Source: Ignavibacteriales bacterium
Lineage (GTDB): Bacteria; Bacteroidota; Ignavibacteria; UBA10030
Length of the DNA: 64,000 bases
NCBI GenBank assembly: GCA_026390595.1
Contig: JAPLFQ010000005.1
Span: 186,001-250,000, forward strand
Direction of reading: 5' to 3'
Below are positions 1 through 64,000 of this stretch, piece by piece. Below the pieces are notes generated by a model that did no database searches, had not been told where the DNA came from, and saw only the letters and a list, made by a program, of their open reading frames with translations. The position numbers and the translations under genes were made by a program. Each line of letters opens with the position of its first letter. Positions within the stretch are counted from its first letter, which is position 1.

Positions 1-1257
1 CCGCCGGACGAATTCGTTTCCCTGCAGGTTGATTCCGCGATATGCTCCCGCCCCATAATCCTGATTGAAATAGACGCTGAATTTCTCGTACTCCGGTTTC
101 TTACCGTTTTTCGGGTCGCCGAAATGGGCTGACACATACTCCCGGGACCCGTTCAAACCCTGCTCTTCGCCGCTCCAGAGAGCAATGCGAATCGTCCGCC
201 GCGGATGAACACCGATCGCTTTCAGAATTCTTGCCGCCTCCAGAGCCACAGCGCAACCGGACGCATTATCGCTCGCCCCCGGACTTTCGTGCCAGCTGTC
301 GAGATGTGCTCCGATCATGACGATTTCGTTCTTCAGGTCTGTGCCGGGAATTTCACCAATCACGTTGCATGCTTTTTCGACCGATTCTCCAATCCGATTC
401 CTTACCTCTACCTCAATTCCTACCGGGATGTCGCGTTTCAGAATGCGATACATTCGGTTATAGTATTCCGGCGTTACAGCGACAATGGGAAGCGAGTTCA
501 GGTCTTTCTCGCGTGACCATTTGTCGTTGTTCGAACCTGGCCGACTGAAACCCCGGACCAGTCCGAATGTTCCGCCGTCATGCTGGAGGATGACGGTAAC
601 ACCTTCCGATTTGAGAAATTCAATCCGCTCTTCTGGTCTCATCAGTTCCGGGTTTGGTATGGGCGGAGTGAAGACCCGCGGCGGTTGTACGGCCATGCCC
701 TCAAGAGATTTTAGTTCTTCATCGGCGAGCCGGGAAAAACCTTTTGGGAGATTGGCGAGGTCTATCGTGTTTATTGGGGAAATCAGCACCGCGGCATTTT
801 TCAGTTTCCCGCGGTACTTCTCGCAATCGGCTTTAACTTGAATGTCGACGATGACCGCAGGGCAGACAAGCTTTCCTGCAGTCCCCGGAGTGTATGCAAG
901 CGGAAATCCCACCATGGGAACATACGACGGTTCGATCATGTGCAGCGAGAAGTACTCGTTATCCCACGCCGCACCATAATCCATGAATGGTTCGATGACG
1001 ACGTTTGTGAGACCGATCGTTTCCATCTTCACTTTTGCCCACCCCTGGGCCTTCTTCATGTGCTCGGAGAGAGAGAGTCTCGATCCAAGCACATCCGTGA
1101 TATATCCAACAATGTCCGTTACCTGCGAACGCTGGAAGCCTTCCTCGCGGATCTTGGCGACGGCGTCCCAATCAACCCTTGCCTGGTCTTTTTGCGCAAA
1201 CAGGGTGAGGGGTAAGACAAACATGAAGATGGCAATCGTTGTGCGAACGTTTCTCAT
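1..1257 (-). CDS. Secreted M28-family zinc peptidase (C-terminus beyond window)
   Basis: This is a zinc aminopeptidase/carboxypeptidase of the M28 family, probably acting in the periplasm. The frame is open to the left edge, so 419 residues are visible and the C-terminus is missing. It starts with a Sec signal peptide (MRNVRTTIAIFMFVLPLTLF) and has AAAGGAT about 7 bases before the ATG. The M28 metal centre is readable: HLD at residues 318-320 (ligand His and catalytic Asp), a SDNASG segment with ligand Asp near 330, and the GEEQG catalytic/ligand glutamates near 364. The long region before the catalytic domain fits the PA-domain-containing subgroup. It is the last gene of a leftward cluster that begins with rhaT. 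Substrate specificity cannot be told from the sequence. Confidence 0.85.
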   Translation of the reverse strand, partial: MRNVRTTIAIFMFVLPLTLFAQKDQARVDWDAVAKIREEGFQRSQVTDIVGYITDVLGSRLSLSEHMKKAQGWAKVKMETIGLTNVVIEPFMDYGAAWDNEYFSLHMIEPSYVPMVGFPLAYTPGTAGKLVCPAVIVDIQVKADCEKYRGKLKNAAVLISPINTIDLANLPKGFSRLADEELKSLEGMAVQPPRVFTPPIPNPELMRPEERIEFLKSEGVTVILQHDGGTFGLVRGFSRPGSNNDKWSREKDLNSLPIVAVTPEYYNRMYRILKRDIPVGIEVEVRNRIGESVEKACNVIGEIPGTDLKNEIVMIGAHLDSWHESPGASDNASGCAVALEAARILKAIGVHPRRTIRIALWSGEEQGLNGSREYVSAHFGDPKNGKKPEYEKFSVYFNQDYGAGAYRGINLQGNEFVRR

Positions 1258-1322
1258 GGACGGATCCTTTGTATTTCGTTTGCGGTCAAGTGTATCTGTG
1301 CAAGCTGGTGCATTGCGTTCAT

Positions 1323-2438
1323 TTAGTATGTGCACTCTTTCGCAGCGGCTGCGAAGACCTTTAGATTTTCAACAGGAGTATCGAAAAAGTGGTCCGAGGC
1401 AGAACAGACATACCCCCCGTCGACACCGACTTTCTCAAAGAGCTCAAAGACCTTGTTCCGTATATCCTCCGGCGAACCGGTTGTTAACGTGTTGTGTTGA
1501 TCAACTCCGCCAATCAGTGCAATGCGTCCACCCACCTTCTGCTTCAGCTCCCAGGGCTCCTGGTTTCCTCCAACGCTTGGCGGAGCGACCGTTTCCGAGG
1601 CATCTGCACCGTTCTGTACGATATGTTCTTCTATGCCATGCGTACCGCCGCATGTGTGGTATGTTACCAGAAAATTCAGGCTGTGAAGCGCCTTGTGCAT
1701 TGCTGTATCATAGGGCAGACAAAACTCCTTATGCAGGTCCGGCGAAATTACTGTTGATGATGCCGAGCCACCGCCGGTTTCAATGAGATCGAATGCTGCG
1801 CCTTTCATCGATTCGATGAACTGCAGTTTCTTTTCCAACAGAACATGAAGCAGCTCGTGTACCCATGCCGGTCTTTCCATAGCTGAAACGATGAGATCGC
1901 TGATATCCATCAGGCATGCCGCGTGCTGCCAGCATCCGGCTTGATCGCCCCAGACAAATCCGCGCAAGATTCCGTGATCCCGCAATTCATTGTACTTTTT
2001 CCTGATCGGTTCGAGTTTCAACTTCGGAACCGGCATGTACTTCCCGATGAGTTGAATATCACTGTCGTGTTTAATGAGGTACTCCGTTATCCAGGTCGTT
2101 TTCCGATCGCCCCTGGTTTTATATGTCAGGATTCCTTCTGGCGTCTCAATGGTGTGATGGATAATGCGATCATCCGGATTCTTGCTGATAACGCTTGGAA
2201 TGTCCTTCCAGGTCGATGTGTTCAGCTTTGTAAAATCTGCATCAACCAACCAGAATTGTGCCATGTCCTCGAAGTATTGAATCTGTGCATCAAGACCAAC
2301 CCGCTGAAACGCCTCGAGATCGCTGATGCCATCCATATATTCTTCCAGGTGATATCCCTGCCATTGGTGAATCGTTGCAGGCAAACGGTCTGGCTTTTCC
2401 CGATGGATTGCGGTCATCAGGCGATCTTTCGATGTCAT
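1323..2438 (-). CDS. Uroporphyrinogen decarboxylase-fold protein (URO-D/MtaA-like family)
   Basis: The 371-aa protein belongs to the URO-D superfamily, which includes haem-pathway HemE and zinc-dependent corrinoid/coenzyme M methyltransferases. The opening RLMTAIHREKPDRLP is the usual start of the catabolic, non-HemE branch. A His-x-Cys pair (YHTCGG, near residues 260-262) and a later Cys (YVCSAS, near 344) match the H-x-C...C zinc site of MtaA/CmuA-type methyltransferases, which HemE lacks. This makes haem synthesis an unlikely role. GAGGAG precedes the ATG. It sits between a YiiX-like gene and an M28 peptidase in a sugar-uptake cluster, so methyl or alkyl group removal from an imported compound is conceivable, but that is inference. 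Confidence 0.8.
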   Translation of the reverse strand: MTSKDRLMTAIHREKPDRLPATIHQWQGYHLEEYMDGISDLEAFQRVGLDAQIQYFEDMAQFWLVDADFTKLNTSTWKDIPSVISKNPDDRIIHHTIETPEGILTYKTRGDRKTTWITEYLIKHDSDIQLIGKYMPVPKLKLEPIRKKYNELRDHGILRGFVWGDQAGCWQHAACLMDISDLIVSAMERPAWVHELLHVLLEKKLQFIESMKGAAFDLIETGGGSASSTVISPDLHKEFCLPYDTAMHKALHSLNFLVTYHTCGGTHGIEEHIVQNGADASETVAPPSVGGNQEPWELKQKVGGRIALIGGVDQHNTLTTGSPEDIRNKVFELFEKVGVDGGYVCSASDHFFDTPVENLKVFAAAAKECTY

Positions 2439-2519
2439 GTGAATCTCCTCAGGGGGAAAGATGACTCGCTACTGTCGCTATTGTAACTTCAGTGGTTCAC
2501 TGCGGCGGCACGTCAAAGA

Positions 2520-4007
2520 TCAACGCTTGTCAATTGTTTGCTTCGCCACCCGCGCCAATTGCAGCAGACCCCAGTACGGCGCTGCGTATCCTTTCTTCTG
2601 CGTAAATTCTTCCGCCAGGCGCGCAAGCTCTGACTTGATTGCGGCATGTTTATCGGAATAATATTTATTCCTCAGGGCGGCAGCTGCGGTCATTCCTTCG
2701 GGGATGGGGCCGATTCCTCCAACCGCATTCATGAACAGGCTGTACGCTTTCGCCATCCTTCCCGTGGGAAGCATGTACCACGGATACGTCAGGCGTTCAC
2801 CAGTTTCCGCTCCTTCAAGCATCGCCTCCGTCACAGCGTTGTCATGGTGGTCTTTTCGAAGTTGTTCGGGGTCGCGCCATTCTGCCACAACGCGCAACTG
2901 CGGATCATATTCAAGGTCTGACGGCTCCTGGGTTTCAAAATGTTCCACCCCGAAAGCGGCTAACCATGTTCGTAAACCGGGAGATGAAACATGGGAGAGT
3001 CCCATCCAAAGTTGGACGCCGTAATTCTTGTATGCGTTGGAGGCTACCTCAGAGCAAAACCACTTGTCGGAGTTTTGGAAGTCCATGCTGAAATCGTACG
3101 GGATGTGTTTCTCGCGCGCGTTCTTGAGCGCTAACTCAGCCGCCCGATGCGGCAGCATCGGATCTGCTTGAATTTGCGGAAGATCCTTGCGGGGCCGCAG
3201 GACCATCACTCGTAATTTGGTGTCCTTAATGTACTCTTCCGGTGTTGAAATGGCCGCGCCGCGCTCAATGTGTGACTCAATGATGCTGATAAGTCGTGTT
3301 TTTGGATCAACGTACGCAAGTGCAATGTGTGAGAAGTTGCCTGGAAAGTCGTTTCCCCGGGCTATCAGGGCTGACGTTGGCGCCCCTCCCCGTGAAACAA
3401 GTATGTCGCCGCTGTGAATCTTCACTCCAAGCATGCCGGCCCACGGTGTCTGCGAGGGTTCCTCTGTGCCTGGTGTCAGTGGATCACTTGTGGAGCCTGT
3501 GGGAATCTGCAACAAGACCTCTTCGATCGCACCACGGCTGCCGTAAAGAATCCGGTAGAGTGTTTCCCGCGATTCCTCGCTCTTCATGTCCCAGTGTTCT
3601 GACTGGCGTTTGATTGCTTTTCGGCTCGCCTCTGAAATTTCTTTCAACGCCGGAACCCGATCGGGGCATGAAGCCCCCAGTGACCCGATCCGAAATATCA
3701 AATTCTCGAGTCTTCTGAATGTTGGATTTCCCGGCTCAAGTCGGTTGCCATCAATGTAGGAAACCTCCCTTCTCGCGAGCGCCATAAGACTATCTGAAGA
3801 ATGGCGTGTCTTTTCACACCCTGCTTCCTTTGCCGCGACAGACTCTATTTCGAGCTGCGTCCAGAAACGATCCTGGTTCCATGCAAACGCCTTTTTAGAA
3901 CCCTTCGTCGGGTCGGCATGGGGGATTATTGGTTCGCGGTCGGGAATAAGCAGGGCCACCCACCCAAGCAGGACAACAACAAACACCAGGCGTATTGTTT
4001 TCTTCAT
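2520..4007 (-). CDS. Exported YiiX/YebB-like permuted papain-fold protein
   Basis: The 495-aa protein has a signal sequence or N-terminal anchor (MKKTIRLVFVVVLLGWVALL). After about 190 residues of helical sequence comes a YiiX/YebB-type circularly permuted NlpC/P60 domain: a SGDILVSRGG entry strand, FSHIAL carrying the candidate catalytic His (near 226), an IIESH strand, and WFCSEV with the candidate Cys (near 317). In this family Cys precedes the helix and His lies N-terminal to it, as seen here. The start chosen overlaps the rhaT stop by four bases (ATGA); an upstream in-frame ATG would bury 114 bases in rhaT. Members are thought to act on amides of lipids or peptides; the substrate here is unknown. 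Confidence 0.75.
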   Translation of the reverse strand: MKKTIRLVFVVVLLGWVALLIPDREPIIPHADPTKGSKKAFAWNQDRFWTQLEIESVAAKEAGCEKTRHSSDSLMALARREVSYIDGNRLEPGNPTFRRLENLIFRIGSLGASCPDRVPALKEISEASRKAIKRQSEHWDMKSEESRETLYRILYGSRGAIEEVLLQIPTGSTSDPLTPGTEEPSQTPWAGMLGVKIHSGDILVSRGGAPTSALIARGNDFPGNFSHIALAYVDPKTRLISIIESHIERGAAISTPEEYIKDTKLRVMVLRPRKDLPQIQADPMLPHRAAELALKNAREKHIPYDFSMDFQNSDKWFCSEVASNAYKNYGVQLWMGLSHVSSPGLRTWLAAFGVEHFETQEPSDLEYDPQLRVVAEWRDPEQLRKDHHDNAVTEAMLEGAETGERLTYPWYMLPTGRMAKAYSLFMNAVGGIGPIPEGMTAAAALRNKYYSDKHAAIKSELARLAEEFTQKKGYAAPYWGLLQLARVAKQTIDKR

Positions 4008-5122
4008 GGCTTCGCGACCACCCCGAGATAGTTCCCGTAGCCAACGACAATGGTAGAGAGGACGAGTGTCAGTAGACCGATTGCAAGCTTTGTTCTCGTG
4101 GACGTGCTGCTTCCCCTCCACTCATGCAGCGCAATCCCCCACAGCGAGCTGAAGATGATGATGCTGGCCATGTGAATTGTCCAGCTGGAAAATTTGTACT
4201 CGCCCATTTGTGTCTCGCCCATTGTATAGAAGAAGAACTGCAGATACCATGTGACGCCGGCGAGCGCGCTGAAAAAGTAGTTGTTCAGCATCGGGGCGCG
4301 TGTTGTTCCTGGCGGGTGGGTTTCTGTTTCGTCTTTGTCCGTGGACTCGGCGCGAACGGTGCGGCTGAAGTACTGATATCCGGTCCGGTTCCTGACGTTC
4401 AACACGCCACACCAGATGAAGTTCGTCGTGAAGCCCCCGAAGAGAACCACGCACAGTTTTGGCAACCCAACCCAAAGGGCCGTCGTTCCATGTCTGGCCG
4501 AAAGATCTGCAATGGGGGCCGCGGCATCGAGACCGTAGGCGAAACATGCGCTCATGACTCCGGAGAACGTTGCCACAAGAATTCCTTTTGTGAAATTGAA
4601 CTCTTTGATCGTTTCCTTCTTTTGCTCATCGGTCATTTCTTTTTCCTTGGAGCGGCCGGCTAACCCGGCAATGGCAATACCAAGGAGACACACCCCGACC
4701 CCGAGCAGGATGACCTGTCCCGATTGTGTTCCAAGCACCTTGCCGACAAATTCTCCGTGGAAAATCGGAGGCATGAGTGTACCGAACGCGGCGCAATACC
4801 CGAGAGCCACCCCCATTCCCAATGAGAGGCCGAGGTATCGCATTGTTAATCCGAAGGTGAGCCCTCCCAGCCCCCACATCGTTCCCCAGAAGTACGCCCA
4901 CCAGATGCTCTCCGGCGGTGCTTCTTTCAGAACCATCAGGAGATCGTTTGTGTTGATGGCCGCAAGAATCCATGGCGCGATAATCCAGCTGAAGAATCCT
5001 CCCACAAGCCAGTAGACTTCCCACGACCATTTCTTGACTGCGCGATATGGAACATAGAAGCTGCCTGAGGCTAATCCGCCAAGCCAATGGAAAACGACAC
5101 CAAGAAACGGGTTTGCAGTCAC
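4004..5122 (-). CDS. rhaT: L-rhamnose/proton symporter family permease (RhaT)
   Basis: A 372-aa polytopic inner-membrane protein with about ten hydrophobic segments and strong resemblance to RhaT of the drug/metabolite transporter superfamily, from the start (NPFLGVVFHWLGGLASGSFY) to the C-terminal NYLGVV. RhaT imports L-rhamnose with protons. It starts at GTG, with AGGAGA eight bases upstream, and overlaps the next gene by ATGA, so the two are translationally coupled. No rhamnose isomerase, kinase or aldolase is visible in the window, so the real substrate may be another deoxy sugar or a related compound. A charged cytoplasmic loop (KEKEMTDEQKKE) separates the two halves. Confidence 0.88.
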   Translation of the reverse strand: MTANPFLGVVFHWLGGLASGSFYVPYRAVKKWSWEVYWLVGGFFSWIIAPWILAAINTNDLLMVLKEAPPESIWWAYFWGTMWGLGGLTFGLTMRYLGLSLGMGVALGYCAAFGTLMPPIFHGEFVGKVLGTQSGQVILLGVGVCLLGIAIAGLAGRSKEKEMTDEQKKETIKEFNFTKGILVATFSGVMSACFAYGLDAAAPIADLSARHGTTALWVGLPKLCVVLFGGFTTNFIWCGVLNVRNRTGYQYFSRTVRAESTDKDETETHPPGTTRAPMLNNYFFSALAGVTWYLQFFFYTMGETQMGEYKFSSWTIHMASIIIFSSLWGIALHEWRGSSTSTRTKLAIGLLTLVLSTIVVGYGNYLGVVAKP

Positions 5123-5646
5123 CGTAGCGTTCTCCTGTAGAGCGGGTTGTTGGGCCTATTGTGCGGCACAGAGCCGCGAGACAGCGGGAATCGGTGAAGA
5201 TTGTTGGGAGATCGGTAAATCCTTGTTGCGTAAGACGCGGAACCGGGAGTGCGTCGACTTCGGTGCATTGGGTGGATCTGCTGACTCCGCATCTCAAAGC
5301 TACTGCAGTTCAGATTGAAAGGCAACTGAATGCGTCACATTGTAGTACTGGAGCTCTACAAGAAATATCGGCGCGCGGCGCACTCTTATTTGAAACTCTC
5401 TGTCTAATTCGGTACCATAAGGAGGTTGTCTCGGTTTCTCCGCGGGACTCGCTCAGCACCAAAATACCCGCATCAGTTTAGCGGATTGTTGAAAAACTAA
5501 CCGCGAAGGCCGCCAAGAAAAGAATGAGTGTTGATTCTATTCCAAAAACATTGACTTTGCGTCTCTCTGCGGTCTTGGCGGTTTGATTCTGTCACTTGAA
5601 ATATGAATTTCAACAACCCGCTAGAGGTCCCAACACAAGGATTTTC
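5123..5646. promoter_or_regulatory. Divergent spacer between rhaT and deoC
   Basis: This 524-base gap separates leftward rhaT from rightward deoC, so it must hold both promoters. I see no credible gene in it. Its right part contains the inverted-repeat element listed separately. The deoC ribosome site AAGGA lies at 5637-5641. Confidence 0.4.
5510..5581. repeat. Inverted-repeat intergenic element
   Basis: CCGCCAAGA at 5510-5518 is matched by its exact complement TCTTGGCGG at 5573-5581, enclosing about 54 bases. The flanks (AACCGC on the left, CTTTGCGTCTCTCTGCGG on the right) resemble the cgcaaag/gcgtctttgcgg type of dispersed intergenic repeat found in many environmental genomes. Only one copy is visible here, so dispersal cannot be shown. 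Confidence 0.4.
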
Positions 5647-6711
5647 ATGCCAAAGAAACGATTGCCAACACGATCTGTGTCTGTACGGAAACGACCAGCC
5701 GTCGCGGTCTCACAAAATCGCTCCGGACCTGCGGCCCGCCGGACACAAACCCATGGAATACACACCAATACGCCGGTACCGTTCGATCCCGGGCTCGTCC
5801 AATCGCTCCGCGTCAACCGGAGCGCTGTGGAAGCGAGGGCTATCGAACTTGGAACCCGCCGCACATTCAAGGTTGAGGCACAGGTCGCGGCGTACCTCTC
5901 CGCCATCCGCTGTATCGATCTCACAACTCTCGCCGGGGATGATACTCCTGGCAGGGTTACTCGCCTGTGCATGAAAGCGCTTGTTCCTTTGGAACGCGAG
6001 ATTATTGCGGCCCTGGGACTCAAAGAACACATCACAACTGCCGCCGTCTGTGTGTATCCAGCGCAGGTACAAACAGCCGCTCAGTGTCTCGCCGGCCGCC
6101 TTCCTGTCGCGTCTGTTGCAACCGGTTTTCCTTCAGGCCAAACATTCATGAGGGTAAAACTTATCGAGATTGATCTTGCCATCAAAGCGGGCGCAACCGA
6201 AATCGATGTTGTCATCAGCCGCGAAAAGGTGCTCACCGGAAAGTGGAAATCGCTCTACGACGAAATTGTTGCCTATCGTGAGGTCTGCGGGACAAGGGCG
6301 AAACTGAAGACAATCCTTGGTGTCGGAAACCTGGAAACGCTCAGCAATATTGCCGCGGCTTCCGCTGTCGCGATCATGGCTGGATCGGATACGATCAAGA
6401 CTTCAACCGGCTTCGAACCGACGAATGCAGCACTCCCGAGCGGCCTTGTGATGGTCCGTCAAATTCGCAGGTTTATGGATCTCGGCGTGCTCCGTGGCCG
6501 CCGTGTGGGTTTTAAGCCGGCCGGAGGAATTCGATCCGCAAAAGACTCCATGCTCTGGCTTACCCTCATGCTGGAGGAGTTGGGAATCGCGTGGACAAAA
6601 CCTGACCTCTTCCGCATCGGTGCAAGCGGATTGCTTACAGACATCGAACGACAGCTTAGACATCTGGCGTTCGGACGATATTCGAACGCTCAGTACCATC
6701 CAATGGCTTGA
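5647..6711 (+). CDS. deoC: Deoxyribose-phosphate aldolase
   Basis: DeoC cleaves 2-deoxyribose 5-phosphate to glyceraldehyde 3-phosphate and acetaldehyde in the cytoplasm. The 354-aa form resembles the longer animal-type DERA rather than the roughly 220-250-aa bacterial form: TTAAVCVYPAQV, SVATGFPSGQT, TEIDVVIS and GFKPAGGIRSAKDS are all present. The Schiff-base lysine lies in AGSDTIKTSTG (near residue 249). The start used has AAGGA five bases upstream; an in-frame upstream ATG would add 17 residues. The first 60 residues are basic and rich in Arg/Ser, and are probably a flexible tail. Its stop overlaps the start of the ALDH16-type gene, which could oxidise the acetaldehyde released. Confidence 0.93.
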   Translation: MPKKRLPTRSVSVRKRPAVAVSQNRSGPAARRTQTHGIHTNTPVPFDPGLVQSLRVNRSAVEARAIELGTRRTFKVEAQVAAYLSAIRCIDLTTLAGDDTPGRVTRLCMKALVPLEREIIAALGLKEHITTAAVCVYPAQVQTAAQCLAGRLPVASVATGFPSGQTFMRVKLIEIDLAIKAGATEIDVVISREKVLTGKWKSLYDEIVAYREVCGTRAKLKTILGVGNLETLSNIAAASAVAIMAGSDTIKTSTGFEPTNAALPSGLVMVRQIRRFMDLGVLRGRRVGFKPAGGIRSAKDSMLWLTLMLEELGIAWTKPDLFRIGASGLLTDIERQLRHLAFGRYSNAQYHPMA

Positions 6712-9143
6712 TGAACCAAACCCGAGATAATACAATGGATAAGAATAAACTCGCTTCACTTCTTGACAACCTCGACTACGGATCGGCGCCGGAACAGGAA
6801 AGTAAGACCCGGGAATGGCTGAAAAATCATGGGTCGAAGTTTTGTCACTCCATTAACGGCGCATGGCGGCCTCCCGAAAAAGGGGGCTACTTCAAGACCA
6901 TCAATCCGGCGAAGAGCGACGAGGTGCTTGCCGAGATTGCGATGGGTACACAAGAAGACGTTAACGCTGCTATTCATGCTGCGAAGGCGGCTTTCCCCGC
7001 GTGGAGCGCTCTCTCCGGACACAAGCGTGCGCGCTATCTCTATGCCATTGCGCGCGCGGTCGCAAAGCACGGCCGTATTTTCGCGGTCCTGGAATCGCTC
7101 GACAACGGAAAACCAATCCGCGAGACAAGAGATATTGACGTCCCGGTCGTCATCCGGCATTTTTATTACCACGCCGGCTGGGCCCAGACGATGGAACACG
7201 AGTTCCCCGGCTATCGTCCCGGCGGTGTTGTTGCGCAGATTATTCCGTGGAATTTTCCTTTTCTTATGCTCGCCTGGAAGATTGCCCCCGCAATCGCTGC
7301 CGGCAACACGGTCGTCCTCAAACCGTCAAAATCCACGCCCCTTACAGCCCTCCTGCTGGCCGATATTCTGATGAACGAGGTGAAGCTTCCTCCGGGCGTC
7401 GTGAATATACTCACCGGGGATTCGAAAACCGGAACCATGTTGTACGAGCACCCGGTTCCGTGGAAGGTGACTTTTACGGGTTCAACTGAAGTCGGTCGCA
7501 TTATCCGAAAGGGAACCGCTGGCTCGCGCAAACACCTTACGATGGAATTAGGCGGCAAGTCGCCATTTATCGTCTTCGAGAACGCCGACCTGGACTCGGC
7601 TGTTGAGGGTGTTGTCAATGGAATCTGGTTTAACGAGGGTCAGGTCTGCTGCGCGGGATCGCGGCTTCTTGTGCAGGAGGGAATCCACGACGACTTCATT
7701 AAGCGCCTCAAGCGCCGTATGAGCAGGTTGCGCGTCGGCAATCCCCTGGACAAGACCGTCGACATGGGGGCGATCAATAACGCTGAGCAACTGAAAAAGA
7801 TTACGGAAATGATGGAGGTCGGAAAAAAAGAGGGGGCGACGATGTGGCAGCCGGACAATGTCGTCTGTCCGAAGGGGGGCTATTTCTTGCCGCCGACGCT
7901 ATTTACAAACGTGGAGCCCTCGCATACGATAGCGCAGGAAGAAATTTTTGGTCCGGTTCTGGTGACCCTGACATTCCGGACGCCGGCCGAGGCTGTGCAG
8001 CTCGGAAATAACACGCGCTATGGTCTGGCGGCTTCAATCTGGTCGCAGGATATTGATACGGCAATGGACGTTGCCCGCAAAATCAGAGCCGGGACCGTTT
8101 GGATCAATTCCACAAATCTTTTCGACGCCGCAGCTGGTTTTGGTGGATACAAGGAGAGTGGTTATGGTCGCGAAGGCGGCCGCGAGGGAATGTACGATGT
8201 GCTGGTGGAGGCAGACCATGGCCAACAGAAAATTAGCGAACCCGCATCCTCCCAACCACCAATTAACCAATTAACCATTCACCAATTAACTCTTTCGAGC
8301 CCCACCATCGACCGCACATTCCGGTTTCTGATTGGCGGCAAGCTAGCCCGCCCGGATCAGGCTGGAAGTTATTCGGTGACATCTCCGTCGGGTCAACTGC
8401 TTGCCGTCGTCGGCGAGGCAAACAGAAAAGATGTCCGTAACGCTGTCGAAGCCGCGCGAACTGCGTTTCCGTCATGGTTTGACTCTGCTGCCCACCTCCG
8501 CGCACAGATCCTGTATTTTTGGGCTGAGAACCTCTCCGTCGAGAAGGAGCGTTTTGCCGACGGGATCGCAGCTCAAACGGGTTGTTCTATAGAAACAGCA
8601 AACATCGAGGTGGAACAGGCCATCAGCCGGCTTTTCGACTTCGCAGCGTATGCTGATAAGTTTGGCGGCATGGTTCAACCGGTTCTAGGCAGAAGACTTG
8701 TCGTCGGCTTGCGCGAGCCAATCGGTGTTGTCGGTATGCGGGCTTCCGACAATTCGCCGTTGCTTGGCTTGATCTCCGTACTCGCTCCGGCGGTTGCCAT
8801 GGCAAACACTGCGGTCGCGATCGCGGGTAAGCATGCTATAACGGCAATGGACCTGGTTCAGATTATTCAACACTCCGATGTCCCCGCCGGCGTTATCAAT
8901 CTGCTCACAGCCCAGAATCCCGACGTTGTCGCCAAAGTCCTTGCTGAGCATGAAGACGTTGATGCCATCTGGTCGTTCGGCGGTTCTGAAAGCGGAAAGG
9001 CGATTGAAGAGGCCTCGACAGGAAACATGAAGCAGACATGGGTTACAAATGGCGGTCAGGTCGACTGGGCAACGATGAAGAGCGAAAAACTCCTGCTCAA
9101 ATCCACACAGGTCAAGAACATCTGGGTGCCGTACGGAGTGTGA
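6711..9143 (+). CDS. ALDH16-type double-domain aldehyde dehydrogenase
   Basis: The 810-aa protein has two aldehyde dehydrogenase units in tandem, as in the ALDH16 family. Unit one (about 40-510) is complete, with the NAD-site strand IIPWNFPFLML, glutamate in TMELGGKSP (near 277) and catalytic Cys in GQVCCAGSR (near 312). Unit two (about 531-810) keeps a coenzyme-domain pattern but ends before any catalytic Cys, as expected for the structural second domain. Bacterial ALDH16 members retain activity in the first domain, unlike the mammalian protein. The start overlaps the deoC stop (TGATG); an ATG at 6735 is an alternative. The linker is encoded by a short CCAATTAAC repeat. It likely oxidises acetaldehyde from DeoC to acetate. 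Confidence 0.88.
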   Translation: MNQTRDNTMDKNKLASLLDNLDYGSAPEQESKTREWLKNHGSKFCHSINGAWRPPEKGGYFKTINPAKSDEVLAEIAMGTQEDVNAAIHAAKAAFPAWSALSGHKRARYLYAIARAVAKHGRIFAVLESLDNGKPIRETRDIDVPVVIRHFYYHAGWAQTMEHEFPGYRPGGVVAQIIPWNFPFLMLAWKIAPAIAAGNTVVLKPSKSTPLTALLLADILMNEVKLPPGVVNILTGDSKTGTMLYEHPVPWKVTFTGSTEVGRIIRKGTAGSRKHLTMELGGKSPFIVFENADLDSAVEGVVNGIWFNEGQVCCAGSRLLVQEGIHDDFIKRLKRRMSRLRVGNPLDKTVDMGAINNAEQLKKITEMMEVGKKEGATMWQPDNVVCPKGGYFLPPTLFTNVEPSHTIAQEEIFGPVLVTLTFRTPAEAVQLGNNTRYGLAASIWSQDIDTAMDVARKIRAGTVWINSTNLFDAAAGFGGYKESGYGREGGREGMYDVLVEADHGQQKISEPASSQPPINQLTIHQLTLSSPTIDRTFRFLIGGKLARPDQAGSYSVTSPSGQLLAVVGEANRKDVRNAVEAARTAFPSWFDSAAHLRAQILYFWAENLSVEKERFADGIAAQTGCSIETANIEVEQAISRLFDFAAYADKFGGMVQPVLGRRLVVGLREPIGVVGMRASDNSPLLGLISVLAPAVAMANTAVAIAGKHAITAMDLVQIIQHSDVPAGVINLLTAQNPDVVAKVLAEHEDVDAIWSFGGSESGKAIEEASTGNMKQTWVTNGGQVDWATMKSEKLLLKSTQVKNIWVPYGV

Positions 9144-9173
9144 TCCGGGTTTTTGTCGGCCAGCTATAGACTG

Positions 9174-9210
9174 GAAAACCCCAGACAGACATGTGCTGTT
9201 TGGGGTTTTC
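9174..9210. terminator. Bidirectional terminator between convergent genes
   Basis: GAAAACCCCAGACA (9174-9187) pairs with TGTTTGGGGTTTTC (9197-9210) with one mismatch across a nine-base loop. It lies between the convergent ALDH16-type gene and the aminotransferase/PEPC-like gene, and its arms supply a T-rich end in each direction. Confidence 0.75.
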
Positions 9211-9243
9211 TGTTGTTTGCAGATCGTGATCTTACACGACGTT

Positions 9244-12200
9244 TTACCCGTTCTCTCCCGCGAGCCGTGCAATCTGCAGCATGTAGAACCGCAGAAGCTG
9301 TTGCTTTTCAGGGGAGAGGGCCTGCTCTTCGATCTTTGCTATCTTTTCGACCTCTTTCAGCGACCGGACGATCGCAACCGGCACCTCGACCATCCCTTCT
9401 GAGATTGCTCCGAGATAGTTCAACGCCGAAGCAAGGAACTGACGCATATCGTCCGTCGGGTTGGAGGCGGTGAAGAAGTGCGAAAGCTCTGATGATAATT
9501 TCATAGCCCGAAGAGTCCTGGAGTCGTTTTTCAGCGGCTGATTGAGGGAAAGCGTGTTCAACGCAACCGCAAGTTCAACGAAACTTTGAACGCGCTGCAT
9601 GATCGGGTTTTCAAGAAGGTCCCAGATCTTCGCACGCCACGAGCGGATATCCCCCGGTACAGCAAGAAGGCTATCGACGTCCTTCTGCCATTGCTCGTCT
9701 GTTGATCCGCGCGTTCCGCCGGACAGTTTTTCTGCGTCGGTATTGAAAAGGTCTCCCTGCAGCAGCACGGCCAGGTCGGGCCGGAGTGTGGGGAGAAGTT
9801 CCCTTATAAACGTCCCGTTCTCAAAAAAATCATTCACGTCGAGCCCGTGCCTTCGCAACAGTTCCTGCTGTAAAAGTCCGACGTACCGGGGAAGACTATC
9901 GTTGTCTTCTCTGAGAGCGAGAAACGCCGATATCCCGGCCGGGAACGCTGGTTCAATCCGCTTGAGGAACGTGAGCTCCGGATCGTGATAAATCCTCAGT
10001 GTGTGAAGCATCTCGTATACGGGAAGGTTGGGTAGCAGCCGGTCGGCAATCAACGACCGCGAATCCCCCTCTTTGAATTCAAGCTGTCGGAATCTATCCA
10101 GGGCCCGGAAGAGCCCCGTCGTGAGCTGGTTCAAACCAAGCACTGCTGTTTGTGCCTGGTTGTGTGCTATCGCTCGCAGCCGGCTCCCGTGCCGCGAGAG
10201 CGGTATGATTTTCGCGATTCGTTCCAGAATGCGCTGGCCGCGCTCGCTACCCGCTCCGGTTGTTGGCCGAATGGTGGGCCTGTCGCGGAGCTGCGGCATT
10301 GTTCGGGCGATGAAGTAGGAGATAATGTGAACACCGACCACATCTTCTTCTCTCCCGTAGAGAATCTGCCGGAAATCTTCCGTCAGCAGGGTGATGAATT
10401 GATCGTAGACGGCGTCCCTGGTTCCCACTGTCAGGCGCTCAAGCTCCTGCGCGCCCCGTTTCTTTTGTTGCAACCGACTTTCGACGAGCGACTCTGCAGC
10501 GCGTATCAAATCATTCCGGTGTCTGCGCTGCGATTCGCGCATGTGGTAGTGAACATTCGCGCTTTCTTCAACGGGGAGGTAGCGGAGTTGTTCCGATATG
10601 GTGCTCTGAAGTGTTCGAAGGTCACCACTGGTGAAGATTCCCATGAGTGGAGTTGTTGCGTACTCCGTGCTTTTCCGCGCTGCCGCCGGAAGGTGCGACG
10701 CAATAAGCTGCCGCGCAGATGGCGATTTCACAAACGCTGGCTCGCCCGACACGCCCGCATAGTATCCGCCCTGCCGTTGCATTGGCTCACCACTTCCCAG
10801 TTTGATTCTGACCCGCTCAATTACTTGGTGTTCTGCCAGCCAGAGAATCGTCGCGTGCTTTGCCTGCCGGTAGAGCGCGGCTCCGGCCGCCTGACCCACT
10901 TGTTGGCTGAGATCTGAACCCGCAATGAACACCTCCGAGATCACCTCGGCAAACCGGTCGGCGGTTTCCTGGTTTACGCGGCGGCTCTGAAGCGCATAGT
11001 CCCAGATTTTTGTCAGATACGATGGAATAGACCGGACCGACTCAAGGTCCTCGAAAAGCGGAATAAGCTGGATGACGGGCAGCTCAAGGCCGGGGTTGTT
11101 TCTCAGCACCTGTTCCCGCCGCGCGCGCAGCTTCCGGTCCACCGTGATCAGGGCTTCCGCCTGCGTTGACATGCTGACCTGCAGGGCAAGAATAATCCCC
11201 GGGGTGCCGTACTTCGCCGCTATTTCATTGATCTCGTATATGTTGTGAACGGTCGTATCGATCGCAAACGAGTCTTGCGCCGTGATCATCGCTTGATCAA
11301 TGCGCGGCGTAATAACCATGCGTCGCAGCAGATCGCGGTAGAATGACGCTTCCCCCAACACTTCGTCGTTGCCGATGTTCTGCTGTATCGCCGCAATAAG
11401 GGCGAACAGCTGTTTTCGGAGCTTCTTATTAAGGGAGAAGTAATACTCCAGCGTTTCCCGGCGTTGAATACGAAGGTCCACCATCTTCCGTTCCAACCGG
11501 TCATTGTGCTGCCACAGCAGCGTCAGCGGATCCCGCGCGAGCCGAAGCTTCATCCCCACGTTGCGCACGGCTCCGGCGCGAACGCTGAACGGCAGAATCC
11601 CGCGATATCTTTTTTCCAGTTGGTGCGTCAGGTCGGTAATGTCGTTTAACAGCTTTGTAAATCGCCGATTGTGTTCCGCCAACGTTTGTAATTCGGCGGC
11701 AAGTTCCGGATCAATCCGAACGGCTTTGTCGGCACTCAACAGAACCGAAAGGAGTTTCGCAAGATGGCGTACGTTTTCGATGAGCACTGACGCGACCAGC
11801 CGGTGTCCTTGACCTGAGGGGCGATTACTTCCGTCCCAATCACCCCAGAAGGACATGATCTGAGGTTGCGTCGTGCCGACCCGCAGTAACGCGGCGCTCT
11901 CTGCGGCAATCATCGATCGAAGATCCAGGATAAGCTCATCTGATTCCTCGCTGGAGGTAATCGCGACATTCATGCCGAGATATTCTTCCAGCAGATATTG
12001 CGCCGCCTGGTCCACGCTCGACGGAGAAATCAATTCTTCGCGGACAAGTTTCGCAATAATATCTTCGAAGCAGCGCTCGGTCTGAATCGAGTACATCTGA
12101 GTCGGGTGCACTGTTCGATCGCTGGCGCGCTGCCGAAACCTTCGGTCGCGACGCTCAAGAGAATCCTTGTAAAGTTCCTGCTCAAGCCGCCGGACCATTG

Positions 12201-14856
12201 TTTTTCCTGCATTTGCGCGCGCTTCTTGAATAAGCTGGTCGCTCTCGAAAAACCGATCCATACCACGTTGCTTGAAAACGATGAGCCGCTGCACTGCATA
12301 GCCGTCGGAGAACCGCTGCTCCGAACCTGTTGCACGGAATTGCCCGTACTGTCGCAGGCTGATTCGCCGGCATGCGGTGAGCACCCGCTGTTCAACGTCG
12401 TTCCACCGATCCCCGTATCCACCCTGCCGCTTCTCGCTTGTGGTTGTGTGTTCGGGCAAAAGGGCGGGGTAGAGACGGTTATACCGTGCCGATTCTTCTG
12501 CAATAAGCCTGTTCAGGTCAATAAGAACGCGCCGCGTTTTCTTAAGGAGTATTTCTGCTCCGTCAGCTCCGCCAAGCGTAAGGCGAAAGGTCTTGCGACC
12601 TGTGTCGAAGCCGTGCTCCGTACGTGCAAACGTCGAGAGCGGCAGCATCCCGATCCCCTGGCGCGCAAGTCCCGAGGCCAGCCAGTCGAGCGATAATCCT
12701 GATGGTAGCTGGTGAACCACGAGCAGCGGGTAGAGGCTTCCGGCCGGGGGAAGAATGTCGATTTCAAAAGGATTGCGGTCCCGCGGAAGGCTTTTCACTG
12801 CCTCGAGGAGCGCGTCGGTACGTTCGCGGAGAATGTGGTTGCGCAGGCGCCAATAAGACCGAGCGATTTCCGTCTCGCTGCGATAGAAGAGGTATGTAAG
12901 AGCTATCGCACCGAGATTCGGTCGGATGTGATGGTGCATCTGGACAAAGCGACGATGAAGTTCGCGGTGTCGGATCTCAACAACCGCCAGGCGCGCGCCC
13001 GCCAGCGAGTCCGTTTTGGAAACAGAGTGGACGGTAACAACCTTTGCCGTCTGCTCCCGGACCAGCCTTCCCCCGGCAACGAGTTCGTCTGCAAGCTGGC
13101 GCACCGTCTTGATGTGCGGCAGCGTGTCGGCGGGGGCAACCTCCTGATACGACAGATCGTCAATAACCCACACGCCATGGTCGAGCAGCCAGCCGAGGAG
13201 TCTCTTGATTTCACCTTCATGAAAGATCCGGCCGGTCGCGTTGTGCGGATTATTGAGAACCACCGCTCCGTATTCATTCCAGCGCTCATCAGCGGAAAGC
13301 TGTTTCCGAACGGAGCCGATCATTGCATCCACGTCGAGGGCAAAGGATGGCGTAAGCGGAACCGGGTGCACCACCGGAAAACAGTGTTCATAACTCCAGC
13401 TCAGGTCCGGCACCACGACTTCGCGAATCCCGCAATGGAATCCAAGCAGGCCGAGGGCGCTCCTTGAAGAACCGCTCACCACAACGCTTCGGGATATTTC
13501 GTACTCGGGGTGGTGTTTCAGAAACGCACGAAGGAAGCTTTGTTCCAGCTCCCTCTGCCACTCCGGCGAATCTACCTTTCTTACCAGTTCGCCGAGAAAC
13601 GCACCGGCATCCATCTCCGCGAACGCGTCAAGAGGAGCAAGCGAGCGAACGTCTTCCGCCCTGTCGGCGATCTTGTTTAACGTTCCGCTTATCCGGTCAA
13701 TCCGGTTTTCTACCTTCTCAGACAGCTTTGTTATGTACGTATCAAGGCGTTCGTCCAGCAGCCGCGCAAAGGTGGAAAATGCGTCGGTTGAACGATCTCC
13801 TTGGAAGATGGGCTGATAGGAGGGTTCAACAATAATTTCGTTTGTTGGATGGCTCGCTGCCTGCGCCGTCTCCCTGTTCTCGAGAAGATAGGAAAGAAGT
13901 TCGATCTCAGAAGCCGAGGGGGTTCCCTTTAACTGAAAATGTGTTGATTCGAAAACTGCGAGAATGTCCGCGTTACCAGCCAGGAATACGGTCGCCAGCT
14001 CGCGGAAGCGGTTCTGGAAGATGGCTGGCGTAAGAATTCGCACAACCCGTTGTGTTAGTTTCGCTTCTCGCGCAAGAGAGAGGTGGTTCGGCGCATCGTT
14101 GGCTTCGATGAACAAGAGCGGTAATTCGAGGCTTGTCTGGCGCAGCGACCGTCGCGCCTCCTCTCCAAGAACCGAACCCATGATGAGTAGTGTCGGTGTC
14201 TGTGGAAATTGAACAAAGTGATTACCGAGCAGGCCGAGCGCATGCTGTTCGTCGTCAGGGAGTTGTGTGAACGCGAGTCCGCGATACGCCTGTTCGTCAA
14301 CAACTTTCCTGGCGTGGTGCAGAAAGACATGGAGGGGCTGTTCCACAAGGAATGACGAAAGGGCATGGAAGAGTACCCGGAGCGCCTCTTCGACACCGCC
14401 CGTCGCGAGGATGATCTCGCGCCTTCCCGAAGTTTGCCCAAGGTCGTACGACAATGGTTCGGGTTGACTCTGAAGCCATTCGGAAAGAACTTTTACGGGG
14501 TTGTTCGGATTGTTGCGCGCAAAGCCGCCCCGGGGTGTGTAGGGCGCGCTCTTGTGGATAAGATTGCGGAGAAACGACAGCTTTGGTTCGTTCTGTTCGT
14601 CCCATTCAAGATATTTCAGGATTTCTTCGGTGTTTGCGTCCGACAGGTCCTCGCGCCGTATGTCGATGCCGAGGACAATCCGCAGGTATGCGGAGGCGAG
14701 CCGTTCGTCCTGAATGGGGTTGCCGATGTGAAAGTTGACGCGCTCTTCCGGCGCCGCTGACGAGGAGGCTGTCGTTTCGCTGATTTCCGAAACCCTGGCG
14801 GCCTTGAGCGGCTTGAGCCTAAACAAGGATAGGGGATCCCTGGAGTGTGTGTGCAT
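9244..14856 (-). CDS. Giant aminotransferase-like / PEP carboxylase-like two-module protein
   Basis: This 1870-aa protein joins two enzyme-like halves. Residues about 420-790 carry the fold-type I PLP aminotransferase set: NNPHNATG (near 538), the pyridine-binding Asp in VIDDLSYQE (near 565), the Schiff-base Lys in HSVSKTDS (near 612) and a late Arg in FRLTLGG (near 758). Residues 40-400 look like a further degenerate aminotransferase-type segment (FHIGNPIQD). From about 870 onward the sequence follows PEP carboxylase: TVHPTQ (near 917, cf. AHPTE/Q), PLFEDLES (near 1267, cf. PLFET) and AGSDLSQQ (near 1315, cf. GYSDSAKD). The FHGRGG motif is replaced by GSGEPMQRQGG (near 1357), so carboxylase activity is doubtful. 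An oxaloacetate-to-aspartate coupling or a regulatory role is inference. The frame is uninterrupted. Confidence 0.8.
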   Translation of the reverse strand: MHTHSRDPLSLFRLKPLKAARVSEISETTASSSAAPEERVNFHIGNPIQDERLASAYLRIVLGIDIRREDLSDANTEEILKYLEWDEQNEPKLSFLRNLIHKSAPYTPRGGFARNNPNNPVKVLSEWLQSQPEPLSYDLGQTSGRREIILATGGVEEALRVLFHALSSFLVEQPLHVFLHHARKVVDEQAYRGLAFTQLPDDEQHALGLLGNHFVQFPQTPTLLIMGSVLGEEARRSLRQTSLELPLLFIEANDAPNHLSLAREAKLTQRVVRILTPAIFQNRFRELATVFLAGNADILAVFESTHFQLKGTPSASEIELLSYLLENRETAQAASHPTNEIIVEPSYQPIFQGDRSTDAFSTFARLLDERLDTYITKLSEKVENRIDRISGTLNKIADRAEDVRSLAPLDAFAEMDAGAFLGELVRKVDSPEWQRELEQSFLRAFLKHHPEYEISRSVVVSGSSRSALGLLGFHCGIREVVVPDLSWSYEHCFPVVHPVPLTPSFALDVDAMIGSVRKQLSADERWNEYGAVVLNNPHNATGRIFHEGEIKRLLGWLLDHGVWVIDDLSYQEVAPADTLPHIKTVRQLADELVAGGRLVREQTAKVVTVHSVSKTDSLAGARLAVVEIRHRELHRRFVQMHHHIRPNLGAIALTYLFYRSETEIARSYWRLRNHILRERTDALLEAVKSLPRDRNPFEIDILPPAGSLYPLLVVHQLPSGLSLDWLASGLARQGIGMLPLSTFARTEHGFDTGRKTFRLTLGGADGAEILLKKTRRVLIDLNRLIAEESARYNRLYPALLPEHTTTSEKRQGGYGDRWNDVEQRVLTACRRISLRQYGQFRATGSEQRFSDGYAVQRLIVFKQRGMDRFFESDQLIQEARANAGKTMVRRLEQELYKDSLERRDRRFRQRASDRTVHPTQMYSIQTERCFEDIIAKLVREELISPSSVDQAAQYLLEEYLGMNVAITSSEESDELILDLRSMIAAESAALLRVGTTQPQIMSFWGDWDGSNRPSGQGHRLVASVLIENVRHLAKLLSVLLSADKAVRIDPELAAELQTLAEHNRRFTKLLNDITDLTHQLEKRYRGILPFSVRAGAVRNVGMKLRLARDPLTLLWQHNDRLERKMVDLRIQRRETLEYYFSLNKKLRKQLFALIAAIQQNIGNDEVLGEASFYRDLLRRMVITPRIDQAMITAQDSFAIDTTVHNIYEINEIAAKYGTPGIILALQVSMSTQAEALITVDRKLRARREQVLRNNPGLELPVIQLIPLFEDLESVRSIPSYLTKIWDYALQSRRVNQETADRFAEVISEVFIAGSDLSQQVGQAAGAALYRQAKHATILWLAEHQVIERVRIKLGSGEPMQRQGGYYAGVSGEPAFVKSPSARQLIASHLPAAARKSTEYATTPLMGIFTSGDLRTLQSTISEQLRYLPVEESANVHYHMRESQRRHRNDLIRAAESLVESRLQQKKRGAQELERLTVGTRDAVYDQFITLLTEDFRQILYGREEDVVGVHIISYFIARTMPQLRDRPTIRPTTGAGSERGQRILERIAKIIPLSRHGSRLRAIAHNQAQTAVLGLNQLTTGLFRALDRFRQLEFKEGDSRSLIADRLLPNLPVYEMLHTLRIYHDPELTFLKRIEPAFPAGISAFLALREDNDSLPRYVGLLQQELLRRHGLDVNDFFENGTFIRELLPTLRPDLAVLLQGDLFNTDAEKLSGGTRGSTDEQWQKDVDSLLAVPGDIRSWRAKIWDLLENPIMQRVQSFVELAVALNTLSLNQPLKNDSRTLRAMKLSSELSHFFTASNPTDDMRQFLASALNYLGAISEGMVEVPVAIVRSLKEVEKIAKIEEQALSPEKQQLLRFYMLQIARLAGENG

Positions 14857-14901
14857 GGAGTGCGCGTGACTCCCCCGTGAGGGGAGGCCCCGGTTAGTGA
14901 G

Positions 14902-15891
14902 TTATTCGACGGGGCGCTTTGGTTTTACCTTTTTCGCTTCCGTTCGATAGGATTCGATGGCGCTCAGAAGGATCTTCTGCAGGGTCCCCAACAACTCGGA
15001 TCCATGTGACAGGTCCTGTGGAGAAAGTGATACGATGGTGCGCGCGTTTTTCAATCCCTGGCTTGCCTCTGCCAAGCGCGCTGCTTGCGGGGTGAGCATG
15101 AGAAGCTCCGGACTGCTCCTGAGAACATCCAGTTCTTCTTTGTCCAGCTCGAGTTTCTTGCGGCTCTGCTTGAGTTCCTCGTCGACGCGGATGTTCAAGA
15201 GCGACGACTCACGCTCCAGTTGGCTCTTTTTCAGGCTGTGCTTTTTCAACTCCAGTTCGTGTTCCAGGAGTGCTATTTCTTCGTCCGCTTTCAGCTTCGC
15301 TTTTGCTGTCGCGACGCGTGCCTGCTGGTTCAATTCTTCTGTCTGCTTGAGAATCCGGGCATGTTCCTGTTGTCGCAGGGCTTCCGAGATCTGCGGGTTG
15401 ACGGGCTCGAAAGCAAGAAGCGTCAACGAGATTACTTCCAGACCAAACGAGGTTATGGTGACCGACGTTTTCTGCTTCAGGTGTTCAAGAATCTTCTCCG
15501 ACGAGAGCTCCTCGATGCCGAGCTGTTCAGTGTAGGTTTTCACTATTCCCAGAAGAAGCGCTTCGAGGTCTTTCGCGGCGCGGGCAACGGCGTCGCCGTT
15601 CCATCCTCCCACACGGATAAGGGCCGCAAGGTTCGCGGGGCTGGCGGCTACGGTGAGTCCAAGCTTTACTCTGATTTCGAGGTTGCCTTTGGCGGTGGCG
15701 TCAACGGTTAGCTGCAGTGAGTGGGTCGTGCGCCGGATCGGCAGGCTGAAGTGCCGGGGATAGAGTCGGCCCTTTCTGGATGCAAGGCCGGCTTTGTCCT
15801 CATAGACAATGAGGTAGTCGGATTTTCTGAAACGATACTCGAAAAGGATGGCAAACAGCACCAGAACGAGGAAACCCGCAACGAACTCCAT
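14902..15891 (-). CDS. SPFH/band-7 domain membrane protein
   Basis: The 329-aa protein has one N-terminal membrane span (MEFVAGFLVLVLFAILFEY), a basic stop, then an SPFH/band-7-like domain (about 25-170, including VKTYTEQLGIEELSSEKI and LEVISLTLLAFEPVNPQI). A long charged helix (about 175-255) with heptad character suits coiled-coil assembly, and the tail is lysine-rich. Stomatin/flotillin-type proteins form ring-like scaffolds on the inner membrane and often regulate proteases or channels. AAGGAG sits six bases before the start codon. It lies 45 bases upstream of the giant aminotransferase/PEPC-like gene on the same strand, so co-transcription is likely. No NfeD partner is present. Confidence 0.75.
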   Translation of the reverse strand: MEFVAGFLVLVLFAILFEYRFRKSDYLIVYEDKAGLASRKGRLYPRHFSLPIRRTTHSLQLTVDATAKGNLEIRVKLGLTVAASPANLAALIRVGGWNGDAVARAAKDLEALLLGIVKTYTEQLGIEELSSEKILEHLKQKTSVTITSFGLEVISLTLLAFEPVNPQISEALRQQEHARILKQTEELNQQARVATAKAKLKADEEIALLEHELELKKHSLKKSQLERESSLLNIRVDEELKQSRKKLELDKEELDVLRSSPELLMLTPQAARLAEASQGLKNARTIVSLSPQDLSHGSELLGTLQKILLSAIESYRTEAKKVKPKRPVE

Positions 15892-16024
15892 GCTCTTCTC
15901 CTTGATGATTGGGATGATCCCGGTTGCCGAAGATCTGGAACAAGGGGACTTTTGCGTCGCTGTTTCGCGGCGTTTCGTTCGGATTCAGCGACACAAGGCG
16001 GGGAGGATTCTTCCGCCTGAATTG

Positions 16025-18649
16025 TTATTTCGATTTCTTCTTTTTCTTCTGCGCTTTTTTGCTGCCCGACTCCTTCTTGGCTTCCACCTTGGCCGCCGGG
16101 GTTTTCCGCTCTTCCTTGATGTTTGCCTTGACTGGTTTTGTCGGCGCCGGACCGGACTTACCATCCTTCATCCCGTTTGTTTTCTTCTCCAGCTCCTTCT
16201 CCGCGAGCCGTTTCTCTTCTTCCTCCTCTGCCATAACAATCGCAACATCGGCAACCGTGTCGCCCTCATGCAGCCGGATCAACCGCACCCCTTGTGTGTT
16301 GCGTCCCGCAACGCGGATATCCGATGCATGCTGGCGGATAACCATGCCGTTGGTCGTCACGACCACCACGTCGTCGGTATCAACCGCCTCTTTGATCGCA
16401 ACCATGATCCCGGTCTTTTCTGACGTCTTCACGGTAATAATCCCCTTCCCTCCGCGGTGGCTGACGCGGTATTCCTCTTCCTCGCTTCGCTTCCCATACC
16501 CGTTCTTGGTTGCGACGAGAATTGTGATCCCTTTTCTCCGGAGGTTCACAGCGCCGACGACTTTGTCTTTCTTTCCCAGGTTGATGCCGCGAACACCCGC
16601 GGCGCTTCGACCCATTGGCCGCACTTCTTCCTCGTGGAACCGTATTGCAATGCCTTCCTTGGTTCCGATAATGATGTCTTGTTTTCCGTCTGTGAGTTTC
16701 GCGTCTTTCAGTAAGTCGTCCTTCTTCAGCGTCATTGCCGCAATACCGCTCTTCCGCGGATTGCTGAACTCGGAGAGAAGGACCTTCTTCACAAGTCCGG
16801 CTTCTGTGACCATGAAGACGTAATGCTGGTCATCAAATTCCTTCACTGTTATAAAGGCGCTGATCGTTTCCTCTGAGCCCTTTGACAGCAGGGAGTTGAT
16901 CGACTTCCCTTTCGCCGTCCGGCCTCCTTCGGGGATCTCAAAGACCTTCAGCCAGTAACACCGGCCGGCGTTTGTGAAGAAGAGGATGTAGTTGTGTGTG
17001 CTGGCGACAAACATGTGCGCCACAAAATCATCTTCTTTTGTCGCCGCCCCCGTAACCCCTTTGCCGCCGCGCGATTGCCGCCGGTAGCCGGAGACCGGAA
17101 ACCTCTTGATCAATCCCTGGTGGCTGATGGTGATCACGACCTCTTCTTCAGCAATCATGTCCTCGATGCTGAACTCTTCAGCCTTGTAGACGATTTCGGT
17201 CCGGCGCTCATCGCCGTACTTTTCTTTCACCGTGATCAGTTCGTCTTCGATGATCTTCAGCTGCAGCTGCTTGCTCTTCAGGATCGCCTTGAGCTTCTCA
17301 ATCAGCTTGATCGTTTCCCGGTACTCGTCTTCAACTTTCTTTCGTTCCAGGCCGGTCAACTTCTGCAGCCGCATGTCCAGAATGGCTTTTGCCTGAATCT
17401 CGGACAGCTTGAACTTCTTCATCAACCCGAGCTTTGCGGCCTCGACGTCCTTCGATTGCTTGATCAGCCTGATGATCGCATCGATGTTGTCGAGGGCAAT
17501 AATGTATCCCTCGAGAATATGCGCCCGTTTTTCTGCTTCATCCAACTCGAACTTCGACCGGCGGACAACGACAACGTTTCGATGTTCGACAAATTTCTGG
17601 ATCATCTCTTTCAGCGTCAGCACGCGGGGGCGGCCCTCCACGAGCGACAACATGATGATGCCGAACGTGGTCTGCATCTGCGTGTGCATATACAGGTTGT
17701 TGAGCACAACCTCCGCGTTCGCGTCCCGCCGCAGCTCGATGACCATGCGCATGCCGTCGCGATCGGATTCATCGCGCACGTCGGCAATATCTTCGATCTT
17801 CTTGTCGTTCACGAGATCTGCGATTTTTTCGATCAGCGAGGCTTTGTTCACCATGTAGGGAAGTTCGGAGACGATGATGCGCTGCCGGTCTCCTTTGCCC
17901 GTCTCGATGCTCGCGCGTGCGCGCACAAGAATGCGCCCTCGTCCCGTTGTGTACGCGTCCCGTACGCCATCGTACCCGTAGATGATACCACCCGTCGGGA
18001 AGTCCGGAGCAACGATGTGCTTCATCAGCTGCGCGTTGGTAATCTCCGCGTCTTTGATGAAGGCAAGACATCCGTCAATAACCTCGTTCAGGTTGTGCGG
18101 CGGAATGTTTGTGGCCATGCCGACAGCGATACCGCTGGCGCCGTTACAGAGGAGGTTCGGAAAAAGAGCCGGGAGGACTGAGGGCTCTTTGAGTGTATCG
18201 TCAAAATTTGGCGTGAAATCGACCGTGTTCTTTTCCAGGTCGCGCAGCATCTCTTCGGCAATCTTCGCAAGGCGCGCCTCCGTATACCGCATCGCCGCGG
18301 CCGAGTCCCCGTCCACAGAACCAAAGTTGCCCTGCCCGTCCACGAGCGGATAGCGCAGGGAAAAGTCCTGCACCATGCGCACCATGCTGTCGTACACCGC
18401 CGAGTCGCCGTGCGGGTGATACTTGCCAAGCACCTCACCAACGATGCGCGCGCTTTTCTTGTACGCCCGGCTGCTTGCAAGGCCAAGGTCTTGCATCCCA
18501 AAAAGCACGCGACGGTGAACCGGTTTCAGGCCGTCGCGCACGTCGGGCAGCGCCCGCGCAACGATCACCGACATCGAATAGTCGATGTAGGAGCCCTTCA
18601 TTTCTTCTTCGATGTCAACCGGTATAATCTTCTCGTTCAGATTCGCCAT
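16025..18649 (-). CDS. gyrA: DNA gyrase subunit A
   Basis: GyrA is the DNA-cleaving and DNA-wrapping subunit of gyrase, which introduces negative supercoils using GyrB-hydrolysed ATP. The active-site tyrosine is Tyr122 in AMRYTEARL. The quinolone pocket reads [10 protein letters not shown] with Ser83 and Asp87, which is the unmutated susceptible-type pattern. The GyrA box needed for wrapping is present as QSRGGKG in the C-terminal domain, which supports gyrase rather than topoisomerase IV. At 874 aa it is normal length. The last 60 residues are extremely rich in Lys, Glu and Ala, beyond the usual acidic tail. It follows gyrB by 46 bases. Confidence 0.97.
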
Positions 18650-18695
18650 TCGTATTCCCGTTTAGAGCTGTGTAATATCCGAATTGTCTGGTGCT

Positions 18696-21068
<2,373 letters not shown>

Positions 21069-21097
<29 letters not shown>

Positions 21098-22220
21098 ACT
21101 CAACCGTTCCTTTGCTCACCAAGAACCGCCGGTTTGCCCCCGTCCAATCGAACGCGGGAGGAAAAACGCTTTCGCTTGTCGTCGTGATGAACGCCTGGCC
21201 GACCGATCCGGTCAGCGCCAGAAGTCTTTCGGATCTGTGGTGATCAAGCTCCGTGAAAACATCGTCGAGCAAGAGAATTGGCCGCTCGTTCCGTTTTGCC
21301 TGAAGGTAGACGAACTCTGCAATCTTCAGGGCAATCAGGAATGTTTTGTGCTGTCCCTGCGATGCGTGTGACCGAACGCTCAGAGTGTTGATTGCAAGAT
21401 CGAGTTCATCCCTGTGCGGTCCGACCAGCGTGATTCCGAGCCGCTTTTCCTCAGATGCTTTGGCCCTCAACGTTTGCTGAAAGAGACTTTTCAGCTCCTC
21501 TTCGGACGCCCCGTCTTCATGTGTTACCGATGGCTGATACTGTATCGCGGGCTGCTCAATCCTGCCTGCGATCTGGCTGTACGATTCATGGACAATGGGC
21601 TGAAGCTCTTTGAGAAACAGGCTGCGTCGGTGAGTGATCCGCGCTCCGCTGTCGACCAATTCCTGATCCCAGGGCTCGATCACATCCGCATAGTCTATTC
21701 GGCGCACCTTGCTGTCAAACAACACTCTGTTTCGCTGCCGCAGCACCCGGCGGTATTCGAGCAGGTCTTCCAGATACACCTTGCTCGCCTGCGCAATCAC
21801 AAAGTCCAGAAATCGCCGCCGATCTGCCGGCCCCCCGCTTGTAATCGCTCCCGATTCCGGCGACAAGACTACGACCGGAAACTGTCCCACGACTTCCGAG
21901 AACTTCTCCACGGGCGCTTTGTTGATCAGAAATCTCTTTTCCCCGGACTCGTGATCGTAGGAGACTGCTATGTGATACCGCAATCCCGAATCCGTTTCCA
22001 GTTCACCGCTGGCGTTGAACCGCGATGCCCCAACCCGAAGAACCACGCCGTCGGCGCTGCCAAAGAAACTTTTCGTCAGACACAGGTACGAGATGGCTTC
22101 GAGGAGGTTGGTCTTCCCCTCGCCATTTCTACCAAGAACCGCATTGATCCCCTCTCCGAAGACTACGTCGGTATGAGTGTGGTTGCGGAAATTCTGTGCG
22201 TGGAGTTCGCGGATCTTCAC
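21069..22220 (-). CDS. recF: DNA replication and repair protein RecF
   Basis: RecF is an SMC-like ATPase that, with RecO and RecR, loads RecA at single-strand gaps. The 383-aa protein has Walker A GRNGEGKTNLLEAI (near 30-43), the ABC-type signature region (SQGQHKTFLIALKIAEF), and Walker B ILLLDDVFTELDHHRSERL. The start MKIRELHAQNFRN is typical. It lies between dnaN and the DUF721 gene. A 92-base gap to dnaN holds a strong hairpin without a T-tract. Confidence 0.96.
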
Positions 22221-22246
22221 ATTCTCTGATGGCGCTTACAATGCGA

Positions 22247-22278
22247 TAGCCCCGCTCCCGCGTTGCGGGATGGGGCTA
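22247..22278. repeat. Strong stem-loop between dnaN and recF
   Basis: TAGCCCC (22247-22253) pairs with GGGGCTA (22272-22278), and the inner segments CCCGC/GCGGG also pair. No T-run follows on either strand, so it is more likely an RNA-processing or attenuating hairpin, or a REP-like palindrome, than a full terminator. Confidence 0.45.
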
Positions 22279-22312
22279 CCTTCACAAATTCACCCAACCC
22301 AACGGCATAGTC

Positions 22313-23428
22313 TTATGTGTTCAGCCGCATGGGCATGACAAGCATGAGCAGGTCCTCGTTCGGTTTTTGGTGTGCCGGCGTTATAATTGCGGCCCGAACG
22401 GCCGTGCCCAGCTTGAATTCTGCTTCCTCGCCGTCAAGGTGTGAAAGAATATCGATGAGATACGTCGAGTTGAAACCTATCTCCAATTCCTCCCCGTTGT
22501 AGTCGCACGGGACCTTTTCTTTTGCCTCTCCCCCGAAATCAATGTCTTCCGCCATCACGCGCAGTTCGTTCTTCCGAAGCGAACAACGAACCTGGTGTGT
22601 GGTCGAACTTGAATACAACGCCACGCGGCGGACGGCTGCAAGAAGAAGATCTCTCGCTACAACAAGTTTTTTGTCGTTGTCAAGAGGTATAACGGATTCA
22701 TAGTTGGGATAACCCTCCTCTATTACTCGCGATGTCAGCGTGGTTGTTCCAAAAGTGAACTGAACGTGCGTTGCGTCGACGGCAATGGTATTGGTCTCGC
22801 TGTCGACAGACCGAGAAACGAGATTGAGGGCTTTTGCGGGGACAATTATATCCCACTTCACTTTTGGCTGCTTCAGGCCGGTATATTGAATTCGAACAAG
22901 CCGGTGTCCGTCGGTGGAAACGGTTCGCAGATCTCCGTCTTTTACCTGCATCAGTATTCCTGTCATAGCAGGCCGCAATTCATCGGTGCTGACGGCAAAC
23001 AAGGTACGGTGAATCATGCTTTTTAGCATTTCACCGCTCAGTGTTATTTTATCTTCACCCTTTACCTGCGGAATGGTAGGAAATTCTTCGCTTGATTCTC
23101 CCATCAGAACATATTCACCCATCTCGGTAATCATCTTCACCTTGTTGGATGACATATCTGCATTAAACACAAGTTGTATATCCGGCAAGGCTCGGATGGT
23201 TTCCATCAATCGTTTGGCCGGTACCGCAATTGATCCCTCTTCATTCCCTTTTACATCAAGGGAAGCAGACATAGATACTTCAAGATCCGTTGCTACAAGT
23301 TGCAGCACATTTTTGGAAAGCCTGAATAATATATTTTCTAGTATTGGGAGTGTCGATTTCGACGGAACAACGCCACTGACCTTAGCCAGTGCCTTTTGTA
23401 GTTCATTACTTGCAACGGTGAATTTCAT
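22313..23428 (-). CDS. dnaN: DNA polymerase III beta sliding clamp
   Basis: DnaN forms the ring-shaped clamp that tethers polymerase III to DNA. The 371-aa product has the usual three-fold repeat and the features MKFTVASNELQKALAKV, VPSKSTLPILENILF and the C-terminal VMPMRL. The start is fixed by AAGGAG six bases upstream; a longer frame with ten more residues is not needed. An inverted repeat AAATACC/GGTATTT (23477-23500) about 50 bases upstream could be an operator or promoter element. Confidence 0.97.
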   Translation of the reverse strand: MKFTVASNELQKALAKVSGVVPSKSTLPILENILFRLSKNVLQLVATDLEVSMSASLDVKGNEEGSIAVPAKRLMETIRALPDIQLVFNADMSSNKVKMITEMGEYVLMGESSEEFPTIPQVKGEDKITLSGEMLKSMIHRTLFAVSTDELRPAMTGILMQVKDGDLRTVSTDGHRLVRIQYTGLKQPKVKWDIIVPAKALNLVSRSVDSETNTIAVDATHVQFTFGTTTLTSRVIEEGYPNYESVIPLDNDKKLVVARDLLLAAVRRVALYSSSTTHQVRCSLRKNELRVMAEDIDFGGEAKEKVPCDYNGEELEIGFNSTYLIDILSHLDGEEAEFKLGTAVRAAIITPAHQKPNEDLLMLVMPMRLNT

Positions 23429-23872
23429 TCCTATCTCCTTCTTTGGCGAGATGGGCAATTGGGCATTGATAGGGAAAAATACCTAAAAATTTGGGTATTT
23501 ACAAACGAAGATTGGGAATTACACAAGAGTTGTTATATCTAATAGTAATAATATAAGGAAGATATAAGATAAGACTTATAATAAGGCTGTTGATACTGTT
23601 AATAACTATTTATGTAAATATTAAAACCAAGCGTTACAACTTAAAACCGGATTATTGGAGTTAGTAAAAGTGTTAGTAAAGTGTTGATGGTTACCCCTCA
23701 TATTAACAATCAAACGAGAAACTGAAGAGAGTCCCCTCTTTTGTTTTTTTATAAACAATTCACGAACAGTTATCCACGCGGTTTGTCCGGAGATATGAAC
23801 AAAACCGACAGCCGGGCAAACAAAGAGAGGCTAGGGAATACAAGGTATATTGAAGCAAGTGAAGAGAGGGGT
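23429..23872. other. AT-rich spacer between dnaN and dnaA (candidate origin part)
   Basis: This 444-base gap is much more AT-rich than its neighbours, especially 23500-23700, which has long TA-rich runs suited to unwinding. It contains a DnaA-box match TTATCCACG (23770-23778) and looser relatives such as TGTTGATAC near 23590. The small rightward frame from 23741 runs antisense into dnaA and is not credible. With the spacer on the other side of dnaA this could be a two-part oriC. Confidence 0.55.
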
Positions 23873-25369
23873 TTATCGACCCGACAGTTCAACGCGCCGC
23901 CGCAATTGGTCGACGTTTTGCTTGAAAGCGGAATCACTCCTAAGACGATCCTGAATAGCCTGACAAGAATGAATTACCGTGCTATGATCTCTGCCGCCGA
24001 AGTGCAGTCCGATTGTCTTGAGCGATGAGTTTGTAAGCTCCTTCGAGAGATACATTGCGACCTGACGAGCATTCACCACTTCTTGTTTCCTCGTTTTGGC
24101 TCTCAAGAGATCTTCGGGTATGTCGTAAAAGTCACAAACGGTACGTTGAATCTGATCAATGTTTATAGGCGATTTTGACTCGTTAACAACCATCCGCAAA
24201 ACCTCCCTTGCCAGGTCAACGGTTATTTCCCGGCCTTCGAGAGAAGATCTGGCTATAAGGCTGATAAGACACCCCTCCAATTCACGGATGTTGCTGGTAA
24301 CGTTGGAGGCGATGAAATCAACAACCTCCTGACTCAACTCAAAGCTGTTATCCTCACTTTTCTTGCGGAGAATAGCGATTCTTGTCTCTAGATCGGGGGG
24401 TTGGATGTCGGCGGTCAAACCAGACTGGAACCTGGAGATCAACCGCTCGTCGAGACCCCTCAGTTCTTTTGGTGGGACATCAGAGGAAAGTACAATCTGC
24501 TTCCCCAGCTGATAGAGAGTGTTAAACGTGTGGAAGAAATTGTCCTGAGTCTTTTCCTTCCCGGAAAAGAACTGAATGTCGTCAACGATCAGAAGGTCTA
24601 CGCTCCGATAAAAGTAGGAAAACTCATTTACCCGATCCGACTGAATAGCTTCAACAAACTCAATAGTAAACTTCTCGCTCGAAACATAGACAACACGCTT
24701 TGCTTTGCCAAGGGCGATAGCATGGTTGCCAAGAGCATGCATGAGGTGAGTCTTCCCAAGCCCGGTGCCGCCATAGATAACCAGCGGATTAAACGAGGTT
24801 CCGCCCGGGTTGTTGCCGACCGCAAGAGCCGCGGCACGAGCAAGTTGGTTGCTGTCCCCCTTGATGAAGTTTTCAAATGTATAACGGGGGTTCAGGTTGC
24901 TCTGTGCTATTGGCTGCTCGGTCTGCCGGAACGCCGCCCGCGGGGGAAAAAACGTCTGAGGCTGTTGAAAAGAAGACGGGACATCGTGCGTGGGCGACGC
25001 CGACAGCAAGGACTGTGAATTGAGCCGAGGAGGGCTTTGTTCCTGATCGACCTCCTCCGAAGCAATCGAGTAGTACAGCTTAGCACCCTCGCCAAGGACC
25101 GACGAGATCGTCTCGCGTATGAGTGCATTGTAGTGTTGATCCACCCAGTCATAGAAGAACTGACTTGGGACCTGTACGGTAATTTCCTTTTCCACTAATT
25201 TAACTGGCGTAATCGGCTGAAACCAGGTCTTGTAACCCAGGCTCGTCACTTGCCGTTGAATTTTCTCCAAGCACTGGTCCCAGACGGACAACAAAGGGTC
25301 TGTCGAATTCGGAGTTTCTATAGGGTTTTGGAATAAATCGCTTGTATTCTCGGTAGCCATAACATCCAT
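23873..25369 (-). CDS. dnaA: Chromosomal replication initiator protein DnaA
   Basis: DnaA binds DnaA boxes and melts the origin. The 498-aa protein has domain I (about 25-105), a Gln/Pro/Ser-rich linker domain II (about 110-160), the AAA+ domain with Walker A GGTGLGKTH (near 200) and Walker B LLIVDDIQFF, and the C-terminal helix-turn-helix domain with the box-recognition signature GGRDHSTVIHS (near 458). The first ATG or the one three codons later could be used; neither has a clear ribosome site. It starts the leftward dnaA-dnaN-recF-DUF721-gyrB-gyrA block. Confidence 0.98.
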   Translation of the reverse strand: MDVMATENTSDLFQNPIETPNSTDPLLSVWDQCLEKIQRQVTSLGYKTWFQPITPVKLVEKEITVQVPSQFFYDWVDQHYNALIRETISSVLGEGAKLYYSIASEEVDQEQSPPRLNSQSLLSASPTHDVPSSFQQPQTFFPPRAAFRQTEQPIAQSNLNPRYTFENFIKGDSNQLARAAALAVGNNPGGTSFNPLVIYGGTGLGKTHLMHALGNHAIALGKAKRVVYVSSEKFTIEFVEAIQSDRVNEFSYFYRSVDLLIVDDIQFFSGKEKTQDNFFHTFNTLYQLGKQIVLSSDVPPKELRGLDERLISRFQSGLTADIQPPDLETRIAILRKKSEDNSFELSQEVVDFIASNVTSNIRELEGCLISLIARSSLEGREITVDLAREVLRMVVNESKSPINIDQIQRTVCDFYDIPEDLLRAKTRKQEVVNARQVAMYLSKELTNSSLKTIGLHFGGRDHSTVIHSCQAIQDRLRSDSAFKQNVDQLRRRVELSGR

Positions 25370-25856
25370 ATTAGCAAAAGAAGGCGAGGGTTGTTAACAC
25401 ACGAAGAACAAAGTAGTTAACCGCGTAGAATAAACGGAATTTCTTAACTTTATACAACTCTTCAACTTGTAAACATTACAAGAAGCTCGTAACGCGTTAA
25501 AAAACAAGCCGATTCCATTGTTAAGAACATAGTTATCAACAGGCAAGAGTAACAATTTAAAACCATAGAATAACTCAGAAAAACGAGGTTGCTGAGCCGG
25601 GCAACCGTTGTCCACACGTTATCAACAGGACGGACGGTGTGTGGGCACCTCCTGATGATAATATCATAGAACCTCGAGTGCAAGCGAAAAATTCATAAAT
25701 CGACCATTTGAGGGAGAAAAATTCAAGAGAACCAACGCTGCCTGGTTTCGAACCGAGAGTCCCTCCACAGAATTACAAGATCCTTGTATTCGCGATCAAA
25801 TTGTCTTACCTTGTAAAGCTTTGTAATAGTTCAACGAAATCTCGCGGAGTATCAAC
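25370..25856. other. Probable replication origin (dnaA-rpmH spacer)
   Basis: The 487-base gap separates leftward dnaA from rightward rpmH. DnaA-box-like 9-mers are TTATCAACA at 25533-25541, TTGTCCACA at 25608-25616 and TTATCAACA at 25619-25627, the last two only two bases apart. An AT-rich stretch (25435-25570) adjoins them. A second motif, CTTGTAA/TTACAAG, recurs at 25466, 25476, 25773, 25783 (last base T), 25810 and 25820 (TTTGTAA), twice as tight inverted repeats. Strand-wise gene divergence at this point supports an origin. The promoters of dnaA and rpmH must also lie here. Confidence 0.7.
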
Positions 25857-26003
25857 GTGAAACGAACCTACCAGCCACATCAGCGCAAACGGACAAATAA
25901 ACACGGTTTCAGGGCGCGCATGGCCACGAAAAACGGGCGAAAAGTTCTATCGCGCCGCAGGGCAAAAGGGCGCCGCCGTCTTACCGTGAGCGACGAGAAG
26001 TAA
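25857..26003 (+). CDS. rpmH: 50S ribosomal protein L34
   Basis: L34 is a small basic protein of the large ribosomal subunit. The 48-aa product begins [20 protein letters not shown] after a GTG start and continues with [19 protein letters not shown], an almost textbook L34 sequence. GGAG lies seven bases before the GTG. It sits 15 bases upstream of rnpA, the near-universal arrangement beside dnaA. Confidence 0.97.
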
Positions 26004-26018
26004 GATTCGCTACAAACC

Positions 26019-26426
26019 GTGAAACCGCCTCGCGCATCCCTGAAGAAGCAAGAAATCCTCCGAGGGTACCATACCTTTTCGCGAGTGATTACAGAGGGGA
26101 AATCTCTGCAGCAAGGCGTCGTCAGGTGTTTCTTTTCACCGGCGCCCAGGCCACACAACTCCGTGCGGATCGGTTTTTCTGTTAGCCGAAGCGTGCGAAA
26201 CGCGGTCGAACGCAACCGCGCACGACGGTGGATGAAAGAGGCGTACCGAAAAAACAAGAACCTCCTCATCGATTCGCTAGTGCCAGCACAAAAGTCCACG
26301 GACATTGTCTTCATGCTGCGCGTGCGGGGGCGGTTGTCGCGAATGGAAAACGCCCGCGCCGCAATTGATCAGGCAATTGTAGCTCTCCTGAAAGAGCTCC
26401 ATCATCACCTTTCCGAAAAACCATGA
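26019..26426 (+). CDS. rnpA: Ribonuclease P protein component
   Basis: RnpA is the protein subunit of RNase P, which with its catalytic RNA removes the 5' leader from tRNA precursors. The 135-aa product contains the core RNA-binding motif [18 protein letters not shown] and the N-terminal [11 protein letters not shown] segment. It starts with GTG. Its stop overlaps the yidD start by ATGA, and rpmH is directly upstream, so the three are one transcript. The last 20 residues past the core are slightly longer than usual. Confidence 0.94.
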
Positions 26427-26638
26427 GACGCCTGCTCATTTTTGTCATCCGATTTTATCAACTACTCGTCTCACCACTTCTTCCATTTAACAGCTGTCGC
26501 TTTTCTCCGTCCTGCTCGCACTATGCCGAGGAAGCCATTGCGAAACATGGCGTCCCCAAGGGAGGCTGGTACGCGCTGAAGCGGATCGCTCGGTGTCACC
26601 CTTTTCATAAACACGCGGGCTACGACCCGGTGCCGTAA
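26423..26638 (+). CDS. yidD: Membrane protein insertion efficiency factor YidD
   Basis: YidD is a small amphipathic membrane-associated protein that assists YidC-dependent insertion. The 71-aa product shows the family pattern: [12 protein letters not shown], then [15 protein letters not shown] and [14 protein letters not shown] ending in GYDPVP. The three conserved cysteines are present. It overlaps rnpA by four bases and precedes yidC by 24 bases. Confidence 0.96.
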
Positions 26639-26662
26639 TCCACATTGTTGTAGGGATACTCA

Positions 26663-28456
26663 ATGGATCGTCAATCAATACTCGGCTACATCCTCATCTT
26701 CGTCCTCCTGGTTGTCTGGATGTGGATGAACTCTCCGAAGCAGACCCAGCAACCGCAGCAGCAGAAAGCGGTCGCAACGCAGATCGCACCACAAGATTCT
26801 TCAAAACGCGTGGACACGCTTCGCGTTCAGCAGAAAGAAAACACACAGGCAGACCCGCTTGGAAAATTTTTCGCTGGTCGGGACAAGGGTGTCGATCGCA
26901 CAATCAGGATTGAAACCGACCTCTACATCGCGGAAATCGCGTCAAGAGGCGGACTGATCAAGCGGTGGGAGCTGAAAAAGTACAAAACGTGGGATGGTCA
27001 CCCCGTTCAACTTGTTGATCTGAAAAAAGGGGGAGACCTGAGTCTGTTGTTCGCAACGTCGGACGGCCGCTTGATCAACACGCGGGATTTGTACTTCGAC
27101 GTGGGCGACAACGGCTTCAGCGAACATGTGGTTGGAGCAGGTGAAGAGTATGACTTGCAACTGGTGCTGCCGGTTGTTGGAGGAGGGCAGATCAGCAAGA
27201 CGCTGAAGTTCAAGAACGGGGAGTACGGCGTTGGGTTTGACGCGAAATTCATAAGAACAGCTAGTGTGGTCGCGAACTTTGAATACCAGGTTATCTGGGA
27301 AAGCGGATTACGATACGCCGAGCAAAACAGCATCGATGAGTCGAGCTTTTCAGCAGCCTACGCTTATGCTGGAAAAGAGCTGACAGAAATAGATGCTGCG
27401 AATTTTGACAACCGGCCCGAGAAAAACATCACAGGAACGGTCGACTGGGTTGCGATGAGGACAAAGTATTTTGCCCTCGCACTCATGCCGACGGAAAAAA
27501 CAAGCGACGGAGCATATCTCGCCGGTTCGCGGGCACAAGCGCCGGACAAGGGCGCCGTAGAAGCCTACAGCATCGCAGTGAAAATGCCCTTCAAGGGAGG
27601 GGCGGAAGAAGGGGCCTCGTTCAGGATTTTCTTTGGACCGGCCGACTTGAGCTTGTTGAAGATGTACAATATTGGATTGGACAAAATTGTCGGGTTGGGA
27701 TGGACGTGGCTCATCCGGCCGATCTCGGAATACGTCTTGCTGCCGCTCATGAGCTTCATTCATTATGTCGTGCCGAACTGGGGGCTCGTCATTGTCGTCT
27801 TCTCGATCATCATCAAAATTGTCCTGCACCCGCTGACGCGGAGCAGCATGCGCTCAATGAAGAAGATGCAGGCGCTGCAGCCCCTGATGACCGAGATAAA
27901 AGAGAAGTATAAAGATGACCCGCAGAAGATGAACCAACAGGTTTTGAATCTGTATAAAGAGTATGGCGTGAACCCGGCGGGCGGATGTCTACCCGTCCTG
28001 CTTCAATTTCCAATCTTGATTGCGTTATACAATGTGTTTCGCGCAACCATCGAGTTGCGCCAAGGGAGCTTTGTCTGGTGGATTACGGATCTTTCGATTC
28101 CCGACCGGATAGCTACCCTTCCATTCGAAATCCCGTTTTTCGGTATTCGAGACGTCAGCGGGTTGGCGCTGCTCATGGGTATTACGATGTTCGTGCAACA
28201 GAAGCAGACGGTGAAGGATCCGCGACAGAAGGCGATGATATGGATGATGCCGGTGATGATGACGCTGCTCTTCAACAGTTTTCCATCGGGACTGAACCTC
28301 TACTATTTCGTCTTCAACGTCCTTTCTATTGGGCAGCAGATGATCATCAATCGCCAGTCAGACGATCAGCCGCTCCGAAAAGTCGAACCGAAAAAGAAGA
28401 AAGGGGGAGGCATCTTCGCAAGACTCGGCAAGGACCTTCCCAGGCTGAAGAAATAA
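26663..28456 (+). CDS. yidC: Membrane protein insertase YidC
   Basis: YidC inserts and folds inner-membrane proteins alone or with SecYEG. The 597-aa protein has the Gram-negative layout: an N-terminal span (ILGYILIFVLLVVWMWM), a large periplasmic beta domain (about 60-345) and a five-helix core containing PLTRSSMRSMKKMQALQP and the C2 region GCLPVLLQFPILIALYNV. The positively charged groove residue is plausibly the Arg of the LTRSS segment. The C-terminal tail is lysine-rich. A strong terminator follows, closing the rpmH-yidC unit. Confidence 0.97.
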   Translation: MDRQSILGYILIFVLLVVWMWMNSPKQTQQPQQQKAVATQIAPQDSSKRVDTLRVQQKENTQADPLGKFFAGRDKGVDRTIRIETDLYIAEIASRGGLIKRWELKKYKTWDGHPVQLVDLKKGGDLSLLFATSDGRLINTRDLYFDVGDNGFSEHVVGAGEEYDLQLVLPVVGGGQISKTLKFKNGEYGVGFDAKFIRTASVVANFEYQVIWESGLRYAEQNSIDESSFSAAYAYAGKELTEIDAANFDNRPEKNITGTVDWVAMRTKYFALALMPTEKTSDGAYLAGSRAQAPDKGAVEAYSIAVKMPFKGGAEEGASFRIFFGPADLSLLKMYNIGLDKIVGLGWTWLIRPISEYVLLPLMSFIHYVVPNWGLVIVVFSIIIKIVLHPLTRSSMRSMKKMQALQPLMTEIKEKYKDDPQKMNQQVLNLYKEYGVNPAGGCLPVLLQFPILIALYNVFRATIELRQGSFVWWITDLSIPDRIATLPFEIPFFGIRDVSGLALLMGITMFVQQKQTVKDPRQKAMIWMMPVMMTLLFNSFPSGLNLYYFVFNVLSIGQQMIINRQSDDQPLRKVEPKKKKGGGIFARLGKDLPRLKK

Positions 28457-28473
28457 AAGAACAAGCATTTCCG

Positions 28474-28508
28474 AAAAAGCCCCGCCGGCAAACCGGCAGG
28501 GCTTTTTT
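28474..28508 (+). terminator. Rho-independent terminator after yidC
   Basis: AAAAAGCCC (28474-28482) pairs with GGGCTTTTT (28499-28507), GCCGG pairs with CCGGC inside, and the loop is CAAA; a T-run completes it. It separates yidC from mnmE. Confidence 0.9.
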
Positions 28509-28581
28509 GTTTATAGACGCGCGGTTGTATGTCGGTCGGTGATTTTGTACATTCCCCTTCTTCTCCCACGACCCTCAAGAG

Positions 28582-30000
28582 ATGACCATGTCCATTATCC
28601 ACGAAGCAGACACCATCGCCGCGGTCGCGACACCGATTGGGGAGGGGGGCCTTTCCGTTATCAGAATCAGCGGGGATGACGCGTTTCGAATCGCTGATCT
28701 TGGATTCAGAGGAAAACGCTCACTCTCCGAAGCGCCATCCCACACCGCCCACTACGGGAGATTCGTCAACGAGAAAGGGGCGCTGATCGATAACGTGGTT
28801 GGCTTGGTCTTCAGAAACCCCCACTCATACACCGGAGAGGACACCGTAGAACTGAGCTGCCATGGCGGCCAGTTTCTCGTAAAACAAATTCTGGAGGCGG
28901 TGATTCGTTATGGAGCCCGCGCAGCGCAAGCCGGCGAGTTTACCAAACGCGCATTTCTGAATGGCCGGATTGATCTCACGCAAGCCGAGGCCGTCGCGGA
29001 TCTGATTCGTTGCCGCTCTGAGCGCGCCCACCAATCGTCATTGGTTCAACTCAACGGAGCCCTATCGGAGAAAATGAATGGGCTGAGGGGTCAGCTGATA
29101 GAAAGCCTGGGGTTGCTCGAGTTGGAATTGGATTTTGCCGAAGACGGGTACGAGTTCACAGAAAAGACCAGGGTGGCCAACCAACTCAAAGGCCTGATCG
29201 CGCAGGTAGACGAACTCATCGCCAGCTACCGGGTCGGAAAAATCTACCGGGACGGGGTCCAGGTTGCCTTGGCTGGAGCCCCCAATGTTGGGAAATCGAG
29301 CTTGCTCAACGCCTTCTTAAAGGAAGAGCGGGCGATTGTCACAAGCCTCCCGGGCACGACAAGGGACATTATTGAAGAGTCCCTTTCGCTCGACGGAATC
29401 CTGTTCATTCTTTCCGACACGGCTGGCCTCAGGGAAACCACAGATCCAATTGAGCGAGAGGGAGTCAGAAGGGCCGAAGAAAAGCTCAAGAGTTGTGACA
29501 TTCTACTCTTAATGCTGGACAGAACAAGGCCGCTTAATCCGGCCGAAGGCTCATCAGCCATCAAGCTCATAGCAGAGGTTGAGGCAAGGGGTGCTACCTG
29601 CCTGCTGGTGATCAACAAGGTCGACATTGCGCCCCACCCGGGAGACATTTTTTCTAGTATGTCCGAAATTTTCTCGAATCACCCCGTGTTAGAGATATCA
29701 GCAAGGACACTCTTGGGATTTGACAGGCTAGAGGCAGAACTTGTGAGGCTTGCAACCGGAGGATCGACGGCAACGAGTGAAAGCGGTGTCATGATCACCA
29801 ACGCGAGGCACTTTTCAGCCCTCAAGAAGGTTAAGCGGAGCCTGGAACTGGCTCTCGAATCTACGCTTTCGCGAAGGAGCAGCGAGTTTATTGCCTTGGA
29901 TCTTAGGGTTGGGCTTGATGCTATTGGAGAGGTTGTTGGAATTACAACAACAGAAGACATTCTGAATTCTATTTTTGGCAAGTTCTGCATAGGCAAGTAG
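28582..30000 (+). CDS. mnmE: tRNA uridine-5-carboxymethylaminomethyl GTPase MnmE
   Basis: MnmE, with MnmG, modifies the wobble uridine (cmnm5U) of several tRNAs. The 472-aa protein has an N-terminal folate-binding domain (AAVATPIGEGGLSVIRISG), a helical domain, and an inserted G domain with Walker A GAPNVGKSS (near 231), the TTRD switch in PGTTRDI, DTAGLR and NKVD. The C-terminal FCIGK holds the conserved catalytic cysteine. The first ATG or one two codons later may be used. Its partner mnmG begins 31 bases downstream, across a parS-like site. Confidence 0.97.
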   Translation: MTMSIIHEADTIAAVATPIGEGGLSVIRISGDDAFRIADLGFRGKRSLSEAPSHTAHYGRFVNEKGALIDNVVGLVFRNPHSYTGEDTVELSCHGGQFLVKQILEAVIRYGARAAQAGEFTKRAFLNGRIDLTQAEAVADLIRCRSERAHQSSLVQLNGALSEKMNGLRGQLIESLGLLELELDFAEDGYEFTEKTRVANQLKGLIAQVDELIASYRVGKIYRDGVQVALAGAPNVGKSSLLNAFLKEERAIVTSLPGTTRDIIEESLSLDGILFILSDTAGLRETTDPIEREGVRRAEEKLKSCDILLLMLDRTRPLNPAEGSSAIKLIAEVEARGATCLLVINKVDIAPHPGDIFSSMSEIFSNHPVLEISARTLLGFDRLEAELVRLATGGSTATSESGVMITNARHFSALKKVKRSLELALESTLSRRSSEFIALDLRVGLDAIGEVVGITTTEDILNSIFGKFCIGK

Positions 30001-30005
30001 AAATC

Positions 30006-30019
30006 GTTTCACGTGGAAC
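30006..30019. promoter_or_regulatory. parS-type centromere site 1
   Basis: GTTTCACGTGGAAC matches the nearly palindromic bacterial parS core (consensus TGTTTCACGTGAAACA; CCACGTGG variants occur in Pseudomonas). It sits in the 31-base mnmE-mnmG gap, about 4-6 kb from the likely origin, where ParB-binding sites are expected. Confidence 0.8.
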
Positions 30020-30031
30020 ACTCAGTGAGAA

Positions 30032-31948
30032 ATGCTTGATATTAAGACAAATACCGACATTATAGTCGTTGGCGGAGGGCACGCCGGCGTTGAGGCATCG
30101 CTGGCTGCGGCCAGGATGGGGTGCCGCGTTCTCATGATAACAATGAGCAAAGAAGCCATTGGCAGGATGTCGTGTAACCCGGCTATTGGAGGCACCGCAA
30201 AGGGGCACCTGGTTCGAGAAATTGACGCTCTCGGCGGAGAAATGGGGAAGATCGCAGACGCCACCGGGATTCAATTCCGACTCCTGAACCGGTCCAAAGG
30301 TCCAGCCGTTTGGAGTCCAAGGTGCCAGAACGATCGAGAATGGTACTCCCGTGAGGCAAGAAAACGACTCGAGTACCAAGGCGGTCTGTCAATACTTGAA
30401 GATTCAATTGAGAGCGTTGAGACTGTAGCTGTGCCAAACAGCAGGCAGAGGAAAATTGTCGGAGTTGTAACCAAGTCCCGGTCCAGGATTCCCTGTAAAG
30501 TGGTAATCCTAAGCGCTGGCACGTTTCTTCGCGCCCTGATGCATACAGGATTGAAGAACCGCGAGGGTGGGCGGTACGGAGAGGCGGCATCGAAGGGGTT
30601 GACCGAGAATCTCGCAGATCTCGGAATTGTCAGTGGAAGGCTTAAGACGGGAACGCCACCACGCATCGATCTCTCGACTCTTGACCTCTCAATGACCGAG
30701 GAACAGCACAGCGACGATCCACCACAGACGTTTTCTTATTCGACGAGGGCAATTACCAATCGACTCATCCCGATGTATCTTACGTACACCAACCCGGAAA
30801 CCCACCGAATACTCAGGAAGGGGTTCGATCGGTCCCCACTTTTCACGGGGGTCATCAAAGGGGTTGGTCCAAGATACTGCCCGTCCATTGAAGACAAGGT
30901 CGTACGGTTCGAGGAGAAGGAGCGCCACCAGATCTTCCTTGAACCAGAGGGATACGATACAAACGTTGTTTATGTCAATGGATTCTCGACAAGCCTTCCC
31001 GAGGAAGTTCAACTTGAAGGATTGAGATCGATCATCGGTCTTGAAAAGGTCAGAATGTTGAGGCCCGGATACGCCGTGGAGTACGACTATTTTCCACCGC
31101 ATCAAGTCAAGCTTTCCCTGGAGACAAAAAGAGTTGACGGCCTTTTCTTGGCGGGCCAGGTAAACGGGACCTCCGGCTACGAAGAAGCGGCTGCGCAGGG
31201 GCTGGTTGCCGGCATAAACGCCGCTCTTCAGGTGAAGCACCAGGATCCATTCATACTCAAACGATCCGAAGCATACATTGGCGTGTTGATAGACGACCTA
31301 GTCAACAAGAGCACGGATGAGCCGTACAGAATGTTCACCTCAAGAGCGGAACACAGACTGGTGTTGCGCCAGGACAACGCCGACCGCCGGCTCATGAGAA
31401 AGGGGTTCGACCTTGGGCTGGTCGAAGGCTTGACGTTGGAAAGGCTTAAGAAAAAAGAGGAATTGACGGCGGAGTTCATTGCCTTTGCCGGCCAATTTTC
31501 CCTGTCGCCTGAAACCGTGAACCCGTATCTTGAGAGCGTCGAGGAAGTCAGACTAGACGAGCGAGAACGATTGTCAAAACTCCTGAAACGAACCGGGGTC
31601 AGGTTGGGAAAGCTACTCGAACTAGACTCGCTGTCAAGTCAAGCGATCTCCCGCAAGCTCTCTGAGGTGACGGACTCCGGACTGAGGGCCGAGATCATAG
31701 AACAAATCGAAATCGATCTGAAGTACGAAGGATACATTCAGCGTCAGATCGAGCAAATTCAGAAGTTTGACAAGTTCGAAGATCAGAAAATCCCGGTCGA
31801 TTATGACTATTCGAAAATAAAATCACTCTCTGCCGAAGGAATAGAGAAATTGAGCAAAGTGAAACCCGAGTCCATTGGACAAGCTTCTCGCATCAGCGGC
31901 GTTACACCGTCGGACGTTTCGATCCTGATGGTGTCCCTCCGGGGATAG
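30032..31948 (+). CDS. mnmG: tRNA uridine-5-carboxymethylaminomethyl synthesis enzyme MnmG
   Basis: MnmG (GidA) is the FAD-dependent partner of MnmE in wobble-uridine modification. The 638-aa protein opens with the FAD-binding [19 protein letters not shown], followed by the family signatures [15 protein letters not shown] and [10 protein letters not shown]-like [15 protein letters not shown]. The C-terminal helical MnmE-binding domain includes the YEGYIQRQ segment. Length is normal. It lies between two identical parS-like sites and is followed by rsmG. Confidence 0.97.
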
Positions 31949-31950
31949 CT

Positions 31951-31964
31951 GTTTCACGTGGAAC
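31951..31964. promoter_or_regulatory. parS-type centromere site 2
   Basis: GTTTCACGTGGAAC is an exact copy of site 1, located two bases after the mnmG stop. A GTG within it is an in-frame possible start for rsmG, which favours the later ATG as the true start. Two identical 14-mers near an origin make a chance match unlikely. Confidence 0.8.
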
Positions 31965-31996
31965 GACAACCGCAAGTTGTTATAAATCAACAGGTT

Positions 31997-32761
31997 ATGG
32001 AAGCCGCACACCCAAAACAGTGGATCGGTAAGATCTGCGCTCAGAATGGCCTTCGTTTAAGCGACGAGCAGCTGCAATCAATCGAGTTGCTCGCAACGCT
32101 TCTGCTCGACTGGAACAAGAAGATCAACCTGGTTTCCAGACGGGACGAAGAAAATTTTTGGACCAGCCACATCCTTCATTGCCTTTCTCTTCTGTTCAAG
32201 GTTGACCTTCCGGCCGATGCAACCATCCTGGATCTTGGTACCGGCGGAGGGCTTCCCGGTCTTCCGCTGAAAATCGCGCGGCCGGATCTTTTGTTCACAC
32301 TTCTTGATTCTACTCACAAAAAAATAAATGTTGTTAACGATATCATCGCAGTGCTTGGCCTGAGAGGAATTAACGCCGTATGGGGCCGCGCAGAGGAACT
32401 CAGCAAAACAAAGGAGCACAATCACCGCTATGATATTGTTGTCGCTCGCGCTGTCGCTTCGTTGAAAGATCTTGTCCGATGGTCGGAGCCGTTCCTGAAA
32501 ACGGGCAGCACAACAACATTGCCGACCGCCGCCATCGCGGGTGATCAGACAAGAAGAAGGATGGAGAAGCCCACGCTCATTGCGCTCAAAGGGGGCGACC
32601 TCAACGGAGAAATTGAGCAAATACAAAAGCTGCCGCAGGTAAAGACAATCACCGTTCTAGATCTAACGTTGAAAGGCTCCAGTCAGTTTGACGGGAGCGA
32701 GAAGAAAATTGTGCTGGTGGAAATCACGGGTACCCCAAAGCAGAAAGCAGACAGACAGTGA
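31997..32761 (+). CDS. rsmG: 16S rRNA (guanine527-N7)-methyltransferase RsmG
   Basis: RsmG (GidB) methylates G527 of 16S rRNA using S-adenosylmethionine. The SAM-binding motif is [20 protein letters not shown] (near 77), preceded by [21 protein letters not shown], a family hallmark. From the ATG used (254 aa), the stretch before LSDEQL matches family length; an upstream GTG at 31958 would add 13 residues but lies inside the parS-like site. A Thr/Arg-rich insert ([20 protein letters not shown]) interrupts the C-terminal half. The stop overlaps the murQ GTG start. Confidence 0.93.
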
Positions 32762-33465
32762 CGGACGAGAAAAAACTATTTGAACAGCTCACCCGGCTTA
32801 GCACAGAACAGCGCAATCCGGCCAGCATGGATATCGACGCGCTCTCAATTGAGGATGCTCTCCGCATCATAAACTCGGAAGACAAAAAGGTCGCGCTGGC
32901 CGTCGAGGTCGAGCTGCCGTACATCGCGAAGGCAGTCGAGCTTGTGGTGCGCGCCTTCAAAAACGGGGGGCGGCTGTTGTATGCGGGAGCGGGGACAAGT
33001 GGACGCCTAGGCGTCCTGGATGCCGTCGAGTGTCCGCCGACCTATGGTGTTCCATTCGAGATGGTCCAGGGAATGATCGCCGGCGGGGAAAAGGCGATGT
33101 TCCGCGCCCAGGAGGGGGCGGAAGACAAAGAAGAGAATGGCGCGCGGGATATCGACGAGAGAAAAGTCGGAGAACGGGATGTTGTATGTGGAATAGCGGC
33201 AAGCCTGAGAACTCCATACGTCATCGGGGCGGTGAAGCGAGCAAAACAGTTGGGAGCAAAAACCCTCTATGTAACCACAAACCCCAGAAGCCGGATGTAT
33301 TCGCCGGAATTTGCGGAGATTGCGCGGGTCCTTGATATCGCGATTTGTCCGGAAGTTGGACCGGAAGTTATTATGGGTTCAACCAGGATGAAGTCCGGGA
33401 CAGCGCAAAAACTCGTGCTCAACATGATCACGACAACGGCAATGGTGAGGCTGGGGAAGGTCTAA
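32758..33465 (+). CDS. murQ: MurQ N-terminal part, ended by an in-frame TAA
   Basis: MurQ hydrolyses the lactyl ether of N-acetylmuramic acid 6-phosphate to give GlcNAc 6-phosphate and lactate during peptidoglycan recycling. This 235-aa piece carries the SIS domain: [21 protein letters not shown] with the first catalytic Glu, then RAQEGAED with the second, and [21 protein letters not shown] stands where the family has Tyr (LGKVYxNMM); the same frame continues two codons later into the rest of MurQ. The GTG start overlaps the rsmG stop. The truncated protein keeps both catalytic glutamates but lacks the C-terminal helical domain, so activity is uncertain. Confidence 0.85.
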
Positions 33466-33471
33466 GAGAAC

Positions 33472-33717
33472 ATGATGATAGATCTTCAGATGACGAATCT
33501 GAAACTCAAGGAGAGGGCAAAAAGAGTGGTGATGACGATTACGGGGGTTGAGTACGAGCAGGCCGCAGAGTATCTGGAAAAGGCAGATGGACACGTAAAA
33601 ACGGCGCTGGTGATGATCAAAGCCGGGGTTGGCAAGGACGAGGCCCGGCTGCGGCTGGAGAAAGCAGACGGGTTTGTGCGAGCCGCCATTGAAGGGAAAG
33701 AGTACACATCATTGTAG
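33472..33717 (+). CDS. murQ: MurQ C-terminal part, same frame after the stop
   Basis: This 81-aa frame is the remainder of MurQ: MMIDLQMTNLKLKERAKRVV is the usual continuation of the SIS domain, followed by the UBA-like three-helix C-terminal domain (TGVEYEQAAEYLEKADGHVK and its repeat RLRLEKADGFVRAAI). It is in the same frame as the upstream piece, separated by TAA GAG AAC. Together the two would give about 319 residues, normal for MurQ. No clear ribosome site precedes its ATG ATG, so separate translation would depend on reinitiation or readthrough. The simplest reading is a recent nonsense mutation or a sequencing error. Confidence 0.7.
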   Translation: MMIDLQMTNLKLKERAKRVVMTITGVEYEQAAEYLEKADGHVKTALVMIKAGVGKDEARLRLEKADGFVRAAIEGKEYTSL

Positions 33718-33734
33718 AGAGCGAGGCATCGAAA

Positions 33735-34454
33735 ATGGTAGCAGCAGGAAAAATCTCCCTTTCAGACGTAGAATTCTACCCCCCCTTCGAAGGATTTCCG
33801 CGGGAAGGAATTGAGTTCATGAAACGCCTGAAGCGGAACAATAACCGGCCATGGTTTGAAAAACATAAACCGGATTATGAGTCTTTCGTAAAGACTCCAA
33901 TGCAATCCCTCATTGTGGCGCTCCGACCGCACTTTGAGCGATTCGCGCCTGAGTTCGACATCAATCCCAAACGGTCCATTTTTCGGATCTATCGGGATGT
34001 ACGTTTCAGCAAAGACAAGACGCCCTACAAAACGCACGTCGCAGCGCATTTTGTGCTACGCGGCAAACCCAAAGGCGTTGAGGGATCAGGCTACTATCTG
34101 CACATCGAGCCAGGCGAGATTTTTCTCGGTGGCGGCCTCTATATGCCCGACGGTGACCAGTTGAAGAAAATCCGCAGCGCAATTGCAGACAAACCCGAAC
34201 GGTTTCTCTCCATTGTTCAGCATCAGCGATTTATAAAGATCTTTGGAAAACTCGAGGGGGCAAAACTCCAAAAAGCGCCCAAGGGGTACGAGCCAGATCA
34301 TGCCATGGCGGAATGGCTCAAGTACAAACAATTCTTTGTCGGAGTGGAGTGGCCGGTGTCAAGGTGCCTGAAGGAAAAGTTTGTACCGGAGATCGCATCT
34401 GTGTTCGAAGCGGCAACGCCGCTTTTGCGATTTCTCAATGAAGCGGTGAGCTAG
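33735..34454 (+). CDS. DUF2461 family protein
   Basis: The 239-aa protein is recognisable as DUF2461 (TIGR02453) by FLKRLKRNNNRPWFEKHK-like FMKRLKRNNNRPWFEKHK, the RIYRDVRFSKDKTPYKTH motif, YYLHIEPGEIFLGGGLYMP and the C-terminal KQFFVG. The family is common in Bacteroidota and also occurs in other bacteria and fungi; its biochemical role is unknown. There is no signal peptide, so it is cytoplasmic. It lies 17 bases after the murQ remnant and may share its transcript. Confidence 0.9.
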   Translation: MVAAGKISLSDVEFYPPFEGFPREGIEFMKRLKRNNNRPWFEKHKPDYESFVKTPMQSLIVALRPHFERFAPEFDINPKRSIFRIYRDVRFSKDKTPYKTHVAAHFVLRGKPKGVEGSGYYLHIEPGEIFLGGGLYMPDGDQLKKIRSAIADKPERFLSIVQHQRFIKIFGKLEGAKLQKAPKGYEPDHAMAEWLKYKQFFVGVEWPVSRCLKEKFVPEIASVFEAATPLLRFLNEAVS

Positions 34455-34623
34455 AAAGATTGCGCCACCAGACCCTCATGCTCAAGAAGCTTTTCCGGCG
34501 CCCAAACCGGCGGGGAGGTTACCTTGCTTCTCCCTCCATTTGTGGGTATATTTTGATTACTTAACGTCCCGATGCCCGGGACTCTTTTTGTTTTAGGGAC
34601 AGACAACGAAGTGATGAAGGATT

Positions 34624-37032
34624 ATGACCGAAACACCAGTCAAATTTAGCGACCCCACCATAGAAACAATAGACAACATTCCAAGAACCCTGCCGGTATT
34701 GCCCCTGCGCGATGTTGTTTTGTTCCCCTACATGATTTTTCCGGTCCTGGTGGGGCGGGAAAGCTCTCTCAAAGCGGCAAACGAGGCGTTGGAGCGTGGA
34801 AAAAACATTTTCCTGGTTGCGCAGAAAAGCGCTTCGGTTGACGAACCCACGTCGGACGACGTCTATGTTCATGGCACGGTTGCGAAGATCATTCAGATGT
34901 TGAAGCTTCCAAACGGCTTGATGAAAATCCTTGTGGACGGGACGGTGCAGGCCACGGTGAAGCGTTTCCTGCCGACGACAGCATACCTTGAGGCTGAAAT
35001 TATCATCAACGACGCAGAGGTACCGTCGGGGCACGACATTGACGCCCTTGTGAGGCACGCGTCGACACTGTTCCAGGAATATGTAAAACTGAGCCGGAAC
35101 GTCCCCCCGGAAGTGCTCATGGCGTTTGAAGGAATCAAAGAGCCCCCCCGGAAACTGTATTATATGGCGGCAAATCTCGTTCAGAGCGTGGACGTGAAGC
35201 AGCGCATCCTTCAGACGCAGCATCTCCGCGAGCAACTCTACGAATTGTCGAAGATCCTCACCACCGAAATTGACATTCTGAAAATCGAGCGGGAAATCGA
35301 CACGAAGGTTCAAGACAACATCCAGAAGTCGCAGCGGAAGTTCTTCATCCAGGAACAGATCCGCATTCTGCAAGACGAGCTTGGGGATGATGAGGCGTCC
35401 CCTGAGCTGGCGAAACTGAAAGAGCAACTCCAGAAGGCAAAGATGCCAAAGGAGGTCGAAGAGAAGGCGATGGAGGAGTTCAACAAGCTCAAGAAGACCC
35501 CCCCGATGTCACCCGAATTCACCGTGACGCGGAATTATCTCGACTGGTTGATCGCCGTTCCATGGATGAAGCGGACGAAGGACGACCTTGATGTCGAGCA
35601 TGTGAAACGAATTCTTGACGAGGACCATTTTGGACTCGAGAAGCCAAAAGAGCGGATACTGGAACACATCGCTGTTCTGAATCTCGTGAAGGAAATGAAG
35701 GGGCAGATCCTCTGTTTTGTTGGACCCCCGGGTGTCGGGAAAACCTCTCTGGCAAAGTCTATTGCCCGGGCGCTGGGGCGAAAGTTCGTGCGCATTTCTC
35801 TGGGCGGCGTGCGCGACGAGGCAGAGATCCGAGGTCACCGGCGGACGTACATTGGTTCCATGCCGGGCAAAATCATTCAATCCATGAAGCGGGCGGGCGT
35901 CGTGAACCCTGTATTGCTGATGGACGAAGTGGACAAGATGAGCATGGATTTTCGCGGTGATCCCTCTTCAGCGCTCCTCGAGGTTCTGGACCCCGAACAG
36001 AACAACACATTCAGCGATCACTATCTCGACGTGGACTACGATCTTTCGAAAGTGATGTTTGTGACGACAGCAAATGTCCGGTATGCGATTCCACTGCCGC
36101 TCCAGGATCGCATGGAAATTATCGAGCTCTCCGGATATCTTGACTATGACAAGAGAGAGATCGCGAAGCGCCACATCCTTCCGAAACAGCTTGCAGCGCA
36201 TGGATTGACGGAGAAACTGCTGAAATTCACCGATGAATCCATCGACAAGATCATCAACGAGTACACACGGGAGGCGGGTGTACGTAACGTGGAACGCGAG
36301 CTTGCGTCGGTGTGCCGAAAAGCCGCGAAGGAAATCGTTCTCATCAAGAGAAAAAACGGAACGGCAAAACACAAACGCAAAACTGCCGCCGGCATTACGG
36401 TGACCGGAGAAATGATCGAGCGATACCTCGGTGTACCGAAATTCCGCAAGAAGGAAGCCGAGCGCGAACGCCGCGTGGGTTCTGTGACCGGCCTGGCCTG
36501 GACGAGTGTGGGGGGCGACATTCTCAACGTCGATGTGACCATCATGAGCGGTGCACAGAAGCTGACACTGACAGGCCAACTGGGAGAGGTGATGAAAGAG
36601 TCGGCGCAGGCCGCGTTGAGCTATATCCGGTCTAACGCAAAGCGTTTCGGCATTAACCCGGAATTCACAAAGGGAAAAGAGATTCACATTCACCTGCCGG
36701 AGGGAGCGATTCCAAAAGACGGCCCATCAGCCGGTATCACCATGGCGATGGCGATCATCTCAGCAGCAAGCAACAGGCCCGCCCGCAACGATGTTGCGAT
36801 GACGGGTGAAATAACGCTGCGCGGCAACGTGCTCCCGATTGGGGGTCTCAACGAAAAACTTCTCGCAGCACAACGGAGCGGAATCAAAACCGTCATCATA
36901 CCAAAAGAGAACGTGCAGGATCTTGCCGAAATTCAGGACAAAGTAAAAGAAGGATTGAAGATCATTCCCGTTGAAACAATCGAGGAAGCAGCAAAACTCG
37001 TATTTACGGCGAAAACAAAGAGAACCCGATAA
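34624..37032 (+). CDS. lon: ATP-dependent protease Lon
   Basis: Lon degrades misfolded and regulatory proteins in the cytoplasm. The 802-aa protein has the N-terminal substrate domain ([19 protein letters not shown]), a helical region, AAA+ domain with Walker [10 protein letters not shown] (near 367) and Walker [10 protein letters not shown], and the serine-lysine protease domain with [12 protein letters not shown] (Ser near 703) and a Lys about 43 residues later. Length fits LonA. It stands alone: 169 bases lie before it and 64 bases separate it from dnaX. Confidence 0.97.
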
Positions 37033-37096
37033 TACACGCCGAATGCGGCGGCGGCGATTTCCCTTTTTCGACATTACTTCTTAAGTTCGGTTCAAC

Positions 37097-38905
37097 ATGT
37101 CCTACCAGGTTACAGCCCGTAAGTGGCGACCGTTAGTTTTTGAAGACGTTGTCGGTCAATCGCACGTGACCAGCACGCTGCGCAATGCGATTGCGTCGAA
37201 GCGCCTTGCCCACGCGTATATTTTCAGCGGTGTGCGCGGTACCGGCAAGACAACAACCGCGCGGATTCTCGCAAAGGCGATCAACTGTCAGTCGCCGAAG
37301 GATTCCAACCCGGACAATGAATGCGAGATCTGCAAAGAGATCACGGCTGGTCGAAGCCTGGACGTCATCGAAATCGACGGCGCCTCGAACCGGGGAGTGG
37401 AAGAGATTCGAAACCTCCGGGAGTCGGTACGGTATACGCCGGCGCGCGGCAAGTACAAAGTCTACATCATCGATGAAGTACACATGCTGACAAAGGAGGC
37501 GTTCAACGCGCTCCTCAAGACGCTTGAAGAACCCCCTGAACATGTTGTTTTCATCTTTGCGACAACAGAAGTCCACAAGATTCCAATGACAATCCTGTCG
37601 CGTTGCCAGCGATTCGATTTCAGGCGGATCTCAATAGAAGAGATTAGCGGCAATCTCCAAAGCGTTGCACGCGGGGAAGGGGTGACGATCGACGAGGAAG
37701 CCCTCATGGTGGTGGCAAAAAAGGGGGACGGATCGCTTCGCGATGCACAGAGCATTTTCGATCAAATCCGCGCCTTCTGTGGAAATGAGATTACCGTTGC
37801 CGACGTCCTGAAGGTCCTGAACGTAGTAGACCAGGAGCTGTTCTTTAAGGTTACCGATCTCATCAAGAACCATGATGCCCGCGGCGGCATTCAACTGGTT
37901 GATGAAATCGTCAAAGGCGGATACGATCTGCGCGAGTTTCTTGGAGGATTGTCGGAACACCTCAGGAACCTCCTGGTTGTGTTGACAACAGAGGCGACAG
38001 AGCTTGTGGAGACTTCCGAGCCGTATCGAAAGCGTTACAGAGAAGAGGCAACACGCTTCCAGCAAAATGACATTCTCCGCCTTCTGAAACTGGTGAACGA
38101 ACTCGAGCAAGCGATCCGATGGTCGCCGCAACCGCGCTTCAAACTGGAAGCGGGACTTCTGCAGATGATCAAGCTGGAACGCTCGGTGCAGATTGACGCG
38201 TTGCTGGGTCAGATTGATCAGTTGAAAAAAAAACTTAGTCCAGGCCGGGAAAACAGCAGCGGACAGGCGGCAAGCACGCGGACTCCGCAAGACGACGATT
38301 CCAGCACAGAGCTGAAGGTTGTCGGGCAGGTCAATGCCGGGAAGTTGCGCAGTGCGTCGAATATTTCGTACGGCGACGCCCCCAGGGAGTTCACATCGCA
38401 GAAGGCCGCTCTTCCAGCGATCCTTACCTCTCCTGTACAGGCCCCCCTAGTACACGAGAGCCCTTCCGTGGAAACAGGACGACAAGCAGAACCTATGCGC
38501 AAAATCACCGTGGAGGAAGCGTTCGAGCAATGGTCTCCATGGGTAAGTGAAGTAAGAAAGACGAAAATTGGTATTGGCACACTTCTGGGCGGGAGCCACA
38601 TACTTGACATCGAAGACGGCGCAATGCGCATCGGCTGTCCCGACGATTACCACCTCTCATCGCTCAAACGGCATAAAGAATTTCTCACCGATTCTTTTCA
38701 TAAAGTCACCGGAGTCAAAATCCGCATCGAGCCCGTCCTGAGTTCCAAGCCCGGTAACGGACATGGAACGCAGCAGACGGGCACAACAACGCAGTCACCC
38801 ACCATTCCCCAAACGACCGATCAGAATCATGGAAACAATGGAGGCGGAGAACACCCCGTACTCCAGGCTCTTCGCCGCGAACTCGGGGCGGAGCCGGTCG
38901 AGTAA
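37097..38905 (+). CDS. dnaX: DNA polymerase III subunit gamma/tau
   Basis: DnaX is the clamp-loader ATPase that loads DnaN. The 602-aa protein begins YQVTARKWRPLVFEDVVGQ, with Walker A GVRGTGKTTTARILA and DEVHMLTKEAFNALLKTLEE. The zinc knuckle keeps three cysteines (INCQ... ECEICK); an Asp occupies the place of the second of the usual four, so zinc binding may be weakened. The domain III helices run to about residue 370, followed by a Ser/Thr/Gln-rich linker and a tau-type C-terminal domain. A perfect AAACGTC/GACGTTT palindrome starts at its stop codon. Confidence 0.95.
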   Translation: MSYQVTARKWRPLVFEDVVGQSHVTSTLRNAIASKRLAHAYIFSGVRGTGKTTTARILAKAINCQSPKDSNPDNECEICKEITAGRSLDVIEIDGASNRGVEEIRNLRESVRYTPARGKYKVYIIDEVHMLTKEAFNALLKTLEEPPEHVVFIFATTEVHKIPMTILSRCQRFDFRRISIEEISGNLQSVARGEGVTIDEEALMVVAKKGDGSLRDAQSIFDQIRAFCGNEITVADVLKVLNVVDQELFFKVTDLIKNHDARGGIQLVDEIVKGGYDLREFLGGLSEHLRNLLVVLTTEATELVETSEPYRKRYREEATRFQQNDILRLLKLVNELEQAIRWSPQPRFKLEAGLLQMIKLERSVQIDALLGQIDQLKKKLSPGRENSSGQAASTRTPQDDDSSTELKVVGQVNAGKLRSASNISYGDAPREFTSQKAALPAILTSPVQAPLVHESPSVETGRQAEPMRKITVEEAFEQWSPWVSEVRKTKIGIGTLLGGSHILDIEDGAMRIGCPDDYHLSSLKRHKEFLTDSFHKVTGVKIRIEPVLSSKPGNGHGTQQTGTTTQSPTIPQTTDQNHGNNGGGEHPVLQALRRELGAEPVE

Positions 38906-39023
38906 ACGTCTGACGTTTGCTTCAATACTCTTTCTCCATTTCCCCTCGTTGTTAGTTCGCTATCACCCCATCTTCTTGCCAAGTCATTCTCCGTAGAATT
39001 TCCGATTTATTCCGTCAGAATCC

Positions 39024-39052
39024 TTGACACTGGTTTCCTGATTTATTAGATT
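39024..39052 (+). promoter_or_regulatory. Sigma-70-like promoter of the thioredoxin/C39 cassette
   Basis: TTGACA (39024-39029) and TAGATT (39047-39052) are spaced by 17 bases. Transcription from here would begin near 39059, downstream of a TTG at 39051, which rules that codon out as the start of the following gene. Confidence 0.55.
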
Positions 39053-39122
39053 GCCGCAGACGCCACGCACCGCACTCTCCGCGGACTTCCCGACATGTGA
39101 TTCGCAAGCAGAGTTCTCCACC

Positions 39123-39707
39123 GTGTCCACGCCTCAAAGAACAGAAAACAAGAGTCAAGACGCTGACCGTGCTGCCGCGGGAAAACTCCCGGCGGCAATC
39201 GGGCTTGCGCTTCTCGTGTGCCTGCCCGCAGCTTTCGTGGTCGGCATTCTTCATACGAACAAACCACACCTTCTTGCCCCCGGTGATCAAGCTCCGGCCC
39301 TGACCGTCATCGACCTTGATTCAAGCACAATTCACCAGATCGGTTTCAAAGGTAAGCCAGCGGCCCTGCTCTTCTTCAGCGCCGATTGTCCCCACTGCCT
39401 GCGCGAAATCTCCAACTTCGATCGATTGAACAGACGGTTCGGAGATACGATACGATTTCTTGCTATCTCGACGAGCAGCAAGTCCAAGACATCAGAACTT
39501 CTCGGCGTCAACCAACTCGACATACAGACGGTGTTGGACTACAACCAGGCGGGATGCACCGACTTTGGTGTTGACATTGTTCCAGCCCTCTTTCTTGTCG
39601 GCGCCGATGGAACCATCATCTACGGCGAGTCGGGGGAGAAAAGCCTTGGATCCCGAGAGCAGCTATTGCTAAAACTCTCGAATACGACAACGCAAACAAA
39701 AGACTGA
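39123..39707 (+). CDS. Membrane-anchored TlpA-like thioredoxin
   Basis: The 194-aa protein has one N-terminal membrane span (about 22-42, AAIGLALLVCLPAAFVVGI) followed by a periplasmic AhpC/TSA-TlpA-type thioredoxin fold: LAPGDQAPALTVIDLD, then LLFFSADCPHCLREI with the redox pair Cys89-Pro-His-Cys92, and cis-Pro in DIVPALFLV. The CPHC dithiol resembles DsbA-type active sites and suits disulfide exchange outside the cytoplasm. The GTG start is preferred because an earlier TTG lies within the promoter -10 element. It is followed after 15 bases by a C39-type peptidase and then an exported peptide with four cysteines, its plausible substrate. Confidence 0.8.
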   Translation: MSTPQRTENKSQDADRAAAGKLPAAIGLALLVCLPAAFVVGILHTNKPHLLAPGDQAPALTVIDLDSSTIHQIGFKGKPAALLFFSADCPHCLREISNFDRLNRRFGDTIRFLAISTSSKSKTSELLGVNQLDIQTVLDYNQAGCTDFGVDIVPALFLVGADGTIIYGESGEKSLGSREQLLLKLSNTTTQTKD

Positions 39708-39722
39708 CGGTAAAAAGAAAAA

Positions 39723-40274
39723 ATGCACGGTAAAGCCGCAATAAGCTTCAGCGTTGTTGGTTTTCTGGCTGTCGGATTTGCGGTTTCGTGGAAGCTTGCA
39801 AGCGGAAGCCCGCCAACTGACGCGGTGAACCATCCAGTCGGCGAATCCGAAGTCATCTATCTTGGATCCAACGGCGTCGCGTTCCAACAGCGGACAAATG
39901 ATTGTGGTTTAGCGGCGCTGGTAATGGTGCTCGACCATCACGGCATCAAAACCTCGGTGGGAGAGCTGGCTCGTAAGGTCCAATGGCAGCGCAAGGGGAC
40001 GAGCATGGCGACCGTGAAGGAGTTGGGACAGTTGTGTGGTCTTGAGCTCTGCGGATGGAAGCTCGGGTTCAAAGATCTTTCGGGTACGCCGTTCCCGCTT
40101 ATCTTTCTCGTTGAGGATAATCATTTCATCGTAGTGGACAGCGTAGATAGAAGGGGAAATCTGTTCGTGCGAGATCCCTCTGTCGGAAGGTTAAGAATTC
40201 CGAGTAATAAGATGGCGGATCGATGGCGGGGACAGGCTCTTGTGTGGTGCGGTGAGGGGCGACGATCCGATTAG
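39723..40274 (+). CDS. Anchored C39-family cysteine peptidase-like protein
   Basis: The 183-aa protein has a short N-terminal signal anchor (ISFSVVGFLAVGFAVSW) and a C39-type papain-fold domain of the kind that cuts double-glycine leaders. The catalytic set is visible: oxyanion Gln and Cys in QQRTNDCGLAAL (Gln55, Cys61), His134 in NHFIVVDS and Asp151 in VRDPSVG. Unlike bacteriocin exporters there is no ABC transporter attached, so it is a stand-alone enzyme facing the periplasm. It sits between a TlpA-like thioredoxin and a small exported peptide gene. Processing that peptide is an inference from position and motif. Confidence 0.8.
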   Translation: MHGKAAISFSVVGFLAVGFAVSWKLASGSPPTDAVNHPVGESEVIYLGSNGVAFQQRTNDCGLAALVMVLDHHGIKTSVGELARKVQWQRKGTSMATVKELGQLCGLELCGWKLGFKDLSGTPFPLIFLVEDNHFIVVDSVDRRGNLFVRDPSVGRLRIPSNKMADRWRGQALVWCGEGRRSD

Positions 40275-40297
40275 AGTATTGAGAAAGAGAATGAAGT

Positions 40298-40396
40298 TGC
40301 TCGCTGGTCTATTGAGTGTAAACGATGATGAAGCGTCCGGCCGGCCCCCGGGCTCGACATCGGAGTTTACGCTCAACGGGCGGGCCGCAGCGAGCA
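40298..40396 (+). ncRNA. Long imperfect hairpin before the peptide gene
   Basis: TGCTCGCTG (40298-40306) pairs exactly with CAGCGAGCA (40388-40396), and TTGAGTGTAAAC (40312-40323) pairs with GTTTACGCTCAA (40365-40376) at 11 of 12 positions plus a G-T. A GC-rich inner part can fold further. It fills the gap between the C39 gene and the small peptide gene, and could be a leader, a processing structure or a small mobile palindrome. Confidence 0.55.
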
Positions 40397-40433
40397 CTTA
40401 GATCAAGTCACCATTTTCCAGAAGGAGATAGAA

Positions 40434-40742
40434 ATGAAAACGTCAATAATTGTAGCACTGCTCTCGGTTGGCATGCTTCTGCGGCCCCAACCGACGCACA
40501 TTGCAGCCAACGTCGAAGCTTTCAACAACGCCGTGGTCGTTACAGCCACACAACAGGCAACACCACAAGCCCTGAACACAGCAGAAATGCAAGGCGCCGT
40601 TGGTGCCGGACTCACCGGCTGTTATCAAACAAAGGACGCGAGCGGCGATGTGTATGTTACCTGCTGTCTGGATTTGTGGATCTTTGCAATATGTGTCGCT
40701 GTCAATTGGAGTGCCGTCGAGAGGGCGATACCCTTCCTGTAG
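40434..40742 (+). CDS. Small exported peptide with four cysteines and a GAG leader-like motif
   Basis: I do not recognise a named family. The 102-aa product has a strong ribosome site (AAGGAG six bases before ATG) and a Sec-type signal peptide (MKTSIIVALLSVGMLL). A middle segment ALNTAEMQGAVGAG resembles bacteriocin-type double-glycine leaders (L-x-x-x-E-M ... G-x-G). The C-terminal part has cysteines 63, 77, 78 and 87 and a hydrophobic stretch (CCLDLWIFAICVAV). It is flanked by a large hairpin upstream and a terminator-like hairpin downstream, and preceded by a C39-type peptidase and a thioredoxin. A matured, disulfide-bonded secreted peptide is the best guess; a plain small envelope protein is the alternative. 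Confidence 0.6.
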   Translation: MKTSIIVALLSVGMLLRPQPTHIAANVEAFNNAVVVTATQQATPQALNTAEMQGAVGAGLTGCYQTKDASGDVYVTCCLDLWIFAICVAVNWSAVERAIPFL

Positions 40743-40758
40743 GCACGATGCCGAATTC

Positions 40759-40799
40759 GCCAGGGGCTAAGCCGAGAGCGGCTGGCCCCCGGCTTTGTT
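40759..40799 (+). terminator. Terminator/attenuator after the peptide gene
   Basis: GCCAGGGGC (40759-40767) pairs with GCCCCCGGC (40785-40793) with one mismatch, and AGCCG pairs with CGGCT inside around an AGAG loop; TTTGTT follows. It lies between the peptide gene and a further same-strand gene, so it may reduce downstream expression relative to the peptide. Confidence 0.6.
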
Positions 40800-40811
40800 A
40801 GAAGGAGAAAG

Positions 40812-41348
40812 ATGATGATACGACCTCGGTGTGTATGTGGTTCATTTCTGCTGTTGTGTGTTGCTGTCTCGGCAAGCGGGCAATTGCTCAACGGCGACGC
40901 ACACTTTCCAATCATCAACGAGTTGCGATGGGAATCGACGATGAGCGAAGTGCAGAGTCTCTGCGAGCGACATGGCGTGGCCATGACAGCCACAGACAGC
41001 GCGATAGTCATCACGCTTCCGGTTCTCGGATTTGCGTCGCGCACGGAACTGCAATTCGATGAGAAACAAAAGACCTTGAAACTTGTCCAGGCAAAATTCG
41101 GCGAACCGACAAAAATCCTCGCAGATTCACTCACCAGCTATCTTACTCGAGCGCTAGGCCGCGGCCCCGTGCGGACAGCAAAGGAAAAGAGCCTGCTCAT
41201 CATTACAGTCCGGATGGAAATGGCTCTTTGGAGAACGGCTGCGGGGATGGTGAATCTTGTAACAGCAACGCGGGGAGAGTCTCTCTTTAACGCCAGCCTG
41301 GTCCTCTTTCCCCCGACAGTGCAACAGAGCACCGGAGTAACGAAATAG
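40812..41348 (+). CDS. Secreted protein of unknown function
   Basis: I do not recognise this 178-aa protein. It has a signal peptide (SFLLLCVAVSASG, about residues 11-23) and GAAGGAG before the ATG, so it is a real exported protein. The mature part is mixed alpha/beta with ELRWESTMSEVQSLCERHG near the start, a pattern like a small periplasmic domain built around a helix and strands (VITLPVL, TELQFDE, KTLKLVQAKFGEPTKI). Two cysteines lie in the signal region and one in the mature chain. It follows the peptide gene across an attenuator-like hairpin and precedes a Yip1-like gene by 31 bases. Confidence 0.65.
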   Translation: MMIRPRCVCGSFLLLCVAVSASGQLLNGDAHFPIINELRWESTMSEVQSLCERHGVAMTATDSAIVITLPVLGFASRTELQFDEKQKTLKLVQAKFGEPTKILADSLTSYLTRALGRGPVRTAKEKSLLIITVRMEMALWRTAAGMVNLVTATRGESLFNASLVLFPPTVQQSTGVTK

Positions 41349-41379
41349 TTGTAGCCCACAGGAACAGCGGAGGAAAAGC

Positions 41380-42045
41380 ATGAGCACCCTTTCGAACATT
41401 CTTGTTGCACCATCAGACGCCTTCGAGGAAATCAGAACACGCCCCCGGTGGTTCCTTGCATCGTTGACGTGCCTGGTGACATTTTTCGTACTCGTATGGC
41501 TGGCCGGATGTTGGAAGAACGTGACAGACGGTTTCACGTTGTCATATCTTCTTGGGCCCGCCTTGATTTCTCCCATGATTGTTGGTATCGTCTCTCTAGG
41601 AAGTACGACGTTCCTTTACCTCATGAACATGGTGGTCTGGGGAGAAAGGGGAGAGGCGCCAGGGTTTAGGATGATATTCTCGCTCAACATTCACTGCGCG
41701 GCGATCATTCTCCTTGGCGAAATTTTCAACTTCCTGATGGTTCGTGCAAACGTTCTTGGTGATTCGGAATTCGCATTGCCGAATCGTTTTCCCGCCGGAC
41801 TGGACCTTTTCTTCTTCATCTTTGGCAATCCAGGCCCGTATGCGACGATACTTCTTCACAGCACGAGCGTGTTCGTCCTCTGGTATTTGTTCGTGCTCGC
41901 GAAGGGGATGGCGGTTCTCACTGCATCAAGCAGGTTGAGATCCGGTCTGATCGCCGCCAGCCTCTGGTTCGTCGCAGTCGCAACAGCGATGAGCCTGGCA
42001 TATGCAGCCGGAGGCGGAACGGTCATAAGGATTAGAATGGAGTGA
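41380..42045 (+). CDS. Yip1-domain-like membrane protein
   Basis: The 221-aa integral membrane protein starts with the characteristic bacterial Yip1/DUF1282 pattern (LSNILVAPSDAFEEIRTRPRW), followed by about five spans (residues 25-43, 56-82, 98-116, 147-174, 188-210). Such proteins are of unknown function in bacteria; some are linked to membrane organisation. GGAGG occurs before the ATG. It is followed 24 bases later by a lipoprotein with an amidase-like fold, and belongs to the same rightward cluster as the C39/thioredoxin genes. Confidence 0.7.
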   Translation: MSTLSNILVAPSDAFEEIRTRPRWFLASLTCLVTFFVLVWLAGCWKNVTDGFTLSYLLGPALISPMIVGIVSLGSTTFLYLMNMVVWGERGEAPGFRMIFSLNIHCAAIILLGEIFNFLMVRANVLGDSEFALPNRFPAGLDLFFFIFGNPGPYATILLHSTSVFVLWYLFVLAKGMAVLTASSRLRSGLIAASLWFVAVATAMSLAYAAGGGTVIRIRME

Positions 42046-42069
42046 TTGCCAACATCCGAGGAGAAGCTC

Positions 42070-42855
42070 ATGACGATCGAAACACGCACCCAGAGAACAT
42101 GCCGGCGCTTCGGAATGCCGGCCGCCACACTAGCGCTTGCGTTGATTACTGCGGGTTGTAGCACGGGCGGACAACCTGCCGCACGCCATACTTCAAAGAA
42201 AGCCGTGGTTGTGTTTCAGCCATCTCATCAGAGCGATACAGGTGTCAATTTCAACGAGGCGGCCGTTTGCAACAGCATTGCGGAAGCAGCCCTGGCGGCG
42301 TCAACAGGAGCCGTGGAGGTTCATAAGGTGTGGAGTTACAATTCCGAGGGATTGCACCATGCCAGAGAAGGGAGCAACACAAAAGTCGACCACACGGCTA
42401 TGATAGATTCGTTGGGGCGAATCTCGGGTTATGCATACGAGCTCCGGGAGACAAACAAATTGCGCCCCGATGTGTTTGTTGCTCTCCACAACAACGGCGC
42501 GACCAACCGGAATGCTTGCTGGGGGTACGTGCACGAAGGAGATGCGGGTGAAACGCAGAACAGGGAATTGGCCGGCGAGCTCGTGGCGGCCGTTTGCGAA
42601 GCTTCGGGCCTCGAGAACGGAGGAGTGCTTGGAGACAGTTCGCCAAACCGGAACGACTACAGATGCAAAAACTCCGGTAAGCTCTCATTTTACAGTCTTG
42701 ATGAAAACATCAACTCGTCGCCGATCAGAGTACTTCTCGAGATCGGCGACAATAAAGTAAGTTTCGAATTATTGATGGATCCGGCGGTGCAGAAAAAAAT
42801 CGGCGTGGCGATTCAGAAAATTATCGAACAACGATTCGGCAAAGCCAAACCCTGA
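42070..42855 (+). CDS. Divergent N-acetylmuramoyl-L-alanine amidase-like lipoprotein
   Basis: The 261-aa protein is a predicted lipoprotein (lipobox LITAGC, Cys30). The mature part follows the Amidase_3 pattern in diverged form: VVVFQPSHQSDTG (His53, cf. DPGHGG), Glu63, VFVALHNNG (His140, cf. SIHANA) and VLLEIGDN with a late Glu (cf. VELGFISN). So the zinc ligands and catalytic Glu appear retained, though the flanking residues are unusual and peptidoglycan may not be the substrate. The ATG used has GAGGAG six bases upstream; a TTG eight codons earlier is less likely. It would sit in the outer or inner membrane facing the periplasm. Confidence 0.65.
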   Translation: MTIETRTQRTCRRFGMPAATLALALITAGCSTGGQPAARHTSKKAVVVFQPSHQSDTGVNFNEAAVCNSIAEAALAASTGAVEVHKVWSYNSEGLHHAREGSNTKVDHTAMIDSLGRISGYAYELRETNKLRPDVFVALHNNGATNRNACWGYVHEGDAGETQNRELAGELVAAVCEASGLENGGVLGDSSPNRNDYRCKNSGKLSFYSLDENINSSPIRVLLEIGDNKVSFELLMDPAVQKKIGVAIQKIIEQRFGKAKP

Positions 42856-42900
42856 GCATCAGTTCTCACGCCAGATCACAAGAGAACAACACCAAGCATT

Positions 42901-43683
42901 ATGCGCATTGCTATTGTGCAAACGGACCCGGATTTCGGCACAACCGAACCCAACGTTCGGTCTGCAATCGAACTGATGGAAGGTTCGGCGGCAGACCTGT
43001 TTGTGTTGCCCGAGCTGTTCAACACGGGATACAATTTCCTGGAGCGACGGGAGGTGGAAGCCGTCGCCGAACAGGCGGACGGTCCGACGTTTCGAACCCT
43101 CCTGGACTTCGCACAGCGTCATTCATGCTTCATAGCATACGGATTTGCAGAGAGAGCGGGTGGTATCTACAACTCCGCTTCGCTCATCGGTCCAGACGGG
43201 CTGATCGGTCTGTATCGAAAAGTCCACCTCTTCGATAGAGAAACGCTTTTCTTCGAGCCGGGAGATCTTGGTTTTCCGGTATTCGATCTTCCGTTCGGGA
43301 GGGTGGGGATGATGATTTGCTTCGACTGGATCTATCCGGAATCGGCAAGAACTTTGGCACTCAACGGAGCGGAGTTGATTCTCCATCCCTCAAACCTGGT
43401 CCTGCCATATTGCCCGGACGCCATGATCACGCGCTGTCTGGAGAATCATGTGTTTGCGGCGACGGCCGACAGGGTGGGAAGAGAAAACCGGGGCTCGACG
43501 GATCTTCGTTTTATTGGGACGAGCGAAATTGTCTCGCCACGGGGAAAACTACTGGTGCGACTGGGAACAGATGAGGCGGGCGTTGCAGTCGTAAAAATCG
43601 ATCTTGGGGAATCGAGAGAAAAGAAAATCAACAATCATAACGACCTGCTTGCAGATCGAAAGCCCGAACAATACAAGTTGTGA
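42901..43683 (+). CDS. Carbon-nitrogen hydrolase (nitrilase superfamily)
   Basis: The 260-aa cytoplasmic protein has the nitrilase-superfamily triad Glu38 (LPELFNTGY), Lys107 (YRKVHLFD) and Cys140 (MICFDWIYPE). Members hydrolyse amides such as omega-amides, N-carbamoyl amines or deaminated glutathione. FEPGDLGFPVFDLPFGRVG is typical of the aliphatic amidase branch. A specific substrate cannot be assigned. It follows the amidase-like lipoprotein by 45 bases and ends at a shared bidirectional terminator. Confidence 0.88.
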   Translation: MRIAIVQTDPDFGTTEPNVRSAIELMEGSAADLFVLPELFNTGYNFLERREVEAVAEQADGPTFRTLLDFAQRHSCFIAYGFAERAGGIYNSASLIGPDGLIGLYRKVHLFDRETLFFEPGDLGFPVFDLPFGRVGMMICFDWIYPESARTLALNGAELILHPSNLVLPYCPDAMITRCLENHVFAATADRVGRENRGSTDLRFIGTSEIVSPRGKLLVRLGTDEAGVAVVKIDLGESREKKINNHNDLLADRKPEQYKL

Positions 43684-43690
43684 AAAAGGA

Positions 43691-43718
43691 AAGCCCGGCA
43701 GAGAACAGACCGGGCTTC
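43691..43718. terminator. Bidirectional terminator between nitrilase-family gene and dodecin
   Basis: AAGCCCGG (43691-43698) pairs with CCGGGCTT (43711 region, ending 43718) across a loop of about 11 bases. On the minus strand it is followed by TCCTTTTTC, so it serves the leftward dodecin gene well and may also end the rightward cluster. Confidence 0.75.
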
Positions 43719-43739
43719 GATACTCGCCATTCGAAGAGA

Positions 43740-43949
43740 TCACTCGTCCAGCGTGAACCCCGCCTTCAGCGTAACCTGCCACTGAACCACCTTTCCTTCG
43801 TCGACCTGGCCCCGCGTCTCAAGGATTTGCAGCCATCGGATGTTTCGCACAGTCCTGGAAGCGCGCGCAACAGCGCTCTGGACAGCGTCTTCGATCGATG
43901 TGCTTGACGTCCCCGTCAGTTCAATGTGTTTGTAAACCCTGTTTGGCAT
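43740..43949 (-). CDS. Dodecin family flavin-binding protein
   Basis: Dodecins are small proteins that form dodecameric shells storing flavins. The 69-aa product matches along its length: NRVYKHIELTGTSSTSIEDAV, ARASRTVRNIRWLQILETRG with the flavin-stacking Trp, and GKVVQWQVTLKAGFTLDE. AAAGGAG lies seven bases before the ATG. It is a single-gene unit with its own terminator. Confidence 0.95.
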   Translation of the reverse strand: MPNRVYKHIELTGTSSTSIEDAVQSAVARASRTVRNIRWLQILETRGQVDEGKVVQWQVTLKAGFTLDE

Positions 43950-44046
43950 AGGACAGCTCCTTTCAAATAGCTTCTTCTATAACAATGCGCCAGTCATCCG
44001 GATTTAATTTAGTGATTTCCACCTCGGGCACAACCCTTCTCGTAAC

Positions 44047-44277
44047 TTAATCTACATCTTTCGTGATCCTCACATGAGTTGGCAGCATTTTCCCGGCGCA
44101 CACATCGCAGCGCAAGGGAAGCGGCTGGAAGGAATCCGGTGTAACGAAGTCTTGCGACCACCGAAACAGATCTTGCCGCGTCACAACCCGAAAATCGGTG
44201 CGTTCAATAGACCGGCCGCAACGCTGGTGGCGGGCGGAGCAAAGACCCGAGAAGGAAGCATCCTGAATCTTGTTCAT
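44047..44277 (-). CDS. Small protein with two cysteine pairs, unknown
   Basis: I do not recognise this 76-aa product. AGGAAGA sits about eight bases before its ATG, supporting translation. It has a CxxxxxxC pair (CSARHQRC) and a CxxC pair (RCDVCAGKML) about 40 residues apart, which could bind a zinc ion, with a basic central part. The opposite strand also has a frame here of similar length, so coding is not certain. No neighbour suggests a role. Confidence 0.45.
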   Translation of the reverse strand: MNKIQDASFSGLCSARHQRCGRSIERTDFRVVTRQDLFRWSQDFVTPDSFQPLPLRCDVCAGKMLPTHVRITKDVD

Positions 44278-44448
44278 GAGGGTTCTTCCTGAGAGCCGCG
44301 AGAGGAGCGCCGTTCTTTCCGCGGCGACGGCTCCAAAACAGCAAGAGCTTAAGATTTTTTGGCGGTAAAATCAACAATATCCGCCGCGAGAGTTTGCCTC
44401 GGGGCGGCGGCTTGACAATCTCTGCGATTTTCCGTTATCTTCATGTCA

Positions 44449-44571
44449 GAAAGGGCACAAGAACATCGAAAATTGCTAGAGCGTGAGGTGGTGCGATACC
44501 AGCTTCAAGGCAAATCACTCTAGCAATGCATGCCTGCCGAATTCATTGCATGAGGGTGAATTCGGTTTTTT
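44449..44571 (+). ncRNA. Structured leader or small RNA with terminator
   Basis: A transcript from the promoter just upstream would fold a stem ATTGCTAGAG (44472-44481) with CTCTAGCAAT (44518-44527) enclosing a 36-base multi-paired loop. It would then end in a perfect Rho-independent terminator. GCAATG (44523-44528) can instead pair with CATTGC (44544-44549), breaking both stems, as in a switchable attenuator. I do not recognise a known riboswitch class. A free small RNA of about 120 bases is the alternative. Confidence 0.55.
44537..44571 (+). terminator. Terminator in the PorV/PorQ-like leader
   Basis: CCGAATTCA (44537-44545) pairs exactly with TGAATTCGG (44557-44565), followed by six T. 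It lies 38 bases before the start codon of the next gene, which makes premature termination a likely control point. Confidence 0.85.
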
Positions 44572-44609
44572 GTTTCATGTCCTTTCGCTGCAAGAAGACG
44601 GGAAACACC

Positions 44610-45635
44610 ATGCGAAGATACGGGAATATTATTGCTATAATACTGGCGCTTCACGCCATCGTGGGCGCGCAAACAATCGCCAAATACGCCGGCGAGTTCA
44701 TGGCAATTGGTGTTGGGGGCCGGGCGCTCGGGCTTGGCGGCGCGCACGTTGCCATGGTCAACGACGCGACGGCTGGCTATTGGAATCCGGCGGCGCTTGC
44801 TCGGATCAACTACCCCGAAGGCATCGTCATGCACGATGAGCGCTTTGGAAGCCTTGTGAACTATGACTTTGCCGGGGTGGCAATCCCGTATGGTCCGGAT
44901 GCGAGCCTGGGATTAAGCGTCCTGAGGCTTGGCGTTGACGGAATCCCGGACACCAGAGATGCTTGGATCGACGGCAACGGCAACGGCGTTTTCGACAAGG
45001 CCGATCGTCTGGATTATGACAAGATCAGCTATTTCAACGCGGCAGATTGGGCGCTGTATTTCACGTATGCAAAACGATCGTCGAGAGAATTCAAGTACGG
45101 AGCGAACGTCAAAATTATCCGTCGCGACCTGGCAGATCAGTCTGCGACGGGTATCGGGTTTGATGTTGGGGCTCTCTATGCGCCAACCGACGACTTGTCG
45201 CTCGGCATAAACATCCAGGATGTCACGACAACACTCGTGGCATGGAGCACCGGGCGCAACGAACTTGTATCACCGACCATGAAAATCGGCGCGGCATATG
45301 GAATTGACGCTCTTAACGGCCGGTTCACACCGGTTGTCGATATTGATGTTCACTTTGAAAACCGCCGCTTCGCGTCCATCGCAAATCTCGGTCCGGTGAG
45401 TTTTGATCCGCATGCCGGATTGGAATTTGACTACAAGAAGACCCTGGCGTTGCGCGTTGGATACAACGACATCAAACAGCTCACTCTCGGAGCCGGACTT
45501 CATTTGCGTATGCTCGACGTCGACTATTCGTTTGCGAAGTTCGCCGCTGACGAGACCCTGGGGAACACTCATCGTATTTCGTTGCGGTTTATGTTGCAGG
45601 ATGAAAGGTTTGTGAGAGCAGCGGCGCGGCAATAA
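44610..45635 (+). CDS. PorV/PorQ family outer-membrane beta-barrel protein
   Basis: The 341-aa protein has a signal peptide (NIIAIILALHAIVGA) and the PorV/UPF0164 opening AGEFMAIGVGGRALGLGGAHVAMVNDATAGYWNPAALA, shared with FadL-like barrels. Strand-rich repeats continue to a C-terminal RISLRFML. PorV acts with the type IX secretion system of Bacteroidota as a shuttle or attachment component, but many paralogues have no proven link to it. No other secretion genes are near. The ATG used follows the upstream terminator; a longer frame from 44526 runs through that hairpin and is unlikely to be the real start. Confidence 0.85.
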   Translation: MRRYGNIIAIILALHAIVGAQTIAKYAGEFMAIGVGGRALGLGGAHVAMVNDATAGYWNPAALARINYPEGIVMHDERFGSLVNYDFAGVAIPYGPDASLGLSVLRLGVDGIPDTRDAWIDGNGNGVFDKADRLDYDKISYFNAADWALYFTYAKRSSREFKYGANVKIIRRDLADQSATGIGFDVGALYAPTDDLSLGINIQDVTTTLVAWSTGRNELVSPTMKIGAAYGIDALNGRFTPVVDIDVHFENRRFASIANLGPVSFDPHAGLEFDYKKTLALRVGYNDIKQLTLGAGLHLRMLDVDYSFAKFAADETLGNTHRISLRFMLQDERFVRAAARQ

Positions 45636-45658
45636 GACCGAAGAACGTTTCGGATCGC

Positions 45659-46486
45659 CTAGCGCTTCCATCCGAAGCGACAATCCATTCCAACCCCATC
45701 AGCCGGCTTACGGAATCGCAGCGAGATTTCGTTTCCCGCCCTCTTTGTCCATACGTGCGACCAATTTGAACCGCTGCCGGCTTCGCAGACTCTTTTTCCT
45801 TTATGTGTTACCATCAACCCCAGACAGAGCAAGTCACCCTTGCTGCGCAGGAGGCTGTGTTTGACCGAGGTAAGCCCTTTGCCAAAACTCCAGCGAAGGA
45901 CCGGTTGACGAAGGTCTCTTGACTCCCCCTCGAAAAGGCCCGAAACAAGCACGCCATCGAGTCTTTCGATGACCCCCGGGGTGACAACCCGGTCTCTGTA
46001 CAACAGAGATGAAACCGTCCCCCCGCGCAACTCACCACCGTCAGGAATCACGATATCCGGCTGGAACCGAAGGTGATCGAGAACCCAGAGGTCCTCGTCA
46101 TATAGCAACTGTCCGTAGAATTCGTGCACGAGCAGGTGAACGTGTTCTGGCGGACAGAATTGCTGAAGCGGGAGTTCAACCAGTTCGATCCGCCGGGAGA
46201 CGCTCGCGGGGAGACGCTGAAAACGCTCCCGGGCGAGTCTTACCAGAAGAGGATTGTGCTCGACAGCGTACACCTTGCGCGCTCCCAGGCGAGCCAGCTC
46301 AACAGCAAAAAGGCCCAGTCCGCAGCCCCCCTCAACACAGACGGCGCCGCGAACGAGCTTTGCGTGAGAGCGAAGCAGTGACCGGTAGGAACGCGTCCGG
46401 AGCGAGTCATCGTAGATCGAGATGAACGCCAGAAGATCGTCAACCTCACGAAACCGCCGGGGCGAAAGCTGGTTGAGAATGTCCAT
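45659..46486 (-). CDS. PRMT-like SAM-dependent methyltransferase
   Basis: The 275-aa protein has a class I SAM-binding motif VEGGCGLGLFAVELARLGA followed by an acidic strand end YAVEHN. After about 60 residues comes VHEFYGQLLYDE, which mirrors the double-Glu loop (SEW...LLxE) of protein arginine methyltransferases. The later PDGGELRGG matches the IVIPDGGxL/P turn of the same family. The Met and His-dipole THW motif of true PRMTs is not obvious. So it is a PRMT-like enzyme whose substrate may be protein or a small molecule. It starts just past the cyclase terminator. Confidence 0.7.
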   Translation of the reverse strand: MDILNQLSPRRFREVDDLLAFISIYDDSLRTRSYRSLLRSHAKLVRGAVCVEGGCGLGLFAVELARLGARKVYAVEHNPLLVRLARERFQRLPASVSRRIELVELPLQQFCPPEHVHLLVHEFYGQLLYDEDLWVLDHLRFQPDIVIPDGGELRGGTVSSLLYRDRVVTPGVIERLDGVLVSGLFEGESRDLRQPVLRWSFGKGLTSVKHSLLRSKGDLLCLGLMVTHKGKRVCEAGSGSNWSHVWTKRAGNEISLRFRKPADGVGMDCRFGWKR

Positions 46487-46495
46487 AGAAAAAAC

Positions 46496-46525
46496 AGAGC
46501 CGGAAAGGTGTCACTTTCCGGCTCT
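46496..46525 (-). terminator. Rho-independent terminator of the cyclase operon
   Basis: AGAGCCGGAAAG (46496-46507) pairs exactly with CTTTCCGGCTCT (46514-46525). On the minus strand GTTTTTTC follows. It ends the leftward transcript of the CHASE2-cyclase gene, ten bases before the methyltransferase start codon. Confidence 0.92.
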
Positions 46526-46553
46526 TCTCCTGTTGAGTTCGGACTTCTGCAGT

Positions 46554-48755
46554 CTATTTTGTTGTCATCACGAAGACGCCGGTCCAATCTGCAGGGGGCG
46601 GATTGAGTTGATAGAGATTCGCCCGCTGTTCGTAGATTTCCGACACCCGGCAGGTTGGATCAAGTTGCTTTGCCTGTTGGAAGTACGCGATGGCTTCCTG
46701 CCAGCTCCGTTCACGGTAGAGCCGAAGCCCTTCGTGATAAATTTCCAGCGACTGCTTTTGGTCGTCGGTCATGTGCATGTCGGCCGTGCCGAGCAGTTCC
46801 CACACCTTCACCGGCGCCGTCTTTCCTTTTACCTGAATGAGATCGAGTTCGCGAACCATCACCTGCCCCTTTACATGCTGGTAGGTGAAATCGCTGATCA
46901 TGATACTGGAGCCATATTGCTTGTTTGCTCCTTCCAGGCGGGACGCGAGGTTGACGCTGTCACCGATAACAGTGTAGTCGAACCGGTCCCTTCCTCCCAT
47001 ATTGCCGACAATCATTGTTCCCGAGTTGATACCGATCCGGACCTCGAGAGCCGGTCTTCCTTCTTTCTTCCATTTCGGTCGCAACGCGGCGAGACGTTTT
47101 TGCATATCAAGCGACGCGAGGCACGTACGAAGGGCGTGGTCTTTTTGAGGGATCGGCGCCCCCCAGAAGGCCATGATTGCATCCCCCTCGTATTTATCCA
47201 GCGTTCCCTGATGGTTCAGAACGATGGTGGTCATTTCGTCGAGATACTCATTGAGTAATTCCACCAAACCTTCCGGCCGAGTGTAGAACTGCTCAGAGAT
47301 TGTTGTGAAGCCGGCAATATCAGAGAAGAAAACCGTCAACTCACGACGATCGCCGCCGAGTTTTGCCTTTTCCGGGTTTGCGACGAGTTCATTGACGACC
47401 GCTGCGCTGATGTACTTGCTGAAGACGTTCTTGATCAGGGCTTTCTGCTGTCGTTCGGAGAGATATTGATAGACGGCAGCGCCGAGATAGGCGAGGACAA
47501 CAGCCAGGCCGGGATACACAATATTGACGAGCGTGCTGTCGTTCATGAAAGAACGAACGGCGATCTCGAACACAGCGAACACCAGCAGCGCCACGATAGC
47601 GAGGGACGCAACCTCCAGCAGGGCGACAAAACGGACCTTTATCTGTCTGACCCTCAGAATCACGAGAAACGAAATAAGGGAGAGAAACACGATCAGGCCC
47701 AGCTCGAGGTTTGGATCAGCGCGGCGTATGTAATTCTGGTCCAGAACATTCTGTATCGCTGTTGCGTGAATCTCCACTCCGTACATCAGAGAAGTTCCAT
47801 CGGGATTCAGTATGGGAATAGCGTGGTAATCGCGCTCTTCCGGCATCGTGGAACCGATGATGACAATCTTCCCCTTTAGAGCTTTGGGCACCTCGGGGTC
47901 GATATCGAACTGGTTGATGTCTGCTTCGACTTCCAGCTCTTCTTTCGTTTTGAACGTGGAGTCATCTATGACTTCCTGAAACTTCAAATACCGGAAGGTG
48001 CCGCTCGGGCCGTAATAATTAAGCATGAATGAGCGCCCGTCGATCGTGGGTATGACCCGGTCGCCGAGCACAAGGTTTCGACCACGAACATCCACCACAG
48101 CCGTGTCAGCGAGGTTCAGCGCGAGGTTGAGCGCCGCGAAGCCGAGCGTGGGCGTCAGAAAATTTCCAACGGCCATCATCGGATAATAGCGCCGAGCTAC
48201 ATCATCCCGGTCTTTCCCGGCGATATTGGTGAGGCCGACTCGCCGGCCCGGTTTGTAAAAGTAGTTGCCGTATGCCCGCTCCAGAGTGCTCAGCGTGTAC
48301 TTCCCGCCGCCTGTAGACTCCTCACTTTTTGCAGCAAGCACAACATTGTTGTATTTGGTCATGACGTTCTCGAACGCCGCATCGGTAACGCTATCGCGCT
48401 TCGAGTCAAAAGTCACGTCAAGCACAACCCCAAGAACGCCGGCCTTTTCAAGGTTTTCAATCACATGCGCATAATATGAACGGGGGAACGGGAACGTCTC
48501 GGGAAGCGCTGTGAGGTCTTTATCGTTGATGCCGATGATTATGACATTGGCAAGGTTCCGATCCCACTGCTCACCGCCGCTCTTCTGCCGATCATATCTC
48601 TGTTGATAGCGATAGTCGGTGGTGAGGTGATCGACATTTTGAATAAACCCGGGATCCGCGACGCGGATGAGGGCGACAAGAATGCCAATCCCCAGTCCGA
48701 TTCCGGCTTTAAGCAGAACAGGGAGGATGTTTTTTTTGAATGAGTAGGATGCCAT
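46554..48755 (-). CDS. CHASE2-domain adenylate/guanylate cyclase
   Basis: The 733-aa membrane protein has an N-terminal span, a periplasmic CHASE2 sensor domain (about 40-335, with NVIIIGINDKDL and GVVLDVTFD), three close membrane spans (about 345-430), and a class III cyclase domain (about 465-640) with metal-binding FFSDIAGFTTIS (Asp near 483) and KYEGDAIMAFW. VIGDSVNLASRLE is the transition-state segment. A TPR-like pair follows at the C-terminus. It likely makes cAMP (or cGMP) in response to an envelope signal. The ATG used has AAGG before it; a GTG two codons upstream is possible. It is the last gene of the FecR/beta-barrel operon. Confidence 0.9.
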   Translation of the reverse strand: MASYSFKKNILPVLLKAGIGLGIGILVALIRVADPGFIQNVDHLTTDYRYQQRYDRQKSGGEQWDRNLANVIIIGINDKDLTALPETFPFPRSYYAHVIENLEKAGVLGVVLDVTFDSKRDSVTDAAFENVMTKYNNVVLAAKSEESTGGGKYTLSTLERAYGNYFYKPGRRVGLTNIAGKDRDDVARRYYPMMAVGNFLTPTLGFAALNLALNLADTAVVDVRGRNLVLGDRVIPTIDGRSFMLNYYGPSGTFRYLKFQEVIDDSTFKTKEELEVEADINQFDIDPEVPKALKGKIVIIGSTMPEERDYHAIPILNPDGTSLMYGVEIHATAIQNVLDQNYIRRADPNLELGLIVFLSLISFLVILRVRQIKVRFVALLEVASLAIVALLVFAVFEIAVRSFMNDSTLVNIVYPGLAVVLAYLGAAVYQYLSERQQKALIKNVFSKYISAAVVNELVANPEKAKLGGDRRELTVFFSDIAGFTTISEQFYTRPEGLVELLNEYLDEMTTIVLNHQGTLDKYEGDAIMAFWGAPIPQKDHALRTCLASLDMQKRLAALRPKWKKEGRPALEVRIGINSGTMIVGNMGGRDRFDYTVIGDSVNLASRLEGANKQYGSSIMISDFTYQHVKGQVMVRELDLIQVKGKTAPVKVWELLGTADMHMTDDQKQSLEIYHEGLRLYRERSWQEAIAYFQQAKQLDPTCRVSEIYEQRANLYQLNPPPADWTGVFVMTTK

Positions 48756-48777
48756 GGACACCTTTCAGAAATCGAAC

Positions 48778-51243
48778 TCAGAAATTAAAGCGGTAGACGA
48801 GGCTCATGATGTTGTCGTCTTTGTATCCGGAGTTCTGGATGTAATCATATTGCAGCGCCAGGGCGTGGCTGACGGTAATAGCGTAGTCGAGCCCTCCCTG
48901 AACCAGGGTACGGTTGAGATCGCCCGTGGAGGTGCTGACCGTCGTGACAACGCGCAGCTTATCTTCGAGGAGCCGGTACTGTGCGTTCAGCGAAATCGCT
49001 GTGAGTTTGAATTCGATTTGCGGCAGATTGGCGAGCGGTGTGGAAGCCAGAGCCGCGCTCTGAGTCATGTTGGTGTTGAACGAAACGGTTGTCTGCAGCG
49101 GTATCTGGAAAATTGATGTGAGCGAGCCGAAATAGCTGTTGTTCTTCTGGCCGCCGCGGTTGAGTGCGGCAGGAAGATTGTCTGTCTTGTCGGAGATGTT
49201 CGCGCCGAGCGAAAGATTGTGGCGCGCGCCGGCATTGAAATCATAGTTAAGCTGGATAGAGATACGATTCGTCTGGTCGTCGGCCGCGAAGAGTTTTTGC
49301 AGCGGATCTGTGAAGTTTGCGTCGCTCTTGCGAGTGAGGATTCCATAGCCGACAGTGAACGACGGGAAATTGTTCGCAGGGAACAGGGTAAGCGAGCCGT
49401 TGATGTTGCCGTATGTTGTGGTTGCGACCTTCGTTTTCGCGGTATTGTCTTTGCGTTGTTCGTAGGACAGGCTCAGCAGCGCCCTGTTTTGAAACATGCG
49501 AATACGGTCAGATACGGCAAGGCCTTGAATATCGGACTGGAGAAACTCGTTTCCGAACGATAGATATGCATTACCGCGCTGGTAGTATTGCGCGCGGATG
49601 AAGTTGTTGAAATAGTTCATCGTCAGCAAGCCTTCGTAGGCAACACCCGGGAGTCCGGTGCCGACGGGGTTGAGCGGGAACAAGTACTGGTTGACCGTCA
49701 TGTATGCGCTGGCGGCGTCACCAATTTTCTTCAGATCATCGGCATCTTTTTGCCGCTCGGCTTTCTGACTCGCCGTCAAGCCCGGATCGTTCTTGCCCGC
49801 CATGAGATCATAGTCGGCCTGCTTGAAGCTTCCATTTGTAATGTCGGTGTTCGTCAGACTCAACTCTGCCTGTCCCTCGAGACGGAAATGCTGATCATCG
49901 AATGCGATCACGATATCCGAACCGGCAACGAGGTTTTGTTGCGGTGTGAGGCCGTAGCGGATCGACGCGATATCATCTTTCGCGCTCATATATGTGAGCC
50001 CGAACTGGAAGTTCTCGCCGGAGCCGAAACTCGGTCTGACCGCGAAGAAATTGCGAGTATACGTGCCAGCCTGAAACAAAGAATACGTGAGACCGGATTT
50101 CTGGAGCGCATTGCTTGGCCGCGAGAGCAGCGCTGTTGAATCTTTGAATGTGGTGTCGCGAAGGACAAGGCCCTCGATGCTGCGCATCGTCTGGCCGTAT
50201 GCCACATCGACATTGAAGAACTTCAGGAACAGGTTGCCGGCAACGCCGCGCACCCGTTTTCCACTCACAATATTAGTCGGGAATTTCGGAAACACATCGC
50301 CCACCTGCACCTTGATGAAATCAAGGTCCGCATACGCCATGAAGCGATCCTGCGGCTGGCGGTCGGGCTTTTCCTCGTTTGTCAGAAACACGTTAGAGCC
50401 GAAGTTGAGCGACCCATAGGTGCCGAGCGCACGCAACTGACCGCGAATGAACGTGTTCTTCGTCGCAGCGACATCTTCGTTGCGGAACTCAAGCTGGCCG
50501 TCAAGGCCCATCTTGAAACGGGACTCGCGGGCGGCGATCGCGGCAGCAGTGGAGAGGTTGAAGTTCGATTCGATCGAATGGTAGGCGGAACCCTTCGTAT
50601 CATACAGATCGACACGCAGGAATTGCACCCCGAGGCTCAATGGCCGGGGGAAATTCGCGGGGGAATACAGTATAACGTCGTCGGAGAACAAGGCCTGGGG
50701 TGTGACATCGATACCGTTCAGGAAAACCTTTGTGGCCTTCCGGTCTACATTTTCCGATGCGTAGTACAGTGAAACCGCGATCACGAGATCTTCGCTGGCA
50801 ACCGTTTCCCCCTGTTCGGGGCTCAGGAGCCGGACCTCGAGCTCCTTTGCATCAACTGGTTTCACGGTCGCTTTCAAGGGGGTGGATTCAGCATTTTCAA
50901 TCGGATAGGTTTCCATCCGCCCGCCCGACATCTGAACGATGATGTAATACTCAACATATGGAGGGAGAACATACTGTCCCGCAATGGTCAGCGAAGCAGA
51001 GTTCCCAGCCAGAAGCATTTCCTGCTGCCGGTATTCGCTTTCCCCAAAGCCGCGATACCGAAGCATCACACGCTCAACGCTGCCGCTCGGTGTAAACTCG
51101 ACACTGATCGGTAACGGCTGGTTTTGACTGACCATCGGCGCGCTCACGCGCAGCACGACAGAACTCACCTGTGCCTCGACGTCGAGGAACGTCACAAAAA
51201 ACAGGCAAAGAACGGTCGCAAAGACAACAAAGGCGCGATTCAT
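48778..51243 (-). CDS. Outer-membrane beta-barrel protein of a FecR-cyclase operon
   Basis: I do not recognise a named family. The 821-aa protein has a signal peptide (FVVFATVLCLFFVTFLDVEA), an N-terminal pair of Ig-like strand domains (about 25-220, including LRVSAPMVSQNQPLPISVEF), and a long strand-rich region (about 250-821) with alternating aromatic residues that ends in VYRFNF, the classic barrel terminus. A lysine-rich loop near residue 480 (ASQKAERQKDADDLKK) would lie at a strand connection. The Ig-like segment resembles one at the end of the FecR protein encoded next to it, which hints that the two interact. The cyclase gene follows after 22 bases. Confidence 0.7.
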   Translation of the reverse strand: MNRAFVVFATVLCLFFVTFLDVEAQVSSVVLRVSAPMVSQNQPLPISVEFTPSGSVERVMLRYRGFGESEYRQQEMLLAGNSASLTIAGQYVLPPYVEYYIIVQMSGGRMETYPIENAESTPLKATVKPVDAKELEVRLLSPEQGETVASEDLVIAVSLYYASENVDRKATKVFLNGIDVTPQALFSDDVILYSPANFPRPLSLGVQFLRVDLYDTKGSAYHSIESNFNLSTAAAIAARESRFKMGLDGQLEFRNEDVAATKNTFIRGQLRALGTYGSLNFGSNVFLTNEEKPDRQPQDRFMAYADLDFIKVQVGDVFPKFPTNIVSGKRVRGVAGNLFLKFFNVDVAYGQTMRSIEGLVLRDTTFKDSTALLSRPSNALQKSGLTYSLFQAGTYTRNFFAVRPSFGSGENFQFGLTYMSAKDDIASIRYGLTPQQNLVAGSDIVIAFDDQHFRLEGQAELSLTNTDITNGSFKQADYDLMAGKNDPGLTASQKAERQKDADDLKKIGDAASAYMTVNQYLFPLNPVGTGLPGVAYEGLLTMNYFNNFIRAQYYQRGNAYLSFGNEFLQSDIQGLAVSDRIRMFQNRALLSLSYEQRKDNTAKTKVATTTYGNINGSLTLFPANNFPSFTVGYGILTRKSDANFTDPLQKLFAADDQTNRISIQLNYDFNAGARHNLSLGANISDKTDNLPAALNRGGQKNNSYFGSLTSIFQIPLQTTVSFNTNMTQSAALASTPLANLPQIEFKLTAISLNAQYRLLEDKLRVVTTVSTSTGDLNRTLVQGGLDYAITVSHALALQYDYIQNSGYKDDNIMSLVYRFNF

Positions 51244-51309
51244 GGGTGATCTCCCGTGATGTTAGAAATGAACGAGGAAAGGCGAATTGACAGATTGAGT
51301 TGAAGCGAA

Positions 51310-51335
51310 GACGGCAGGTCGTTGGACCTGCCGTC
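51310..51335 (-). terminator. Perfect hairpin between FecR and beta-barrel genes
   Basis: GACGGCAGGTC (51310-51320) pairs exactly with GACCTGCCGTC (51325-51335) with a four-base loop. The T-tract on the leftward strand is weak, so it may lower rather than stop transcription into the barrel gene. Confidence 0.55.
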
Positions 51336-51390
51336 AATGTATTAAAAGCGACCAAGAGAAGCAATAAACGGTCCCGATTGTCCGGCAGAC

Positions 51391-52488
51391 CTACTCTTCA
51401 TAAGAGATTTGCAGAAAGCGCTGCTCTCCCGTGGGAGAGGTAACCGGGATCTTGAGGTACACCACCCTGGGTTTGACCGGCAGCGTGTATGGCGCCGACT
51501 CAGGGCTTGTATCCGGGAAGGTATACGTCGTTCCGTTGGAGCCGCGCATGGAGAAGTAATATTCGAATATCTTCGCAGTCCCCGCTTTAATGTCTCCAGG
51601 TGGCACAGTACCCGAGATGTTGGGGCCGCTGATGGCCATTGAGAGCTGCTTGAACGACGGCTCGCCCTGGTTCCTGTAGAACAGTGTTACCTGGCCGATT
51701 TCCTCGGGCGGATTCGCGAGAGCAATCTTGATCAGCGCTCCTGCGCCGGATGTCAACGTCCCGCTCAACGAGGAGTTCAGCGTAAATTTGTTCGTCGCAG
51801 GGGGCGGCGGAGGTTGGCTGTTGCCACCCTGCTTTGTGGTATCGATGACGGTTCCCTGATTGAGTCCGGAGCCCGGGTTGTTGTTGTTCAGCTCGCGGTG
51901 GGACGCAGTGTCCGTCTTGCAGCTGGCGCTGCTGTCAATCGTTCCGGTCATGCCAGCCTTGACATCTACTTTACAGCCGCTCCGCGTGCTCGAGAATTCA
52001 GCGACACCGGTAATAATTGTGATGTCGGCAAACGTGGTTGCCGGATCGAATCCCGTTCCTCCCTCTGTGCCGCGGATGGATGCAACAGAGATCGGTGAGG
52101 TAAACCGGAATTGCTCGGTCTGCTGCTTTTTGATGTCGAAGGATGTTCGCCCGCGTTCGATGTAGACGTCGCGATTGAGAATCTTCCCGCCGGCAACCTC
52201 GCCCGAGATCGTGATGATCGACTTCTCGCGTACAGCAACCTTTGAATCGTCGGCGAACTTGATCATCGCAAACGACTTCTCTTGTGTGCGGACCTCATAA
52301 CCGGCCTTGAGCTCGGAAAGTTGCACCGCCTTTGTCCAGCCCTGAGAAGGACCGCCCCTGCGCTCGACATTGTTGACAACCTTCATGATGTAGGCCGCGA
52401 TCGGCTTCTTGTCCTGGAAGTTCCAGGCAGGAGCCGCGAGGAGGGCTGCAACAACGACAATAATGACAAGCATGAATGATCGTTTCAT
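51391..52488 (-). CDS. FecR-domain secreted protein
   Basis: The 365-aa protein has a signal peptide (MLVIIVVVAALLAAPAW) and a FecR domain (about 35-190) with VRTQEKSFAMIKFADDSKVAV and a later SISVASIRGTE-like block (SPISVASIRGTEGGTGF), followed by AEFSS and two cysteines that may bond. A Pro/Gly/Asn-rich linker (QGGNSQPPPPPATN) leads to a C-terminal Ig-like domain (about 235-365) resembling the first domain of the adjacent barrel protein. GGAGGAA precedes the ATG. FecR domains here are typically periplasmic sensory or scaffold modules; no sigma factor is adjacent, unlike the iron-uptake type. Confidence 0.85.
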   Translation of the reverse strand: MKRSFMLVIIVVVAALLAAPAWNFQDKKPIAAYIMKVVNNVERRGGPSQGWTKAVQLSELKAGYEVRTQEKSFAMIKFADDSKVAVREKSIITISGEVAGGKILNRDVYIERGRTSFDIKKQQTEQFRFTSPISVASIRGTEGGTGFDPATTFADITIITGVAEFSSTRSGCKVDVKAGMTGTIDSSASCKTDTASHRELNNNNPGSGLNQGTVIDTTKQGGNSQPPPPPATNKFTLNSSLSGTLTSGAGALIKIALANPPEEIGQVTLFYRNQGEPSFKQLSMAISGPNISGTVPPGDIKAGTAKIFEYYFSMRGSNGTTYTFPDTSPESAPYTLPVKPRVVYLKIPVTSPTGEQRFLQISYEE

Positions 52489-52511
52489 CGGAAATTCCTC
52501 CATCCAAGAAG

Positions 52512-53711
52512 TTATTGGGTTACAATGCCGGCTTTGAATTGGACGTTTCGACTCGCAAGGCCCCTGAGAAATGAAAGCACCTGCGTGAGGTCGATAGATT
52601 GCTTCGCGCCGTTGTCCCCCTCTTGGAGGTAAAATGGGCTTGTAAGATTGAGCGTGTAACCTGAGTTAACCAGGTTTTGATATGTGGAGCCAATCGGATC
52701 GGGGGCACCCGCGAGGGCGTCGACGAGGCGACCGTAGAACGGATCGCTGGACACAACCGTGAAGGACCAGACCGGGCTCTTTTTCACTTCGCCGGTTCCC
52801 GCAGCGACAGAGGTTGAAGAAGCGTACGATCCAAGGAAGTACCATGAATACTTTTTGCCTGCGGTCCAGGGACGAGTGGCAAGGCCCGGACTGACGGCGT
52901 TCACCTGATTGCTGCCGGTTTGGTTTTGCGCGAACGCCACATCAACCACCTTCAACGGTGAATTGAGGTCCCGCGTAGCGTCATCGGGCGATTGTGTCAG
53001 GCTTGAATGTTCGAATACCAGGAGGCGCCCGCTGATGGAATTCTCAAAATTGAAGACAACGCTTGCAGACTGAGTGACCTGCTCACCATTCTGGGGAGAG
53101 GAAAGGCTCAGCGTTGCTTCGGTGGTGGATGCGCCGAGGATGGTGATCGTATGATTGCCGGATCCGAGCACCGCTCCGGTTGTTGCATCGTTGACAACTA
53201 CATCTAACCGGTAGATGCCGGTTGGAATTGCGGCAACTCCCTGGGTGATCTTGTCTGCCAACGCATCAATACAGGTCTGATCTGTATTTGATGTCTGTAC
53301 GCCGATACCCGACGAGCCGGTAAAATCGGAAGCGCCAAGATCGCGTCCCGCACCGACGATATCAAAAGGCACCGTCACGGCTGTGGCGATTTGTCTGTTA
53401 CACTCGGTTACGCCGGATCCTTGCGCTGAAACGGCGATCGAAAGTCGAACCCGCTGTGCTTTGGTCAACGCGGGGATTGCCTGAATGTGCAGGGTGTGAC
53501 CGGGCACGTTTGTCTTGAGTTTTCGATCAAGACCGATGTACGTACTGAGTTCAATACTGCCGTTTGGAAACCCGTCGAACACGAGGTTATAGGTTTGGCC
53601 CGGTGTTTGGGCGTGGGAGGAGGGAGCAAAGACGCACGCAAGAGTGACAACGGCAAAGACGGCACCGATGCGTAACAAACTCTCCCCACCGGCCAACAAG
53701 AGTTTTTTCAT
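52512..53711 (-). CDS. Secreted Ig-like domain protein, unknown
   Basis: I do not recognise this 399-aa protein. It has a signal peptide (LLRIGAVFAVVTLACVFAPSSHAQ) and a strand-rich mature part. The second half has a fibronectin/Ig-like block (TEATLSLSSPQNGEQVTQS, then FNFENSISGRLLVFEHSSL), and the KYSWYFLGS and PVWSFTVVSSDPF segments look like repeated beta units. The second of two ATGs has AGGAGG at seven bases; the first is too close. The gene leads the operon (FecR, barrel, cyclase) and probably belongs to the same envelope assembly or sensing unit. Confidence 0.7.
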   Translation of the reverse strand: MKKLLLAGGESLLRIGAVFAVVTLACVFAPSSHAQTPGQTYNLVFDGFPNGSIELSTYIGLDRKLKTNVPGHTLHIQAIPALTKAQRVRLSIAVSAQGSGVTECNRQIATAVTVPFDIVGAGRDLGASDFTGSSGIGVQTSNTDQTCIDALADKITQGVAAIPTGIYRLDVVVNDATTGAVLGSGNHTITILGASTTEATLSLSSPQNGEQVTQSASVVFNFENSISGRLLVFEHSSLTQSPDDATRDLNSPLKVVDVAFAQNQTGSNQVNAVSPGLATRPWTAGKKYSWYFLGSYASSTSVAAGTGEVKKSPVWSFTVVSSDPFYGRLVDALAGAPDPIGSTYQNLVNSGYTLNLTSPFYLQEGDNGAKQSIDLTQVLSFLRGLASRNVQFKAGIVTQ

Positions 53712-53801
53712 GAACATCCCTCCTTAATGGTTAAGATAGTTTGTCAGAAAAGTAAGAATCTTACGATTCAATAGAGGTGAGCACAGTCACACAGAAAGAG
53801 G

Positions 53802-55115
53802 TCAAAAACGAATGATGTCATTATACAGAACGAAGGCCATAAAAACAAGCAAAAGGACAAAGCCCACCTGCTGAAGAGCGATCTTCACCTTCGCCGGGAT
53901 CTCGCGACGGAAGATGGCTTCATAGATCAAAAACATGGCATGCCCGCCGTCGAGGGCCGGGAACGGAAAAAGATTCAGAATCGCAAGGTTCATGCTCAGC
54001 AGCGCCATGAATCCAAGGAAGTTGATAACGCCAACCTCTGCGGACCGTGTCGCCATCTTGGCGATCATGATCGGACCGGCAACTGATTTTGAAAGAGAGA
54101 CCCGCCCGACGAATATCTGGTAGATGCTTTTCACATTCATCCAGCTCATGTTCCAGGCATCTTTGATCCCTTCCGGCAACGCAGCGAAAACGGAATAATG
54201 AACGTTTGCATACGGACCATTATAAAGGGGCGTGTACCCAACGCCGATTTTCCCCTCGCCGGTTGGCACAAGACGAGCTTCCTTGACCTCCCCGTCACGC
54301 TTCCACGTGATCGTTACCTCTTTGCCCGCAAAGCGCTTGACCGTCTCGGGCAAAGAGTGATAAGAGATTTTCTGATTGCCCAGATCCAGAATCACATCCC
54401 CCGCCTTCAGACCCGCCAGGTCGGCCGGTTTGCCAGCCTCAACGCTTCCAACGAGCGCAACGATTCCTGCCGGAAACAACCCGAGACCACTCTCGAGCAT
54501 TTCGGAGGTAATTGGTCGCCCGATCTTCAGACTTGTCGCCTCGCCGTTGCGCTTCAGGTTGACAATAAGATTCCCGGAAAGAGCGGTTGAATAGAGAAGG
54601 TTCTCTATTTCTTCCCAGTTCGCAGCCGGTTCACCGTTGACGCTGACGATAACGTCGCGTACCTGAAACCCGGCTTTTGCCGCGGGGCTTTCCGCAGCCA
54701 CGTAGCCGACCTCGGTGACCGGCTTGACGGTCTTGCCCTGATACATGATGATTCCCCAGAAGATGACAATCGCCAAGAGGACGTTCATCACGACGCCGGC
54801 GCAGATCACGATCATGCGTTGCCAGATCGGCTTTGCGCGAAACTCCCATGGTTTCGGATCTTCATTCATGAACTCGGTGTCAAAACTCTCATCCACCATA
54901 CCGGCGATCTTCACGTACCCGCCAATGGGAATCCAGGAAACGCAATAGTCTGTGTCTCCGATTTTCTTGCCGAAGGCGCGTGGAGGAAAACCGATGCTGA
55001 AGCGATCCACACGCATTCCGAAGAACTTCGCTGCCAGAAAGTGGCCGAGCTCATGCACAAGCACGAGGACGCCGATGACAACGAGGAAGTAAAAGAGGGT
55101 TGGGAAGAAATCCAT
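53802..55115 (-). CDS. rseP: RIP metalloprotease RseP
   Basis: RseP is an intramembrane site-2 zinc protease that cleaves anti-sigma factors and leftover signal peptides. The 437-aa protein has HELGH at 21-25 in the first membrane helix, VGYVAAESPAAKAGFQVRDV and a second PDZ-type block (GSVEAGKPADLAGLKAGDV), then the LFPFPALDGGHAMF motif with the third metal ligand near the C-terminus. The start is the ATG in front of DFFPTLFYF; a longer upstream frame adds 17 residues with no family support. It follows dxr by 65 bases on the same strand, a common pair. Confidence 0.93.
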   Translation of the reverse strand: MDFFPTLFYFLVVIGVLVLVHELGHFLAAKFFGMRVDRFSIGFPPRAFGKKIGDTDYCVSWIPIGGYVKIAGMVDESFDTEFMNEDPKPWEFRAKPIWQRMIVICAGVVMNVLLAIVIFWGIIMYQGKTVKPVTEVGYVAAESPAAKAGFQVRDVIVSVNGEPAANWEEIENLLYSTALSGNLIVNLKRNGEATSLKIGRPITSEMLESGLGLFPAGIVALVGSVEAGKPADLAGLKAGDVILDLGNQKISYHSLPETVKRFAGKEVTITWKRDGEVKEARLVPTGEGKIGVGYTPLYNGPYANVHYSVFAALPEGIKDAWNMSWMNVKSIYQIFVGRVSLSKSVAGPIMIAKMATRSAEVGVINFLGFMALLSMNLAILNLFPFPALDGGHAMFLIYEAIFRREIPAKVKIALQQVGFVLLLVFMAFVLYNDIIRF

Positions 55116-55180
55116 AGAAGTCTCGATATAATGAATGTCAGGAAAGCACCCGGTGCCCGGGCCCACCTGTACTACCCAAT

Positions 55181-56335
55181 TTAGTGCAAAAGAGTTCCTA
55201 CAAAATCACGTGTTTGCCGATCTGCTTCAATAATATCGTGAATATCGGGATTCAATCGGGTTTTATGGAGGGTCAAAGCCCGCTCTATTACCGTCGGAAT
55301 CTTCTCGAACGAAATCTTGCGACTCAAAAAAGAATTGACGGCGACCTCGTTGGCCGCATTGAGGACGGCAGGGGCTGTTCCGCCCAGCGCAAGAGCATCG
55401 TACGCGAGTCCCAGGCAGCGGAACTTGTCTCTGTCGGGTTCAAAAAACGTCATGGACTGAAGCGCCGGAAAATCGATGCGTGCTCCATTCATCGGCCAGC
55501 GCTCGGGATACGTGAGGGCGTACTGAATAGGCAGCTTCATGTCGGGGAGCCCGAGTTGGGCTTTGACGGAGCCGTCGACAAATTCGACCATGGAGTGAAT
55601 GACAGACTGCGGATGGATGACCACATGAATCTGTTCGCCAGGCAGGCCGAACAGCCAATGCGCCTCGATGACTTCCAGCCCCTTGTTCATAAGGGTTGAG
55701 GAATCAATCGTTATCTTATTCCCCATTTTCCATTTTGGGTGATTGAGGGCCTGCTCGACCGTCAAAACGGAAAACGACGCGGCGGGAACATCAAGAAAAG
55801 GCCCTCCGGATGCAGTCAGGATCAATTTTGCCAGCTTGGAGCGATCTTCGCCGACGAGACACTGAAAAATTGCGCTATGCTCGCTATCGACGGGGAGAAG
55901 ATCAACGCCATATTCGCGTGCGAGCGAGGTGATGAAGCCGCCGGCGACGACGAGCGTTTCCTTGTTCGCGAGGGCGATCCGCTTCCGGTGACGGATGGCG
56001 GCAATCGTCGGCTTCAGGCCGGCAAATCCGACCAGAGCGCTTATGACGGTATCAACATCATCCCGCGTTACCACTTGCTCCAGTCCCGACGTACCAGACA
56101 ACACCTCTACAGAAGCATCAACCCGCGATCGAAGTTCGACGGCCTTTTCCTCGTCCAGCACCACAACGCCCCTCGGATGAAACTGATTGATTTGTTCGTG
56201 CAGCAAATCAATATTCCGGTTGGTGGTAAGGTATGTGGCTCGGAAGTGCCCGGGAAAACTCCTGATCACGTCCAGGCTGCTTGTGCCGATCGATCCGGTC
56301 GAACCGAGGATCGCTATGTTTTTCTGTACACTCAT
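55181..56335 (-). CDS. dxr: 1-deoxy-D-xylulose 5-phosphate reductoisomerase
   Basis: Dxr converts DXP to methylerythritol 4-phosphate with NADPH, the committed step of the non-mevalonate isoprenoid pathway. The 384-aa protein begins NIAILGSTGSIGTSSLDVI (nucleotide-binding), has ALANKETLVVAGG and the metal-site VDSEHSAIFQCL, then EAHWLFGLP and the substrate-binding HPQSVIHSMVEF. All usual residues are in place. It stands in front of rseP, and faces the divergent TPR gene across a 162-base promoter gap. Confidence 0.97.
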   Translation of the reverse strand: MSVQKNIAILGSTGSIGTSSLDVIRSFPGHFRATYLTTNRNIDLLHEQINQFHPRGVVVLDEEKAVELRSRVDASVEVLSGTSGLEQVVTRDDVDTVISALVGFAGLKPTIAAIRHRKRIALANKETLVVAGGFITSLAREYGVDLLPVDSEHSAIFQCLVGEDRSKLAKLILTASGGPFLDVPAASFSVLTVEQALNHPKWKMGNKITIDSSTLMNKGLEVIEAHWLFGLPGEQIHVVIHPQSVIHSMVEFVDGSVKAQLGLPDMKLPIQYALTYPERWPMNGARIDFPALQSMTFFEPDRDKFRCLGLAYDALALGGTAPAVLNAANEVAVNSFLSRKISFEKIPTVIERALTLHKTRLNPDIHDIIEADRQTRDFVGTLLH

Positions 56336-56497
56336 GCTCGTTAAAAAAGGTAAGCAAATTCACAGGGCAAATCAACCAAACGAACCGACAGAACAGAAAC
56401 CACGGAACGCAATCGAACATAAACGGTGTTAAAAGAGGAGAGTATGCGTTTGTTTGATTACTGCGGTGTTTTTTGATAAGTTATCAAGAATATAACA

Positions 56498-58408
56498 ATG
56501 AACTCGGTCGCACAAAAAATACGTTCGGGCCATCCTGTCAAGGTACGACTCGCAGGGTTCGTCATCGCGGCTCTTTGTGTTTGCACACTGTCTGTTACGG
56601 CACAAGAGGTCGACGTCGTGACGAAACTGCGGTTGGCGCAAAGCTTCGAGCAGGCGGGTGAATGGGAGCGCGCAGTGGCCCTGTATGAGTCGCTGCTTGA
56701 AACGAATCCCCAGAATTTTGTTATTCTCGAGGGTCTGCGCAGGGGATATACCGAACTCAAACAATACGACAAGGCGAAAGAGCTTGTTCGTGGACAGCTG
56801 CTGGCAAAAAACAACGACGAGAACCTTCTCTCGATCCTTGGCGGTCTGTATGACTTGGCCGGTGAGCCGCAGGTGGCAGACTCCATCTGGCATGTTGTTC
56901 TCCGAAAAGATCCAAAAAACGTGAACCTCTACCGGATGATTGCGTCACAATTGATTGAGCACCGTCAATACGACAAAGCAATCGCGATGTATCTGGAAGG
57001 ACGCGACGGGGCAAAGAATCAAACGCTCTTTATGGAGGAGCTCGCGTCCCTCTATGGCGCCCTGCACCAGTTTGAATCCGCGACGCATGAGCTTGTTAAA
57101 ATCCTGCGGTCCAACCCTCAGCAAGCAACGTACATTCAATCACGCCTTTCAGCGTTTACGGGTCGCGATGAAGGACGGCTTGCCGCTCTCGGAGTGATCA
57201 AAGCCGAGGTGACCCGTTTTCCGGACGAGGTGCCGCTTCATTCTGTTCTGGCGTGGCTTTATATGGAAGGGAAACAGTTTGACGCGGCGCTGGATCAATA
57301 TCGGATCATTGATCGTCTCACGAAAGCAAACGGCTTCGAGCTCTTTCAATTCGCCCAGCGGGCCGCGCAGGAGCATGTGCATTTCACGGCGGCAAAAGCA
57401 TTTCGGGAAGTTGTAGAAGGGAAACCCGCGCAGAATATTATCGGGTACGCGCGGTTTGGGTACGCACGCGCGATTGAGGAGCTCAGCGGGGAGAACGACA
57501 CACTTGCCCGTCTCACCACCCCGCGGCCTTCCCCCGTTGGACGCGGATCAACCGTCTCGGAAACACAACCAACCTTTCAATGGGCCCTGGGGCTCTACGA
57601 ATCGCTCATCAACGATCAGCCGAATACGGAGACGGCGATGCAGGCCCTTTATCGGATCGGGACAATCAGATTCTTGCGATTCTTTGACCTTAACGGAGCC
57701 GCGGCAGCATTCGACAGAATCAGATCCATGCCGTTCAGCTCAAATCTTGTGTACGAAGCCACGCTGAGTCTGGCAGAAGTTCAAACGGCGCAAAACGATC
57801 TTGTGAAGGCACGCGACGAATACAGTCGCCTGGCGAAGAACTCGCCGGATCCATACCGCGACCAGATCCTTTTTCGGCTAGCCGAACTTGATTTTTTTGA
57901 AGCTCGGTTCGACTCGGCGAGCGCGCTCCTGCAACGGATAAGCACAAATGCGTCGAACGACCTGACAAACGACGCCCTGCAACTTCTCTATTTCATCCAG
58001 GAAAACAAGGGGGCCGGGCAACCGGCTCTGAAAGAATTTTCAGCCGCCGACCTGCTGGTCCGCCAGCGGAAATACTCGGAGGCACTTGCACGCTTTCAAT
58101 CTGTGACGCTTCGCTATCCGGCAACAACCCTGGTGGATGATGCAACCATGCGAAGCGGAGAAATGGAGCTGCTCCTCAACCGCCCCGACGAGGCGCTCGT
58201 TTTCTTCCGTAGGGTGATCAATGACATGCCGTCAAGCGTCCTGCGCGACAAGGCGCAGATGCGCGTCGGCGAAGTCTATGAATACAAAGTAAAGAACAAG
58301 CAAAAGGCTATAGAAGCGTACGAGGAAGTTCTGGCAAACCACCCCGCATCCCTGTATGTTGAAGAGGCGAGGAGACGAATTCGGCTCCTACGCGGAGACT
58401 CGATCTAG
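56498..58408 (+). CDS. Secreted TPR-repeat protein
   Basis: The 636-aa protein has a signal peptide (LAGFVIAALCVCTLSVTAQ, about residues 18-36) and numerous tetratricopeptide repeats. Clear examples are QSFEQAGEWERAVALYESLLETNP (about 47-70), QYDKAIAMYLEGRD, FDAALDQYRIIDRL, KYSEALARFQSVTLRYP and KQKAIEAYEEVLANHP near the C-terminus. The last third looks like YbgF/BamD-type repeats. It would act as an envelope scaffold; no partner can be named. The following gene begins 15 bases after its stop, so the two are co-transcribed. Confidence 0.85.
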   Translation: MNSVAQKIRSGHPVKVRLAGFVIAALCVCTLSVTAQEVDVVTKLRLAQSFEQAGEWERAVALYESLLETNPQNFVILEGLRRGYTELKQYDKAKELVRGQLLAKNNDENLLSILGGLYDLAGEPQVADSIWHVVLRKDPKNVNLYRMIASQLIEHRQYDKAIAMYLEGRDGAKNQTLFMEELASLYGALHQFESATHELVKILRSNPQQATYIQSRLSAFTGRDEGRLAALGVIKAEVTRFPDEVPLHSVLAWLYMEGKQFDAALDQYRIIDRLTKANGFELFQFAQRAAQEHVHFTAAKAFREVVEGKPAQNIIGYARFGYARAIEELSGENDTLARLTTPRPSPVGRGSTVSETQPTFQWALGLYESLINDQPNTETAMQALYRIGTIRFLRFFDLNGAAAAFDRIRSMPFSSNLVYEATLSLAEVQTAQNDLVKARDEYSRLAKNSPDPYRDQILFRLAELDFFEARFDSASALLQRISTNASNDLTNDALQLLYFIQENKGAGQPALKEFSAADLLVRQRKYSEALARFQSVTLRYPATTLVDDATMRSGEMELLLNRPDEALVFFRRVINDMPSSVLRDKAQMRVGEVYEYKVKNKQKAIEAYEEVLANHPASLYVEEARRRIRLLRGDSI

Positions 58409-58423
58409 AGCAGTGGAGAAACA

Positions 58424-59719
58424 ATGACGATGCGAACAATGAAAGCCCCAAGATGGTCTCTGCTGTTCCTGTTGATCGTGATAGAGGCCGCGGGCGTTGT
58501 GTTTGGACAATCCAAGCTTCTCATTCCGATGGATCTGAAACAGACGAATCATCTGAAGGCGTACGGGATCGCATTCTGGGTGCTGCAACGCAACGGTGAG
58601 GTAGATTGGCTTCTCAATTACAGGGGCGGATCGTTCCTGGCGGACTACAGCGACGTGCTGGCGCGCGAGTGCAGAATCCGGGGGGTTCTCTTTGAACCGG
58701 CGAGCGCTGCCGAGGCGGCGTCGGCATACGCCGAAGTGCAGCGAGAGGACAACAACATGGACGTCGTGCGCCTCGAAAAGGCGCCGAAAATCGCAGTCTA
58801 TGTTCCGCCGAACTTCAAACCGTGGGATGATGCTGTGACGCTCGCGCTCGAATATGCAGAGATTCCCTATACAAAGATATGGGACGAGGAGGTGCTCTCC
58901 GGGAAGATGGCAGAGTACGACTGGCTGCACCTGCACCATGAAGATTTCACTGGGCAGTACGGGAAGTTCTACTCGAACTACCGATTTGCTCAATGGTACG
59001 TCGATCAGCAGCTTCTCTATGAAAAAGAGGCAAAGCGCCTCGGTTTCAAAAAGGTCTCAGACGAGAAGAAAGCGGTCGTGCGCACAATTAAGGACTTCGT
59101 TGGCAACGGCGGTTTCATGTTCGCGATGTGTTCAGCCACCGACAGCTATGACATCGCCCTGGCGGCTGACAGAGTAGACATCTGCGATGTGATGTTTGAC
59201 GGAGACCCCCCTGATCCAGAGGCGCAGAAGAAACTGGACTTCAGCAAAACGCTCGCATTTGAAAATTTCAAACTCGACATGAACCCGATGCGCTACGAAT
59301 ACTCAGACATTGACATTCCGCCGAGCGATCCGCAGCCCATCCGCGATCCAAACACAGATTATTTTACATTGTTCGAGTTCTCCGCGAAGTATGATCCCGT
59401 TCCATCCATGCTGACACAGGACCACGTCTCGATCATCAGGGGGTTCATGGGGCAAACAACGGGATTCAAGAAGGACCTGATCAAGCGAACGGTGACACTG
59501 CTGGCGCAGCGGGAGGGGACTTCCGAAGTGAAGTACATCCATGGCAATTTTGGCCGCGGGACGTTTACCTGGTTCGGCGGACATGATCCCGAAGACTATC
59601 AACACGCTGTCGGCGATCCCCCGACGGACCTTTCACTTCACAAAAACTCTCCGGGATACCGCCTGATCCTCAATAACGTGTTGTTTCCTGCGGCAAAGAA
59701 AAAACAACAGAAAACATAG
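58424..59719 (+). CDS. Exported Bacteroidota-type protein of unknown role
   Basis: The 431-aa protein has a signal peptide (WSLLFLLIVIEAAGVVFG) and is otherwise a globular mixed fold: LLIPMDLKQTNHLKAYGIAFWVL at the mature N-terminus, then IAVYVPPNFKPWDDAVTLALEYA, DWLHLHHEDFTGQYGKFY and, later, NGGFMFAMCSATDS, which has the look of a glutamine-amidotransferase or ThuA-like Rossmann fold. From memory, databases often label relatives asparagine synthetase B, but no N-terminal nucleophile Cys or ATP-pyrophosphatase motif is visible, so I do not accept that. It is encoded with a TPR protein directly upstream. Confidence 0.75.
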   Translation: MTMRTMKAPRWSLLFLLIVIEAAGVVFGQSKLLIPMDLKQTNHLKAYGIAFWVLQRNGEVDWLLNYRGGSFLADYSDVLARECRIRGVLFEPASAAEAASAYAEVQREDNNMDVVRLEKAPKIAVYVPPNFKPWDDAVTLALEYAEIPYTKIWDEEVLSGKMAEYDWLHLHHEDFTGQYGKFYSNYRFAQWYVDQQLLYEKEAKRLGFKKVSDEKKAVVRTIKDFVGNGGFMFAMCSATDSYDIALAADRVDICDVMFDGDPPDPEAQKKLDFSKTLAFENFKLDMNPMRYEYSDIDIPPSDPQPIRDPNTDYFTLFEFSAKYDPVPSMLTQDHVSIIRGFMGQTTGFKKDLIKRTVTLLAQREGTSEVKYIHGNFGRGTFTWFGGHDPEDYQHAVGDPPTDLSLHKNSPGYRLILNNVLFPAAKKKQQKT

Positions 59720-59759
59720 GCACGCCCCTCACCGAGTCCGGGCATGGTGCATCGCGGCA

Positions 59760-61283
59760 CTATCGTGGTTTTGAGAATCTGCCGAAGACCACCGCCCCCA
59801 CATCGCACTCCACACACCGCTCTTCACTGCAGTAGCATTTGTACAGTTGAATCACGCCCTGCTGAGTGCTAACAGATCTCAACACGACGCGCCCTCTGAG
59901 TAACTGACTTTCCATGAAACGCGTGACGGAATTCTCCGCGGCGGGGGGCATCGATTCGAACAATCGAAGAGCCCCCTCTCTCACAAGTCTGTCTTTAAAG
60001 ATGCGGGCATACAACAACGCGAGAGGAATCACGACGTTCGCAATGGCAGCGTCCGTTCGTTCGAGACCAAATGGATGGACGGGTTTCGAAATTGCTTGGT
60101 CGAAGCGGTAGTGATGAGTCCAATACGGCAAAGGTGTTATTGCAAGGAGCTTGCGGAGGGCGCGAACCTCCAAACCCCCCGTGTTTGTTGTCTTCAAGTT
60201 TTCGATGATACGCCGGAACAAATCGTCGCAGAGGATGGCACGAATCAGTGGAGTTGCTGCCGCAATCCTCAGCGTGGGAAAATTAACCGGACGGGTTGGA
60301 AACAACTGCCAATCGGCTGCATGGAGAATTGAACCCCGATAGAGAGTCTTTTGCACCCTCCACTCATGAGAGAGTCGGCGGGCAAATTTCCGCGATTCCA
60401 CGTCCTTCACCGTCTTGAGCTTCGGGAGCAAGCCCGCGGCACCGAAAAGCAGTGCCTGTAAAGCCTCTTCGTTGCTCTCGACGCGGTGCGACCGAATCAC
60501 GCGGAGCGTAACCGCGCGTGCAAGCCGGACGAACGGTTCCTGGTTCTTGCTGTATCCAAGGCATTCCATGAATCCTTCATACAGCAGCTGGTCCCAGAAG
60601 TCGCGTGGCGCAAGCTGGGTGTGCGTGAGCTCCCAATGAGGAGGAGGTAGATCGTCGGGATCACCCTGTACGCGCCATGGACCATGCTGGCCATGAGAAT
60701 CGTGGACGGCCAGAAGCCGGAGTTGCGCCAGCTCTTTCAGGCGTTCGTCGAATCGGCGCAATTTCAATTCCAGCCGTTCGACAGCAAGCCGCTTGATCCA
60801 CCGGGAAAGAAGCGCCGTGTCGACATCATGATTCAAATCGGAACAGGGTAAAGTCTTCTTCCGCAACAACTGTTCATCCAGGATGGTCTTGTGCCAAAGC
60901 GTTCGTATGGACTCGTTGAGATGAGGCTCAAGGAGGAGGGTGGGGATGCTGCGCCCGCTCGCGACACGCGTCGTCACAGGCCCGGACCCGCGTTCAAAGA
61001 CCACATGGAGTATTACTTTATTGTATCGCGGATCTTCAAAGTGTCTATGAAGTTGCCAATCAGCAATGGTACGGTGAAACTCCACGTCGCCGTGAAATGT
61101 GGTTTCCCCGATCTGAATGACCGCATCGCGAAAATCAGGTCCCCCATCGGCATTCATCCTCCCCGACCGGAACACCTGAATCGTCTGATTGTCGGTTGTC
61201 CTGAGGGCGAAGTGGTTGAGATATTGACGGCTCCAGATATGGCGGAGGAACCGTTCATGAATATTGAACGTGAGCTTTCCCAC
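59760..61283 (-). CDS. DUF2851 family protein
   Basis: The 507-aa protein matches DUF2851, a family found mainly in Bacteroidota and relatives: the opening ERFLRHIWSRQYLN, then RMNADGGPDFRDAVIQIG, TFHGDVEFHRTIADWQLHRH and YNKVILHVVFE, with a Cys-rich C-terminus (CYCSEERCVECDVGAVVF) that may bind a metal. The GDVEFH...DW...H pattern suggests a nuclease-like metal site, but function is unproven. It starts with GTG. A perfect 9-bp palindrome lies between it and pyrF upstream. Confidence 0.88.
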   Translation of the reverse strand: MGKLTFNIHERFLRHIWSRQYLNHFALRTTDNQTIQVFRSGRMNADGGPDFRDAVIQIGETTFHGDVEFHRTIADWQLHRHFEDPRYNKVILHVVFERGSGPVTTRVASGRSIPTLLLEPHLNESIRTLWHKTILDEQLLRKKTLPCSDLNHDVDTALLSRWIKRLAVERLELKLRRFDERLKELAQLRLLAVHDSHGQHGPWRVQGDPDDLPPPHWELTHTQLAPRDFWDQLLYEGFMECLGYSKNQEPFVRLARAVTLRVIRSHRVESNEEALQALLFGAAGLLPKLKTVKDVESRKFARRLSHEWRVQKTLYRGSILHAADWQLFPTRPVNFPTLRIAAATPLIRAILCDDLFRRIIENLKTTNTGGLEVRALRKLLAITPLPYWTHHYRFDQAISKPVHPFGLERTDAAIANVVIPLALLYARIFKDRLVREGALRLFESMPPAAENSVTRFMESQLLRGRVVLRSVSTQQGVIQLYKCYCSEERCVECDVGAVVFGRFSKPR

Positions 61284-61313
61284 AGAGTAAGAAAAGAGGC
61301 AAATGAAGGTGCA

Positions 61314-61333
61314 CGGCCGGACACGTCCGGCCG
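61314..61333. repeat. Perfect GC palindrome between pyrF and DUF2851
   Basis: CGGCCGGAC (61314-61322) and GTCCGGCCG (61325-61333) form a near-continuous 9-bp stem with a two-base centre. No T-tract follows on the leftward strand. It could be an RNA-stabilising hairpin or a protein-binding palindrome. Confidence 0.4.
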
Positions 61334-61339
61334 CCGGGA

Positions 61340-62161
61340 CTACGAGAAGTGCTGTGTGCGGAATTGCTGCATCTGTTTGCGGAGTTGTTGTGCCTCGGCG
61401 CGTGCGGCGTTGGCGAAATCCTTGCCGGAGGAGGCGTACAGAACGCTTCGGCTGGCGTTGATGATGGCGAGCAGGCCACTTTTATCGCAGCCGAACCGGA
61501 CAGCCGCTTCCAGATCTCCTCCCTGCGAACCAATCCCGGGAATGAGGATAGGCATTGTTGGTGCGAGGTCGCGAATCGGTTTCAACTCGGCCGGGTGGGT
61601 TGCGCCGACAACGAGTCCGATGTTTTGTTTGGTATTCCACTTCAGCGTTGTCTGGACAATTTTCTCATAGAGCGGGCGTCCATGAATAATGAGTCGTTGA
61701 AAGTCGTTGGAGCCCTTATTCGAAGTCAAGGCAAGAACAAAAGCGCAATGCTGGTCGTTTTGGATAAACGGTTCAACAGAATCGTACCCCAGGTACGGAC
61801 TCACTGTCGCCGAGTCGAAACCCAGCTCATCATAGAGCGCGCGAGCATACCGTTCCGCCGTGTTGCCGATGTCCCCGCGCTTTCCATCGCCAATGGTCAC
61901 GATGGCTTTGGGAATCACCGCCAGCGTTTCCCGGAGAATGTGCCACCCCTTCTCTCCGAGTGCCTCATAGAATGCGAGGTTGAGCTTGTATGCGCACACG
62001 AGATCGCTCGTGGCTTCGATGATTTCACGATTAAACTTCAGGACGGCATTCCTGGAAGATCCGAGATGCCGCGGTAGTTTGGCCGGGTCGGTATCAAGAC
62101 CCACGCACAGGAGCGATCGATTTTTGCGTTGGACCTTCAGGAGTTTATCGACGAATTTCAT
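61340..62161 (-). CDS. pyrF: Orotidine 5'-phosphate decarboxylase
   Basis: PyrF makes UMP from OMP in pyrimidine synthesis. The 273-aa protein is of the longer type-2 class found in mycobacteria and many FCB bacteria. The catalytic segment is IGDGKRGDIGNT with Lys94; LLCVGLDTDPAKLP near the start binds the phosphate end. The IPGIGSQGGDLEAAVRFG and ASRSVLYAS segments complete the barrel. It lies between dcd and DUF2851, an arrangement that puts two pyrimidine-nucleotide enzymes together. Confidence 0.95.
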   Translation of the reverse strand: MKFVDKLLKVQRKNRSLLCVGLDTDPAKLPRHLGSSRNAVLKFNREIIEATSDLVCAYKLNLAFYEALGEKGWHILRETLAVIPKAIVTIGDGKRGDIGNTAERYARALYDELGFDSATVSPYLGYDSVEPFIQNDQHCAFVLALTSNKGSNDFQRLIIHGRPLYEKIVQTTLKWNTKQNIGLVVGATHPAELKPIRDLAPTMPILIPGIGSQGGDLEAAVRFGCDKSGLLAIINASRSVLYASSGKDFANAARAEAQQLRKQMQQFRTQHFS

Positions 62162-62222
62162 GTGACACCGCTTTCCTCTCGTCTGCGTACGCGTGTGCAG
62201 GATCCTCGGTTACAGAGGCGTT

Positions 62223-62759
62223 CTATTTGAAATTCTTCCACATCATTGATTCAACGGGCTTTGTGGTTTTCTTGTTGTATTTCGCCCCGCGCTTCTTGCT
62301 GTAGGCAACATCCACGTCGCCAGAGATCTCAAAGTAGATCAACTGCCCAATTGGCATGCCGGCGTAGATTTTGACTGGGTGGCGGACGGAGATCTCAAGA
62401 GTCCATGTATTGCAGAAGCCGACGTCGCCCTTTCCGGCGGTGGCGTGAATGTCAATCCCGAGCCGACCGATACTGCTTTTTCCCTCGAGGAAAGGAACGT
62501 GAGCGTGGGTTTCCGTGTATTCCTGCGTGACACCGAGGTAGAGCATACTCGGGACGAGAAGCATTCCGCCCCGGGGGATTTTGAAATGCTGAACCTTGTT
62601 GTGTTTCCGGCAGTCGAGAATCTCTTCCTTGTACATCGCGAGCCACTCGCCAAGGTGCACGTCGTAGCTGTTCGATCCAAGATACTTTCGCCGAAACGGC
62701 CTGATCACTATGGAACCGCGCTTCATCTCTTCGAGAATCCTGCTATCGGAAAGTATCAT
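62223..62759 (-). CDS. dcd: dCTP deaminase
   Basis: Dcd deaminates dCTP to dUTP, supplying the dTTP pathway. The 178-aa protein shows the trimeric dUTPase-like fold motifs: NSYDVHLGEW, FLEGKSSIGRLGIDIHATAG with the subunit-interface Arg, and GDVGFCNTWTLEIS carrying the catalytic region (here DVGF instead of the common DPGF). The C-terminal tail (KRGAKYNKKT) is basic. AAGGAA precedes the ATG. It is followed by pyrF 61 bases later. Confidence 0.94.
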   Translation of the reverse strand: MILSDSRILEEMKRGSIVIRPFRRKYLGSNSYDVHLGEWLAMYKEEILDCRKHNKVQHFKIPRGGMLLVPSMLYLGVTQEYTETHAHVPFLEGKSSIGRLGIDIHATAGKGDVGFCNTWTLEISVRHPVKIYAGMPIGQLIYFEISGDVDVAYSKKRGAKYNKKTTKPVESMMWKNFK

Positions 62760-62803
62760 GGGTTCCTTGTTTGTTGAAGGTTGTGAGATCCAGTGAAATC
62801 ACG

Positions 62804-63190
62804 CTAACGGAGCGAGAACACAAGCTCACCGAGAAGCATGGCCAGGACAACAAGGGCAACGGCCACGAACGGCTTGTCCTTTTCAGCGGCAAATCCAATG
62901 GCAGCCGTCAAGACCCTGATGAACGGCGTCAGCATCAGGAGCAGCAATCCCGCAAAAATGAGGGTGGTGGGATCGAATGAACCAGCGGCGAGGTTTCTCA
63001 GAATTTCACCCGGCGTCGGGTTTTCGCGCGGCACCTGAAGGGAGCCGCTCGCAAGCCATGCCACGAGGAGCCCCGTCATCATCAGGCCGGCGCTGGCCCA
63101 CACTCCGATGCGCAGCACCCAGCCCACCCAGCGTTCAACCGTATGTTCAAGCGCAAGCTTCTCAGAGGGTGTCATTGTTGTGGTGCTCAT
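62804..63190 (-). CDS. DUF1634 membrane protein
   Basis: The 128-aa protein has three predicted membrane helices (about 22-46, 76-92, 107-125) and the DUF1634 pattern ERWVGWVLRIGVWASAGLM. Genes of this family usually lie next to a TauE/SafE (TSUP) permease, as here, only four bases downstream of it. It is probably an accessory subunit of that transporter. Function is unproven. Confidence 0.85.
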   Translation of the reverse strand: MSTTTMTPSEKLALEHTVERWVGWVLRIGVWASAGLMMTGLLVAWLASGSLQVPRENPTPGEILRNLAAGSFDPTTLIFAGLLLLMLTPFIRVLTAAIGFAAEKDKPFVAVALVVLAMLLGELVFSLR

Positions 63191-63194
63191 CCCA

Positions 63195-64000
63195 TTATCT
63201 CCAGAACATCCTCAAAGAGACGAGAAGTAAAACGCCGGCGAAGATCCACGTGAGAAACGATCCCTTGACGCGCCGGTTGACCTTGACGCCGAGAAACGAT
63301 CCACCGAGGACGCCGAGGACGGCGGGGGCAACGATGTAGGGATTCAAATGTCCATGTGCGAAGTAAATGAATGCGCTTGCGGCGGCGGTGACCCCAATCA
63401 TGAAATTACTTGTCGCCGTTGCCGCTTTCATAGGAATTCCGGAAAGCATGTGCATTGCCGGGACCTTGAAGATTCCTCCACCGACCCCAAGCAACCCGGA
63501 GATATTACCGGCAATCAACGATACAAACAGAACCGCCGGTATCCGCCTGGCGGAATACGGCACAACCAATCCGGTTGCTTCATCCTTGTAGCTCGACGGA
63601 AACGCCCCGTCGGTCACAGCCGGTGCTGTGTCGTTCGAATGCTTCGATCTCCATATCATCATGAAAGAAACAAAGAGAAGAAGAGATGCAAAGATGCGGG
63701 ACAGCACCTCACCGCTAAGGAGGTTAGCCGTCACACCGCCGAAGATGGCTCCCGCGACAGTCGCGATTTCAAGCACCATCCCCAACCGTATATTTACGGT
63801 CTGCCGCTCCATGTTCATCGCAGCTCCTGCGCTTGAGGTGGCAATGACAGCGAGGATGCTGGTAGCGATCGCCTGGTGCATGGGGAGACCGAAGACGAGC
63901 AGCAGGAACGGCGTTAGGAAGACGCCGCCGCCAAGGCCAAGCATCGCCCCGATGGTGCCCGCAATACCTCCGCCGAGCATGAGTAGAAGAAATGAAACCG
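63195..64000 (-). CDS. TauE/SafE (TSUP) family permease, N-terminus beyond window
   Basis: This is a polytopic inner-membrane exporter/importer of the sulfite/organosulfur TSUP family. Two internally similar halves each carry a Gly-rich family motif: AGTIGAMLGLGGGVFLTPFL and SGLLGVGGGIFKVPAMH. About seven to eight spans are visible. An ATG lies at 63980, but the frame stays open with hydrophobic residues to the right edge (VSFLLLMLGGG), so the true start is most likely just outside the window. The DUF1634 partner follows. Substrate is unknown; sulfite, sulfoacetate or similar anions are typical of the family. Confidence 0.88.
   Translation of the reverse strand, partial: VSFLLLMLGGGIAGTIGAMLGLGGGVFLTPFLLLVFGLPMHQAIATSILAVIATSSAGAAMNMERQTVNIRLGMVLEIATVAGAIFGGVTANLLSGEVLSRIFASLLLFVSFMMIWRSKHSNDTAPAVTDGAFPSSYKDEATGLVVPYSARRIPAVLFVSLIAGNISGLLGVGGGIFKVPAMHMLSGIPMKAATATSNFMIGVTAAASAFIYFAHGHLNPYIVAPAVLGVLGGSFLGVKVNRRVKGSFLTWIFAGVLLLVSLRMFWR

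Follow-up and report, generated by a model that had tools for sequence, protein, structure and literature searches.

A conserved aminotransferase fusion with a PEP-carboxylase-like half, paired with an SPFH-like gene in Ignavibacteria, suggests an undescribed enzyme

PEP carboxylases (PEPCs), of the bacterial/plant and archaeal types, are viewed as a single-reaction family, and the usual aminotransferases are dimers or larger assemblies of chains of about 400 aa. A passage of PMC10176493 describes how PEPC holds Mg with one Glu and one Asp; a passage of PMC9309667 assigns PLP-site roles in aminotransferases to Lys, Asp, Arg, Asn and Tyr, and gives Y65 as the Tyr that a second subunit contributes at the PLP phosphate. 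The gene described here, from a window of 64,000 nucleotides (the whole stretch of DNA that was analysed) of an Ignavibacteriales bacterium, places relatives of both enzymes in one chain, and its conservation suggests an undescribed enzyme instead of the familiar carbon-fixing one. An earlier note on this DNA knew of no description of such a joint architecture; among the matches listed for open-access PMC full text, none describes an aminotransferase-PEPC fusion of this kind and none pairs an SPFH protein with one.

The fusion gene lies on the minus strand (9244..14856), where the frame 14856-9244 starts with ATG and runs through 1870 codons to its stop without internal stops; the 1870-aa frame was read as uninterrupted from the start, and its product is matched at 100% in its own genome. 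Relatives occur patchily, in 56 of the 391 genomes of the class. In 43 of these 56 carriers, which span several families, the fusion is recovered as a single match without stops that begins no later than residue 13 and runs to residue 1870, while the other 13 give split or truncated matches, with fragments on separate contigs, in adjacent frames of one contig or starting at contig ends. The broken matches are what could be expected if two genes had been joined in assembly or if the frame had arisen by chance, but the 43 intact carriers rule out an assembly join, a question raised at the outset, and we give an artefact of either kind a negligible chance. Invariance is counted throughout in an alignment of 34 family members, the window protein included.

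Residues 405-795 (12472..13644, minus strand) are, as judged from sequence, a fold-type I PLP aminotransferase domain with intact catalytic residues and predicted activity. Pfam Aminotran_1_2 matches the domain at E 1.2e-16, residues 432-746 align with canonical aminotransferases (hhalign E 1.1e-21), Foldseek recovers the aminotransferase fold at E 7.5e-16, and the N half of the fusion matches it by VIA with Z up to 31.1 (rmsd 3.0 Å, 376 residues aligned). The PLP motifs previously spotted in the frame are all there and in order: NNPHNATG (535-542), VIDDLS (564-569), HSVSKTDS with K614, and the late Arg, R758. K614 (codon 13015..13017, minus strand), the expected Schiff-base lysine, pairs in hhalign with its canonical counterpart, as do D567, N539, Y570, R622 and W487; each of these six and R758 is invariant in 34/34 members. 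R758, the candidate Arg for the alpha-carboxylate of the substrate, is outside the hhalign block and was assigned by motif, FRLTL resembling LRLSY.

Residues 358-403 (13648..13785, minus strand) are predicted by AF2, at low confidence (block pLDDT 36-74), to form a long single helix, a linker and possible coiled coil. Further towards the N-terminus, residues 20-330 (13867..14799, minus strand) are probably a second aminotransferase copy, degenerate and covering the N-arm and the large domain, a reading that draws on hhalign and on AF2 secondary structure. Against 12 canonical aminotransferases, the region aligns colinearly with an hhalign score of 33.1, which none of 100 block-shuffles reached (maximum 25.2), at an hhalign probability of 14-18%. 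An isoleucine stands opposite the PLP lysine and the PLP aspartate position falls in a gap. By VIA, the aminotransferase fold match covers model residues 6 to 786. GNP 45-47, Y106 and K310 are invariant in the region, and Y106 (34/34) lies in a motif resembling the second-subunit Tyr motif, outside the hhalign block. Pfam and PDB sequence searches with residues 20-330 gave no aminotransferase match, and hhalign directly against the fusion's own aminotransferase domain was not significant (E 0.11). A degenerate copy lacking the PLP lysine points to an intrachain pseudo-dimer.

The C-terminal half, residues 830-1870 (9247..12369, minus strand), is predicted to adopt the PEPC fold. All 29 Foldseek matches at E <= 0.001 are PEPCs, counting 3zge and 3zgb, whose titles do not name the enzyme and which we take to be PEPCs. 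By VIA, the 23 listed PEPC entries score Z 14.3-17.0, whereas no other entry in the list exceeds 12.2; the match to 3odm_C (Z 17.0, rmsd 4.0 Å, 17% identity) aligns 488/530 residues and that to 1jqn (Z 14.3, rmsd 5.5 Å) aligns 648, with model residues 6-1040 on chain residues 63-882. The AF2 model is only fair (pLDDT 77.7), the replaced loop described below (model 526-531) falling under 50. HPTQ, PLFED and AGSDLSQQ occur in PEPC motif order, as had been proposed, with GSGEPMQRQGG next in line, and the half aligns to PEPC both by fold and by profile: the block of PLFED, SDLSQQ and GSGEPMQRQGG matches canonical PEPCs in profile-profile comparison at E 1.8e-4 (probability 48%), reaches a score of 46.0 that none of 60 block-shuffles attained (maximum 41.6), and yields identical residue pairs in four hhalign settings. 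The match of the HPTQ/SFWGDWDG block is weak (hhalign E 0.007). Against PF00311 the C half reaches 18.7 bits, under the Pfam gathering score of 22.4, and PF00311 matches at E <= 1 only two of the 34 family C-halves; the archaeal-type PF14010 matches only one of the 34, weakly (E 0.068); hmmsearch of PDB sequences with the C-half profile gave no chain at E <= 1; and global hhalign of the C half with PEPC gave no usable alignment. Computation shows these predicted folds for the two halves, together with the invariance of their pockets.

The pocket of this half is conserved in an altered form. E. coli PEPC residue numbers (138, 396, 506, 543, 546, 579, 581, 587, 699 and 713) are used here as we take them to stand, and the motifs that follow are all on the minus strand. 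HPTQ 917-920 (12097..12108) corresponds to PEPC HPTE, with H917 as the His138 equivalent (pairing at hhalign E 0.007), and SFWGDWDGSNRPSGQGH at 1002-1018 (11803..11853) matches the FGSWIGGDRDG region by hhalign. PLFED 1266-1270 (11047..11061) and AGSDLSQQ 1312-1319 (10900..10923) hold the expected Mg ligands, E1269 for Glu506 and D1315 for Asp543, both paired by hhalign. H917, E1269 and D1315 are invariant in 34/34 members. GSGEPMQRQGG 1354-1364 (10765..10797) stands in place of PEPC GRGGTVGRGGG, with S1355 at Arg581, R1361 at Arg587 and residue 1353 (Leu/Met) at His579, as hhalign pairs and the family alignment show; S1355, E1357 and R1361 are again invariant in 34/34. The loss of the FHGRGG loop, already noticed in the single sequence, extends to the family (0/34, against 8/8 control PEPCs), and two PEPC signature patterns, in the form we presume to be theirs, are likewise found in none of the 34 members, against 7/8 and 8/8 controls. 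The equivalents of K546, H579 and R581 are all replaced, two of them by invariant residues, Q1318 and S1355, so this is not a canonical PEPC. Further matches are candidates: LRAI 1560-1563 (10168..10179; Arg 34/34) for LRAIPW with Arg713, the pairing of R1526 and R1561 with R699 and R713 being weak (hhalign E 0.07-0.09), and R1185 for R396, matched by eye and left unpaired by hhalign. Nine of the ten catalytic-equivalent positions inspected, partly picked for conservation, are invariant (34/34), against 206 of 1041 columns overall. Judging by this alignment, the pocket is constrained, invariant instead of eroded.

The architecture first described, an aminotransferase joined to a PEPC-fold part, stands, but it overlooked both the N-terminal copy and the adjoining gene. 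Directly upstream of the fusion gene lies a gene for a 329-aa SPFH/Band_7-like protein (14902..15891, minus strand), whose N-terminal hydrophobic stretch was picked out by eye from the partner alignment. It adjoins the fusion gene in 22/22 loci inspected (19 directly, and three, G097, G014 and G398, by coordinates) and is present in 54 of the 56 carriers, the fusion gene being cut by a contig end in both exceptions. The two genes form a unit. Band_7 is found at E <= 0.01 in 13 of 18 partners (best 3.2e-8), and the window's own partner scores 18.2 bits, under the cut-off of 23.6. NCBIfam gave nothing for the partner; a single sequence match to a designed protein in the PDB (E 0.0085) was judged to be chance. 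Putative membrane tethering is read from the gene adjacency and from this sub-cut-off Band_7 score.

The PEPC-like half is found in 15 of 395 genomes of the phylum, all of them fusion carriers; an exact-peptide scan of genome contigs, with peptides of one sequence, returned two loci and is too insensitive to show absence outside the phylum. The fusion tree shares 9/24 splits with the gyrA tree, with several supported conflicts, and the two-gene unit sits in changing surroundings between genomes. The pair has in part moved horizontally. The C half had no match in phages or plasmids; viral contigs gave 20 pattern matches, and not one was confirmed. Canonical PEPC is present in 11/56 carriers and 71/335 non-carriers (Fisher p 0.86); the two do not exclude each other, and this independence indicates that the fusion is no plain replacement for canonical PEPC. 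The window's own genome has no canonical PEPC above cut-off and no archaeal-type match, and encodes an ATP-type PEPCK (E 1e-211). Among the proteins of neighbouring genes, the best 25 of the 102 PADLOC families matched include DpdF, PsyrT, BrxH, DruE and SduA.

We tentatively propose, with rather less than even confidence, that the pair makes a membrane-tethered two-site enzyme, a transaminase combined with a re-purposed PEPC-fold Mg-enolate enzyme whose reaction and substrates are putative. The SPFH-like partner would hold the fusion, a presumed cytosolic protein with two active sites, on the inner side of the membrane. Site 1 would be a PLP aminotransferase within one chain, in which the dead copy (20-330) supplies what is otherwise the second subunit for the live copy (405-795). 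Site 2 would lie in a TIM barrel of the PEPC fold. There the Mg2+ ligands and the HPT histidine are retained, but residues that PEPC uses on the phosphate of PEP and on bicarbonate are gone; the chemistry of this site would most likely be of the Mg-enolate type (making or breaking of a C-C bond, or decarboxylation) and not PEP carboxylation. Its substrate would be a 2-oxo acid made or used by site 1, and a hand-over between the two sites is conceivable.

A different role for the PEPC-like half would be that of a catalytically dead module, which senses a ligand or acts as a scaffold to regulate or position the aminotransferase. The three replaced residues of the catalytic loop and phosphate site, the absence of both signature patterns and the score below the Pfam gathering threshold all fit such a module, and the earlier note had likewise considered a sensor built from a degenerated carboxylase. 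It was right about the loop, but across the 34 aligned members the pocket is constant: both Mg ligands, the HPT histidine, the R587-aligned arginine, S1355 and E1357 are kept in each. As a non-catalytic ligand site could stay conserved too, this conservation is not decisive, and we regard a dead module as unlikely, though deserving of real weight. The other function suggested at first was aspartate channelling, in which the C half is a working PEPC with an altered loop and the aminotransferase turns its oxaloacetate into aspartate. Such a fusion is chemically sensible, the PEPC fold extends across nearly the whole C half, and the genome at hand shows neither a canonical PEPC above cut-off nor an archaeal-type match. 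The proposal is not borne out, since the equivalents of K546, H579 and R581 are gone and canonical PEPC is neither replaced nor avoided in carriers; the PEPCK offers this genome another PEP/oxaloacetate route as well. We consider channelling improbable.

The partner gene brings in a further alternative, a mobile defence or envelope-stress module with the SPFH-like protein as membrane sensor and the fusion as effector. The patchy occurrence, the changing surroundings and the conflicts with the gyrA tree would suit a mobile module; in B. subtilis, according to a passage of PMC8581546, an SPFH protein is linked to the phage-shock complex, and near the fusion PspC domains occur in 3 of 81 neighbouring proteins, while neighbours match 102 PADLOC families at E <= 1e-5. 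However, neither the fusion nor its partner matched PADLOC at E <= 1, no PADLOC family occurs in more than 2 of the 81 neighbours (raw count, among the best 25 of the 102 families), and the C half had no match in phages or plasmids and no confirmed one in viral contigs. A defence role seems to us slightly more doubtful than channelling. Returning to the two-site enzyme, it is possible, if a little less assured than the enzyme itself, that it represents an undescribed class, in which a PEPC-fold enzyme with another Mg-enolate reaction, a single-chain pseudo-dimeric aminotransferase and an SPFH scaffold make up a transferable two-gene metabolic module.

If this is true, a fold that keeps its metal site and histidine while its bicarbonate/phosphate loop is swapped would have been re-used for other chemistry. 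The aminotransferase pseudo-dimer would offer a testable case for enzymes that lose the need of a second subunit, and the pairing of an SPFH-like protein with a soluble metabolic enzyme a testable case for SPFH proteins organising metabolism. Compared with class I/fold-type I aminotransferases (LysN 2egy, T. maritima AspAT 2gb3, ACC synthase 1b8g), the domain at 405-795 has the fold and the PLP-site residues in common; unlike them, it forms part of a chain of 1870 aa and follows what is probably another, degenerate aminotransferase copy. With bacterial/plant PEPC (PF00311; 1jqn, 6mgi) the C half shares the predicted overall fold, the order of the HPT, PLFE and SD motifs and the Mg ligands, but identity across the structural alignment is 12%, FHGRGG is gone, the K546, H579 and R581 equivalents are replaced and the half is fused behind an aminotransferase. 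The archaeal-type PEPC (PF14010; 3odm), with Z 17.0 to the C half, ties with the plant enzymes and is half as long as the C half of the fusion. The partner resembles SPFH proteins (stomatin, flotillin, HflK/C; PF01145) in its N-terminal hydrophobic stretch, SPFH-like middle and charged tail, and the partners are set apart from them by a well conserved C-terminal motif, SPELLMLTPQAARLAEASQ.

The 1870-aa frame claimed in the earlier note was confirmed and runs on the minus strand (14856 to 9244); the same stretch read on the plus strand is full of stops. The fusion is not an assembly join, as a single stop-free match that begins no later than residue 13 and reaches residue 1870 is present in 43 of the 56 carriers (genomes with fusion relatives), the match being cut or split in the remaining 13. 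These carriers come from 391 sampled genomes of the class, with identities of ~45-77% in full-length matches. Among 296 genomes sampled across the phylum, all 12 strong matches fell within the same class, the others being weak and nearly all to the aminotransferase part, and a C-terminal half profile matched 15 of 395 phylum genomes, 15/15 also fusion carriers. Pfam recognised a sole domain, aminotransferase class I/II (residues 444-761, E 1.2e-16); among the best 25 of 31 families, NCBIfam gave weak partial aminotransferase matches far under their cut-offs. No description of an aminotransferase-PEP carboxylase (PEPC) fusion was found among the matches listed from open-access full text, a coverage outside which most subscription journals lie.

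Over residues 432-746 the protein aligns to 12 canonical aminotransferases (E 1.1e-21), and K614, D567, N539, Y570, R622 and W487 pair with their counterparts and are invariant in 34/34 aligned family members (roles of the PLP-site residues from PMC9309667). R758, also invariant (34/34), lies outside the aligned block and was assigned by motif. A good AF2 model of residues 1-810 (pLDDT 86.5, pTM 0.84) resembles fold-type I enzymes by Foldseek (E 7.5e-16) and VIA (Z 31.1, rmsd 3.0 Å, 376 aligned). Because the VIA match spans model residues 6-786 (end points only given), the model suggests that the far N-terminus supplies the N-terminal arm of the live fold.

In hhalign, residues 149-315 align colinearly with canonical aminotransferase residues 94-272 (E 0.002, against E 0.1 or more for five unrelated pairs), at a score of 33.1 reached by 0/100 block-shuffles and a probability of just 14-18%. 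This probable N-terminal copy gave no significant hhalign match to the fusion's own aminotransferase domain (E 0.11) and no aminotransferase match in Pfam and PDB sequences. Isoleucine 279 occupies its PLP lysine position and a gap its PLP aspartate position. Y106 and K310 are invariant in the fusion family, and we infer that their motifs are those through which, in normal dimers, one subunit contributes residues to its partner. Residues 20-330 and the live aminotransferase likely form an intrachain pseudo-dimer in which the N-terminal copy would be dead.

The partner gene (15891-14902, minus), encoding an SPFH-like protein of 329 aa, is the immediate upstream neighbour of the fusion gene, in the same orientation. 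It adjoins the fusion in 22/22 loci inspected (3 established from match coordinates), with gaps of -1 to 124 nt in 19 loci; the next most common neighbour family reaches at most 6/22. A partner profile matched 31/245 class genomes, 30 of the 31 being carriers; in the sole non-carrier (G423) 19 bases separate the partner from the start of its contig, and it is on this side that the fusion would be expected. Another 24 of the 26 other carriers encode it, making 54/56 overall, and in the two carriers lacking a match (G612 and G481) the fusion match starts at most 9 bases from the contig start. Band_7 is matched by 13/18 partners at E <= 0.01, the window's own scoring under the cut-off. A C-terminal motif, SPELLMLTPQAARLAEASQ-LKNARTVVSL (residues ~260-289), shows little variation among 18 aligned partners, falls outside the SPFH part and is a candidate docking site for the fusion. 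The 45-nt gap between the two genes (14857-14901) holds a GC-rich inverted repeat seen by eye (CTCCCC...GGGGAG). In G340:C26, one TAG lies inside the partner match and the same frame then continues into the fusion (2206 aa if read through).

The fusion tree shares 9/24 splits with the gyrA tree (27 genomes), and the distances correlate at 0.53 (Spearman). Well-supported conflicts include the grouping of one family-5 genome with one of family-8 (0.989) and that of two from family-5 with family-15 (1.0); inheritance has thus been partly vertical and partly by transfer between families. The upstream stretch 16025-23458 holds gyrA, gyrB, recF and a probable dnaN (by-eye naming), so the pair looks to be located in the origin region in this genome; in other carriers with a gyrA match, gyrA is not adjacent. 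Convergent with the fusion gene is a gene (6708-9143, plus) whose 811-aa product contains two aldehyde dehydrogenase stretches; it is adjoined by a gene that by eye resembles deoC (5596-6711). Between the convergent genes, a 17-pair hairpin followed by T-rich sequence (9172-9212) is a candidate terminator, such sites being no more frequent across the region than in shuffled sequence. The 81 neighbour proteins scanned are a mix of ordinary genes. That the pair is a defence or envelope-stress module seems improbable, and no PADLOC family recurs in more than 2/81 neighbours.

The likeness of the C-terminal half to PEPC held in both profile and fold comparisons. The sequence signal is weak but exceeds chance, with an hhalign E of 1.8e-4 at a probability of 48% and a score higher than all 60 shuffles; hmmsearch of PDB sequences gave no match. 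For residues 830-1870 AF2 gave a fair model (pLDDT 77.7, pTM 0.78; below 50 in the replaced loop), and each of the 29 Foldseek matches with E <= 0.001 is a PEPC (the best at 2.9e-9), counting 3zge and 3zgb, which we take to be PEPCs, the enzyme being absent from their titles. VIA aligned the model with archaeal-type 3odm_C (Z 17.0, rmsd 4.0 Å, 488 aligned), plant PEPC 6mgi_A (Z 16.9, 5.6 Å, 643 aligned) and E. coli 1jqn (Z 14.3, 5.5 Å, 648 aligned, with model residues 6-1040 covering chain residues 63-882); the top-scoring non-PEPC among the 50 entries listed reached Z 12.2. In its own genome, which encodes an ATP-type PEPCK, this gene is the only match to PF00311, a weak one (18.7 bits vs a cut-off of 22.4). 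A role as stand-in for PEPC was rejected, canonical PEPC above cut-off occurring in 11/56 carriers vs 71/335 non-carriers (Fisher p 0.86).

Residue pairing with PEPC was identical across four hhalign settings. E1269 and D1315 match the metal-ligand Glu and Asp, and R1361 pairs with R587; Q1318 stands in place of K546 and S1355 in place of R581, all five invariant (34/34), and residue 1353 (11 Leu, 23 Met) replaces H579, in what we take to be the PEPC numbering. H917 corresponds to the HPT histidine (hhalign E 0.007), R1526 and R1561 are possible equivalents of R699 and R713 (E 0.07-0.09), and R1185, left unpaired by hhalign, is a by-eye candidate for R396. According to PMC10176493, PEPC binds Mg through one Glu and one Asp, and a conserved histidine in a loop acts on carboxyphosphate. 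A true PEPC channelling its product to aspartate, one option of the earlier note, seems improbable with the loop so changed. A role of the C-terminal half as a sensor, the other option, or as a scaffold is unlikely, and by its residues the pocket is altered, not eroded. Our preferred, still tentative reading is a membrane-associated enzyme with two sites: the first would be a transaminase, and the second a PEPC-fold Mg-enolate enzyme that would act on a 2-oxo acid. Compared with PEPC, the C-terminal half has retained the metal site and exchanged the anion loop.
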